Under the pieces are notes generated by a model, which worked only from the letters and a program-made list of their open reading frames with translations, made no database searches and had not been told where the DNA came from. A program made the translations under genes and the position numbers. 64,000 nt of DNA from Lepidurus packardi (Eukaryota > Arthropoda > Branchiopoda > Notostraca > Triopsidae), in assembly GCA_023053545.1 (NCBI GenBank), contig JAKZAN010000006.1:3291001-3355000 (forward strand). Direction: 5' to 3'. Below are positions 1 to 64,000 of the stretch, one piece after another (the first letter of the stretch is position 1; every line of letters starts with the position of its first letter).

Positions 1-3000
1 GTAACAAACCTGCTTAAGCAATACAAGCCCTCTATACCTTTTTATGCCATAACAGCTATTTTTTTATATCCTTTAGGATATAATGCCATAAACCCCAGGC
101 CAGGGCACTATTAAGAAAAAGCAGACCTAGTTCAGTTAAATGGCACAATATGAAAAATTCCTCTTCCTTTCGGCTCGTCCAAAATTCAAATTGTCCCCAA
201 ATCCCCCCTAGCATAACATAATGCATAATAACGAAGAGCTCGGGCCCTTTCTGTCTCTTTCCCTGTCTCTCGTGCTTGGTGTTTGGCATCAGTTAGAGCC
301 GTGCGTTCACGGAACCATTTAGGTCCATTAAATAGGACTATTAAAGGCTAAGACAGCCAAACATGGTTCCAGTTTTATAAGCCGTGGGAGATTCCGATGT
401 AACAATGAAGCTTGTAAGGAATTTGAATGCAATCACCTAAGTTTTTATTCCAAAGGAAAATAACTGAAATTAAAATTTGATAGCGGAAAGTGGGAGCCAA
501 ATAAGCAGCTAGGTCTTACGACTAAACGAGTCATCCATCCGCACGGTGTTCTATCTCATCTTGACGCTGAGGTACTCCTGCTTGGGCCAACCAGATAGTA
601 AGAAAAGGAACAAAAAAGTGTAGACAAAGGAATTACTGGAAGATACAAAGAAAGAACCAAACGTGACAATGACAAAGCTAGGTCACTTTCACACGTAATT
701 GAACACCTTTGCGGGTTGCCAAGCGTCACCCACGAAAAGTAAAAAAATTAAATAAAAAAAATTGACCGAAATGTCAACACCATTTGACGATGAACTCGAT
801 TTTTGAAAAAAAAGAAAGCGTATCAAAGTTGCCATTGCAAATTCACTTAAACTTTTATTCGCGTGCCGATTTATGGCCTCTTGCTTGGATATTTAGTTTG
901 GGTAAGTTGGGAGGTTTACTGAACAATATTTATGCCGGAGAAATCTCTGCAATTGAGGGCAAAGAAGAAGGCAGGAAGTATTTTTCGAAAATTTTTCATA
1001 TAACGGCAAAAACGAAACATGGAGAAAAGGCAGGTTTGCAACATATACAGCTTTATAACAATAGCTGTGGTGCATGAATCTGTCGGGGAAAGTTTAAGAG
1101 GTCAAGCAATGTAACCTCTTTTACTTGTGCTGGTATAGCACGACAATGGCAAAAATGGTCTGACTAATCAACATGGCGCGGTTTTGCGGCTAAGAAAAAG
1201 AAACTTGAAGCCCGGACTATACTTGGATTTTTGTATTTATTTGTTTTTACCTGACTATAAATAACTCAACTTAGGCAGCACATATATTAGACTTCATTGG
1301 TTTACTTACGAGACTTGAACTCGTATAAACCCAAGCGAGCAAACAAACCACTCTTGGAAAAAAATAATATTTACATCCAGTAAGAGAGAAAAGGAAAGCG
1401 TGCGAATCGTCAACACTCTAAACCCAAAGTTCACAGATAACTCTATAGAAGTAGTATAACCATTTCCCATCGGCAAAGTGAACATGGTTTCCGACAACCC
1501 ATTCTATAATATTATGGCAAGTCTGGCTATTACAAAATAACTTATCGAAGCTTAAAGCTTGCAATAAAAAAAGGCTGAATAAAAACTACTGTTCTATTCA
1601 ATAAAAAAATCAGACTCTGAAATCTAAAATCACCGTTCTGGGAAAATCTTCCAAGCTTCACTTCCAGCGCTAGTGCTTGAACTTTGCTGCTGAGCCATGG
1701 TTAAATACCAACGAAATAATATGACCTTTGCCAGTCATGCAAATCTGTCTGGTCTCTTCTTCCAGTCAAAAAGTCTAATCCTTTCAAGAACGCAGCCAAT
1801 GCTGCTTTGCTTCGCTTAACTCGTTGAAATTGAACGTGAAGCCAAAGTTATAAAAATAAGAAATGTCTATAACTCACAAACTTAACCAGACCATAGTGGT
1901 AACAAACAATAGTGGCTTAACGACAAATTCCCTAAAACGGACTTGACAAAAAATAAATGGTCTCGCGTGACATTCAATAGAAAAGAGGTTCTACTTTCTT
2001 CTAACTGAAACAACGAAGACAGAAATGTCTAAAACTAAGAGAGCTTCGTTTAGGGTTGTAACGATTTAGAAAAAAGGGCGAAAAAAATATAACGCCTGGT
2101 CGATGAGCCCCGATTCTTCTCATCACGCGTTCTAATGGACAAAAACAAATAAAGTCAGTTCCCTTCATCTCGGCGTGCCTCGTTACATTTAGGACTAAGA
2201 CACATTTCCCAGGCCCATGGAAAAAATCTCAATCAGAAAACCCCAAACGATGGCGTGCTAACGTGAATTCTAAGGAACTTGAAAAATGCCTAGATTCAAA
2301 CAAGACTGGACACGCTGGATTAGACCGTTTGTGACCAAGGACGGGACTTGGACGAATTCTTTGCTCCATCATTATGTCCTTATCTGTTTGAAACGCTCCG
2401 AAACAAGCTTAAGCATTGACAGAAAGAATTCGTTTGAAAGCGAGACGGAGTTTTTAGCTCAGGTCTTTTTTCCCTACAGCGTTGCGGTCAACAGACTTGA
2501 AAGGAAAACTAGCTGGAAACCGAGAAAGAAGACAAATCCGGTAAGGCTCCTTCACGCCCATTTTCAAACTGCGTATCGCCGTCAAACTTTTGCCTTCTTT
2601 CCTACAATTGTACACCTTGTCCTCACCTCGGTTCCCCCTCTTGAGGCGTTGTCAAATGTCAAAAGGCGCCAAGTTCCTCCTGAGTTCTCATTAGTAACTT
2701 TCATGGCTGATAGGTCACGAAGAAATGACCACGGCCTCAGCGCAACGTAATGCCAGACGAAGATTTTTCCCTCCAGAAAGTCTTTTGTGACCTTTAGTTC
2801 GCCAATTTAGCATTTAACAGGACAGTATAGCTGAGGCAATAAACAGATTGAGAAGGTTAGGACCACTAGTGACCATCACGGAGAGAGGGGATAAAAAAAA
2901 ATTTGTCTGATTCAGGTAATCGGGCACTAAAAGAGCAGATGAACCAAATTTTTGTTGGGATCTGCCCCGGTCTAATTTCTTAGACTTTGGTGTACAAAGT

Positions 3001-6000
3001 ACATCTTTTCGTGGGTCGCTTTTTTACATCAGCATTGGGGAGTTTGGAAACAAAATTTTCTCATGCCATGCCTCATTTTCGCTACCTGTTAGTCGGTATG
3101 ATGTCCAGCAGAGTTGGGTGCTTAATGCTAGGCAACATGGTATGAAGCCAGTAGCGCTTTTCCATTGGCGTGGCTCGCTCAAACTCTTATTACCTCTCTC
3201 TCTTTAAGCTTGACCGGTAGATTTATGAGTCTTTTAAGTTAACGGGTCCCGAGCTTGGCAGGCGTGGGTAAAGAGCAAGATTTGGACTAGGTCTGGAAGC
3301 TTGCTTGCCTTTTGATTTCACGTTAAACCATATAACAGTACACCTTCTGTTGGGACCAAGATTTGTTGGACCATCTTTAAACTGTAATCAACTCCGCTAT
3401 AATTGCCTAAAATCTTTTCCTTGTACTGAACACTTCGTTTTAAAAGCGGGCAGGTGCAAATAAGATCCAAACGAGGTTCAGCACATAGAAAGTGACGGAT
3501 TTATAGGACTTGCCAAAACCCTAGTAATGTTGCAATAGATATGTGTCATCTAGAACGTGAGTACAGGAGAGAGAGAGAGAGGGAGAGAGCGAAGTTACGC
3601 AGGAATCGTGCAATATTGTTGTATAGCATAAAAAAAAAGTAGAAAAAACTTGAATATGCGCATTAGGCATGACTTAAGAGTCTGTGCAAATGACGTGAAG
3701 TTGCATTCCACGATTCCTGAATACGCCGAAAGCAAAAGTGGGCGCATTCTCAAGAGAAAAGAACCCGAATGACACTAATGTAAGATCAAGCAGAAGACAT
3801 CTCTTGTGTGTATAGAAGCAGCCTAGTAACCGGATGTAACATCACGATTTGGCTATAACGCTCTATAATCAGAAGCCCATCTAAAGTGCACGGAATGCCA
3901 TTCGTTTCCACGTGACTCGCCCCCAAACATTGAATACCACATACATTCGATTCTTCATAACCCTTCACACGTGGTACAGCTTTGAGAAAGTGCAGAGGTA
4001 AAATTTTTTCAACTATTAACGCGTTTAGCGTCGTAGGCTGTGCTCAATCAGCAAGACCTGTTGGTCTCTTGATTGCGGTTTCAGTTAATTATGGAAATAA
4101 ATAAGACGAGCATTAGACGGCCTTTTAACGAGCTAACCTGGATAGTCCTTAGACATGACCTGCCTGACCCTAAAAACTTAAATGCATCATATTGCTTGAC
4201 TGAAAAACAAAAAAATTAAAGTTTTGTATTCAAGGAACGCGGCAGTATTCCAATAAAAATGGCTTGTAATGTAACCGTTGGGTGACAGTCCTAAGTTTTA
4301 TGGCCCAAATCAGAGAGCTTGATATATAAAAGCATAAAGGTCATTTCGCTTTTTTTTAGTGCGGGGTTAAACTGGAGTTTAGGGAAATTTCTATGGTCTA
4401 GACACGAGCCAGACGAGCGAGTCATTGAGAGCAAGCTCATCGTCATAAGGAGACACATCAGCCATCAAACTCAGGTAAAAATGGTGGAAAAGGGAGGCTG
4501 ACCAATGTCTCGACTTTTGGGTAACCTTTACGGCAAGGCTAAATCTCTTGCAGATTTTATGAAAGCTCGAATAGTCCTCAACAATGCCTCCATAAAACCA
4601 TCAAGACTGGAGCAGTGCTCTATGCCTGCTTGGGACAGTTCAATCCAGAGGAGGGGGGAGCAAAATAAGGGTATATTTATAGTCAAAAATTGATATCAAT
4701 TGCTCAAGTTTTTTGTGCCTAATATAAAAATCCCATAAAATCCACTATGTTTTCGTAAAACTGGACAGACTCAGCACACCACTCAAAAGTTAGCATTCTA
4801 GCAGGCTTTTAACTTCATAAAAGCTTACGTCTACGGAAAGTTAGGCCTTCAATGTTAGTCAACTTCCTGTTTAATGTAAACGTACGTCGAAGCAGTTTGC
4901 CAGGTGTTAAAAAACGAGGTCTGCGGAAAGGACCATACAAAGCTCGTTAGGTGAACGGTGCTAATGCGTCTCTTCCTGGTAGGTCGGGAAACACCAAAAG
5001 AGCGGATAAGGGAAGAGATTTCGTCTTCTTTTCACACATCTCTAGTACACCTGTAAAAGTGTCCCTGGACTTTTGCCCACCTGACCTTCATTACTTTAAT
5101 AATTGTACATATAAACATGCGGTTTTTTAATCAGCAATAACAAGTGCACCGAGGAAAATGTAGACTACTCATAACCCGGGGTGACATGAAGAAAGGCAAA
5201 GGATTCAGACCGGAAACCGCAAATGCGAAAAAGAAGGGATGAAAAAAAGAGGTAGCAGACCTACTAGAATCTTACTTACAGGTTAGTGGGGAAGTTGAAT
5301 ATGAAAAGCTGTCATAGCAATTCATTTGCATGGGAAGTGTGACTCGCTACGTAGTTTAGGTGTGAGCTCAAAGGACGTAGACCTCTGAAAACTTCCCACG
5401 AAGTACAATATGCAGGAGAATTCTCATATTGGCACGCTCTTACCGTCGTGGCATGACCTTTTTGAACTTTTGGCTTATTCGCACATTTAGGGTGAATCTG
5501 GCACACTAACTAATTGCCGCTCGCCTCCTTGAGTCGTGAATTACTAAAGAAAGTTCTAGTAAGATCACTGGTACTTCATTACCAGTACCAGTAACTTACT
5601 GGTTGCTTCTGTATTCTGGCGTATTTCTCCTATTAAAGACTGTTCTTATGGAGCTCGGAGCTCTTAGTCTAGTCGCAAGATGCTAGAGTGGTATTATCTA
5701 AGGATAGGAGTTAGGAGACGTCCATTCAAGCGACATAAATCAGTACTGAATGGTGTTTGAACGTACGAGTGGCTCTTTGCTCGGGCCAGACTACCTAGGT
5801 GGTCTCAAAGAGCTACCTGTTTTATTTGTAAATAAGCAATTGAAAGTATAGGGGCTTCGCTTTTTACTATGGCTCCGCCTTCCATGTCCCCAGAAACATA
5901 TTTGTTTTACGCATACCTTAACTTTTTAGTACTAAAAAAATATGCATACTAAAACAGAGACTGACTGATATGCACGAGTAGCTTCTTCCCACAGTCGAAA

Positions 6001-9000
6001 ACGCCTACAAAAATTTATTTTTCAGGTGGCTTAGGGCAGCCTTACAAACTGAAAGTCAACAATTTTAGACACCGAGTCCATTAAACGTTTAATGTTTTCA
6101 AAGATGGTTAACTTAAAATTATAGGTTTGGTCCCCAATACCGTGCCAAGCGTAACACGAAAACAAACGCATTATTATATTTCGTTCACCTGGACGATTAA
6201 GAATGGGAAATTTAACAGTTGTAAAATAGGAACCACATTTTTAACTCCTGCATTAGCGAAGTCAGTAGTAACCACACACCATCTGGAATTCAGAAATGAT
6301 TAAGCGTTCACGATATTTCTTTAACCAGTTACTTACACCTTCAGCAATTTTATCAAGCCGTGTTCTGCTGAGTACCGACAAGCGTCATCTAGAAAAACGG
6401 GAACAAACACATTTGACACACCCAAACGCTAACTGAAGAAAAGCCTTCACTCATAAAAGGGACTCTAAAACTTGCCCAGTATCGCAAAAATACTGATTCT
6501 AAGAAAATTCACTTTATTTCGCACCAGTGGTTGACGGAAATAACAAGTAATCTACAAAACGAAAACTAATCCCTTTCAGCCATTCGCATGCAAAACGCCA
6601 CCGCTGCTGCGCGGTTTCTACGAAAACCATTCGTATACAAAATACTTTCTTGTTCCCAAACATGTTACTGGCTGAGCATGCAAATAATCTGGAATAAGAG
6701 TGTCGTCGAAAAACATCCTTCAACAATTATTTTATGCCACAGAAAAAGGACCACGGCCCATTTCAAAATTGAAGTAATAAGACCTTTACCGTTAACGACA
6801 TTTGTGGTCATCTCTTACTTTCCACTCTTATGCGCAAACTAGGAGTGTAAAGCAAATGGCAGCATGAGCCAAGGCGTTGGGCAAAAAAAGGTTCGTTTCT
6901 TTTTGCGCCTATCTGGTTGTCCAAAAGGCCGTGAAATGACCATCCCGTTTCTCGCGGGCGGAAAAAGGGAAAATGGCAGCTCCTCCATGAACTTCCATTG
7001 GCACCTGCCCGGTAACTGCAACTATTTCCGGCTCCCATCTAAATGTCCGTCTAAGAAAAACTACGGTTTTAAGTGTGTGAAAAGGATGGGAGCGTAAAAG
7101 AAAACCCATGTTCGCCCTTTCGTTTGCTCTATTAGCCCCAGAGCTAGGTACCTTTGTAACGTTTGTAAATTGGTTCCTAAACAGAAAGTTCCCACAGTTA
7201 AGATCGTATTGGTTGATTGAGTTTGAACATTAGAAAAGTTACTTTACCAAAGCTTGACAGGACCCACACGTCCAACTGAACACAACAAGCAACGGTCCAA
7301 GTTTCTTTCAAGAAAAGGGGTGGTCATCACCAGTAGGATACTTCCGGAAGCACATGAAGACGCTGAAAAGGATGAATGGATTCGCGCATGGGGGGCCTAG
7401 ACTTTATTCTTTTCTTTCGTTTCTCGCAACATAAAAGTATTCCCCCCTTTCTTTTTGCTCATTTGACAGGAAAAGCGGGCTGAATAATCTTTGATGGATG
7501 TGATAAATCCAATGTTTGGCTCTTGGTCACATTACACCCCAAGCCCTTTCCTATACACGAAATCGACGATCAACTTGCTTATATCGACCTCCTGGTGCTT
7601 TTAGCCCTCATGTTCTATAGGTAGAAACAATAAAAAGAATAGTTTTGTAGATCAAGCAAAATGATACATATTTAAATTGCAAATCTTGCCTCACAGTACA
7701 ATTGAAAGGCGTTTTATAAGAGGGTTGCCAAAGATCCTGTTTTCCAGTAACAACTGCGAACTTGAAAATAATGTAACGGAAACACTTTGGGGTTGGCATT
7801 GTCAGAAATTATAGCACCGGGTGCCAGCATGAGCTTGAACTCAACGATCGGGTGCGCTTAAGAACTTCAAGAGCAAAAAAAAAAAAAAGAGAAAAAAAGG
7901 CCAACTTGCAACGATGTTCGTGCAATGTAACCTATTGACCCGTAATAAAAAGTGCATAGCAATTTCCCTTTCCGGACTGCCTATTGACAAAGTCGTCTTC
8001 CGTGACCATTTATTCGACAGATAACCCCTTGCAGACAAGTTTGAGATTTTCCAATTCCCTCTTTATAATAATAGTCATACAACGTGCCTTTTGTCTTAAA
8101 CTACTCGTATATAACAATATTACTCACTTTTTAAAATTAAAAATATACATGCATACGCGAAGAAAACTACCCTATCTGCATAGAAAAAAAAGAAAGAAAA
8201 AGCTTGTCAGGGTTCCCTCCCTCATTGGCTTTGGCTCTTTTCATAGTGCGGCGGCTGACAAAAGACGGAACAAAAGGCGGGTATAGCCCGTAACTTGGAT
8301 GCTGCGGTGTAAACCCCAAAAAATGACTATCGACTGAAATATCCAGACAACAATGCTAAGGGTATGGCACGGACCCAGATTCTTTTTGTAAAAAAATGAA
8401 GATCACTTCAAGCCAGATTGAATGTCGTGACTTGTGCCTGACGTACGATCTGCATCAGCACCCTTTTCATACAAGGTTTATATGAGGGTAAATTCTAACT
8501 TAGCAACCAACAAGAATTGGATTAAATAACAGCCTAGGATTTAGTTTACCATGAAACGGTATATGCAAAGCGTAGAGGTATAATAGCGCGTTCCACTTGC
8601 TGCACTGAGTTTTGGTTAGTGCAACCTGAGTTTCTGCCCTGGAAACTGGACTGACGTCACGACCCTGTGTGTTTAAGGTTTGTGGTTATTTGGATGGAAG
8701 GAAGAAGCGGAGGTAAAGTCACGAAGCATGGGACACGTGAAAGTTTCCCTTCTTCATGTCCTTAGGTTCTGTTCTTCTGGATTCTACAGATTCACACTGG
8801 TAGTCCCAAACCCATGACCTTAATTCAAATGCAGGTACCCATAGCGGTCTTGCCAAAAGACTGGAATACAGGACAGACACTTGACTTGTTCAAACACCCG
8901 CAAATTTAGAGGAATTAATTCTTTCATTACGTCACCCTACCAGGCTATTCGAGACGGAAACTTGCCCAAAAACGTTTTGCACCAAACGGTTTGAGGACAA

Positions 9001-9699
9001 ATGTAGGTCATATGAACATTTCCTTTAGCTAACAGCCATGAGCGGCGCTTTGTCGTCACGGACGCCGTCGACGCCGACGTCACCTTATTTCGGACAGAAC
9101 TGGTTGTGGGTGGCATTGAACGTTAACTTGTGAGCAGTGCAGCACTACAGAGGCCATAGTGGAGTATAAGGGATAGCTTAAACGGAGAGAGCTCTGTTAT
9201 TGTGGACCGAAAACCCCTTTTGGCTAGTTTAGCCCGTTAGGAGTCAGCGCAGAAAGCAGTGTGAGGCAGACATGGGTTATCCCCAGGGATTTTGAGCGAA
9301 CCCCAGCTCGTTCAAGGCAAACGATTTCGTCAGCAGTGCTTGGTAGCTCGTGGTTTCTCTTAGGTGCGGTTGTAGACTAGTAAGCCGTGAGTGTTTTCCT
9401 CTCCAAAACGTCTCATGTCGCAGAATTCTTCCAGGCTCGTATTTCCCCCCCGAAATTACAATAAAGTGTCTGTTTCGCAGGCTTCGTATTCACAGTTCGC
9501 GCCCTTGGTGTGGCCTCCCAACTTCGACACTTTTAGGTGATATCCAACCTATGAAGTCCCGTTCAGTCTGCCTTTGTGTACCGTGAAAGTACGCTCGAGT
9601 TCAAAGCGTATAGTTCAGACAGCAGCCAGTTAACTGTTGTATTTTGGATCTTCGAAGAAATTTTACAGCAAGAAATACCTCTTTTCCGTCACCTAAAAC
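1..9699. other. Gene-free stretch upstream of the ChaC gene
   Basis: I see no convincing gene here. Open frames reach 154 codons (2286-2750, +) but show no recognisable domain and no exon-like neighbours in phase. The stretch is AT-rich with scattered A/T runs. It holds a short GA-rich repeat at about 3566-3588, a consensus CRE octamer TGACGTCA at 8652-8659, and a CpG-rich patch around 9041-9095 that may belong to the promoter of the gene starting at 9700. A weak resemblance to the 5' end of U6 snRNA at 1270-1286 is listed among the findings. Confidence 0.6.
3566..3588. repeat. GA-rich microsatellite
   Basis: Short imperfect (GA)n tract, interrupted by one GG step, in the gene-free upstream region. 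Confidence 0.8.
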
Positions 9700-12600
9700 A
9701 TGGCGGAAGTGAGCACAACACCCGTTAGTCATCGACTTTGGGTTTTTGGCTATGGGTCGCTATGCTGGCAACCTGGTTTTCAGTATGGTCAACGTATTCT
9801 TGGTCACGTTAAAGGCTATGCCCGGCGATTCTGGCAAGGAAATACTGCGCATCGTGGGTCAGTTGAAAAAGTAAGTCATCTATAAAACTAGTTTGACTGT
9901 TTTGCCGCACTTGGTTCGTTTGCTACTGTTTTATACGCCCCCTTTGCCATAAACGGAGAAAGTTGCATCAGCCGGTTTCCGGGAACACGTGGTGGGACAG
10001 AGCGTGCGTCTGCGCGTTCCCGGTAGCCCGTTTAATAATACCTGCAAACTTTTTTGCGCATTGGCCTAAATCCTACTTTTGAAAAAGTTGTGCATTTAGT
10101 TTAAACCTTTAAAAAGCTAAAATTAGTCTTTTACAAAATGTTTCATGAGGATAACTGAAGGGGTGCGCTAAATCTCGGGTTATTGATCGAACCTGGGAAA
10201 CGGGTCAAAGCAGTTCCGTGCCAAATGTGTACACAGGCACACAAGCCAACTAACCAAGCTGTTTGAAATAGCTAAAATAATGTACGCTTTATTTTGTGTC
10301 TTTATAATAGCCTGGTCGTGTAGCAACGCTGGTGCCAGACGATGAGGTGAGTGATGTTTTACTTTTGAATTTAAAAAAAAGGAAGAAATGAAGAAGGATA
10401 AATAAGTCTATTTTTAGGTTGTTTAGCATGAAGGTTACTGAGTAAAGGTCGTAACAGCCCTTGTTTAGCTGTGGCCAATTCAGTTATTATCTTAGTAGTG
10501 TGGTTAATATTACGAAACCACATTTCGAAGGTTTTCCGCATTTTGCCAACGTTTCCCCTTGACATACATTAATTTACATTACGCCAATCGAAGGCGTTCC
10601 CAGGCTTATCAAACATGTGTCTTCTTTTTGCCCCCGCTGGGTCAGGGTCAGGTTCAACGATGCGCTGATTAGAATACCAACCATTCGCCATCGTGCTATT
10701 CATGCATATTCGTGAGATGCTGTTAATAAAAAAACAAAGTTGTATCGATCTTCTGCACCGGTATTATTAGTAGTATCGAAAACAGTGAGTGAAAGTGGCC
10801 TAGTGTCCCTTCACTTGAAATATTCTAGGATTGATAAAAATAACGACTCGAGGTTAAACTGTACATGAAATTTTAAGCAGCATGTACAAAGCTTTTAATT
10901 GTGGGTATAGCTGTGGATTTATGGTTTTTGATAAAGTTTCAAGGTCGAGTCAGATAGCTCTTCAATACTTAGTGTACAGGAATAGAAGAAGTCATGACAG
11001 GCCACAAGAAGGCTTACATAGGGCTAAGTTATCGCTAGGTTTCTAACAAATCTTAGATAGATCTAACTGGAACCACTAGCGGTAGTCAAATATAGTGAGA
11101 AATCTGCTCACGGATATGTAGTCTTTTTTTTTTTTTTTACTTTGCAAGTAAAAAAAAAAGTCCCTTCCTGCACGATTTGGGAACTATAAATGTAACTACC
11201 TAATAACAAAGACTTACGGCTGAATCTTCAGTTTTTTACGGCTTGGACTCGAACAGCTCTTTTTTATTATATCGTTGTTTTTCTTCGGAGCTACGTATGT
11301 GTGCCCCCATTCGAACATGCCATGACTATTTTTGCATCATTAATAATAACAAAGGCTATACATTAGCTAGTTATCAGTTTTGATTTCCAGCTATATTCAT
11401 TTAAGATTAAGAGTTTGGGCCTAATTAAGCAGTCCTCGATCGCTTGCGATCGAGGAAAGCATGGGAAACCCACGATCATTGGACACAGTATTACAACAAG
11501 TGACCGGAAGTTTTGGTCCGGCTTGAAGACCTTTTTCTTCACCGTGTGGCTATTCCACGCGGCTACGATTTGTATTTTTCAGAATTTTCAGAGACAAGGC
11601 GTGGGAAGGCCGGTTCTAACAGGGGCTAACAAAAAAAGAAATAACCACCGCACGAAATTCCTCTTTTATGACTTATTTATACTTCCACCCTACCTCATTA
11701 CGTTCCTTTCTTCGGCAGGAAAAGTTAGTAACCCATTTACAGCTCAAGGGCTGTTGGGCTTCACCAAGCCTGTAATGATTGACGGAGTTGCCAAAAAGGA
11801 CATTCACCATGGATACAACGCTTGTAACCGGAAAGCTTTTTTGTCATAATTTTGTCTTCGAAAACCTCGTAAACCTAAGCACAACAGGTTGCTTAATGAG
11901 CTCGGAGAATTTATCTTGTAAGCAACTCATTAAGATAGCCCTTGCTCGGCAGTCGGGTTTGAACCTGCTTCGAACTTTAGCTTGGGAGTTTCATGTTGTA
12001 TATACAAGCCTGCTGCAAAGGCCCTGCTCAGATGAGGCATCTTTAGGTTAGTCAAGGATACGTACTTATGAAACAAATCCATTCTCACTAATGTGGCTGT
12101 AACCATAACAATCGAAGGATTAGTACTCGACTTTGAAGTCAAAGGAATTATTAACTAACATATTTCTTTTCGGCTTGATTCCAGGCTGTAACATGGGGCT
12201 TGGCGTTTGAGTTAGTCGGAGACCAAGCACTGGAGTATTTGCAAACGAGGGAATGCAAATTAGGAGGTTACCAAACCATCTTCACCAAATTCTATCCACG
12301 CAACAATGTGTCAGCACCTTATCCGACGTTGTTATACGTCGCTACCTCAGATAACTGCCATTGGTTAGGTCCAGCTCCTTTGGACGACATTGCCACTCAG
12401 GTATGTAATTAAATAAGTACAAATGGGAGAAAAGGGCTTATCGAATCATGCAAATATCGAGTCTTGTATTGTAGTGAAGAAAGTAATTCAACCTGTAACA
12501 AAAATTCCTTTATTTACCTAGGTGGCAGAATGTTTTGGACCTGCAGGACACAATGTAGAATATGTCTGCAAACTAGCCGACTTCCAGCGAATGTATTTGC

Positions 12601-12878
12601 CAGAAACATACGACGAGCACCTGTTTACCTTAGAAGCTTTGGTTTTACAACGCATCAAAGAGAAGCAACTCTCATTGAAGAATCTGATGGGTGAACCTGT
12701 CAAGCCTCTGCAGATTGATCCACTGCCAAATAATAACGGATTATTAGAGCAACCATTAGAACATAATAATAATGATAACAATAATGGCGGTCAGCCTGCT
12801 GTACAAGTATTAAGACGTGACTCCTTCCAGTATCAGTCTCGCATACCGCCTAAAAAACTACTTTGCCTCAATGTTTAG
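9700..12878 (+). CDS. CHAC: ChaC-family gamma-glutamylcyclotransferase (glutathione-specific)
   Basis: Enzymes of this family cleave glutathione to 5-oxoproline and Cys-Gly in the cytosol. Exons: 9700-9870, 10311-10346, 12185-12400 and 12522-12878, all phase 0, giving 259 residues. Exon 1 has the substrate-loop motif VFGYGSL (residues 15-21) and [10 protein letters not shown]. The family's catalytic Glu is E92 in [20 protein letters not shown] in exon 3 and [11 protein letters not shown] in exon 4 are further family blocks. The core matches CHAC1/CHAC2 throughout; I cannot say which paralogue it is closer to. An Asn-rich C-terminal extension of about 50 residues follows the core and is longer than in CHAC2 (about 184 aa). 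The first ATG fits the family start with a short leader. A polyA signal lies at 12957-12962. Exons 2 and 3 are separated by a 1.8-kb intron. Confidence 0.93.
9951..10033 (+). other. Strong imperfect hairpin in ChaC intron 1
   Basis: An outer stem pairs AAACGG (9951-9956) with CCGTTT (10028-10033). An inner stem pairs 9979-9989 with 10013-10023 (10 of 11 pairs), and CAGA (9998-10001) pairs with TCTG (10009-10012). An ANANNA-like sequence follows the outer stem. That resembles the 5' half of a box H/ACA RNA, but I found no convincing second hairpin closed by ACA. It may be an intronic ncRNA, an enhancer palindrome or chance. Confidence 0.35.
11123..11161. repeat. T-tract/A-tract inverted repeat in ChaC intron 2
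   Basis: A run of T followed by ACTT, then a short spacer and AAGT followed by a run of A, forms a nearly perfect inverted repeat. It sits deep in the 1.8-kb intron and probably has no function beyond being a slippage-prone palindrome. Confidence 0.7.
11433..11456. repeat. Perfect 11-bp palindrome
   Basis: The arms TCCTCGATCGC and GCGATCGAGGA are separated by only TT. It lies in ChaC intron 2. No duplicated flanks or transposon sequence were recognised around it. Confidence 0.75.
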
Positions 12879-12956
12879 AAGTAAAGCATGCACGATACAA
12901 AATCCTCGACTTGCTTGCTAGAGATAAGTGATAGCTAAAAAGTGCTTTTCACGTTG

Positions 12957-12962
12957 AATAAA
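12957..12962 (+). promoter_or_regulatory. Polyadenylation signal of the ChaC gene
   Basis: Canonical AATAAA about 80 nt past the stop codon at 12876-12878. Confidence 0.7.
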
Positions 12963-15900
12963 TATTAAAGCAGAAGTTTACTCCAAAGTATTGAACGTTT
13001 GATTCAAGATATACTAATATATACATGGGTGAGAAACTTTATTTTTGTACTACCTTGACTCAACCATATTTGATCTTTACTCACTATTGAATGTTATTAC
13101 GATTGTCATTCAAAAAAGTTAAAATACACTACGCATTTTAAAGCGTACATCGTCATTTTGAGCTTAAGAACTTTTGTTAACAGATATATCAATAGTGGGT
13201 AATTAAGAAACGTCACATGGACGGGCAACCAATTGGTTTTGGTTCACATTCTAAGCAATGGGGCAGTTGGACTTGCCCATTTGTGTGCCTGGCAGAAATT
13301 TGAAAATGGTTCAAGTCGGGCTGGTTTTCTTAGCTCTTTTCCCGCAAGTCTATTTCTAGGAGGGGGGTCCAGACGTCGGCTCAAGGTTGAAAAGTTTGAG
13401 GGCTTGTTCCTTACACATTGTACATAGGAGATCTATGCCATGACTATTGTTTGGGAGTCCATTCATTGCTTTGGAGTCCATACAACTATTTCCATGTAAG
13501 CTTGCTCTCTTTCTTTTATCGCGCATTGCTCGAGCATTGCCTAAAGAATGAGAAAAACGGTTCAGGGGTGGGCTGGCACTTTGCACAGGCTCGATGCCAC
13601 ACGACAGGTCTATTGAATCTCAATTAAGCGTAAAAGAAGGCATTTCCTTTTAAAAGAACTAAAACAGCCCACCCAGAAACTCAGCTTTAAGAAAAGGAAT
13701 TCGAATTTGTTTACTTGGCACGGGTTTGAAACATTTCTGTGAATTTTTGCCTTATAGATCATCTTCAGTACGACTGTGAGTAGGATCTCGGCGGTGAGCT
13801 TAAAAAAAAAAGAGGTTTAAGTCGAAAGGCTTAAAAGAATTAGGAAGCTGAGACCGCCGTCAAAAGGTATGCGCTGATGGCTATTGCTTGAAATGTCATC
13901 AAGAAAAGAAAGAGAGATCAAAAAAGCTTTGAACGACCTTTCCCCCCAAGGAAGAGGGGGTGCCCATTGACGAGATGAAGACTTGAAGACAGACCATCCA
14001 GTGGTCATTAGCTGTTTCTGTTGGTTTGACCGCTGGGAAAGTGTCACGAACAGACCCGAAAATCTATCGTCTTTAGTGGTTCAAGCAACTTTTTTCTGAC
14101 ACTCAAAATCCACAGGCATGCATAGGTACCAAAGTCTGGGCTGACTTTAATCCTCTGCTGGCGTTCCACGGACTGCACCCTGTTCGGTTTGCTCTGCAGT
14201 ATATGACAATAGCACTACTAAGAGTTAACAAGTATAGAGACTTCACAAGTTTCCCCTTTTACGTCCCTGCCGCTCGTTATTATCTTCTTTGAGAACAAAA
14301 CTTCTACTTGAAAAATGAGCCAAAGCTGTACACAGTATTCCCGGCTTGTCATTTTTCAATCAATGAGCGATGAGGCAGGGTTGGGCGATTATTCTCGCTT
14401 CTGCGAAGGAACGAAGATAAGTGAGAGAATCTCTCATCAAGCGTGTCGAGTACTCAAGTCTTCAGTTTAAGACGTCCGAACCCTGTCATCAACACTAAGC
14501 TTGGCCTGGATCAAACACCATGACCATTAATGACCTATGTACGACCGTATGCTTCACGTCAGGTCAGGCATCTACTCCAAATCAGGCCCACTTGGGTCTA
14601 GTAATCCTGCTCTTTCTTGGACGTATTATTGTAATTGCCTCCTATTAGCTTATGATTTCTAGGTCTAGGTCACCTCAAGTAACCCATAACTACACTTGTT
14701 TGTAAATCACTAAACGATCATCTATTTTCCTGCTTAATGGTTCGCAATTTCGCCAAAAAATAATTTTCATTTATAACACCATACCAAACGTAGTACAGAA
14801 AATTAGACCGCTGTTTGTGAGGATATGATGTTCGTGTTACGGATGTGTGCTTGTCAACAGCCATACAGAGGCTAGAGATGTCGTTCGATTTCAATGGTCA
14901 AGCTTGGCACTTTTGAGACAAGTCGTGCCGAAATAGTCTCCCAAGTATCCGTGATGAAAATCTTCTTTGGAATGTCACTTGCTGGGGAAAATTGAGATGT
15001 CATTGTAAACGCGGTAGGGAGCTGTTTGCTTGACCTGTTTGGGGCACCACGAGAGGTATATAGGCAGAAGATCGAGCATGATTTGGACTCCCAGCTAATC
15101 CCAAGTTAAAAGGAGTTCTCAGACCACAGTAGACGTAGGCTTCCAATCGTTTGGCTTTATGGTATCTTTCACGAGAAGTCAGTGATCATTGATCTGTGAA
15201 TCGACACGCCAAAGATGAAGATCTACTACTAAGTGAAACGCGAAGCGCATCAGCGTTAAAGGTCGTCGACCTATTATTAGTACCCTTATCGTATATAAAT
15301 ATAATGAGCAGCTGACACAAAAAGGTCAAGGATAGGTCAATCACGGTAAAGCTGGGTAAACAACCATCCTCGTGGTATAAATACGGCGGTTTTCTCGAGC
15401 CAGGTGATCCTAAAACAAAACGTGGATACGGCATTTGTGCCTGCTACACTAAAAATCTGTATCATGACAATAAAGGCCAACGGAGGCTAGTAATTAAGAC
15501 ATAAAACCGACAGCTTAATTTTACCTCAAATGATATAAAAATGAGGATAGGCTCGCGTGCTATGCCTAGAAATATTTTTTTATCGCTTCATACTTATTGG
15601 ATAATTTTTTTTAACAACAAACTTCGTGGCTGAAACCCATTATCACAGTTTCCTTTCGGGTACGATCAGAAGAGATGGTTAAATATTTCTCGCAGTGCAG
15701 AGTACGTCGAATCAGGCAGGAAACACGGAACTATGGGCCAGATTGTGATAGTTCACCGGAAAAGAGTGCGGGAGGGGAAAGGGGACGAGCTGTGTTAGAC
15801 GAGGTTCAAAGGTTATAACGGGGATTTTTCCAAAAGGAATTAAAATACTCTGCTAAAAACTAGGGGGTTATCTATCCGCGATGCAAGGTGTCACACAAGG

Positions 15901-16246
15901 GGAAACCTGGTGGCGGATGTTGGACAGAAATGACCTCTGCTGTAAGAAGGGCTTGTTTTCTCGTTTCCGTGCTGGCTTTCCTAACTATCATGTAAGCTTG
16001 GTCACTTCCGGATGCGCGAAAATCCCGGATTACGTAAAAGCCCTTTTTAACACTAACGTCTATTATTAGGCGCTTATTCTACAAAGTGTACTTTTCTTTT
16101 TCATTCTTCGATTCTCCCATGAGGTTGCTTTGTCACTTTTGAATTAGGAGTAACTTCCCTGAATAAGGAAACCTCAATTCTTTTTAATGCAAATGTCTTT
16201 TATTTGTCCTCTATTCTACACGTCTTTTTGTGGACTTCATTCGTCT
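12963..16246. other. Intergenic stretch between ChaC and INO80 3' ends
   Basis: Lies between two convergent genes. Several open frames of 60-80 codons occur on both strands, none with recognisable similarity or exon structure. No RNA gene or mobile element was recognised. Confidence 0.6.
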
Positions 16247-16252
16247 TTTATT
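16247..16252 (-). promoter_or_regulatory. Polyadenylation signal of INO80
   Basis: AATAAA on the minus strand about 20 nt past the INO80 stop codon. A second copy lies at 16198-16203. Either would give a very short 3' UTR. Confidence 0.6.
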
Positions 16253-16271
16253 TTTGAGGTGACACACGTCA

Positions 16272-27163
<10,892 letters not shown>

Positions 27164-27522
27164 TGGTAATGTTTGGAACCATAATCTAGAAAAAAGCAAA
27201 AGTTCCTTGTATCGGTAAAAGCAAAGCTTTTTCTCTTCAAGGCGGTGCACTATTTGCTGTTTGTTAATGAGGTACGACTTCTTCCCGCTTTAGCGCTAGT
27301 TCGCTGTTCCTTCCTTGTCGACCTATTCATGTGAAGGCGTACATTTAGCGGCCATCATCCTTTACGCAAAACCAATGAGACATCTTCAAATCTACCTCAA
27401 GAACGTCTGTCGTCGAGTCCTAGCGAATGGTTATCGAGGAATTTAGAATCAGTATCAATAGCTTTGTTATTGTCTTTTTCCGCGTTTTTTTCAGCTAAGC
27501 TTGTAAGAGTTTCGTTTGAACG
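27164..27522. promoter_or_regulatory. Divergent promoter region between INO80 and RBBP5
   Basis: Only 359 bp separate the two start codons, so both 5' UTRs and any shared promoter must lie here. On the INO80 side, an AG after a pyrimidine tract about 20 nt upstream of the ATG could be the acceptor of a 5'-UTR intron. No TATA box stands out. Confidence 0.7.
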
Positions 27523-29567
27523 ATGAATTTGGAATTGTTGGGTAAGATGACAAATTCCAAGTCCTTTTATTGATTCGTAATGTTGTATCCCTTTCTAGAA
27601 TCCTTTGGTCAGAACTATCCGGAGGTAGGCAAACATGGTCCCCATTAGGACCGGATAGAGCCAAGAGGAACATCACGATTAAACTATAAATATATATCTA
27701 ACGTGTTTTTATTAGGAATTTAATGGAACACTTGATTGTATATCACAAGCTGTTACTTGCCAGTTCAATCGCAGAGGTACACTCTTAGCTGTAGGCTGCA
27801 ATGACGGACGCATAGTCATATGGGATTTTTTGACCAGGGGCATAGCCAAAGTCATTACTGCCCATGTGCACCCGGTTTGCAGCCTTAGGTACGTTGCTCT
27901 GCTATAATATATATACTTGCCCCTAACTTCTCTCTATTTTTTATGGTATTTTCTGACACTATAGTTGGTCGCGTACTGGCCATAAGTTCGTAAGTGCATC
28001 TATAGACAACACAGTTGCAGTTTGGGATATATCAAGTGGAGAATGTGATCAGAAATACCGGTTTCCTTCTCCTATCCTCAAAGTCCAGTTTCACCCAAGA
28101 GAAGCAAATTTGCTCTTGATTTGTCCAATGCGCCATGCAGCAATACTGCTCACAATCGACGGCGGACACAAACTAGTGCCCTTGGATGGCGACGAGGTGT
28201 TATTAACACCTGTATGACTTTTTAACTTGCTAACCTTCAATACTTTTCATATTTACAGTCTGACTTAAATATTGTAGCTTCATTTGACCGTCGGGGAGAG
28301 CACATTTACACAGGAAACTCCAAAGGGCGAGTCTTGGTACTGGGTACCAACAATTTAGAACTGAAAGCGTCTTTCCGAATAACCCAAGGTACCACATCAG
28401 GCACAGCCGTCCGAAGTATAGAGTTTGCTCGCCGGGGAGAGTAATACCATTTTTTAATCTGTACGTATGGTATTTAATGTTTTTCCTCAGCTGTTTTTTA
28501 GTAAACAGTGCTGATCGGATAATTCGCTTGTACGATGCCAAAGAAATTCTCACCTGCGGTAAAGATGGAGATCTGGAGCCAATGCAAAGGTTGCAGGATC
28601 TTGTCAACAAGTATGGATTTGGTGATTCTTCAGCAAGCAATTAAGCCAATACTTAATTCTTGCTGCTATTGACGTTTAGGACGATGTGGAAGAAGTGTTG
28701 CTTTTCCGGAGATGGAGAGTATATTTGTGCCGGTTCTGCAAGGCAACATGCTCTTTATGTATGGGAAAGAAGTATTGGTAACTTGGTGAAAATTTTGCAC
28801 GGAACCAAGGGCGAGCTTTTACTGGACGTGGTCGTAAGTATTCAATCTAGCTTAGACAATCAGACAGTTCCCAAAAGCCCTTCTTCAGTGGCATCCTGTT
28901 CGTCCAATCGTGACGTCGGTTTCGTCGGGTGTAGTGAGCATTTGGGCTCAGAATCAAGTTGAGAATTGGTCCGCCTTCGCACCCGATTTCAAAGAATTGG
29001 ATGAAAATGTGGAATATGAAGAACGTGAATCAGAGTTCGATTTAGCAGACGAAGATCGCTCGGTCACATTGAATGAAAAGAGACAAGAGGAAGATTTGGA
29101 GGTAGAAGAGCTCTTAAATTAAAAGTTGCAAATCTAAACATCGTGACCCTTAGGTTGACGTAACGAGTGTTGAGGCAGTGCAAGCCTTCTGCTCTTCAGA
29201 CGAAGGCGAAGATGAATCGAACATGCTGTTGTACTTACCGTCGGCGCCAGAGATAGAAGAAGACGTAGCTGACACGGGTGAAGAACCCGATGTTGGTAAG
29301 CGCCATGGTAACCAAAAAGAAAATACGTCTCCAAAACGTAAGCGCACCAAGACTTACGACATCTCTTTAAATGACGCTCCGATGGACGGTAATACCAGTT
29401 CTCGCTATGTTTGCAGTTTTATTAGTTCTGTTTCGATATGTCTAGAAGTGCATCCTCTTCTAAGTAGTAAGAATAAGGAGAAAGCTGCATTAGGTGGCAA
29501 GAAGGTTGGTAGACCTCGAGGCAACAGTGACGGGAAACGAATGGACAGACTTAAATCTGGCAAATGA
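27523..29567 (+). CDS. RBBP5: RBBP5, WD40 subunit of SET1/MLL (COMPASS) histone H3K4 methyltransferase complexes
   Basis: Part of the WDR5-RBBP5-ASH2L-DPY30 core that activates MLL/SET1 enzymes on H3K4. Exons: 27523-27541, 27599-27624, 27716-27888, 27965-28196, 28259-28440, 28491-28610, 28680-28833, 28889-29101, 29154-29388, 29446-29567. The product is about 491 residues, against 538 in human. The start [16 protein letters not shown] matches the family exactly in layout. WD blocks include [30 protein letters not shown] and [20 protein letters not shown]. The activation segment is [13 protein letters not shown], followed by [24 protein letters not shown] and a basic AT-hook-like GRPRG near the C terminus. 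The exon 4 donor could be at 28196 or 28211, five codons apart; 28196 fits the family better. It shares its promoter region with INO80. Confidence 0.96.
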
Positions 29568-29786
29568 CATGTTTTTATTTCGTACAATACATTTTTTACT
29601 AAAACGATGACCGGATGGTTTGCGTCACATCAGTTTTCACTGCAGCTATTTATAAACTTGTTCACGTTAGACAAAGGCATATCCCAGAAGGGATCAATAT
29701 TCCAGAGAAATGCGCGCGCCAACATACACTGATCCCTTTTTGCCTGAACATGCATCCACGGATACAGGCATCTTCCAGTCTTCGCA

Positions 29787-30183
29787 ATGGCCACGGCAGC
29801 AGAATCCACGTACTCAAGTAATAGATTTAAATTTATATATATTAAGTAACTAGAGTTGAAAGTGCGACACTTGTATTATAGTGGACGACTGGGACTTGAA
29901 GGATCCCATTACTTCTGAGTCCGTCCAAGAGCTACGCCAAAGACTTCGTGCCATGAAACAGATTGTGGCTGAACAAGAGAACCATATGGAAAGTACAGGG
30001 AATCACTCTTTACTAGGAAAACCATGTCGCGGCAATAGAACCGAGTTACCGGTCGACAATGGCAACTTCCTGAGCATTGTCTTTGGGGGAATGTTAGTAG
30101 TCGTCTTAGGAGTGAGTTTTTACGCATTCCAAAATTTGTACAACGCGATTATGAAACGTGCGTACCCAATCACACCTCCCTAA
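29787..30183 (+). CDS. Small predicted tail-anchored membrane protein, family not recognised
   Basis: Two exons, 29787-29817 and 29882-30183, with a phase-1 junction (donor GTAATA, acceptor TATAG) give 110 residues. The N terminus is acidic (MDDWDLKDP), followed by a predicted amphipathic helix or coiled coil (ELRQRLRAMKQIVAEQENHM) at about residues 24-45. A Cys/Arg/Asn-rich spacer leads to one strongly hydrophobic segment, IVFGGMLVVVLGVSFYAF, at about 75-93, then a short basic tail (YNAIMKRAYP). There is no signal peptide, so a tail-anchored topology with the N terminus in the cytosol is likely; the target membrane cannot be told. It starts 220 bp after the RBBP5 stop. The long uninterrupted frame plus a phase-consistent first exon support it as a real gene, but I have no homologue to name. 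Confidence 0.7.
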
Positions 30184-30406
30184 TTCGAATACCCAAATGA
30201 TGCGAAATCTTTGCCATACTCCAATCCATTACCCCATCGAAAGTAACAAGCTCTACCCACTGCAAAATTGAAACGCATTGTCTTGGCTCATCGATCAATC
30301 CAAGTTTCCAAGCTCAATTTTTCCTTTATAAATCCCCGCCAAATAGAAAAGAGCGTGGTAAAACAAACTTGCTTGAATCCGTCTGTATGCCCATCATCTA
30401 CCAACA

Positions 30407-30412
30407 AATAAA
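30407..30412 (+). promoter_or_regulatory. Polyadenylation signal for the small membrane-protein gene
   Basis: AATAAA about 225 nt past the stop codon. It lies within 31 nt of an opposing signal for the SR gene (30438-30443, minus). Confidence 0.55.
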
Positions 30413-30437
30413 AAGCGAGTTTAATGTCACTAAATTC

Positions 30438-30443
30438 TTTTAT
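30438..30443 (-). promoter_or_regulatory. Polyadenylation signal for the SR protein gene
   Basis: AATAAA on the minus strand, about 470 nt past the SR stop codon and downstream of the second H/ACA RNA, so the 3' UTR or a 3'-UTR intron would contain that RNA. Confidence 0.55.
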
Positions 30444-30551
30444 TGATTTCTCTGGAACACTTGAAGTCACAATATCAAAACTTGTCACTCAATGGACAAG
30501 AAAAACGGGTTTCCCTCCGAACCAATGAAAATAAAGGATAATTAGTCAAAT

Positions 30552-30697
30552 GCATGTTCCCTGGCTTACGGCACATTCTAAGCCTTAGAAATGACTTGAA
30601 TGCTTCCTGCCAGGGACTTTAATTTGCCCTGTCGAATTTGTTTGGCACTGATCTGTCTTCTATAAAGAGAAGACCCAGCGTGGCGACCAGGACAAAT
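30552..30697 (-). ncRNA. Box H/ACA snoRNA, copy 2 (3' UTR/intron of the SR gene)
   Basis: Two-hairpin RNA in the sense direction of the host gene. The 3' hairpin is closed by TCCCTGGC/GCCAGGGA and followed by ACA (30557-30555) three nt from the predicted end. The hinge AAATTA fits box H (ANANNA). The 5' hairpin has a GTCTTCT/AGAAGAC upper stem. The 3' pocket has guides AGGAA and GCCG, and the right guide starts 15 nt before ACA, as the family rule requires. It lies after the stop codon. A strong GTAAGT donor at 30886-30881, 23 nt past the stop, suggests a 3'-UTR intron. The 5' end is approximate. It is homologous to the copy at 31476-31622. Confidence 0.82.
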
Positions 30698-30880
30698 TTA
30701 AGGATGTTTAAAATAAAATAATTAACCAAAATAAAGTCAAGTTGGAAAAATCGTCACATTTTCATTTTCAAGCTACAATTCTGTGGTATGGGGGGAAGAA
30801 TCAGCAATAAATGGAGAAAGGGGTAAGCAAAAATAGAATGCTAAGCGACGCCAACAATTACAACCATCGTCACGAATTGA

Positions 30881-30886
30881 ACTTAC
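30881..30886 (-). promoter_or_regulatory. Candidate 3'-UTR splice donor of the SR gene
   Basis: GTAAGT lies 23 nt after the stop codon on the minus strand. A junction this close to the stop would not be expected to trigger nonsense-mediated decay, and splicing here would place the downstream H/ACA RNA in an intron. The matching acceptor is not certain. Confidence 0.5.
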
Positions 30887-30909
30887 GGTCACGCTCTCGG
30901 GCTTTGCTC

Positions 30910-33900
30910 TTAATCATCCCTAGGACTACCTGAGCGAGAGCGCGATGCAGAGCGCGAGCGTGAACGGGACCGCCCATTGTCAGCATCACGTACTCTGTCG
31001 TCATCGCGATCATTGTCGATCTTGCTTCTGCGACCTTCTGAAGTATCCATTTCAGCATGGCCATTACGACCCGGGCTAGCACTACGGCTTCGACTGTGGG
31101 AACGCGAGCGTGATTTCTCCCTACAAATCAAAGAAAACAATTTCCGTTAGAATTGCTTCTTTTATCGTTCTGAACAATTACTGTAAACGTTTTCTTTAAA
31201 AGCATCAGTACACGTTGGGATATTAAATTGACATCAAAGAAATCAGTCCCGAAAGAGAGTCATCATTCAAAAACTCGTCAAGAACCTCTACTATATAAGA
31301 AATTGGCTTACTTGGACTTGGAGCGGGATTTAGAGCGAGAACGACTTCTAGACTTGGATTTGGAGTGCGATCGCGATTTGGAACGGTCGACAATCGGACG
31401 AGATCTGTAATTGAAAAGCAAAAAACTTTAAGAAAACGGACAAGTGTTTAAGACAGCATAGAAAAGGTGTACAAATTATGTCCCCTAACTTACGGCACAT
31501 TCTCAGCCACTGTCGACTCGAATGCTTCCTGTTAGGGGCTTACTTTACCCTGCCATTCAAAATAAGTTTGGCACTGGCTGTCTTTTATGATTAAAAGACC
31601 CAGCGTGGCGACCAGGGCTTATCTTCTTAACGAGTAAGACATAAATGGTTTACCTGGACTTTGAGCGAGAGTTCGAACGAGACTTGGACTTGGATCGGCT
31701 CTTAGACTTGCTTCTGGACCGACGACTACGGATCAGAGAAATATAAGAATTAGAATCACCGATAGCACAGCTAGTGAAAGTTGTCACGATTTAATTCATC
31801 AGTAACATAAGCTAACATCAGTAAAATCAGCCCCGAAAGATGGAAAACCATCACGTGAAAATTATAATAAATAACACGCTTTTAAATTCTTACCTGGATC
31901 GAGAGCGGGAACGCGACCTCGACCTGGACCGGCGGCGAGAGCGTGATCTGGAACGCGAGCGGGAATCCGAGCGAGAACGGGAACGTTTGCTACCGCCTTT
32001 GCCTCCTTTCCGGTCTTCGATTAGACGAATTCGCCGGCCGTTCAATTCGGAATCATCCAGCTTTTCAACAGCATTTTTCATGTCCGAGTACGAAGCAAAC
32101 TCCACCACACTAAGATAAAAAAAAATAGTTAATTAAACACCGAAACGATCTCTTGTTGTACGCAATAGTGGAAAATGCTTACCCTTCATTGCGGTGTTGT
32201 TTATGGGCATCAGCATACGTAACTTCTCCAGCTTGGCGCATAAAATCTTTCAAATCCTTCAAAAATAAACAACAAGAAGACCGTAAATTAGTAAATTCCA
32301 TTCCTTTACAAGCGTAACAGAATTTAAAATGTAACGAGCCCCCCACCCCACCCTCCCAAATCGCGTCTTCGTTTGGGTCCCTAGTTTTCCTTGTCAATGC
32401 AGTGGTAAAGGGATGGACTTCGTGGCTCGTATTTGCGTCAAGGGTTAGAGATATCAGAGCTTTAGCATCTCCATTGTTGGTTCAAATGCAGGTACTAGAT
32501 TGGCTGCTCAGTTCCATATCGTTCCACAGCTCTCGGGTCCTCCGGGTAAGGTCAGGGTCAGACAGGCTCATTTCTCTCACTGAAGGTCCTCGGTTCGTCC
32601 AAAGGATTTAGGATCCAGGAAAGTTGCAGAAGCCCGCCCAAAGACATAAGCTCCCTTGCATTTAATTATAGGCACGCAAAAGCGCACTTACTAAGGGTAA
32701 CAAGGGTTAGTTTGAGGTGTGGAAGGTATGGGGGTTACGCTAGGGAGGAATGTAGGCTGTGAAGGTCAATGTTTTCAACTTTTTGTTTAAGACCCATATC
32801 GGGATTTTGGTCTAACATGTTACCTGTTCCCTGGAGCCTGACCCGAAGATGACCTGCTAGATTGGCATTTGGCACTGACTTAGGCAATAAGATGGCATGG
32901 CTACGATTTTGGGGAGCAAGAAATGGAGCGAAGGTGGAACCACGCCCCAGAGGCTCTGTAACCAAGGTGATAACTGCACGGACAACATATGATCTGAAAC
33001 AAAACTGTTTAACATGACGCCCCCAGAAATAAGCTGTCAATTTCTGTCTTCGTATCATTGGCCTCATTTCCATGTCAGTATGATTTCGCCCACTGCCACC
33101 ATTAGCGTCTTGCAGAATCGCTGGTTTTTGATCGAGATATCGTTGAGGGGGAATAGGAGCTTAGTGTTGACATGGCACGTCTCAATGTCTGGTCGGACCA
33201 GAGGTGGCTAGGAAAATTGCGCCTTGGACTTGGCAATGGATTGTAGACACCATCTCATCATGTGACATCACACACCCAAGCAGTTAAGGAATGGACCCAA
33301 AGGTAAACCCGTGCTCGGCCTCTTACGTTTGTCTCTTTCAGCCTCGCGCCCTGACCAGCACACAATCTCGCCTCGGATTCTTGAGGCCGCAACAATAAGA
33401 TGGAAGGACCCAAAAAAATACTATGTCAATAAGATGACATGCGTAAAAACTAAACTTAAAACTTTTCTTTTTGAGCTTCAAAAAAGTTGGCTATAACATA
33501 ACATAACTGCGGGCAATTTACAGGCAAAATGCAACTAGAGAAGGGAACAAAAAAAGGTTGGCGTACCTGCCAGCTAACTCGAGAAGATAGGTTCTCCACC
33601 AGCACGCGATATTCTGTACGTTGAGGCGGACCATACCTGATACAAAAAATTAAATCATTAATACGAAATAACTATTCGATGTGTAAGATTTAAGAGTACA
33701 CAAAATTTAGAAAATGTATAGAAGACAAAGTCTATAAATGTTTTATATTACTTGTCTTGGCCGCGGCCCCGGTTGTCTTGACCCCGGGAACTGCGTCCGG
33801 ACTCCCTATATAGCCAGAAACAAGTATCACAAATTTGCTCAAAATAATGCATGGATCTCTATGCTATCACAGCCTTTAAAGGCTTAGCTAACATAAGAGG

Positions 33901-34289
33901 TTTAGAGTCATACCTGTCACTATAGCCACGACTTCGGCCACCGCCATAACTACCACCGCCACCCCGGCGTCCACTTCCGCGTGCATGTTCGACTGACACT
34001 CGATCTCCCAACAACTCTTTACCATTCAACTCATAAACTGCATCATCCGCATCTCGGTTGTCATCGAATTCCTGATATGTACAAACAACAATATTTACTC
34101 AAGCAGCACTTCGCAGACGCAAGGGAAAAGCGCGCATGCCAGTTTAGAACGAAAAAGGAAGCTTACCACAAAGCCGTAGCCGTTTTTAATTAAAACTTCA
34201 CGAAGTCGGCCATAATTTCTGAAGAATCTCTCTATATCTCTCTCACGAACGCGGTGGTTTAGGCCCCCAACGTAAACTCTGGTGCCCAT
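30910..34289 (-). CDS. SR splicing factor with two RRMs and RS domain (SRSF4/5/6, Drosophila B52 type)
   Basis: Nuclear pre-mRNA splicing regulator that binds exonic enhancers. Coding exons, 5' to 3': 34167-34289, 33914-34071, 33752-33805, 33567-33636, 32183-32256, 31894-32109, 31654-31725, 31312-31404, 30910-31120. All phases agree, giving 356 residues. RRM1 starts [10 protein letters not shown] and has KNGYGFVEF across the first junction. A Gly/Arg linker follows. RRM2 has [19 protein letters not shown], the SR-family signature at about 133-139. The RS domain runs from about 200 to the end. The best relatives are SRSF4, SRSF5 and SRSF6, and I cannot separate them. Exons 7 and 8 (72 and 93 nt) are symmetric phase-2 RS exons. 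Introns 6, 7 and 8 each carry a snoRNA. The 1.3-kb intron 4 is more than five times longer than any other. Confidence 0.95.
31200..31271 (-). ncRNA. Box C/D snoRNA, copy B (SR gene intron 8)
   Basis: In the sense strand of the 191-nt intron 8: box C ATGATGA (31266-31260), box D' CTGA (31246-31243), C' TGATGT (31236-31231) and box D CTGA (31208-31205). The element before D' ends CTTTCGGGA. Its TCTTTCGGG pairs with nine bases of 28S rRNA CCCGAAAGA, putting the fifth nucleotide before D' opposite the G of CCCGAAAG, a predicted 2'-O-methyl site. The guide before D has no target I recognise. It is related to copy A in intron 6 through the D' guide and box spacing. The terminal stem is weak. Confidence 0.8.
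31476..31622 (-). ncRNA. Box H/ACA snoRNA, copy 1 (SR gene intron 7)
   Basis: Sense to the host, within the 249-nt intron 7, with about 70 nt between its end and the acceptor. The 3' hairpin is closed by CCCCTAAC/GTTAGGGG, then ACA (31481-31479) and three nt. Hinge AAAGTA fits box H. The 5' hairpin has a GTCTTTTA/TAAAAGAC upper stem and a CCCTG/CAGGG lower stem. The pocket sequences AGGAA and GCCGTAA are identical to the copy at 30552-30697, while paired stem bases differ in a compensatory way. The predicted target is 28S rRNA CGGC-UC-UUCCU near the peptidyl-transferase centre, with 4+5 guide pairs. Confidence 0.88.
31794..31859 (-). ncRNA. Box C/D snoRNA, copy A (SR gene intron 6)
   Basis: In the sense strand of the 168-nt intron 6: box C GTGATGG (31854-31848, last base off consensus), D' CTGA (31830-31827), C' TGATGT (31820-31815) and D CTGA (31802-31799). 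A short terminal stem pairs UUCA with UGAA. The guide before D', CCATCTTTCGGG, is a 12-nt perfect complement to 28S rRNA CCCGAAAGATGG. The fifth nucleotide before D' faces the G of CCCGAAAG. From memory this corresponds to yeast 25S G805, served by snR39b, with the snR39/U32/U51 site two bases on. The second guide has no target I recognise. Confidence 0.85.
32257..33566 (-). other. SR gene intron 4 (1.3 kb)
   Basis: Lies inside RRM2, between SSRVSWQ and DLKDFMRQ. It is at least five times longer than the other introns of the gene, which are 73-249 nt. Nothing in it is recognisable as coding. SR genes commonly hold a poison cassette exon for autoregulation, and this is the only intron here roomy enough for a typical one. 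Confidence 0.6.
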
Positions 34290-34869
34290 GATGCCTCTAC
34301 AATGAAAAGAGAAACTTTTAAAGAGACGCCAACGTTTCAAGTGACGCCGTTTATATTAGGCCGTAAAATCTATGTTAAATTATAATATTTCTACTTTAAC
34401 CTCACAGGCTGTGTCAACAACGGTCTCAACAACTAATTTACGTACGATACGGATAAATATCTCGAAGGATGAATTTGATAATTACCGATTCAAACGACGC
34501 ACGTCTCTCACTGGCCCTCACAAGCTGTTCAGCCACTTCCAAATGGCGGTTGCTGGATGGGACGGGTAAGGGATAGGATGGGACGCGTCAATGGGGAGGA
34601 TAGCTACTACAAGTCGACGTAACCCCAAATACATTGCTCAAGGTCTGCAAGCTAGCGCTCCATTCTCCTTACGGCAAACTAAGTAAGTAGAGCAAATATT
34701 GAACGCCATTGCATAGTGGCGCCTAAATGTGGATTCCTGATTTCTTTGCCCTCTGCTGCTTAGCAACGGCCTAAGTTTTCTGCTGTGTTGTGCTTCAGTA
34801 ATGCAACTGCTCCTGTGATTAAGCAAAGCAATTAATTAAGGTAATTAGTTAATACGAAAACATAGCAGC
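34290..34869. promoter_or_regulatory. Divergent promoter region between the SR gene and PAFAH1B2/3-like gene
   Basis: 580 bp lie between the two start codons on opposite strands, so both 5' UTRs and promoters must be here. A CAAATGGCGG sequence near 34540 resembles a YY1 site. No TATA box is obvious. Confidence 0.65.
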
Positions 34870-36510
34870 ATGTCTAATCCTGCTGCTGTGCCCACAATTC
34901 CTGACGATGTGCAAGGAGATGGCCGGTGGATATGTATGGTAAGTGCATTTCGACTTTTGCTCTTCCTTCTCTCTGTTGTTGATTACTTTTTAACTGACAA
35001 AGAACTGCACGTTTTGGTATAGTAATTTATAGATATGTGTACAGCAAGATCTTCTTAGCTTTTCTTTCAACTGCTTTGGAATGAGATAGTGTGAGCTGAA
35101 AACATTTATACTTGATTCAGATACTTTTTGAGGTGGAGCTGGATTATACAGTGCGAGCGCTTTGCTTATTTAACCTTTGCCGCTTTATATCTGATGAGAT
35201 GCGTTACATTTATATCAGCGAGGGTGACTTCTTTCTTAGGGTGGGTTTTCAACGTAGTTCTTTAGTATTACCAGGGCACTAAAAAGGGACTTTTGATTAT
35301 CTTGATGGATATAATAGATTATTCTTTTCGTATGTTGGTTATGGCTTTAGAGTTCCCAGTAGGTCCAGAAAGCTTTTAGGCTCTTAATACGTTCCATTTT
35401 CCTGGTCTTTTTGTTCCTGTGTCGTGACCACACCCTCTCATTGACTAAACATAGGGAAATGTCCCCGAATCGTAACATTTGTACCAACCTTGCTGATTGT
35501 GTCCCTTGGCCTGCCTCCATCTCCATGCATCCTGCATTAATGTTATTGCCCACTACTATACAAGCATCTTAACATCACTTGGTTTTCATTGCACCATCTC
35601 CATTCCGTCACCCATTGGCAATGAAGCTGAATGCCAAGAAATCTCTCGTATATTTTTATCCATGATTCTAGCACCAACGTTTTATTATGGAAGCCAAGGA
35701 AGGCGAGCCGGATGTTTTATTTGTGGGTGACTCCCTTGTATGTCACTTGGCCTTTAGTGAAGTTTGGAAAACTTTATTTGCGCCTTTACATTGCCTCAAC
35801 TTTGGTGTGGGAGGCGATCAGACTCAACATGTCTTGTGGCGACTCTCCAACGGGGAACTTGACAATATTCGACCTAAAGTACGAATATAAATTACATTCA
35901 AAATAGCTCTTGTAACAAAACAATTTCAAATCCTGTAAACTTCTCCAAGGTTGTAGTTCTTTTGGTGGGCACGAACAACAACGGTAATACCCCAGAACAG
36001 ATTGCCGAAGGAATCGTGGCTATCGTGAATATTTTACGGGAAAAGCAACCTCAAGCTTTTATCATAGTTCTCGTAAGTTTCCGAGTTCACACCAAAAACT
36101 TACAAGTTATAAGCCTTAACAGACAAGATCGGAATCTAGCATAGTTTTTGATCAGTTGTTGTTTTTTTCTCCTCTTTTCCTACCCTGCGACCATATAGGG
36201 TTTACTACCACGAGGCCAATACCCAAACCCACTTCGTGAACGCAATCAAGGGGTCAATAGGAATTTAACATGTCTCCTGGCCCCTGTTCCCCAAACTCAA
36301 TTCGTAGCCATTGATCCAGGCTTCGTCCAAGCGGATGGCACCATCTCCCATCATGACATGTACGATTACCTCCATCTTACACCACAGGGTTATAGTAAAG
36401 CCATGGAGCCCGTCTATGATCTCTTACTCCAAATTTTGCACGGCGATGCAGAGCCTATTCTGGAACTGGGTCTTGGAAGCAGTACTCCCGAAGACGAAGC
36501 GAAGCCGTAG
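34870..36510 (+). CDS. PAFAH1B2: Platelet-activating-factor acetylhydrolase IB catalytic alpha subunit (PAFAH1B2/PAFAH1B3-like)
   Basis: Cytosolic SGNH-fold hydrolase that removes the sn-2 acetyl group of platelet-activating factor. In animals it pairs with LIS1 (PAFAH1B1). Exons: 34870-34938, 35672-35878, 35950-36072 and 36199-36510, all phase 0, giving 236 residues, close to the usual 229-231. The catalytic Ser is S44 in LFVGDSL. The oxyanion Gly/Asn lie in NFGVGGD and VGTNN. The catalytic Asp and His are D189 and H192 in YDYLHLTPQGY. RFIMEAKEGEPDVLF and HVLWRLSNGELDNIRPK are long matches to the family. Vertebrates have two paralogues, and this gene is equally likely to represent either, so the symbol is approximate. 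Intron 1 is 733 nt, and no other gene was seen in it. Confidence 0.94.
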
Positions 36511-37492
36511 TATTTTTTGCCTCGTCAGACGTGTTTGTCAACAAAAAGTATTCAAATCATTATCCTGCAAAAACATTGAAGAAAAACTTCATGACTTATT
36601 TCTTGCCACCTTTCTATATGTATCGACGGAACCTTGGTTTTGCATTGCCCTCCAAATCAACTCTCACCCCAGAAAGCTTTTGATTCTCAGCATTCCGCTT
36701 CCCCACAAGAAGCAAGTCTCATTTTTACCAAAGACTTGCTGCCACTGTGCACTCAAAGACACTTAATTCACTATTTAGCTCCGTGCAGCTCTTGCCCAGT
36801 TCGCCCTTTGGCTTCTTTGTCCTGAAAAAGAAAAAATACTTTTAGCATGTGTTGGCTTCAAAATGCTGTAAATGTGATACTTGGATGTATACCCCTTACG
36901 TTTGGCTAAGGAACAGTTATTGGCTTTCCTTTGCTTCATTGACAAAGCGTTGGAATTGTGCGAAAAGGTTTGGCAGGGCTTTATGTGCATTCCACACACA
37001 AAATAGAATGTCCATGCATATCGTCTCTCATAGAGCGGTTCAAGGGGCGGGACAAAAGGATAAAACTGTGGTATAATACATGCTTGGCATGAAGTTGGGA
37101 TCTTGGGAAGAACTTGAGTTTATACTATCTTAAGAGGCACAAGAGGAGGGAAGTCCAGTCTTTGAAGCTAGGAGCGTCAAATGAAATGGAAGAGTCCGAC
37201 AAAAGTTGTGGGCGAATTTGTTACCCTTATCAGCAAATCTCGCGCGCTGAAGAACACTTCAGCTCAGGAAGACTTGAGGAAAATTTAATCTGCGCAACTG
37301 ACGAAAATCTACTTTAGGTGGTAGACAACCCGAGAGTGACGTTGGTCGAGGAGATTTTTGCGTTTGGGTCAGTCAAAGGCAAACGTCTTAGTGTGCACCG
37401 AAAGTTGTTTCACTTCGTTAACTTTGCCAACTTGTTTCGGTTGCGGTCTCCCAAGTCTGCAAACGACTTTCAGTTCCCTTACTTATAGTATA

Positions 37493-37495
<3 letters not shown>

Positions 37496-37549
<54 letters not shown>
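37496..37549. repeat. (TA)n microsatellite, 54 nt
   Basis: Uninterrupted alternating TA, preceded by a short TATAC-interrupted TA stretch. It is self-complementary and likely to vary in length. Confidence 0.95.
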
Positions 37550-37552
<3 letters not shown>

Positions 37553-40500
37553 GGAGACAATATATGTATATAGTGCAGACAATATATGTGCTGCGGAATA
37601 TGCAATAGTAAAACTCGAATTCCTCTCAGCCAATGCCTGCTACATGAAAAAAAGAAAAAAAGCGCCTTTGTTATGTTATACGAGGCAAAGAGAGAGAGAA
37701 AAGGGTGGCTATGATTTATCCATTGGTGTCGGCTCGGTCTGTGTCCTCTCGCGTTTTTATTTTGTTACGATTTTTCTTTTGGCACACAATTCTTCTGTAG
37801 AGGGTATCGTGCCATGCACAATAAGTTAACTAACTGACCATTGAAACATTTCTTTCCATGGCATTTCCACATTTGCGTCCTATTGAATTAAGTTAAGGAG
37901 ATCAATGCCATTGTAGTGATGGGGAGGAAGCAAAGCGTGTTGGGGGAAGTAGAGCTTCATCTAGTTTGCGAATCAGCTCGACAAAAATAATTATGTAATT
38001 TTCATTACCAGAAAGGTTTGGTTTGGTTTGCTTTTAATTAGGAAAAGTTATAATATGGGATAGGCCGGGGTGAGGTGAAAGGCAAAGCAATGTGCAAATA
38101 TTAGGCTGGAAGCTGTCTATAGCAGTGTGTTGACAGTTGTCTACGAATTTCAGACTAAATTCGGGGTTCAGACCTCAAGAAGTTGGCTCGGCCTGGCAGC
38201 CGCATTTTACTTTCTTTGATCTCCTTAATGAATTACCCAAAGTAGACTAATGAGCGCGCCGTGAAGGCTCATTAGTAGGAAGCGAGTCAAAAGTGCATTT
38301 GCCAGAGTACGCTAAAAAGAAAGGAAAATATCACTTTTTTATTTTTCTTAGCTGTTTGGGAGTAGCAAGACTCCGAAATGGTTTCTTCGAAGTGGCAGAA
38401 ATTTACCTTCTTTGTCGTTTAGACGACTCTCTTCAACTTCGGGGTGATTGGTGGCCATTCTTTATTCCACTCCCCCGTCTCCGTCCAGAACTTGACTCTT
38501 TTGCAACTATCGAGTAGAGCGAAGAGGTCTCTTGAGCTTTATGGAGAAGGCATCCTTTCTGAAGCTTTTTGATGGCGTTACAAATCATCATCGATTCCAA
38601 TGTAGACCACTTCGCGGAAAAACTAAGAGGATCTAGACTAGATATGATGCGCCGTCTTCGTCGCTTTTCTACGCGTACGCTTGGCGTTGGACTCCGTACT
38701 GCCCATAAGGATAGTTTCATGACACCAAAAATGAATTCACAGCTTCTTTTTTAAAGGGAAAAATAGCTGCTCTACGTGTTCTGGGTTCTTTAGTTGATAG
38801 TTGGGTATCGCTTATACTTTCAACTTGCGCTACGTTATTTGCAAAAATAAAACTTATTAGATTTTTAATAAAATAATAGTTTAATTATTAAAATCTATTG
38901 ATTGTATTGCAGAAAGGAAAGTTAGAACAGAGAAAAAAACCTTCACGTGACCTTCATGTCGCATTAAGCAAATCGGGCACAGACATGGGTTATAACTTTT
39001 AAAAAATTAAATAGAGGAATGGTTTTGGCAAGTGAAAAAATCGATTTATGACGAGTAGATTTTCCTCCGACTACTGCAACCTTGGGAAGATACCCTCCGT
39101 TGTTGCAGGTAAATATAGAGAGATAAAAGCCTTCGTGTTACACTGAGGTTTGGGATGGAGCTTCTTTCAGATAAAATTTGATTACTTTTGTTACTATTGA
39201 TCTGTAGCATATATACCGTTCTCCTGAAAACCCTTACTTTCCCCTTACAAAAGCTTTTACGTACTGACGACTTTCGGCTCACGCTTGGAAGGAATCAACT
39301 GCTAGTCGGTGACGCGTGTCAACCGCAGTGTACAGGAAAAACTGACCATAACTTGAACAAATACTGAAATAATTACTTTCCGAGGCCGCAAAATCTCCAG
39401 CATTAAAAAGAACAATAGAAATAATGACTCGGAAAACCAAAAGACTATCTGTCTGTAAAGATAATAATAACGAAAGAAAAAGGTTGGTGAAACTTCAAGA
39501 AGGATGACAGTTTTGAAATGTAATGTTATTGTCAGCTCCTGTGGTACGTTATAGGATAGTTTGAGCGATATATCTGAAACTCGTTTCGATTCCGTGGCTC
39601 CAAAATATAATCAACGTGATTGATTGATAGAGTTGCTTAATATTGCGGATCCAAATCACCGGTAGAAATCCTCCTCCTCATATTTCGGTCCTGTCAGTCA
39701 AGCTACAACGGTAATCCAGCAGGACTCGAGGCTCGTTTAAATGAAGACTGACAGTTTGTCATGCAGCGGCGGGAGAAAGACGTTAGGAGGTGGAAGATTA
39801 TCGTACAAGAATAATGTGAAGAAAGTGGCTGGGGGAACTTTTGCAAAATGTGCTGTCAAAATGCTGTCCGATTTTAGAGACCATGTTTTTCTTCTCTTCT
39901 GATATCTCGAGGTTGGCTTAGTTTACAAGCAGACCAAGAGAGAGGTTTTAAGTTTTCTCGCAGCTGAAAAGTTTTGGTCCAGTCATGCAGTGATTGTTGC
40001 TATGGTGCAATCGTTGTCCACAACAATTGCACAGCTTTCTCAACAGAAGCTTTGAAATCTTGAGTGTGATTTGGGCCATTGGGGAGTGGGCCTGTCAAGT
40101 GTGCTCAAAAAGGGAATGCTATGTATCATAAAATATGAACGGGGGAAGGGGGGCAGAACTATTTTTTTTCCTGACACGCTTCTTGCAGCAAAAAAAAGAA
40201 AATAAACAGCAGAAGAATAGATATAAACTTGGTGTCCATCGTTCTCGGATTCCTCATGTCTTTTATTTTGGAGGAGTAAAGTAACAATGCCTGTTATTTT
40301 CTCCTCTCCAGAGCACCAAAAAGCTCTGATTTATTTAAGAAATGCCTTTTGTCTATCTTTGATATGGAGAAGAAGCCACAAGGCAAGAAGCTGTACCCAT
40401 CTGAAGTGCCTTAAATAATGCCAGTGAAGGGTGCGACAATGTATTGTTCACCAAAAATAAATAGCTCGAATCAAAACTAAAAAAAAAGTGGCGGTGGTAT

Positions 40501-43109
40501 ACTTTTTTAGCGAATTGTAGCTACTTGTGGTACTTATGACGAATGCGATCGACAAAAAAAAATTAATTCCGGAAAGTTATACTGTGTCTCTAGTGGTCTA
40601 GTGGCTGGAAAGTCGCACTACGTTGCAAGTTTGTGTTATCTTCCCCTAGCTATTTCTTCCAGACGGGACGTCGTAAATGTAAAGGGAAAACAAGTCTGGT
40701 ACACCGGAGAAGAAAACTGGGTAGTAAGGCTTAAACAATTGTCTTCTTCTTAACCTTGTAGGTTTAGATTAACCTCCCTTGGGGAGTCAAGCCTGGCTGA
40801 GGTAGCGAGATATAGTTCTAAAATGGTTTCTTCATTATCGTACGAGGTTTAGTCTCCGATTCATGAATGTGTCATTTTTGATTTGACGATACATAACTAG
40901 CACGTCTTCATGGATGTCCCCCTGTGACTTTAGTTATGTCGAGGATATCACCAGCACGAGAAAAGACAATACACGTGGTCAAGTCCAAGTCGAACATGAC
41001 AAACGCCCTGCAGCCAACACCAAGATCGATGCTGTCTCTTGGCCTGCCACAATGACGTGACACGACCAGCTGGACACCACATTTATAACGAAATATTACA
41101 GTCCAACAATATATCCTTGCCTGAGGAAGGTCGATGTGTTTCCGATTACCGAATAACATAGAAAAAGAGCTTTGATGGGCGGGACTTGCTATAAACGAGG
41201 TTTTTTTTATTTTGTTTTTCGTAGCACAGTAGTGCATAGTAGACTTAACTGCATTCAATATGGTGATGTGTTGTGGCATGTGAAAGCCGGGAAGGGAATT
41301 TTCATAATCTTTTGAACGTGCCTTGCAAATTCGTGTTCCTTGATATGCGAACTTTAGAAGCCGCCCTTTAAGAAGCACGCGTGTTGTTTTTGTTGGTCCC
41401 GCTAGAAAACTTTTGTATACTGAATGTTTGCGTGAACCGTTGCCGTTGCCACAATGTAAAGATCGCTAACGGGATAAAAGAGCTTTTGTCGAGGATTTGC
41501 TGCACCAGTGGGAAATAGATCTGCTCCGTCATGTCCTCATTAGAAAGTGTAATTAAAAGCACGGTGTAACAATGCTCGGGCTCGCGTTCCTTTGCCGCTG
41601 GTGAGAACTTGTGTTTAACGTTGGTCGTATAAAAAGTATATATAAAAAGGAAGGAAAGACAATGTGGCATGTTGGTTTGCCGGGGTCACAACAGGGGTTT
41701 TAAGTATAGATGTGCTTCATTATGGGACTTGGCGGTGCAGTTATAAAGAGTTAATAACTGATGAGAGGCACTTGAGCATAGGAATAATGCCGCACATGGG
41801 AGCTAGAGCAGCTTGGCGAGCGAGGAGAACACGAAACAATGCAAAACAAGAACATTTCCTGCTCTAGCCCGAACCCTTAGAAAGGATATTGACACAGTTA
41901 TTAAACGTTGCAGTAACGAGAAGGAGAGATAAAAATAAACACATATTTTTCCACGTTATCCCCTTCATCCTTAACAGGGGGTGGAAAAGAGGCATTTGTA
42001 GATGTATCGAAGGGGTTGTCATGTCGTGTGCTGCTTCTCATGACAAATTACTCATCGATGAGAGTTGGGTCTGTTATTATTATTTTTATCTGATTTTTTT
42101 TTTTTTGCTTAAAGAGAAGGAAGGAATATGAGGCCAGGTTTTTCGGACTTGGGAGAAAATTATGAAAGCATTGAGACGTTTTAGATTGGTATGTGCATTT
42201 GTTCAGTGCAAAGCTCGTGTGTAGCAGCCGAGATTTGAGGGCGCTGAGCTGCCGAAAATGATGTGAGGCAACTTTGATTGCATTAGGAAGGAAGGCGACA
42301 CGCATGGATGCTCGTAAACGGCTGCCCATTTGATAAACGAAGTAGGCAAGAGTAGTGCTTGATGCCTTCTTGCTGGCAGACCAGATTATATTAGGGCAAA
42401 AAATGCTATGAATAATCTTTAGATGAGAACGAGAGGGGGTGGGGTTAGAGAGAGAGAGAAAAGATCGCAGCCTGTGATAAAAGTATCGGAAATACCGTAT
42501 CCATCATCACCCAGTTCCTTTTAATTTTTTTTTCAACTCCAACTTGCACATCCCAACGGTGACGTTTGCTACGTCTGGCTTGAAAGAGCCATAAGTTTAC
42601 ACTCTCGTATATTGCCTGAGCGCAGTTAAGTTAATGTATAACTCTTGTTTTGCGCGATCACCAAGAAAAGCTGTATAAAGTGCACCCAAGGTCCATTGAG
42701 TTCTATCGTTTATCATTTGTAGCGAAATCCAACGTAGGTCGTGCTATATATGGATTATTGACAGGGAAACAGTTACGAAAGGCAAACTGGTTTCAAAAAC
42801 TTTCCTTTCACTTACCCAAGTTGTCCAATGTGAAAGTAAAGAGTTTCTTAGAATCTATAGAATGAAATAGTCCTGTATTATTTTTAGGTCATTTTACTTG
42901 TATCGCGGATATCCTAAAGGGGTGAAGCGAGCAGTTTTTTTTTCCTGCCGTCGCACCAAGAAACAAGTGTTAAGGTCCTGTCTTTGGCCCAAGAAGTATA
43001 TGAATAATGAGAGAAGCTCTCCGTATACATTTGTCGGTAGCACTTGGTAGTTACGAGAAAGCATCTGCATTAATTGTGTTTTTTTCTTGTGTGTGTTTTA
43101 TTTTTTGGA

Positions 43110-43124
43110 GGGGGGGGGGGGGGG
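43110..43124. repeat. Poly-G tract (15 G)
   Basis: Homopolymer run in the gene-free region, directly after GGA. Confidence 0.85.
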
Positions 43125-46100
43125 TTAAGGTACAGGCTCACTGAGCAATCCTGAGTCAAGAACTAAAGCTCGCAAGAAAAATACAAAGATTCCAGTCCAC
43201 ATTATATGTTAGAAAATAGCTAGAAGCGTTGCAACAAGAAAGCAACGCGAAAAGACACATTCGAGACTACAAATCAAAAAGGACTTGGGCGAAGAAAATC
43301 AAATTTATTCCCACTTCTTAGATTACATCCTGTTTTTTCATTTTCTACTACTCTCCTGCTTTTCACCCGTATAGAACAGAAAAAATTTCATGGGATCGCT
43401 GAGCTGTTGCTTTCCATCCTGGAAATAAAAGAAAGTGTGTATTGTATTGCCGAACTTAAAGGTTTACTTTTTCCAAGTGTGTCCTTATACACACAAGGCA
43501 GGGATTTTCTTACCCAAGACTTCAAGTTTTTCTTGGGGGGAGGGGGAAGTTTTATGCAATTGTAGCAAACTCCAAGCGCAGTCTCCGCTCAAAAAAATAT
43601 TAGCGGTAGATAGAATGAACTGAAGATGTTAGTTTACTGTGGTGAAAATGTTCAACAGAAAAAAAAGTCCGCGTTGACATGCAAACTCATTGCTCGTCGA
43701 CGGGCTCAAGATTAACGACTTGGAAAGGTACAGGGGAGGGAGCGTTACGGATTAGTTCATTTGCTGGCGTTGTAGAATAACTGTTTTGGTACAATATTAG
43801 GTTAAAGTTGATGGTGCGTGTTATTGCTCAAATCGCGAGGAAACTTGTGATTTGCTTCCCTTCGAAAGTAGCTACCCAAACCAACGGGAACTGTAGCAAG
43901 CCCACGATTTGGCAACTCCACTGGTATTGGGCAATTGCGTGCCAAGGCAAATAGTTTTTCCCCTTACTCTACTTTTGTATGGTAAAAGCAGATGAAATGA
44001 TTTTGAATGGTACCCGTTTGGCTTTTTTTTCTGTATATAAGAAAAATGTCCTACCATTTTATTTAGCAGATACCTCTGTTATCTTTTCTTGAAATTCGGT
44101 TTTCTCAGGTTTGGAATAGATCGTTAGAATATTCGGGAGAATGGCATCTGGGAAGTCAGGAAAACCCGCTTATAACTGCTCTCTAACATATACTCCTTTT
44201 CATTAAAGTCGACGGAGGCTGTGTGAGAAGAGTGGATATGGAGACGCGTCCGCGTGCGTGCTTCCCTGATTTACAGCACCCAGCAAGTCACTGCAGCAGC
44301 AACTCAACAAAACTGATGTGGTTTCTCATTACAATCCGCGGTAGCGAACACAATTTACATAGCGACTTGCCAGATCACTGGCCTGGAAAAACAGTGATAA
44401 CATGCTTCTGGCGCTTGTTAGGTTGAAGGTAGTGTGGCCGCAGTAGGGAGTCGGGAGAGGGGGGGAAGGCGCTCTTGAATCGCTAGATCTGCTTCAGATG
44501 AGACAATGCTTCGAGTCAAAGGTTGCGTAATAGAAAGCTCGTGAAACGGTTTTGTTTTTTATCGATTGAATGCACGGTACTTCTTCCGTGTTACGATTGC
44601 GAGTAACGAGGAGCTGGCAGTGCTTGAAAAGTGGAATTCTAAATTTGACTGCTTTGTTTCAATAACTTTTTTTTCTCTTTGAATAAGGCTTGCAGCAGTG
44701 AATGTCTGGCGAGCTCCAGAATGAGAAGCAGGGTGCACACATTATCTGATAATCGTGTCAGACTGCGGAAAATAATTTTACGGCACAGGGCCGCCAAGAA
44801 TCCACGTCTGAGGATTCGTACAGTTACAATATTCCAAGTTTCATGGATTCAAAGCAGAAAATAATTACTAACCTTCGAAATCAATTATTCAAGAGTACTT
44901 TACAGAGCCTAACTTGCTGAAGGGCTGGTGCCCTCTGAGCGTATAAGCAATGCAGAAGCACATATGGTATGATTGGGAGAATCTTTACCTCGGTTCCATG
45001 GTTGGTATTACTGGGGCCTTGTTCTTCGACGTTCGAACGCGGCAAGAAATAACGAGTCTCGAAGAGCAAAGCCGCGAAGAGCGAATGGGGTTCGCCGCTA
45101 ACTTGTTGAGATTTCCTAATTAATCCAATTTACATAAAACCGGAAGACCTGGGGTGACTTGAATTATCTACTGCAATTCTAACTAACTTTCTTCTCTTCG
45201 TAGTATTACTCTCAGAACCTGTCATAAGCTAATAGAATGCTCCTCCATCCTTAATCTCCTCTAGAATTAATCTAAATTTTCAGAGTGATTTTCTCTCTTT
45301 ATTTTTATCGGAAAACGTGACACAAGAGTTTGCGCCTGTTTTGTAAGGAATGCTTTCTTTTTAGCTTTGGTAGTTTTATTTGGCGGAGCAAAGTCCCGTA
45401 CAATAATTTGCAACTTTCCTTGACTGCCATGGGTGTTATTGGGGATGGCTTTTATTTGCATACCAAACGACTTGTTTGTTTGGAACTTTCAACTTGTGTG
45501 TTCCCAATCGGGCCTCTGCTTCCTTTGCCACTAGGTGAATGTAAAGTTTTAATAAGATTGGGCGGGCTGCTTGTCTTCGTTGGTGCTCTAGCCTTCTAAT
45601 AACCTATATGATGTGTTGAGGTTGTGTGCCCAATTTAGTTAGGCAAAGTTCAGCCGTGAACCAAACATTTCTGTCTCCGTTTGCATGGAAAGGTTTAAAA
45701 GGCAAGCTGGGTTCGAAAGGCGGATGGGTCCACGATGAAGAATGTTACGTATCTTTCCGATTCTTGTTTCATGTCTGGTATAATACAGTACTTTGCGTCT
45801 GAAGCATGTTGCATGAGGTTCAGGGTATATAATGGTACATAGGAAAAGCGTGAGGGGATGACATTATTGCATGTCACCGTCGTCTTTATTACTTGGTGAA
45901 CATCTAAATCTTGTAAGCGGATGCTGTGAGGGGGGCGGGCAGCAATGGTGGGCTTCAAAACTTGCCTAGACCCAAAAAGAGAAACACGAACAATATAGCT
46001 GTAAGGCCTCTCAAAGGGATGTATGAAATATTATGTCGTCAAGCGCCTTACACCAACTGTTGTTTCTTATACTGCCTTTCTTTTGAACAGTAAGTGCTTC

Positions 46101-47811
46101 TTCTCGCTATCATTGGGGAGCGGGGACAAAGAATTAGCCTCCTAATTTTTTATAAGCTTTGTTTCAAAACTTGCTGCAACACAAGCTTCATGTTTTAGAT
46201 TCCTTCGTTAATCTTCTCATTAATATGGACGTCGGGTAATGAATTAACAAGGTTGAAGTGTTGAAGTAACTCGTTTGAGTGTTTATAATACAGCTTGCTG
46301 GGTATCTAAGGACGGAAGAAGACGAGGGCGATAAACGTTTCTGCATGAGCTTCATAAAGAAAATGGCGGAAGTTCCATCGCAACTGGATTTCTGGACTAT
46401 TTTCTTTACACCCACAGCATGTAATTAGTCACGCGTTAAGACAAGTTGTCATGACAACGCTTTTGCTCCTTGATTTGCATATACAAACCGTGGCACAAAG
46501 GAGCAAATGACTCAATTAACCTTTAGTCCTATAGTTTGGGTGTCATTAAGGCGCGTGCACAGGGTGCTTGCTGTAACACCGTGTGGTCTTCTGCTCCAAC
46601 ATTCTGGCTAGGGATCCTCATTACTTCCGGCGAGCTTTAAGGGGTCGTTCGTTTTTCAAGATTTGCGATACTTGGGAAAAAGGATCGATATATTTCCGTT
46701 AAACCATTGTTCAGGGAATACGTCTTAAAGAAAAGATATATGAGCCCAAAGGTTGTGATATAACAGTATTTTTTGCTGCTAGTACATTGTAGTCTTATCT
46801 GATTCTTTTTTTAGGGAGACTGTGCTTAGTTTTTTTTCCTTAGTCGTAGAGAATCCCTTGTTGGCAGAGTAAACGTTGTAAAATAGGTTTCCTTGATACA
46901 CAATTATGCCAGTACATGGGGGGGTTGAGGGACAAGCATCTGGATTTGCTTAGGAATTGTTTTGTTTTTTAGTGTGACTAAGTGCGAGCCAACTAGTTGT
47001 TTAGAATATTTTACTGAATCGCAGTCCTCAAACTGCCAACGATAAAGAATAATTCAAGCTTAAGCAAATTCGTACTTGGTGGGGTAAAAGTGCAGAGGAG
47101 TTTTAGCGGAAGTATCAGTTTACGATTTTATCCCGGCTTGTTTCGCCGCTAACGCTCTCCATCTTTGGTGTAATTCTCCCGGAGTAGCAATGTAATCGCT
47201 TGATGCAACGAGGTTACTTCAGCGAGAGGGGTGTGCATTGACTGGCTATATAATGCACTGTATAGTACAGTTTGGCTCGATATTTTTGTGGTCGAGTCGC
47301 CCCCCTTCGCCGGCAAAATCGCTTTTTTCACGATCAGTTTTATGCACTCGCTATACATAAGAGGTGGAAGCACAGAACCTCACATGTGTCTTGTTGTAGT
47401 AATCCAGTAGGGGCAATTCTATGCTCCTCAATCAATCCTATCCAAGCTCCAGTACCAATAGGCAGTAATGTCCAGTTCTGGTTCTTATTATACCTCCCCT
47501 CCCACCCAACATTCCTAAAATCTAGTCTTAACAACTGCAATTGCTCTATCGCTGTACAATTGACAATAAATTGGTCCTATATAATAAGAAATCGAATTGC
47601 CCCTTTGGCAGCAGGTTGGGGTTCAGTCCACGAAGAATTTTTGTCTCCAAGGACTAATAATCCCAGGACTGGTTGCGTTGTTACCCGGTTTGCTCTTGTA
47701 GCTCTATAATACGGTACGAAGCCAGGAAGCGTCAAATTAGGAAACAATAGATCTCTTAGCCGTATCTTTTTATTTGCAGAAGGGGGCAGTAAGATAAACT
47801 GTTGAATAATA

Positions 47812-47838
47812 CTGTCTCTGTCTCTCTCTCTCGCTCTC
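47812..47838. repeat. CT-rich microsatellite
   Basis: Imperfect (TC)n tract with a single CG interruption. Confidence 0.75.
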
Positions 47839-49398
47839 TATCAATGAAAGGGGTGGCGCAGAGTACGTGCGAGAGAGTTTCGCGTGGATATCTACAATAG
47901 TTTGACTCAGTCCTTCTTAGGACATAAATCTTCTGGGGGCAGTTCAGATGTGAGGGTTGAACAGCATTTCACATGCTCAGCGTTACGTAGTTTTTCCTTG
48001 GCAAAAGTTTCGGAAGACGTGACAAGCGAAGTAATACTAAAGCGGTTATGGCTTTGGCTTGATCTCCTGCTTGGAGAACATTTTTCCCGTTTAATTTCGG
48101 GATGGTTGCGTTACAGGAGAGAACGCTGACAACGCTTGACGCGCTGCTTCGGTGACATGGTTTTCATTACGTCTTGTGATAGGTTTTACGATAATATTTC
48201 GTGTTTTTTTTGGCCCGAGGCCCGAAAAATGGAAATGGTTTTCCAGAACTTGTGCATATTGTACACGTTCGAATGCATAATTTGACAAGTCTTCTGGTAT
48301 ACTGAAACTTCTGGCCCTTTTCTCTCGTGACGCGAAACGTTGAGGCAGAGGATTACGTCTTTGTGAGTCACAAAACCTCATTCGATAGAATCAAAGTTGG
48401 GAGTTGTTAAGATTAACAGTAAGAGGTGCGTAGTTTTCGGAATTTGAAGTATGGAAAATAGGGCTGTAAAACGGCTTATGTAAGATTGAGCCAATTTAAT
48501 TATCCTTTGGTATAGTTTATCCCTTTGTTCCGTGTGTTTCTACTAGTTTTTTTCTTTTCCGAGGTTTGGTGATGTTTATTTTGCGTTATATCCTAGAATG
48601 TGTGTGTTTCGAAGTTAATTAAGACGGGAAGGCGTTGTTGTCTTTTATACAGAATTGAGTAGGAGCATCAAACCTCCAAATCTCTTTTATCCGCTTTGGA
48701 TGCTTTCTTTCTTTATTTTTTCTCCTAGTGTCATCCGATGTGTCTAAGGATATCCCTTAAATTAAGTTGAGAGCCCCCCTTATTCCTACTAAAGAGCAAA
48801 TTTGGAGCGCTCACACCTTCTGACGCTTCCCTGCTAAAGAGAATTCTGATGAAAAACGTCTAAAACGGGAGCATATAGGACAGCAAAGTGCATACAAAGT
48901 TCCCAAGGTTAGTTTTAAGGTATAAGAAGGTGCGATAAAAACCAAGTACTTTTCATAAAAAGGTCTTAATTTTCCTTTTTCTCATATATATAGTTCAGAA
49001 AGAACGCTTGCAAACCTCTTTCGTACCTGAAGGTTACAATATATTTTATTTTTGTGTATAACTTGCAGGAGGCTTTTTCTGTTACATTTTTTTTTTCTTT
49101 TAACGTCATCTTGGACGGGTAAGCTGGTGCAGGGCATTTTTTTTGCTACTTTTTATTCGTTTCTATGTATACAAGACTCTCCGTTACTTTATAGACTGCC
49201 TGCTGATGTCAGTTGCAGGGGGAATTGCTTGATTTTTTCCTCGAAAGACGATTTATTGCTTGCCGCTAGTATATACTGCACTTGTTTGGGACTCGGTGTA
49301 TACGTATATAAGCCATGTATTTCGCTATTTACAATCTTTTGTGCACACAAGAGAATCAATTTAGCGAGCTAGTATAATTGACGACCGGCCTGGAACCT

Positions 49399-49417
49399 CC
49401 CCCCCCCCCCCCCCCCC
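49399..49417. repeat. Poly-C tract (19 C)
   Basis: Homopolymer run about 180 bp beyond the last predicted exon of the Beat-like gene. It is the same length as the run in INO80 intron 20. Confidence 0.9.
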
Positions 49418-49592
49418 TTTGGCTATTGCTCAGTTGTTGATAGGAAAGCAGTGAAGAAACTCAAAAGAGATAATTAGAATGCCTTATGTACAAGATAGCC
49501 GAAAGAGTTCGTTAATGACTGGGGTTATATAAGTGAATAGCACAGCACAGTACAGGAAAAAAACAGGAAAGTATATAAGAGACTACATCTAT

Positions 49593-51075
49593 CTAGAGCA
49601 GTGACAAACGTGGACTATTTCCAGTGCACTGCAAGGTATTGCAACTACTGCTACGGGTGATTATTGCCATGGCGATAAGACAAAGTCCGGAAAGAGAAAT
49701 GACTGGAAATAGTAACACATACGGGGATTAGTTTATTACCTTCGATCTTTCGCCTTTCATGCTAAATTGTGTACCTGGTATTGCTGTTTGTGAGGAATGG
49801 TTGGGTGCTGAAGTGAGCTTACCATTATTCGAGCTCCGAGGCAAAGGTTGGGATTTGGTTGGCATGGTGATGCTTAATAAAGCAGCGGATTGTTCGCTAT
49901 AGCGGTTGTATACATAACGCTGAGATATGGTACAGCGTAAGGTCAAGCTGCCGTGGATGAAATGTTGAGGCTGGACCTGAAATTGTATGCCTGATACGGT
50001 CGTGTATAAGCTTTTGCTGTCCATTGAGGGTGGGTAGTCTTGAATCCAGAAATTATCAACCTAATTCATAAAAAAAGTAAGTTTTTACAAGAATACGGAA
50101 ATCTAATACTGGTGCTATGTTATTTTCTTTTTTGCCGTGAACGAAAAAAATTGAAATTTGTCCTCTCAGCTAAATATGGATTTTTTCCGTAATTGTGTTC
50201 ATCCCTTAACTGATGACGCGTTTGTTTTTTTTACGAGGCAATGTAAGGTGAGTGTCAATTAGCTCGGTAAGGCGACATGTACTGTACTTTTCATTTTCCA
50301 TTTCTTTTTTGCAGCAAAGATTGATGTCGTGAACGATCTTAGAAATTTTCAGCTGTCTGCAGTGTCTCCTAAACGAGGTGCCGTTCCAAAAAACCAGTCA
50401 CGTCGTTTTTGAGCAAACCTCCAGCCTAATAAAACCAATCTCAAGTCCTTACCGTTTGGTTGTTCAAGTTCCAGGTCATGTTTACAAATGGTAAGGAACG
50501 GAAAGTGGTGCAATTGGACGTTAGCACTTCGCCAATATTATAACTCCTGCGAACGCCAGTAATCAGAGGCCCTGCTTCCGGAGGTTCTGTATGAAAAGAG
50601 AATCAGAAACGAAATCAATGATTCGTCATTTCAGCGGATCTGCAACTCAACTGATGACAGTAATGTTTCCGTGGCCAGAAATCGTCGTGAAGCTGGGGAA
50701 CTCGGTAGAAATTTCGCAGCGATAAGTACCTGACGTTTCCAGTGTGGCGGATTTGAAGGTCACTCGACGATTGTCCGAGTCGTTTTGCTGGATACGTTAA
50801 ATAAATTCTTAGAATCCGGTCTAAAATGTTGAAGATAAAATGTTTCTTTTTCTTTTTAGTTACTTCTATATCAATTCCGGGTAATTTAAATATCGTGAGA
50901 GGCTGCTCGTCAGCAGCAATGTATCGATAAAACTCGTCGACGTCCCGGTACCACTTGACAGCGTAGAGTGAGTCGCCTTCAAGGTCGTATTTGCATTCCA
51001 GTGTTACCTTTTGGCCTTCTAAGACCGTCGAAGGTACTCGAACGGATGTCAAACGAAGAGCCCAGCAATCTTCAC
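49593..51075 (-). CDS. Beaten path (Beat)-like immunoglobulin-domain protein, 5' end missing
   Basis: Beat proteins are secreted or membrane-tethered Ig proteins that bind Side receptors and guide motor axons in insects. Exons, 5' to 3': 50864-51075 (enters in phase 1), 50652-50787, 50453-50586, 49823-50060, 49593-49702; about 275 residues. The first Ig domain has LRLTSVRVPSTVLEGQ, LECKYDLEGDSLYAVKWY, EFYRYIAADEQP and TYRCEIS. PLITGVRRSYNIGEVLTSNC begins the second, more degenerate unit, closed by LYTTVSGIQFQVQPQHF and LRC. The last exon supplies a hydrophobic stretch, VISLSGLCLIAMAII, suitable for a GPI signal or membrane anchor. Reading through exon 4 instead gives a stop at 49728-49730 and no anchor. 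A signal peptide must come from an upstream exon not found in 51.1-64 kb. The match to the Beat family is strong; which Beat is not clear. Confidence 0.85.
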
Positions 51076-54000
51076 CTAAATGAACCAAACGTGCCCATTA
51101 GATTTGATCAACTAAATTTACGAAAGTGTTGCGACGCCCCACCCGAGCTCGTCGTTCCTCCCCCCCCCCCCTATGTATTCCCCCACCCGGTGCTCTCTAT
51201 GCTTTCTTAGAAACTTTGACATTCTTGGCGGTGACCCAATGTATCAGCTTGCTGCTGCTGCGTTGTTGTTCCCTCCAAAACCAAACCATCTTCAACACAA
51301 ATTCCATTCATAACTGTCACTGCCAGCCGGGTCATGAATAGAGACAAAAGTTTTGAGTTTTCGGTCTCACAATGGAGCAAAGGCTATATCCCAGCGGCTC
51401 CCAAGCTTTTTATGCAGTATTTTTGCTGTGAAACGTCGAGGTGTGAAAATCGAGTGAAAAAAAAGGAGCGATAAAGCCTCTGCCAAATGGGGACATTCTA
51501 AGACTAGGGCAAACATTTCTTATACTGACCAACGCGTCGAGTTTTTCCTTTATTTTTACATGCCAAAAAAATTCTGGATACGACATTGAAAGAGCGCCAA
51601 AGCAAGCTATATCAATGAAATATTGAGCCCTTTACGCCCCTATTTCGGGCTATATACGACTACGTTTTTATGGTAATATCTATTTGACGCCCCATCACAA
51701 AAGAAAGAAAAAAGAGTAGTGCTACACACCAGAGATTTCTTGTTGAGAAATAACAATAAGTTGAGGAGAAGGACTCCCTGACTAGACAACTAGACTGATT
51801 TACTTGAATTCCATTCTTTCTTGTGTCTCCCAACGCTTGTGACTATTAATGGCGAATGGATGCTGCGATGAGATAAAGTAAAGAAAACTCGTGAAACAAA
51901 AGCCTTTGCCATGCAGCTCAGCTTTAGAAAACAAAGACCCCAGTTTTCCAAGGATTTTTTTTTTTTTTGCATGTCCTCATTCTTGTCTTCCTTGCCATGC
52001 AAACGCGGAACCGGCGCTTTTACTATACACATGGCCATACAAAAGGGGAAGAGCTTATAACGTGATGTGCAGTTCGGATGCCGGTACCATTTTTCGCTTC
52101 CAAAGCAGTACATCGAAGAAACAGTTCTCGCGCGTTTTTGCTACTGCGTTTTTGTCCTTATTCTAGTACAAAAGTGTTGCATCCAGCACTCCAAGGTCTT
52201 AGGAGAAAAAGCTCAATTCTTTCCAAGCACGGCACCCGATTCCGTCCCAAACCACGCCTATTGCCGTGGAATATTGCTAGTGCTTAGGTCTCCCGGAAAA
52301 CAAAATATCCAAGTTTCCGCACATCCCTTTTTTTTATTGGGACAGAGTCGCGTTTGCATGATGATGGTTACTATTCAAGAAATAGGGGAGGGGAAATAAA
52401 AAAGGCGAAGAAAATAGTATTTCGTCTGTGCCTATGTGGAAAGCCTTTAACATTTTTTTTCTTTTTTTTTACTAGGTTGAGTTACATGTACCGGCAACAT
52501 AAAGCGGATACGCGCCAAGGAGTAGGTATGAGAGAAAATTTGGGCTTTTTTGTGATGGGTCGTTTGAACACAGTATTAACCAGTTACGTAGCTTATAGCT
52601 TGAAAGTTGTTCGTTTTACTTACAAAAAATTTATATAATCGAGCCCTTTACGATGGCAGGGTTTTTTCGCATTTTTTTTTTATTTAAGCGAAGGTGAGGG
52701 TGTGAATTTTCCTTTCAACAAATTGCTTTTATTGGAACATTGAAGAGGCTTTTGGCTTCAGCATGTGGTCATTTCCGCGGGAAGATCATTCCGGAAGTTG
52801 TGGTGGTTGGACGCTAAACTCTCCCTGCTAGAACCTTCATTGTTCCCTCTTTTCCTCCCACAAGAATAAAACTTGGTAGATCACGATTCCATCCTCAGTA
52901 TTATCCTATCAGTCTAAATCGGCCAGGCTCCTGTGCTTTTCAGGTTTTTGCTTCGTTAGCCCGATTTCAGCGAAGATTCTGGAATTGTTGACAAGGAAGC
53001 ACGCAAACCTTTCAATGGCCAACTCCTGAGCTTGCTTAAATATCCTCACGTTTTTCGCCGGCCGATCTCTTAATATTGTCTTGAGCCATTTAGAAAATTA
53101 CACTTACAAAGGGGTTTAAAGCTGTCGCATTCTACCCCCATACAACCAGCTTTACCCCTAACGTCGTGGAGGTAGATGTATTATATCTCCTCTTGAAGAA
53201 GATCCGTTTGTCAATCCCCTCCCTTGTCACTTAGAGGGAAGTAGTGATATGCATACCCTAAACGCTTGGAAGCAACTTGAAAAGGCATTTAAATGAAGTT
53301 TGGTAACTCAAAAGAGGAATGCCCAATTTCTTGATTAAACAGGATGACGGGCAACTTTTCCGTGGACATTTTCCGTGTGACAGTTAATAAAATAGCTGCG
53401 GGGGTTTGAAAAATCGTCGGTGGTGGTTGCCCAAGGGGTTGAGCGACGGTTGGGAAGGCGTGAAAGGAATGCAGTTTGAATGCAAATGCAAGCTAGTGCA
53501 GGGTGTCGTGGGATGGTGAAGGCCGGGAAAACCGAGGCTGGCTTTGGATTTACTCATAACGATTCGAACAGTGGAAAAAAATACTGGCAGGCAATATTGT
53601 CCTAGCTCGTGCTTTCCTATTCTTCGCTTTCCAATCTCCGACAAAAAGCGGATTCGAACGAATCTAAAGAAATGTAAGGCCAGTGAAAATTGAAGGGAAA
53701 GTTTGAAAGTTTAAGAAACCAAAGAAAAGCGAAGGAATACAGTAATACTGAAACTATGCATGGCAAGGGCTCTGCAGCGATTTTCTTATTTAACTTTTTT
53801 CCCCGGAGAGAAAGAAAGTAGGCAGAACCAAGAGCCAAACTCGCTTTAAGAATGCTTTTAATATCGCAAAGTGCTTGCTGAGCCTTCAGCAAACCAAACT
53901 ATAGAGGGAACAACAAAAAAATGATGACATGACGTCTCTTCAGTTCTTGAGTATTCTATGAGCCACTTAAAGTGTAACTATATTTCTCCAATCTCGGTTT

Positions 54001-57000
54001 GGCCATAAATACTTGATTAGCGAAGGGTTTTAGAGTATTCTATGAACGTAAATAGTTATTATGGAACAGTATGGTAAGCGTTTTTTGTTCGCTGCTTCTG
54101 GACTTGTGTCACCTCACCAGCGAATGTCAGAGAAGTATTTTATGCGTATTTTCTTTTGCCTTGTCACTTGAAATACACGCTCCGATAGAGAAAGGTCAAC
54201 CTGGCAAGGCCGCTTCTGGTGGGTTGTCGCGAACCTATATAAGACTGCAGAAATATTTTTTGTTTGTTTATAGCTGGAGAGCCGAGTCACTTTTTTTCAC
54301 TCTTTAATTTGGCAGTAACCGAAGTTTATCCTACCCCGTGGTACATACGTGACCTATTTGGAGACTTCCATGGTCGGTGAAGACGAAATGGAACTGGGGC
54401 TTAACTTTGCGCGACCGAAGCCTAACATGCATATCTTACTATTAATGATTTTTGCTTGCTCCAGTCGTCGTTGACGTCCGGAAACAAAAGTAATTCACCA
54501 GTTGAGTATGGGTTTAAACTCGATTTACGCATTCGGCTTGATGGTGTTCTATCTAGCGACACTGGGGAAGTTTTCTGCGTCAAGAAAAAACGAGTTTAAA
54601 AGAAAAGAAAATCCCCGATTTTGAGATTAGAGCTAAAGTGTTATGTCTAAAGCGACATTGGTTGTCGTAGAAGTCGCTTTGTGTATAGGATGACGAGAAA
54701 ATAGGAACCCTGTCTAAACACTCCAAAGAAGTCTTTAATATTGGAAGAGCGAGGGGAACGGAAAAAGTAGCGCATCAAAGTAACACCGGACAATAGCTAG
54801 CGCGACAAGAATTCCTTGGGAATTGTAGCGCAGTTGTAGCTACGGAAGACCGGTCACCGTCTTGTTGTGTCCAAATATACAGGCGGATGGACGAAAGTGA
54901 TGGATACAACACGTCTGTCCTCACCAGGACTACTTTTGGAGCTATTGTTGAGATACACACGCGACAGTCTTCACCGAGATGCAAGGAGAACCACAATCAA
55001 AGCCTCCCGACCCTTTGGCTTTCGTTTTACCTAGGGACGGCACGTCACGTCATTTTCCTAAACCAAGCCTTCAAGATTAATGCGACCCTTGTGGTTTAGG
55101 GTATCTTTTGTCTATAAATGCAGCCTGTATGCTAAAATTCGAATGAAGAAGGGGAAGTGAGCCTTTGTGGAGTCTTGGTGCGCAAGTAGTCATTGCGCAC
55201 GTGGGCATAACATTCATGAAGTAATGTCGGGATGGGAAAGCAAAAGAAGGGGAAATTTTGTCCCCCTTTTCACTATGCTGACATGTCATCGGTCTTGTAA
55301 TGCATTCGGACACATTGAGGCGATGTTGTGCTTGTATGTATGTGCGTCCCTCAATTCTCCCCCACCTACTTTTGTCAGGGAGAGAGAAGAGACACCCTCC
55401 ATACCCCTCCCACTGTCTTATGATGTGCAATGCATATAGGTTACGGCTACTACACACCATCCCTTGTTACATTTCCTGGTGGTTCTGGAGGTTAAAAGCT
55501 TTCTGACTAACATAAACCTTCCAACCTCGCCAGCACCATCAACTCCGTTTAGATCTTTTGTGGGGGTACAAGCTCCTGCCTCTGCAGCTTTTAGGTTTGG
55601 CTTCCACGGAGGTTCTATTGCCGCGTACGATCTATCTCGGCAAGCTCTCGGCTTGCTTCAAGATGAAAGAAAATGTAAAAGGTTTTTATAGGAACGACAC
55701 ATATAAAACGTTTTAACCTCTTCATACTCCTGTCCCTCGTCTTAAATAAATAATAAAAAAAAAAAACTTGGACCATAATGCTCCGCCCCAAGTTCCCGCG
55801 CGCGTCTTTGGGGGAATTCGAGGACCATCTTTGCATGCGCGTTTTACCCTCAGGCTGTGATGATGGGGCTAAACTACCTCCTCGTGAAATGCTCTCCCTA
55901 GACCAGCACTCTTTTACGTTCTTTTAACGTTTCGAAAAAGGGGGCTGTTAGTGCTAAAGAGTTGAGGAGTTGAAGCGCCGACTCTTCACTTTCACCATCA
56001 GCTTCAGCCTCTGCTATAATTCTACTATACATATATTTAAAAATATATTTCTACATATAAACATATGTAAAAATATATATACATACATATAAAGCCATGT
56101 GTGCTAAAAAAGGCAAGCCATGAAAACCGACCAGCAGGGTTTTACGGATAGACATACGCATAACAATGGTCCTTTAGGGCAGCAATTTGGGCGGGCTCTT
56201 GCGATAGAGTCGGAGAAAAGAGTGCACCTGCAGCTTTGCAGCGTATACTATAGCACTCTAGAATCCGACACCGTCAACTTTGTTTAAGGACTTTGAAAGC
56301 GTTCAGACGCTTGCTTTTGTCTAATTTTCGTTGGATGATAAAAGTTCTGTGCGGGGAAATCTGGCTCTTTAGCTCCTTGATTTATCCCCACTGATGTATT
56401 AATGTTGTCATAAACCAGCAGGAAAGAGTCAGAGACGGCGCTGTTTTATGCCATGTGCAATTCGAATCTGTTTCGGGATTTTTGAGATGCTATAGATGTA
56501 TAGTTTGGGGGCACATCTTTGTGCCTCCTTTTCGGTTTTGAGTCGTAAACTTGGAGGCAAATTTCGATGGGATAACAAAACTGTAAAGATTTTTGCTTCA
56601 AGGATTACTTAATACTTCAATTCAATATTTATTGATTTTCTCTCGCTCCACTGCGCTCAGTTGCAGGGGCAATTTAAAAGCTCGAAAATTGATTACCACA
56701 TCGGGTCATATAAAGCGTCGGTCAATAAAAAGACTAGAAGAATAACCGTAATGTAAGTAACGTTCAAATCGTCGTAATCGGTCCTTCGGGATTCATTCGT
56801 CTAGTGCGATGACATGCCATAGAAGTTCACCGGACCCAGACGTTTATGACGTTTTTTCGCGGTGAAATGCTTTTCACCGTTTCACCATAAAAAAGGAATT
56901 ATTGCCTCTTCGCACGTAAGATGTCTGCCATTTTGATATTTTTTTTCTTCCAAGATTAGACCGTAATTGAAGGCACCGTTGTTTTAATCGAGGACGAGCA

Positions 57001-60000
57001 TTCTACAAAATCTTCACGTGTCTCTGATAAAATGTTCTTTTCTTTCCGTATGGCGGGCCAAACAAAGCCAAGCGACACTTACATGTATATATAAAAAGGC
57101 CGAAGCTATGGTTTGCTGCACCACCGTCTTCAGAGAAAAAGTTTCAGGGAAGAAGTTTTCTATGTTCACGAAGCTTCAGCAATAAGACTTCGATGTCTTT
57201 ATGCCAAAAAAAGGCACAGGAAGGGATGAATTACGTATGAAATTGGCCCGCCTTAGCAGACGAAGGAGTATTCTTGTAAATATGGCGAAAATGCTCCGAG
57301 GCAAAGGAGTATTTAACAAAAAATTCGACAAAAAGATCGAAAGCAAGTGAAATTGTAAGGACAAGATTCGAGTAGCCGATATCTCTTCTGCATGGTGATG
57401 TCTCCGCAGCAGCTGTACAGGGAGAGCCTATGTCGGGGGAAAACTCTTCTTATCAGCATAGCAGGACATAGCTGGCAGTGCTGCCACGTTTTCGCGCTAA
57501 CCAAATTAAGCCAAGACATGTGGAGGAATCCCCAAACGCGTTTACCAACGTTATCTCGCACTTGACATGCTGCTGCATCTCTTGTCTTTCAATATCCCCT
57601 TGCCTTTACTTGTTTTAAGATGACTGTGTAGTTCTGCATTGAATCAGACTGATCCCCGGCACGGCGTTTGGCACTAAATATGCCAATTGTCCTTGTCACC
57701 ACCAGCCACATTTAATCTACATAATCTACCGTGCATTTACCAGGACAGTGTGTGGAACACTTATAAAAAAAAGTGTAGCCAGAGCTTTGGTAGGAAAGTT
57801 TTTCTTTTTTAAAACACGAAAAAAAGTCGGTGATGATTACCTGCCATGCAAATCAAGCTCCAGAGCAAATAGAACCAGGACCTTCGGCACTGTAAGATTT
57901 TTCTTGCTGCCATTTTTTTCTTGTGGAAAGATGCTTTATAGGCAGTTTTTCGTATAACCTTGGTGCCCGCCTGCCCCAAAATTGCAATCCCAGTCTGCAA
58001 AGGAAGAAAAAGGCAACAAAGAAAATTTCCTCTGTGAGAGCCTTAACTGCAGTGTTTTTTTAGAACACGCCCTGCGAATTTAAATGAAGTGTCACTTTCT
58101 TTTCTTCTTTTCACAGCGGAGGCACCAGGTAACAATACGAAACGCAAGAGTGGGACAACTTTTAATAATGAATTTTGGGGTGGGGGAAAAGGCAAACCGC
58201 ACAGTTCGTGTTAGTTCAACGGACTGTATAAAAATAAAAGAGCCAGGGGACACCACACAAACAGCACGACACACATGAAAAGAATTGTTCGTGGAATATG
58301 ATGAGCAAAGGCGTCACGATGTCTCAGTTCTAGATTAGGTCCACTGCCGCTTTAACGAATGTCCCTGCTTTAAAGACTCCAATGAGCAGTAATCAAGAGT
58401 AATCAACGAGTGCACACATCGAGACTAAGCTACCATAAGCAATTCGTGAACCCACTCTCCCATGGTGCTGGCACGAAGTTATTGCTGTTCAGAAATGATG
58501 AAAGTGGACCAAACAATCTGTCAACCGGTCGATTCTTAATCCTGTTTTCCGCGCTCTATTTTTTACTTTTTCATTTTTGTACGGTTGACTTTTGGAAAAA
58601 AATCTACGAGAAGCGAGAAATTGTACGGAAAATGAGTAAAAATTTCGTTCGGAAATAATAGTCCAAGTAATAGTCTAAGGTCACGCAAAGGATGAATGGT
58701 ATTCCCGCAACAAGGAGACCGCCACACACTCGAATCAAGAGTTTAAGTATCCCAAGCCAAAGACCTTAGGCGACTGAAGGAGTGGGAAGATGGGCAAAGG
58801 CATGGTACCTTGGTAAGACAGATATATTTTGCTGCACGGGGCAGCAAAGAGAAGAACCATTTCCGCGGAGCGCAGTCGGAGGGACGCCCCTTAGGGCACT
58901 CCCCGTTCCCCCTAAACTTGCCCCCACTCCACACTAGACCTTGCCCCATGGCTCAGGGGTCTGTGTGGATGGCTCCCCGAGGGTATAATGCTGTAGTACG
59001 GCCCATTTTCATCGCTCGGCTTGCAGACTTACACACTGTCAGGTCACCGACAACACTGACCTCTCTGCCTACAGAGTTGCTTTTCTCCTGTTTTCTATGA
59101 TAGTGTTTTCCCCTCTCCAATGTGGAAATTAAATGCTTGCCTAAAGATTTCTGCTTTTTTTTCAAGTTTCGCTAGAGCGACTTGAAGTTCAGATGATTGG
59201 GAGGAAGCCAGAAGTTTTGGAGCCATTCACGACTTTCATCTAGCTAGAAGCTGTACATGAATGAGTAAGAAAAGTTGTCTTAGTCTAGGAAGATTTAAAG
59301 ACGTTCGTTCTTCCGTGAGTTTTCGCATTGGGCTCCATGTAGTGGTACAACAACAGTCTTCCGGCTCAAGAAAGTTGAAGGCGCGACTTGCTGCCGCCAT
59401 TGTCTGCATGCGTAGGAAAATAAAGAGACAATAGGTTCGGAAAATACGGCATCCATATTTTGTCTAATTGGTGAAGCTGGTGACGTGTGTCTCATTTTTT
59501 TATGATGTTGGCACTACGAAATTTCTCAAATTATGATTTCCATGCCAGCCTTGTGGAACCCCTTCGTCGAACCTGCAGCAGTGTACTACGCAGCTATAAA
59601 GGCAACAGCGGCATCTCTCTTTCTCTCTTCTCGCTTCCGTGACTTTGACTGCAGCGAAGTTTGGAGATGCTCGACATGCTTCCCTAAGCACAGAATCTTG
59701 GCTTTGGAGAAAACCAAAAGGGGAACAACAGCACTAATACACAGACAGGAGAAGCCAAAGGCCTACAAACCATAATGCACAACGAACCCAACGATATCAA
59801 ATCAAACACAGGAGAAGAAGGACCCGCATAGGGGTGCACGTCTTGGATGGGAAAGCAGCTATTTAACCAACTAAGGTTGACGCCATAAAGTATCCAGTAA
59901 CTTTTTTTTTAGTGCCTTTTTCCACTTATCAAATATTTGCCTGTCATATATATGCTCAAAAGATGTTAGTAAAAAATAAGCTGGAGATCTCTGTGTCGCA

Positions 60001-63000
60001 GCTATGGTCGAAAAAACTCACTGTAACCTTATGTATTACTGTAATGGCTTTTTGTTGGCGATAGCCAACTGCGTGACCAAAAAGCACGCAAGATTTCGAC
60101 CAAAAATCTTCAGCAGCTACCCCCCACAATGCCATTCCATTATCAAAATAGTCCCATTAAAACAAACACAAAGCCTGTAATTCTGGCTCTTTATTTTTCT
60201 CTTACCCTACCGTTAGAAGCGTAGCAAAGAAAAGCTAAAAGCTTTCGAACACCAGCCAGAGAAAGAGAGAGAAAAGCTTGTTGGGTCTAAAACGTGGAAT
60301 TGACCGTCCAGTAATGGTCCAGAAGGTCTTTCGACCAAGTTATCGAAACTACCAAAGGACGGGAAGCTAACAATGACTCCCATGGTGATGAAATTATGCC
60401 TCTTCGGAGAGAGGATGAGAACATTGTCTCCCACCCCCCCTGGTTTGCTTGTCGCATAGGAATCGAAAACACGAATAGGTTATATATACTTCCAGCAAGA
60501 GAGTTTCTGACTTTCTCTGTGTATACACAACAGTAGTGACAATAACCGGGCAGCAGGGAATACACGTATTCTTGTCACTGTTGTTTCGTTGTCACATCCT
60601 CCAAATGCGTACTGTCAAGAAGCTTCTACGTGCACTCCGGAGTTCTTGATTTTCTAATTTGTCGTTAACATCTAATTTCTTGACAATTTCCTCTAAATGT
60701 ATTCCTAAGACACACTGATTCCGATTGTATGATTGTGATTCTAAGCCTGGTGTGCTCGCGATACCACGCAAATACACTCTGTGTGTTTTTGCCAGAGAAC
60801 TTGATTTTATACCCAGGTTGGATTTGTAAGATTTCAGGGTTTCAAATCTTCTGCTTGAATATGGACGCTTTAATTATGTGACATGCATGTCACTGAAACT
60901 CTGTGAAGCTTTCAATCAATACACTGGTAATCTAACCACGATTTGGTTGCTTTGAGCATCCATTTTTCGGCTAACCTTATATTCATTACTACACTTGTTT
61001 CATATTTATCTCGACAGCTCCCCTAGGCTTAACGGCGTTAGATTACAGAACGATAGTTCCAAATAACTTGTCGTGTTGCAAGCTTCTTTTATCCGGGAGC
61101 TAGGTTGAACCGTACTAATAGCTCCAAGATAAACTTTGAATTACCAAATAATATTATATTGGGTTGAATACAAGGGTAAAGTCCGTATGACTCTTGAAAG
61201 GTCTACTGAGCCCCTGCTTCTTTACATACATTACTGGAGACGGTTGCCCGAGCGAAGTAACCAATGCAGGACATTACCAATGTAAGAGGCTTACAGCTTA
61301 CAGGCGCGAATAAAAAAAAGCTTGCTCGTAGCACCCTGCATAACATGGGCCATCACATCCCTAGATTCGCGTCCTCCTTTCCCATCAAACAATACCATTT
61401 TGTCTTTCCTTTGCCCATGTCGGTTTCCACAGCTTTCTTACAGCGAAGAAAATTGGGGCTCCAGGTTTCAGGGAGATTTGTTATTTGCCCATGGTCTTTA
61501 AGGTTGCTGCAATGATCTCTGCTGGAATATTGCCAACTTGAGAGTACACGTGTTGGCACCAGTGGTACCATGTTTTGCGATGGGAGTTAATCTAAAATGG
61601 GTAACCATTCGTGGACGAACATATACTGTGTACCGAAACGATCAGGATCAGCTAATTCCACCTCAGGTTCTCGTATAGTGTGTGTCTCGTCATCGTGTCG
61701 TTGGGATCGTGGAAATTAGAAAGCGGGAGAAGTTTAGGAAACCCAAGAAGCATGTCAATATTTGAAGGGTTTTCTCATGCTTTTCACCCCTGTTTCGTTC
61801 ATTTGAACGCAGCGCAAAGGAGGGGGTTCCATAGTCCAGGGCAGGGAGAGAAAAGACTACCATCAATCCTGTGTCAACTTGATGAGATTAGCACAAGACT
61901 CACGGCTAAGCCATTAATCAGGAGTACAGGGCAGTCAAAGAGTTCCAACAGTAAGTGTCTCTATCCCTTTCTTTCGACTCAGATAAGTACAGTAGTTATG
62001 TCGCCAAAAGCATAGGGAACACAGTTTAGTGCGTTATTTTTTATTTATTTTTTTGCCACGGCCAAGAGTTAGCGCGCAGCTCAATTATATCATGAATACC
62101 GGTATTTGTCATTCCACTCTGTCTGTCACAAACTAGTTATGTTGCTATGGTATTTACTGTAATTGATATAGCTGCAAAGAAAATTTTTTACTCAATCGTA
62201 CAGAAGTCAAGAATCTTGCAAATACCGTTGTGATATGAGGATTTATGGTTAGATTCAGGGTGAGGTATAATTACAACGCAGTATTTCGAGTTCGCGACAT
62301 GGAAACCAGAGATTCCTGCTTTTTAAGACCATCGACGGCTTATAAAGGAGCTTTTCTGTTAAATAGCTAACTGGTTCTTCGCGATGTTATGTCAATATTA
62401 CGTAAACGTGGGCACAAGAGTTCTGTAGATCTTATGGCATGACGTGAGTACTGTATACACACATAAGGCATTAATAAGTTCAAGCAGAAAGCTCATCTTA
62501 AGCGGAATCCTTTAGTTAATTTCGGCTTGGTTCGCAGACCAACGTAATAACAAGTCCCCGTCCCTCCGAGCGACGTTTGTGTTTGCTTAGGTATTCTAGC
62601 GATGTATATCATAGCTTTAGAAAGCATTATACAGCAAGAGTGTAAGTTGCCAGTATTAAAGTCCAGATTAGTAAACGGGATTAAGGTAATTCTTGAAGCA
62701 AGCACGAGAGAAAAGTCTGCGTCTCGCGAGTGACCAACATAGTTTCTGTACATTTCAGGATGACGTTGTAGAGTACATAATGTAACGCTCCTTAATAGGG
62801 GTCGTTTTCAGCAGGAGCAAGTAGCGCCTTAACGTGATAAAGAATCAGAGATAGGAGTGATAGAACGGTGTACGTGTGCAGCATGTCATTGTTCTTCTTG
62901 ACTTGACTGGATCCTTTTTTTTTGGTACCTCCTTCCGGTTCGATATCTGTGAGGACTGTCCTGTTAGTAACCCGGGTTTCAGGCTCAGCTAATGAACGCT

Positions 63001-64000
63001 AAATTAAAAGCAAATTGAAGGAAGAGCTTAGCTTGCTTAACACGTCGGATTATCGTTAAAAAATGTAATCTAATCGACTTTTGTTTTTTGTGAGGTAATT
63101 TGTCTGTAAGGAGTTTAAGTGGCGGCATTCGAGAACGCTTCTAATAGTCGTTCTAATTGAGGCAACAAATCAGTCAAGTTGTAATGCTTCCGTGACTATC
63201 ACGGCTACAGGGACTTTTTAAAAGAAAATCGTATTTGGAGCTTTTATGGAAGAACAGTAGGGGTATGGTATTTCCATTAAATTTTTTTTTTCCTTGCGTC
63301 AAGCTTCCTTAAAGGCTAAAGCCTTGACAATTACAGATCTAAGATGTCGTCGTTCGTGTGTGTTGAAAGGCTGAAGTGCTCATCGAATTCCGCCTTTCCG
63401 ACAAAAAAAGGGGAAAAGGTTCGATTCCCTGCGTTGGCTATATTGTCAACAGTTCAGTTTCTTTGGACTGATATATACTTTGAGCCAAAAAAATAAAAGG
63501 ATAGGACACACGTATTATTGCATTATTAAACAGGCAGATTGTGTATAATGTACGTGAAATTAATTACTTTATTTGGGCTTTGCAGTACATCTTAGGGATC
63601 ATTAGAAAAAATCAAAAAGAGCTTAAAGAGTCTTTTCCTTTGCCTCATATCTTACATGCTGAGAAATATATGAACTTCAAACCTCTCCATAAGTGGGACA
63701 GGCCTCCAGCAGGTTTCCACCTGTTTTTCTCCGCGTCCTTTCTGTACAGAGCGAAGACTCTAATCTTCTGGTCAAGTTGAGAAAAAAGAAGTAACCTAAA
63801 GAAAACCCTCTTGTTAGAAGATTTACTGTGGGACCTTTATAGAAAATGTGCCCTTTACTGCCTACGCGATGTTCTGGACCATGTGCAATGAAACATTCGC
63901 ATGTATTGCGGGGAATATTTAACAAAGCATACTTTGAACTGATTATGAATTATTGCGTAGCAGTGGTATATAATATTAAAAGGAAATCCGAACGCACGAT
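51076..64000. other. 13-kb stretch upstream of the Beat-like exons, no gene recognised
   Basis: Part of this is presumably the first intron of the Beat-like gene, since its first known exon begins mid-codon. I searched the minus strand for a signal-peptide exon ending in phase 1 and found no convincing one. Simple sequence: a C12 run near 51160-51171 and an AT-rich palindromic patch at about 56024-56092. A short perfect hairpin TTTGCTGC/GCAGCAAA lies near 58828-58848. No RNA gene was recognised. Confidence 0.55.
56024..56092. repeat. AT-rich, TATA/ATATAC-type simple sequence
   Basis: Imperfect ATATAT/ACATAT repeats with several short inverted repeats. No coding potential. Confidence 0.7.

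Follow-up and report, generated by a model that had tools for sequence, protein, structure and literature searches.

Host gene

The window (the whole 64-kb stretch of DNA analyzed) carries on its minus strand a gene for an SR protein, together with four candidate snoRNAs in sense orientation, three inside introns of the gene model and the fourth in the 3' region. The order given in the initial annotation, with C/D-A in intron 6, H/ACA-1 in intron 7, C/D-B in intron 8, and H/ACA-2 after the stop codon, was confirmed. The host gene is laid out as follows.

30910..34289, minus strand: coding region of the host gene, an SR-protein gene of SRSF4/5/6 (Srp55/B52) type by exon model, phases, translation, and protein relatives
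34289-34167, 34071-33914, 33805-33752, 33636-33567, 32256-32183, minus strand: coding exons 1 to 5 (gene model)
32109-31894, 31725-31654, 31404-31312, 31120-30910 (to the stop codon), minus strand: coding exons 6 to 9 (gene model)
31654..31725, minus strand: RS exon 7, 72 nt, phase 2-2 (gene model)
31312..31404, minus strand: RS exon 8, 93 nt, phase 2-2 (gene model)

The model has nine coding exons, with GT-AG at all eight introns separating them, and its translation gives a product of 356 amino acids that ends in a stop. RRM_1 of Pfam matched two stretches of the protein. Membership in the SRSF4/5/6 (Srp55/B52) SR proteins was judged by two RRMs, a C-terminal RS domain, and the SWQDLKD motif in RRM2, all of which were found. 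Among solved structures, the chains closest in sequence are SRSF6 entries. The 120 relatives listed of 2669 come mostly from arthropods and, where named, are animal Srp55/SRSF proteins; the peptide strings sought from exons 8 and 9 occurred in none of these 120. A COX1-like nuclear copy also gave hits, with a shrimp and a fly among the few that were named. Judged by the exon model, RRM_1, the relatives, and the SRSF6 structures, the host gene is of the SRSF4/5/6 (Srp55/B52) type, as initially annotated. SR-protein exon patterns gave 95 matches in prokaryote genome contigs and 19 in viral contigs, with no confirmed locus in either. The lengths and phases noted earlier for the RS exons (72 and 93 nt, both 2-2) agree with the gene model. 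Phase 2-2 is also seen in two other exons, 3 (54 nt) and 6 (216 nt), so that exons 7 and 8 do not stand apart in their symmetry.

Box C/D snoRNAs

31793..31861, minus strand: candidate C/D-A snoRNA in intron 6, SNORD2/snR39B type (Rfam RF01299 match, boxes, guide pairing)
31854-31848 (C, GTGATGG), 31830-31827 (D'), 31820-31814 (C'), 31802-31799 (D), minus strand: boxes of C/D-A, read from the sequence
31843-31831, minus strand: D' guide of C/D-A, by pairing to the LSU G site
31205..31266, minus strand: candidate C/D-B snoRNA in intron 8, from box C to box D (boxes, guide pairing, pattern match)
31266-31260 (C, ATGATGA), 31246-31243 (D'), 31236-31230 (C'), 31208-31205 (D), minus strand: boxes of C/D-B, read from the sequence
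31257-31247 (D' guide) and 31220-31209 (second, or D, guide), minus strand: guides of C/D-B, by pairing to the LSU

Both copies have boxes C, D', C', and D in this order and with the spacing of a short C/D RNA. The box C motif is RTGATGA, from which GTGATGG of C/D-A differs by one change. C/D-A matched RF01299 (SNORD2) with 35.3 bits (E, 0.00026), which is 1.7 bits short of the gathering score of 37. It was the sole Rfam match at an E value of ≤0.5 on either strand of the window and the best among four SNORD2 matches listed for the assembly. The remaining three scored ≤25.8 bits and lack CTTTCGGG in the 120 nt inspected at each. In the Rfam search, C/D-B gave weak archaeal sRNA matches alone (E, 0.45 and 4.3) and was not reported for RF01299; its family likeness lies in the guide, not the profile. 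The pattern of box C, a gap, CTTTCGGG, R, and CTGA, built from C/D-A and C/D-B themselves, matched the readable sequence of the 108.6-Mb assembly exactly twice, namely, at these two copies, and its reversed control gave 0 and 0. When C/D-A was used for a DNA search of the assembly, only C/D-A itself was returned, so this search is blind to C/D-B.

The D' guide of C/D-A forms 12 unbroken Watson-Crick pairs with the LSU sequence of the genome's own rDNA, placing a G opposite the fifth nucleotide from D'. At the same G, the D' guide of C/D-B forms 9 unbroken Watson-Crick pairs (the average best of shuffled guides was 9.1), and its best free rDNA match lies elsewhere (L069:2020, 11 Watson-Crick and 2 G-U pairs), so the identity of this guide rests on the known site and on adjacency. 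The adjacency comes from the D guide of C/D-B, which forms 12 unbroken Watson-Crick pairs starting at box D with the 12 nt just upstream of C/D-B's own D' site on the LSU. This D-box rRNA guide is without a counterpart in C/D-A, for whose D guide no target stood out in four rDNA pieces, including 18S (48 of 100 shuffles equaled its best score). The best scores of the other guides were reached by shuffled guides in 9 of 100 cases (C/D-A, D'), 2 of 100 (C/D-B, D'), and 3 of 100 (C/D-B, D). An earlier unanchored test gave 2, 41, 4, and 1 of 60 for C/D-A D' and D and C/D-B D' and D, respectively. When the rDNA is searched freely, the C/D guides make no strong case. The boxes of C/D-B are not joined directly by a stem; a 7-bp stem with G-U pairs lies 5 nt off. 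From the end of the D box to the 3' splice site, the distance is 73 nt for C/D-A and 84 nt for C/D-B.

RF01299 guides human Gm1509 and yeast Gm803, and Arabidopsis Gm812 is at the same site, as listed in Table 1 of PMC3511168. PMC2653536 places the guide of chicken snR39B on the D' (5') side and the snoRNA itself in intron 3 of EIF4A2. C/D-A and C/D-B are probably SNORD2/snR39B-type guides for one conserved LSU G, C/D-A being a near-threshold profile match. The extra D-box guide of C/D-B predicts a second methylation, at a C, which makes a precise and checkable claim.

Box H/ACA snoRNAs

31476..31620, minus strand: candidate H/ACA-1 snoRNA in intron 7, SNORA65/snR34 type (fold, boxes, pockets, weak RF00302 match)
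31546-31541 (H, AAAGTA) and 31481-31479 (ACA), minus strand: boxes of H/ACA-1, from the sequence
30552..30696, minus strand: candidate H/ACA-2 snoRNA, 3' of the stop codon (identity to H/ACA-1, fold, pockets)
30625-30620 (H, AAATTA) and 30557-30555 (ACA), minus strand: boxes of H/ACA-2, from the sequence

An H/ACA snoRNA has two hairpins, an H box (ANANNA), and ACA 3 nt from its end. H/ACA-1 and H/ACA-2 are each 145 nt long, with two hairpins and both boxes; their ends were set by choice at 3 nt past ACA, and the order of boxes and hairpins alone was tested. The fold z-scores were −3.54 for H/ACA-1 and −4.92 for H/ACA-2, and none of 200 shuffles folded as well in either case. Single hairpins were matched by 4 (5') and 1 (3') of 200 shuffles for H/ACA-1 and by 0 of 200 for both hairpins of H/ACA-2. 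There are 71 nt between the end of H/ACA-1 and the 3' splice site.

The earlier claim that the H/ACA RNA had been duplicated was borne out. The two copies are 76% identical (E, 2.4e-19 in a DNA search), and their alignment score was 118 compared to a maximum of 28 in 100 shuffles. Their consensus fold has 38 pairs, of which 3 changed on both sides and were kept, 2 changed on one side and were kept, and 0 were broken, the last count arising partly by construction because the fold was predicted from the same two sequences. A DNA search of the readable stretches of the assembly with H/ACA-1, which scores best candidates only, found these two copies alone. A 16-base H/ACA pattern matched 34 stretches in viral contigs; within the 170 nt inspected, 2 of the 34 had one of three further H/ACA motifs and none had two.

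The pockets of both copies form 10+4 pairs (one G-U) at U2079 and 5+4 pairs at U2133 of the readable L060 rDNA, two LSU uridines 54 nt apart, and no further site was found at the same thresholds in the three rDNA pieces tested. The rule for the distance from pocket to box is 14 to 16 nt. The 3' pocket lies 15 nt from its box in both copies, and the 5' pockets are separated from the H box by 26 and 21 nt. H/ACA-1 matched RF00302 with 19.5 bits (E, 3.7; threshold, 70 bits), and H/ACA-2 was not reported for this family in the Rfam search. Because the RF00302 gathering score was not reached, the copies are likened to SNORA65/snR34 by target, not by profile. The targets of chicken U65, 28S-3858 and 28S-3912, are likewise 54 apart (PMC2653536). 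From their alignment, H/ACA-1 and H/ACA-2 are clearly paralogs, and they are probably SNORA65/snR34-type guides for two LSU uridines.

3' end of the host transcript

30781..30886, minus strand: most likely 3'-UTR intron, predicted (GTAAGT donor, CTGAT branch-like site at 30804, CCCCCCATACCACAG acceptor; judged by eye)
30439..30444, minus strand: AATAAA polyadenylation signal, downstream of H/ACA-2

The candidate 3'-UTR intron stops before H/ACA-2, which thus lies outside the strongest intron; a longer intron with a weaker acceptor past 30552 would hold it. The downstream AATAAA is consistent with H/ACA-2 being inside the host transcript.

Alternative explanations and duplication history

It is barely credible that sequences in these short introns resemble snoRNAs by chance. 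A tRNA search of the window gave no match, and neither did Rfam at curated thresholds, the latter being in line with chance resemblance. However, the sole Rfam match at an E value of ≤0.5 in 64 kb is C/D-A, no shuffle folded as well as either H/ACA RNA, and the H/ACA pockets fall on two known U65 sites. A chance origin was rejected on these grounds and is very unlikely for H/ACA-1, H/ACA-2, and C/D-A; the case for C/D-B rests on boxes plus guides. It is also improbable that C/D-B, H/ACA-2, or both are decaying, functionless duplicates. The poor Rfam result, weak terminal stem, and 9 unbroken pairs of C/D-B at the shared G would fit decay, as would the position of H/ACA-2 outside the best 3'-UTR intron. 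However, C/D-B retains all four boxes and a 12-bp guide beside its D' target, and H/ACA-2 has both pockets, the better z-score of the two copies, and three compensatory changes relative to H/ACA-1.

The initial annotation had proposed a single tandem duplication of a C/D-exon-H/ACA-exon unit, by which the snoRNA set was doubled and the RS domain extended. Each snoRNA class is present twice, the H/ACA copies are paralogous, exons 7 and 8 are both of phase 2-2, and the order alternates, although the last point is weak evidence because two C/D and two H/ACA RNAs can be ordered in six ways, of which two alternate. A unit duplication is expected to leave matching intron flanks and matching exons 7 and 9, and neither stood out. 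None of the four intron-flank comparisons gave a clear signal, their scores being reached by 26, 26, 58, and 184 of 300 shuffles. For exon 7 against exon 9, the score was 23 (reached by 6 of 300 codon shuffles), which is weaker than exon 6 versus 7 (29; 0 of 300) or exon 7 versus 8 (32; 3 of 300), indicating that general RS-repeat likeness explains it. The two exons also differ in length (72 nt compared to 211 nt coding in exon 9). Among 78 pairs of 13 exon and intron segments, 7 exceeded a z of 3.5: both snoRNA pairs, four pairs of RS exons, and a match between intron 8 and exon 7.

C/D-A and C/D-B agree at 22 of 26 core positions (guide, D', and C') and at 26 of 56 positions outside, so that they are alike mainly in the functional core, and C/D-B alone has the second rRNA guide. 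A recent duplication was rejected, as the flanks do not align. An old event followed by saturation would leave the points listed against a unit duplication as well. The unit duplication therefore lacks support without being refuted, and we consider it rather unlikely. The sequence reaches as far as clear H/ACA paralogy but not to a one-event unit duplication.

Proposed processing and function

The SR-protein gene is very probably an ordinary host of four snoRNAs, with the guiding, processing, and history proposed here. From the sequences, boxes, folds, pairing to the genome's own rDNA, and copy number as searched, we infer the following expression, processing, modification, and history. Introns 6, 7, and 8 would be spliced, debranched, and trimmed to a SNORD2/snR39B-type C/D RNA, a SNORA65/snR34-type H/ACA RNA, and a second C/D RNA, respectively, and a second H/ACA RNA would come from the 3' end of the same SR transcript. 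The D' guides of both C/D RNAs would direct 2'-O-methylation of one conserved LSU G, and both H/ACA RNAs would guide the conversion of two LSU uridines, spaced by 54 nt, to pseudouridine. The D box of C/D-B may act on a C 11 nt upstream of the shared G, or its pairing may hold that region. A duplication inside the host gene probably gave rise to H/ACA-1 and H/ACA-2. The C/D pair may stem from an older or separate duplication or may have been rebuilt around the same guide.

Comparison with known systems

Like SNORD2/snR39B (RF01299, clan CL00072), the C/D copies have a C-D'-C'-D layout and a D' guide to the same LSU G, and they are intronic in a protein-coding gene, which in chicken is EIF4A2 (PMC2653536). 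In contrast, the gene described here has two such snoRNA genes per host, an SR-protein host, and a D-box guide in C/D-B to the adjacent LSU stretch. The H/ACA copies share with SNORA65/U65/snR34 (RF00302) the hairpin-H-hairpin-ACA layout and pockets for two LSU uridines 54 nt apart. However, they are far from the profile (19.5 of 70 bits for H/ACA-1), there are two copies per host, and the host is not RPL12, the chicken host given in PMC2653536.

That one host may carry paralogous snoRNAs or snoRNAs of both classes is already established. In intragenic (cis) clusters, such as the three U18 copies in introns 2, 5, and 6 of chicken RPL4, paralogs also occupy different introns of one host, and chicken EIF4A2 carries C/D and H/ACA RNAs in separate introns (snR39B in intron 3 and H/ACA RNAs in introns 8 and 9), both as described in PMC2653536. 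Unlike in RPL4, both classes are doubled here and their order alternates; unlike in EIF4A2, the host is a splicing regulator and the copies are paired. Among the entries listed in a nonexhaustive literature search, none named an SR-protein gene as a snoRNA host.

The locus is thus a neat further case of a gene arrangement that is well known, and it extends the range of genes that host ribosome modification guides to a splicing regulator. Within the sequence searched, two ancient guide families come from a single host, which makes host dependence testable. A wider reading, which we regard as doubtful, is that in this lineage one pre-mRNA yields the SR protein and all detected guides for one conserved LSU methylation and two conserved LSU pseudouridines, that SR splicing and autoregulation set the guide supply, that C/D-B gained a second site beside the old one, and that the SNORD2-type RNA and alternative 3'-UTR ends may influence SR splicing. 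SNORD2 reportedly influences the splicing of its own host.

Host gene and arrangement of the snoRNAs

The host gene, an SR-protein gene of the SRSF4/5/6 (Srp55/B52) type, and the four candidate snoRNAs associated with it lie on the minus strand of the window (C5:3291001-3355000 of an assembly of 108.6 Mb in 344 contigs).

Features of the host locus (window positions)
34289 to 30910, minus: SR-protein host gene, coding; nine coding exons, GT-AG introns, 356-aa product
31861-31793, minus: C/D-A, intron 6; Rfam SNORD2 match over the entire length
31620-31476, minus: H/ACA-1, intron 7; hairpin-H-hairpin-ACA fold
31266-31205, minus: C/D-B, intron 8; all four boxes present
30886-30781, minus: best intron after the stop codon, by eye; perfect GTAAGT, branch-like CTGAT, CAG acceptor
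30696-30552, minus: H/ACA-2, after the stop codon; hairpin-H-hairpin-ACA fold

The host protein has RRM_1 in two matched stretches followed by a long C-terminal RS tail. Among the best 120 of 2669 relatives listed, the named ones are animal, mostly arthropod Srp55/SRSF4/6 proteins, and among solved chains SRSF6 gives the best sequence matches. Together with the COX1-like hits, these relatives point to an arthropod, perhaps a crustacean. Exon 7 (72 nt) and exon 8 (93 nt) have both ends in phase 2, as the initial annotation had it; phase 2-2 is also found in exons 3 and 6. Intron 4 (32257-33566, minus) is 1310 nt long, and the other seven coding introns are 73 to 249 nt. SR genes elsewhere carry regulated (poison) exons, and intron 4 could have room for one.

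In the C/D RNAs, 73 and 84 nt separate the end of box D from the 3' splice site, and for H/ACA-1 the distance from its end is 71 nt; these distances fall within the usual range for spliced snoRNAs. The best intron after the stop codon terminates ahead of H/ACA-2. A longer 3' intron holding H/ACA-2 would need a weaker acceptor after 30552, where a branch-like CTAAT at 30545 is followed by GAG. H/ACA-2 is nevertheless probably inside the host transcript, because the single AATAAA between the stop codon and 30400 is at 30444.

C/D pair and predicted rRNA targets

C/D-A matched Rfam SNORD2 with 35.3 bits (E 0.00026 in a search of 5 kb), short of the gathering score, which is 37. No other Rfam match in the full window reached E<=0.5, and C/D-A ranked first among the SNORD2 matches listed for the assembly, of which there were four; the remaining three reached at most 25.8 bits, and CTTTCGGG was absent from the 120 nt inspected at these. 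There was no convincing Rfam match for C/D-B. A search pattern joining box C, a gap, the guide common to both RNAs, and D' had exactly two matches in the assembly, both in the host gene and both guaranteed by construction, as the pattern was built from these two RNAs; the reversed control gave none, and there was no third match in the readable part of the assembly. The two RNAs are identical at 22/26 core positions and at 26/56 other aligned positions, the latter a generous figure given that gaps were introduced for the best fit and that the 56 positions include boxes C and D.

Targets were sought in the organism's own rDNA (readable parts of the pieces L060, L069, L070, and L077). Through its D' guide, C/D-A pairs with CCCGAAAGATGG over 12 unbroken Watson-Crick pairs, which place a G of the large-subunit (LSU) rRNA opposite the fifth guide nucleotide counted from D'. 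At the same G, C/D-B has 9 unbroken Watson-Crick pairs through its D' guide and then a mismatch. The D guide of C/D-B (31220-31209, minus) forms 12 unbroken pairs, beginning at box D, with TACACGTTGGGA. This LSU stretch of 12 nt abuts the D' target of C/D-B on the upstream side, and the pairing predicts methylation of a C located 11 nt upstream of the conserved G.

As blind rDNA searches, the guides are not strong. The best observed score was reached by 9 (D') and 48 (D) of 100 shuffled guides for C/D-A and by 2 (D') and 3 (D) for C/D-B; an earlier test with 60 shuffles gave 2, 41, 4, and 1, respectively. The best free score of the C/D-B D' guide was at L069:2020, a spot other than the shared G, and its score at the shared G was no better than shuffles. 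The target assignment instead relies on the shared G being the known SNORD2 site (human Gm1509, yeast Gm803, and Arabidopsis Gm812 in Table 1 of PMC3511168) and on the adjoining of the two C/D-B guides. By a rough estimate, the chance that 12 pairs starting at box D would match somewhere within 100 nt on either side of the shared site is 200 x 4^-12, or ~1e-5. The predicted C, numbered by our own reckoning, is not in that Table 1, and C1072, one guessed number for it, was not found in the accessible portion of PMC13228274.

The pattern around the shared G read GGTGACCTA in 19/20 matches and GGTGAACTA in one contig (C329), perhaps from another eukaryote in the assembly.

H/ACA pair

H/ACA-1 and H/ACA-2 are 76% identical, and an assembly DNA search with H/ACA-1 returned these two copies only, which is a lower bound. 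The fold z-scores were -3.54 and -4.92, respectively, with 0/200 shuffles as good for each; taken singly, the weakest hairpin was the 5' hairpin of H/ACA-1 (4/200 shuffles). Among 38 consensus pairs, 3 are altered on both sides and still paired, 2 are altered on one side, and none is broken. As the fold was derived from these same sequences, and there are just two, the pair-keeping changes are modest evidence of selection.

Each copy fits two LSU uridines spaced 54 nt apart, with 10+4 pairing (one G-U) at its first pocket and 5+4 pairing at its second, and no further site was found at the same thresholds in the three rDNA pieces tested. The distance from the 5' pocket to the H box is 26 nt in H/ACA-1 and 21 nt in H/ACA-2; by the usual rule this distance is shorter. 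The order and spacing of the target uridines are those of chicken U65, whose 5' and 3' pockets address 28S-3858 and 28S-3912, respectively, in the chicken data of PMC2653536. H/ACA-1 reached 19.5 of 70 bits with Rfam SNORA65, and the likeness to SNORA65 therefore rests on targets and layout.

A donor-like GTAAG is present in the right guide arm of both RNAs on the minus strand, at 31493 (GCCGTAAGT, H/ACA-1) and 30569 (GCCGTAAGC, H/ACA-2). The LSU copies L060 to L062 on contig C16 differ near the PTC, and L061 is without the second U65 target string, which suggests rDNA copies that are degenerate or interrupted.

Duplication history

The initial annotation had proposed that one tandem duplication of a C/D-exon-H/ACA-exon unit doubled the snoRNAs and lengthened the RS domain. 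Duplication of the H/ACA pair is demonstrated. A unit duplication predicts likeness outside the snoRNAs too, but none of four intron-flank comparisons was clearly above shuffles (26, 26, 58, and 184 of 300 shuffles reached the observed score). For the RS exons, the codon shuffles out of 300 that reached the observed score numbered 0 for pair 6-7, 1 for 6-9, 2 for 6-8, 3 for 7-8, 6 for 7-9, and 14 for 8-9. The RS exons are all mildly alike, and 7-9, the pair picked out by the unit model, is not outstanding. The alternating order of the snoRNAs is expected in 2 of the 6 possible orders. Duplication of the whole unit is thus possible but is not supported, and the C/D RNAs likely stem from an old or separate duplication.

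Function and known parallels

The ordinary account, which we consider the best one, is that introns of the host gene, presumably broadly expressed, would supply guides for modification of large-subunit rRNA. In chicken, snoRNAs are proposed to have expanded mainly by intragenic duplication, and EIF4A2 is a host with both snoRNA classes (PMC2653536); snoRNA placement in introns is described as evolutionarily unstable (PMC3511168). An SR-protein gene is a less usual host; none was named among the literature matches listed, and we claim no priority. SnoRNAs crosslink to SRSF4 and the need for SR proteins in snoRNA processing is left as an open question (PMC3439968), and SNORD2 influences splicing of its own encoding transcript (PMC10324135). 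Because of this crosslinking and this effect on the host's own splicing, a loop linking the SR protein with the snoRNAs of its own gene is conceivable, if rather improbable.

Other observations

Many COX1-like stretches on large contigs, in the stretch L053 and elsewhere in the assembly, contain TGA codons along with some that are TAA or TAG, and are apparently mitochondrial copies in the nuclear genome. Three strong matches to COX1 lie on small contigs, have no stop at all, and look bacterial. Within the window, open frames at 23180-27034 (minus) resemble an SNF2-type helicase gene, which by eye we take to be INO80-like.
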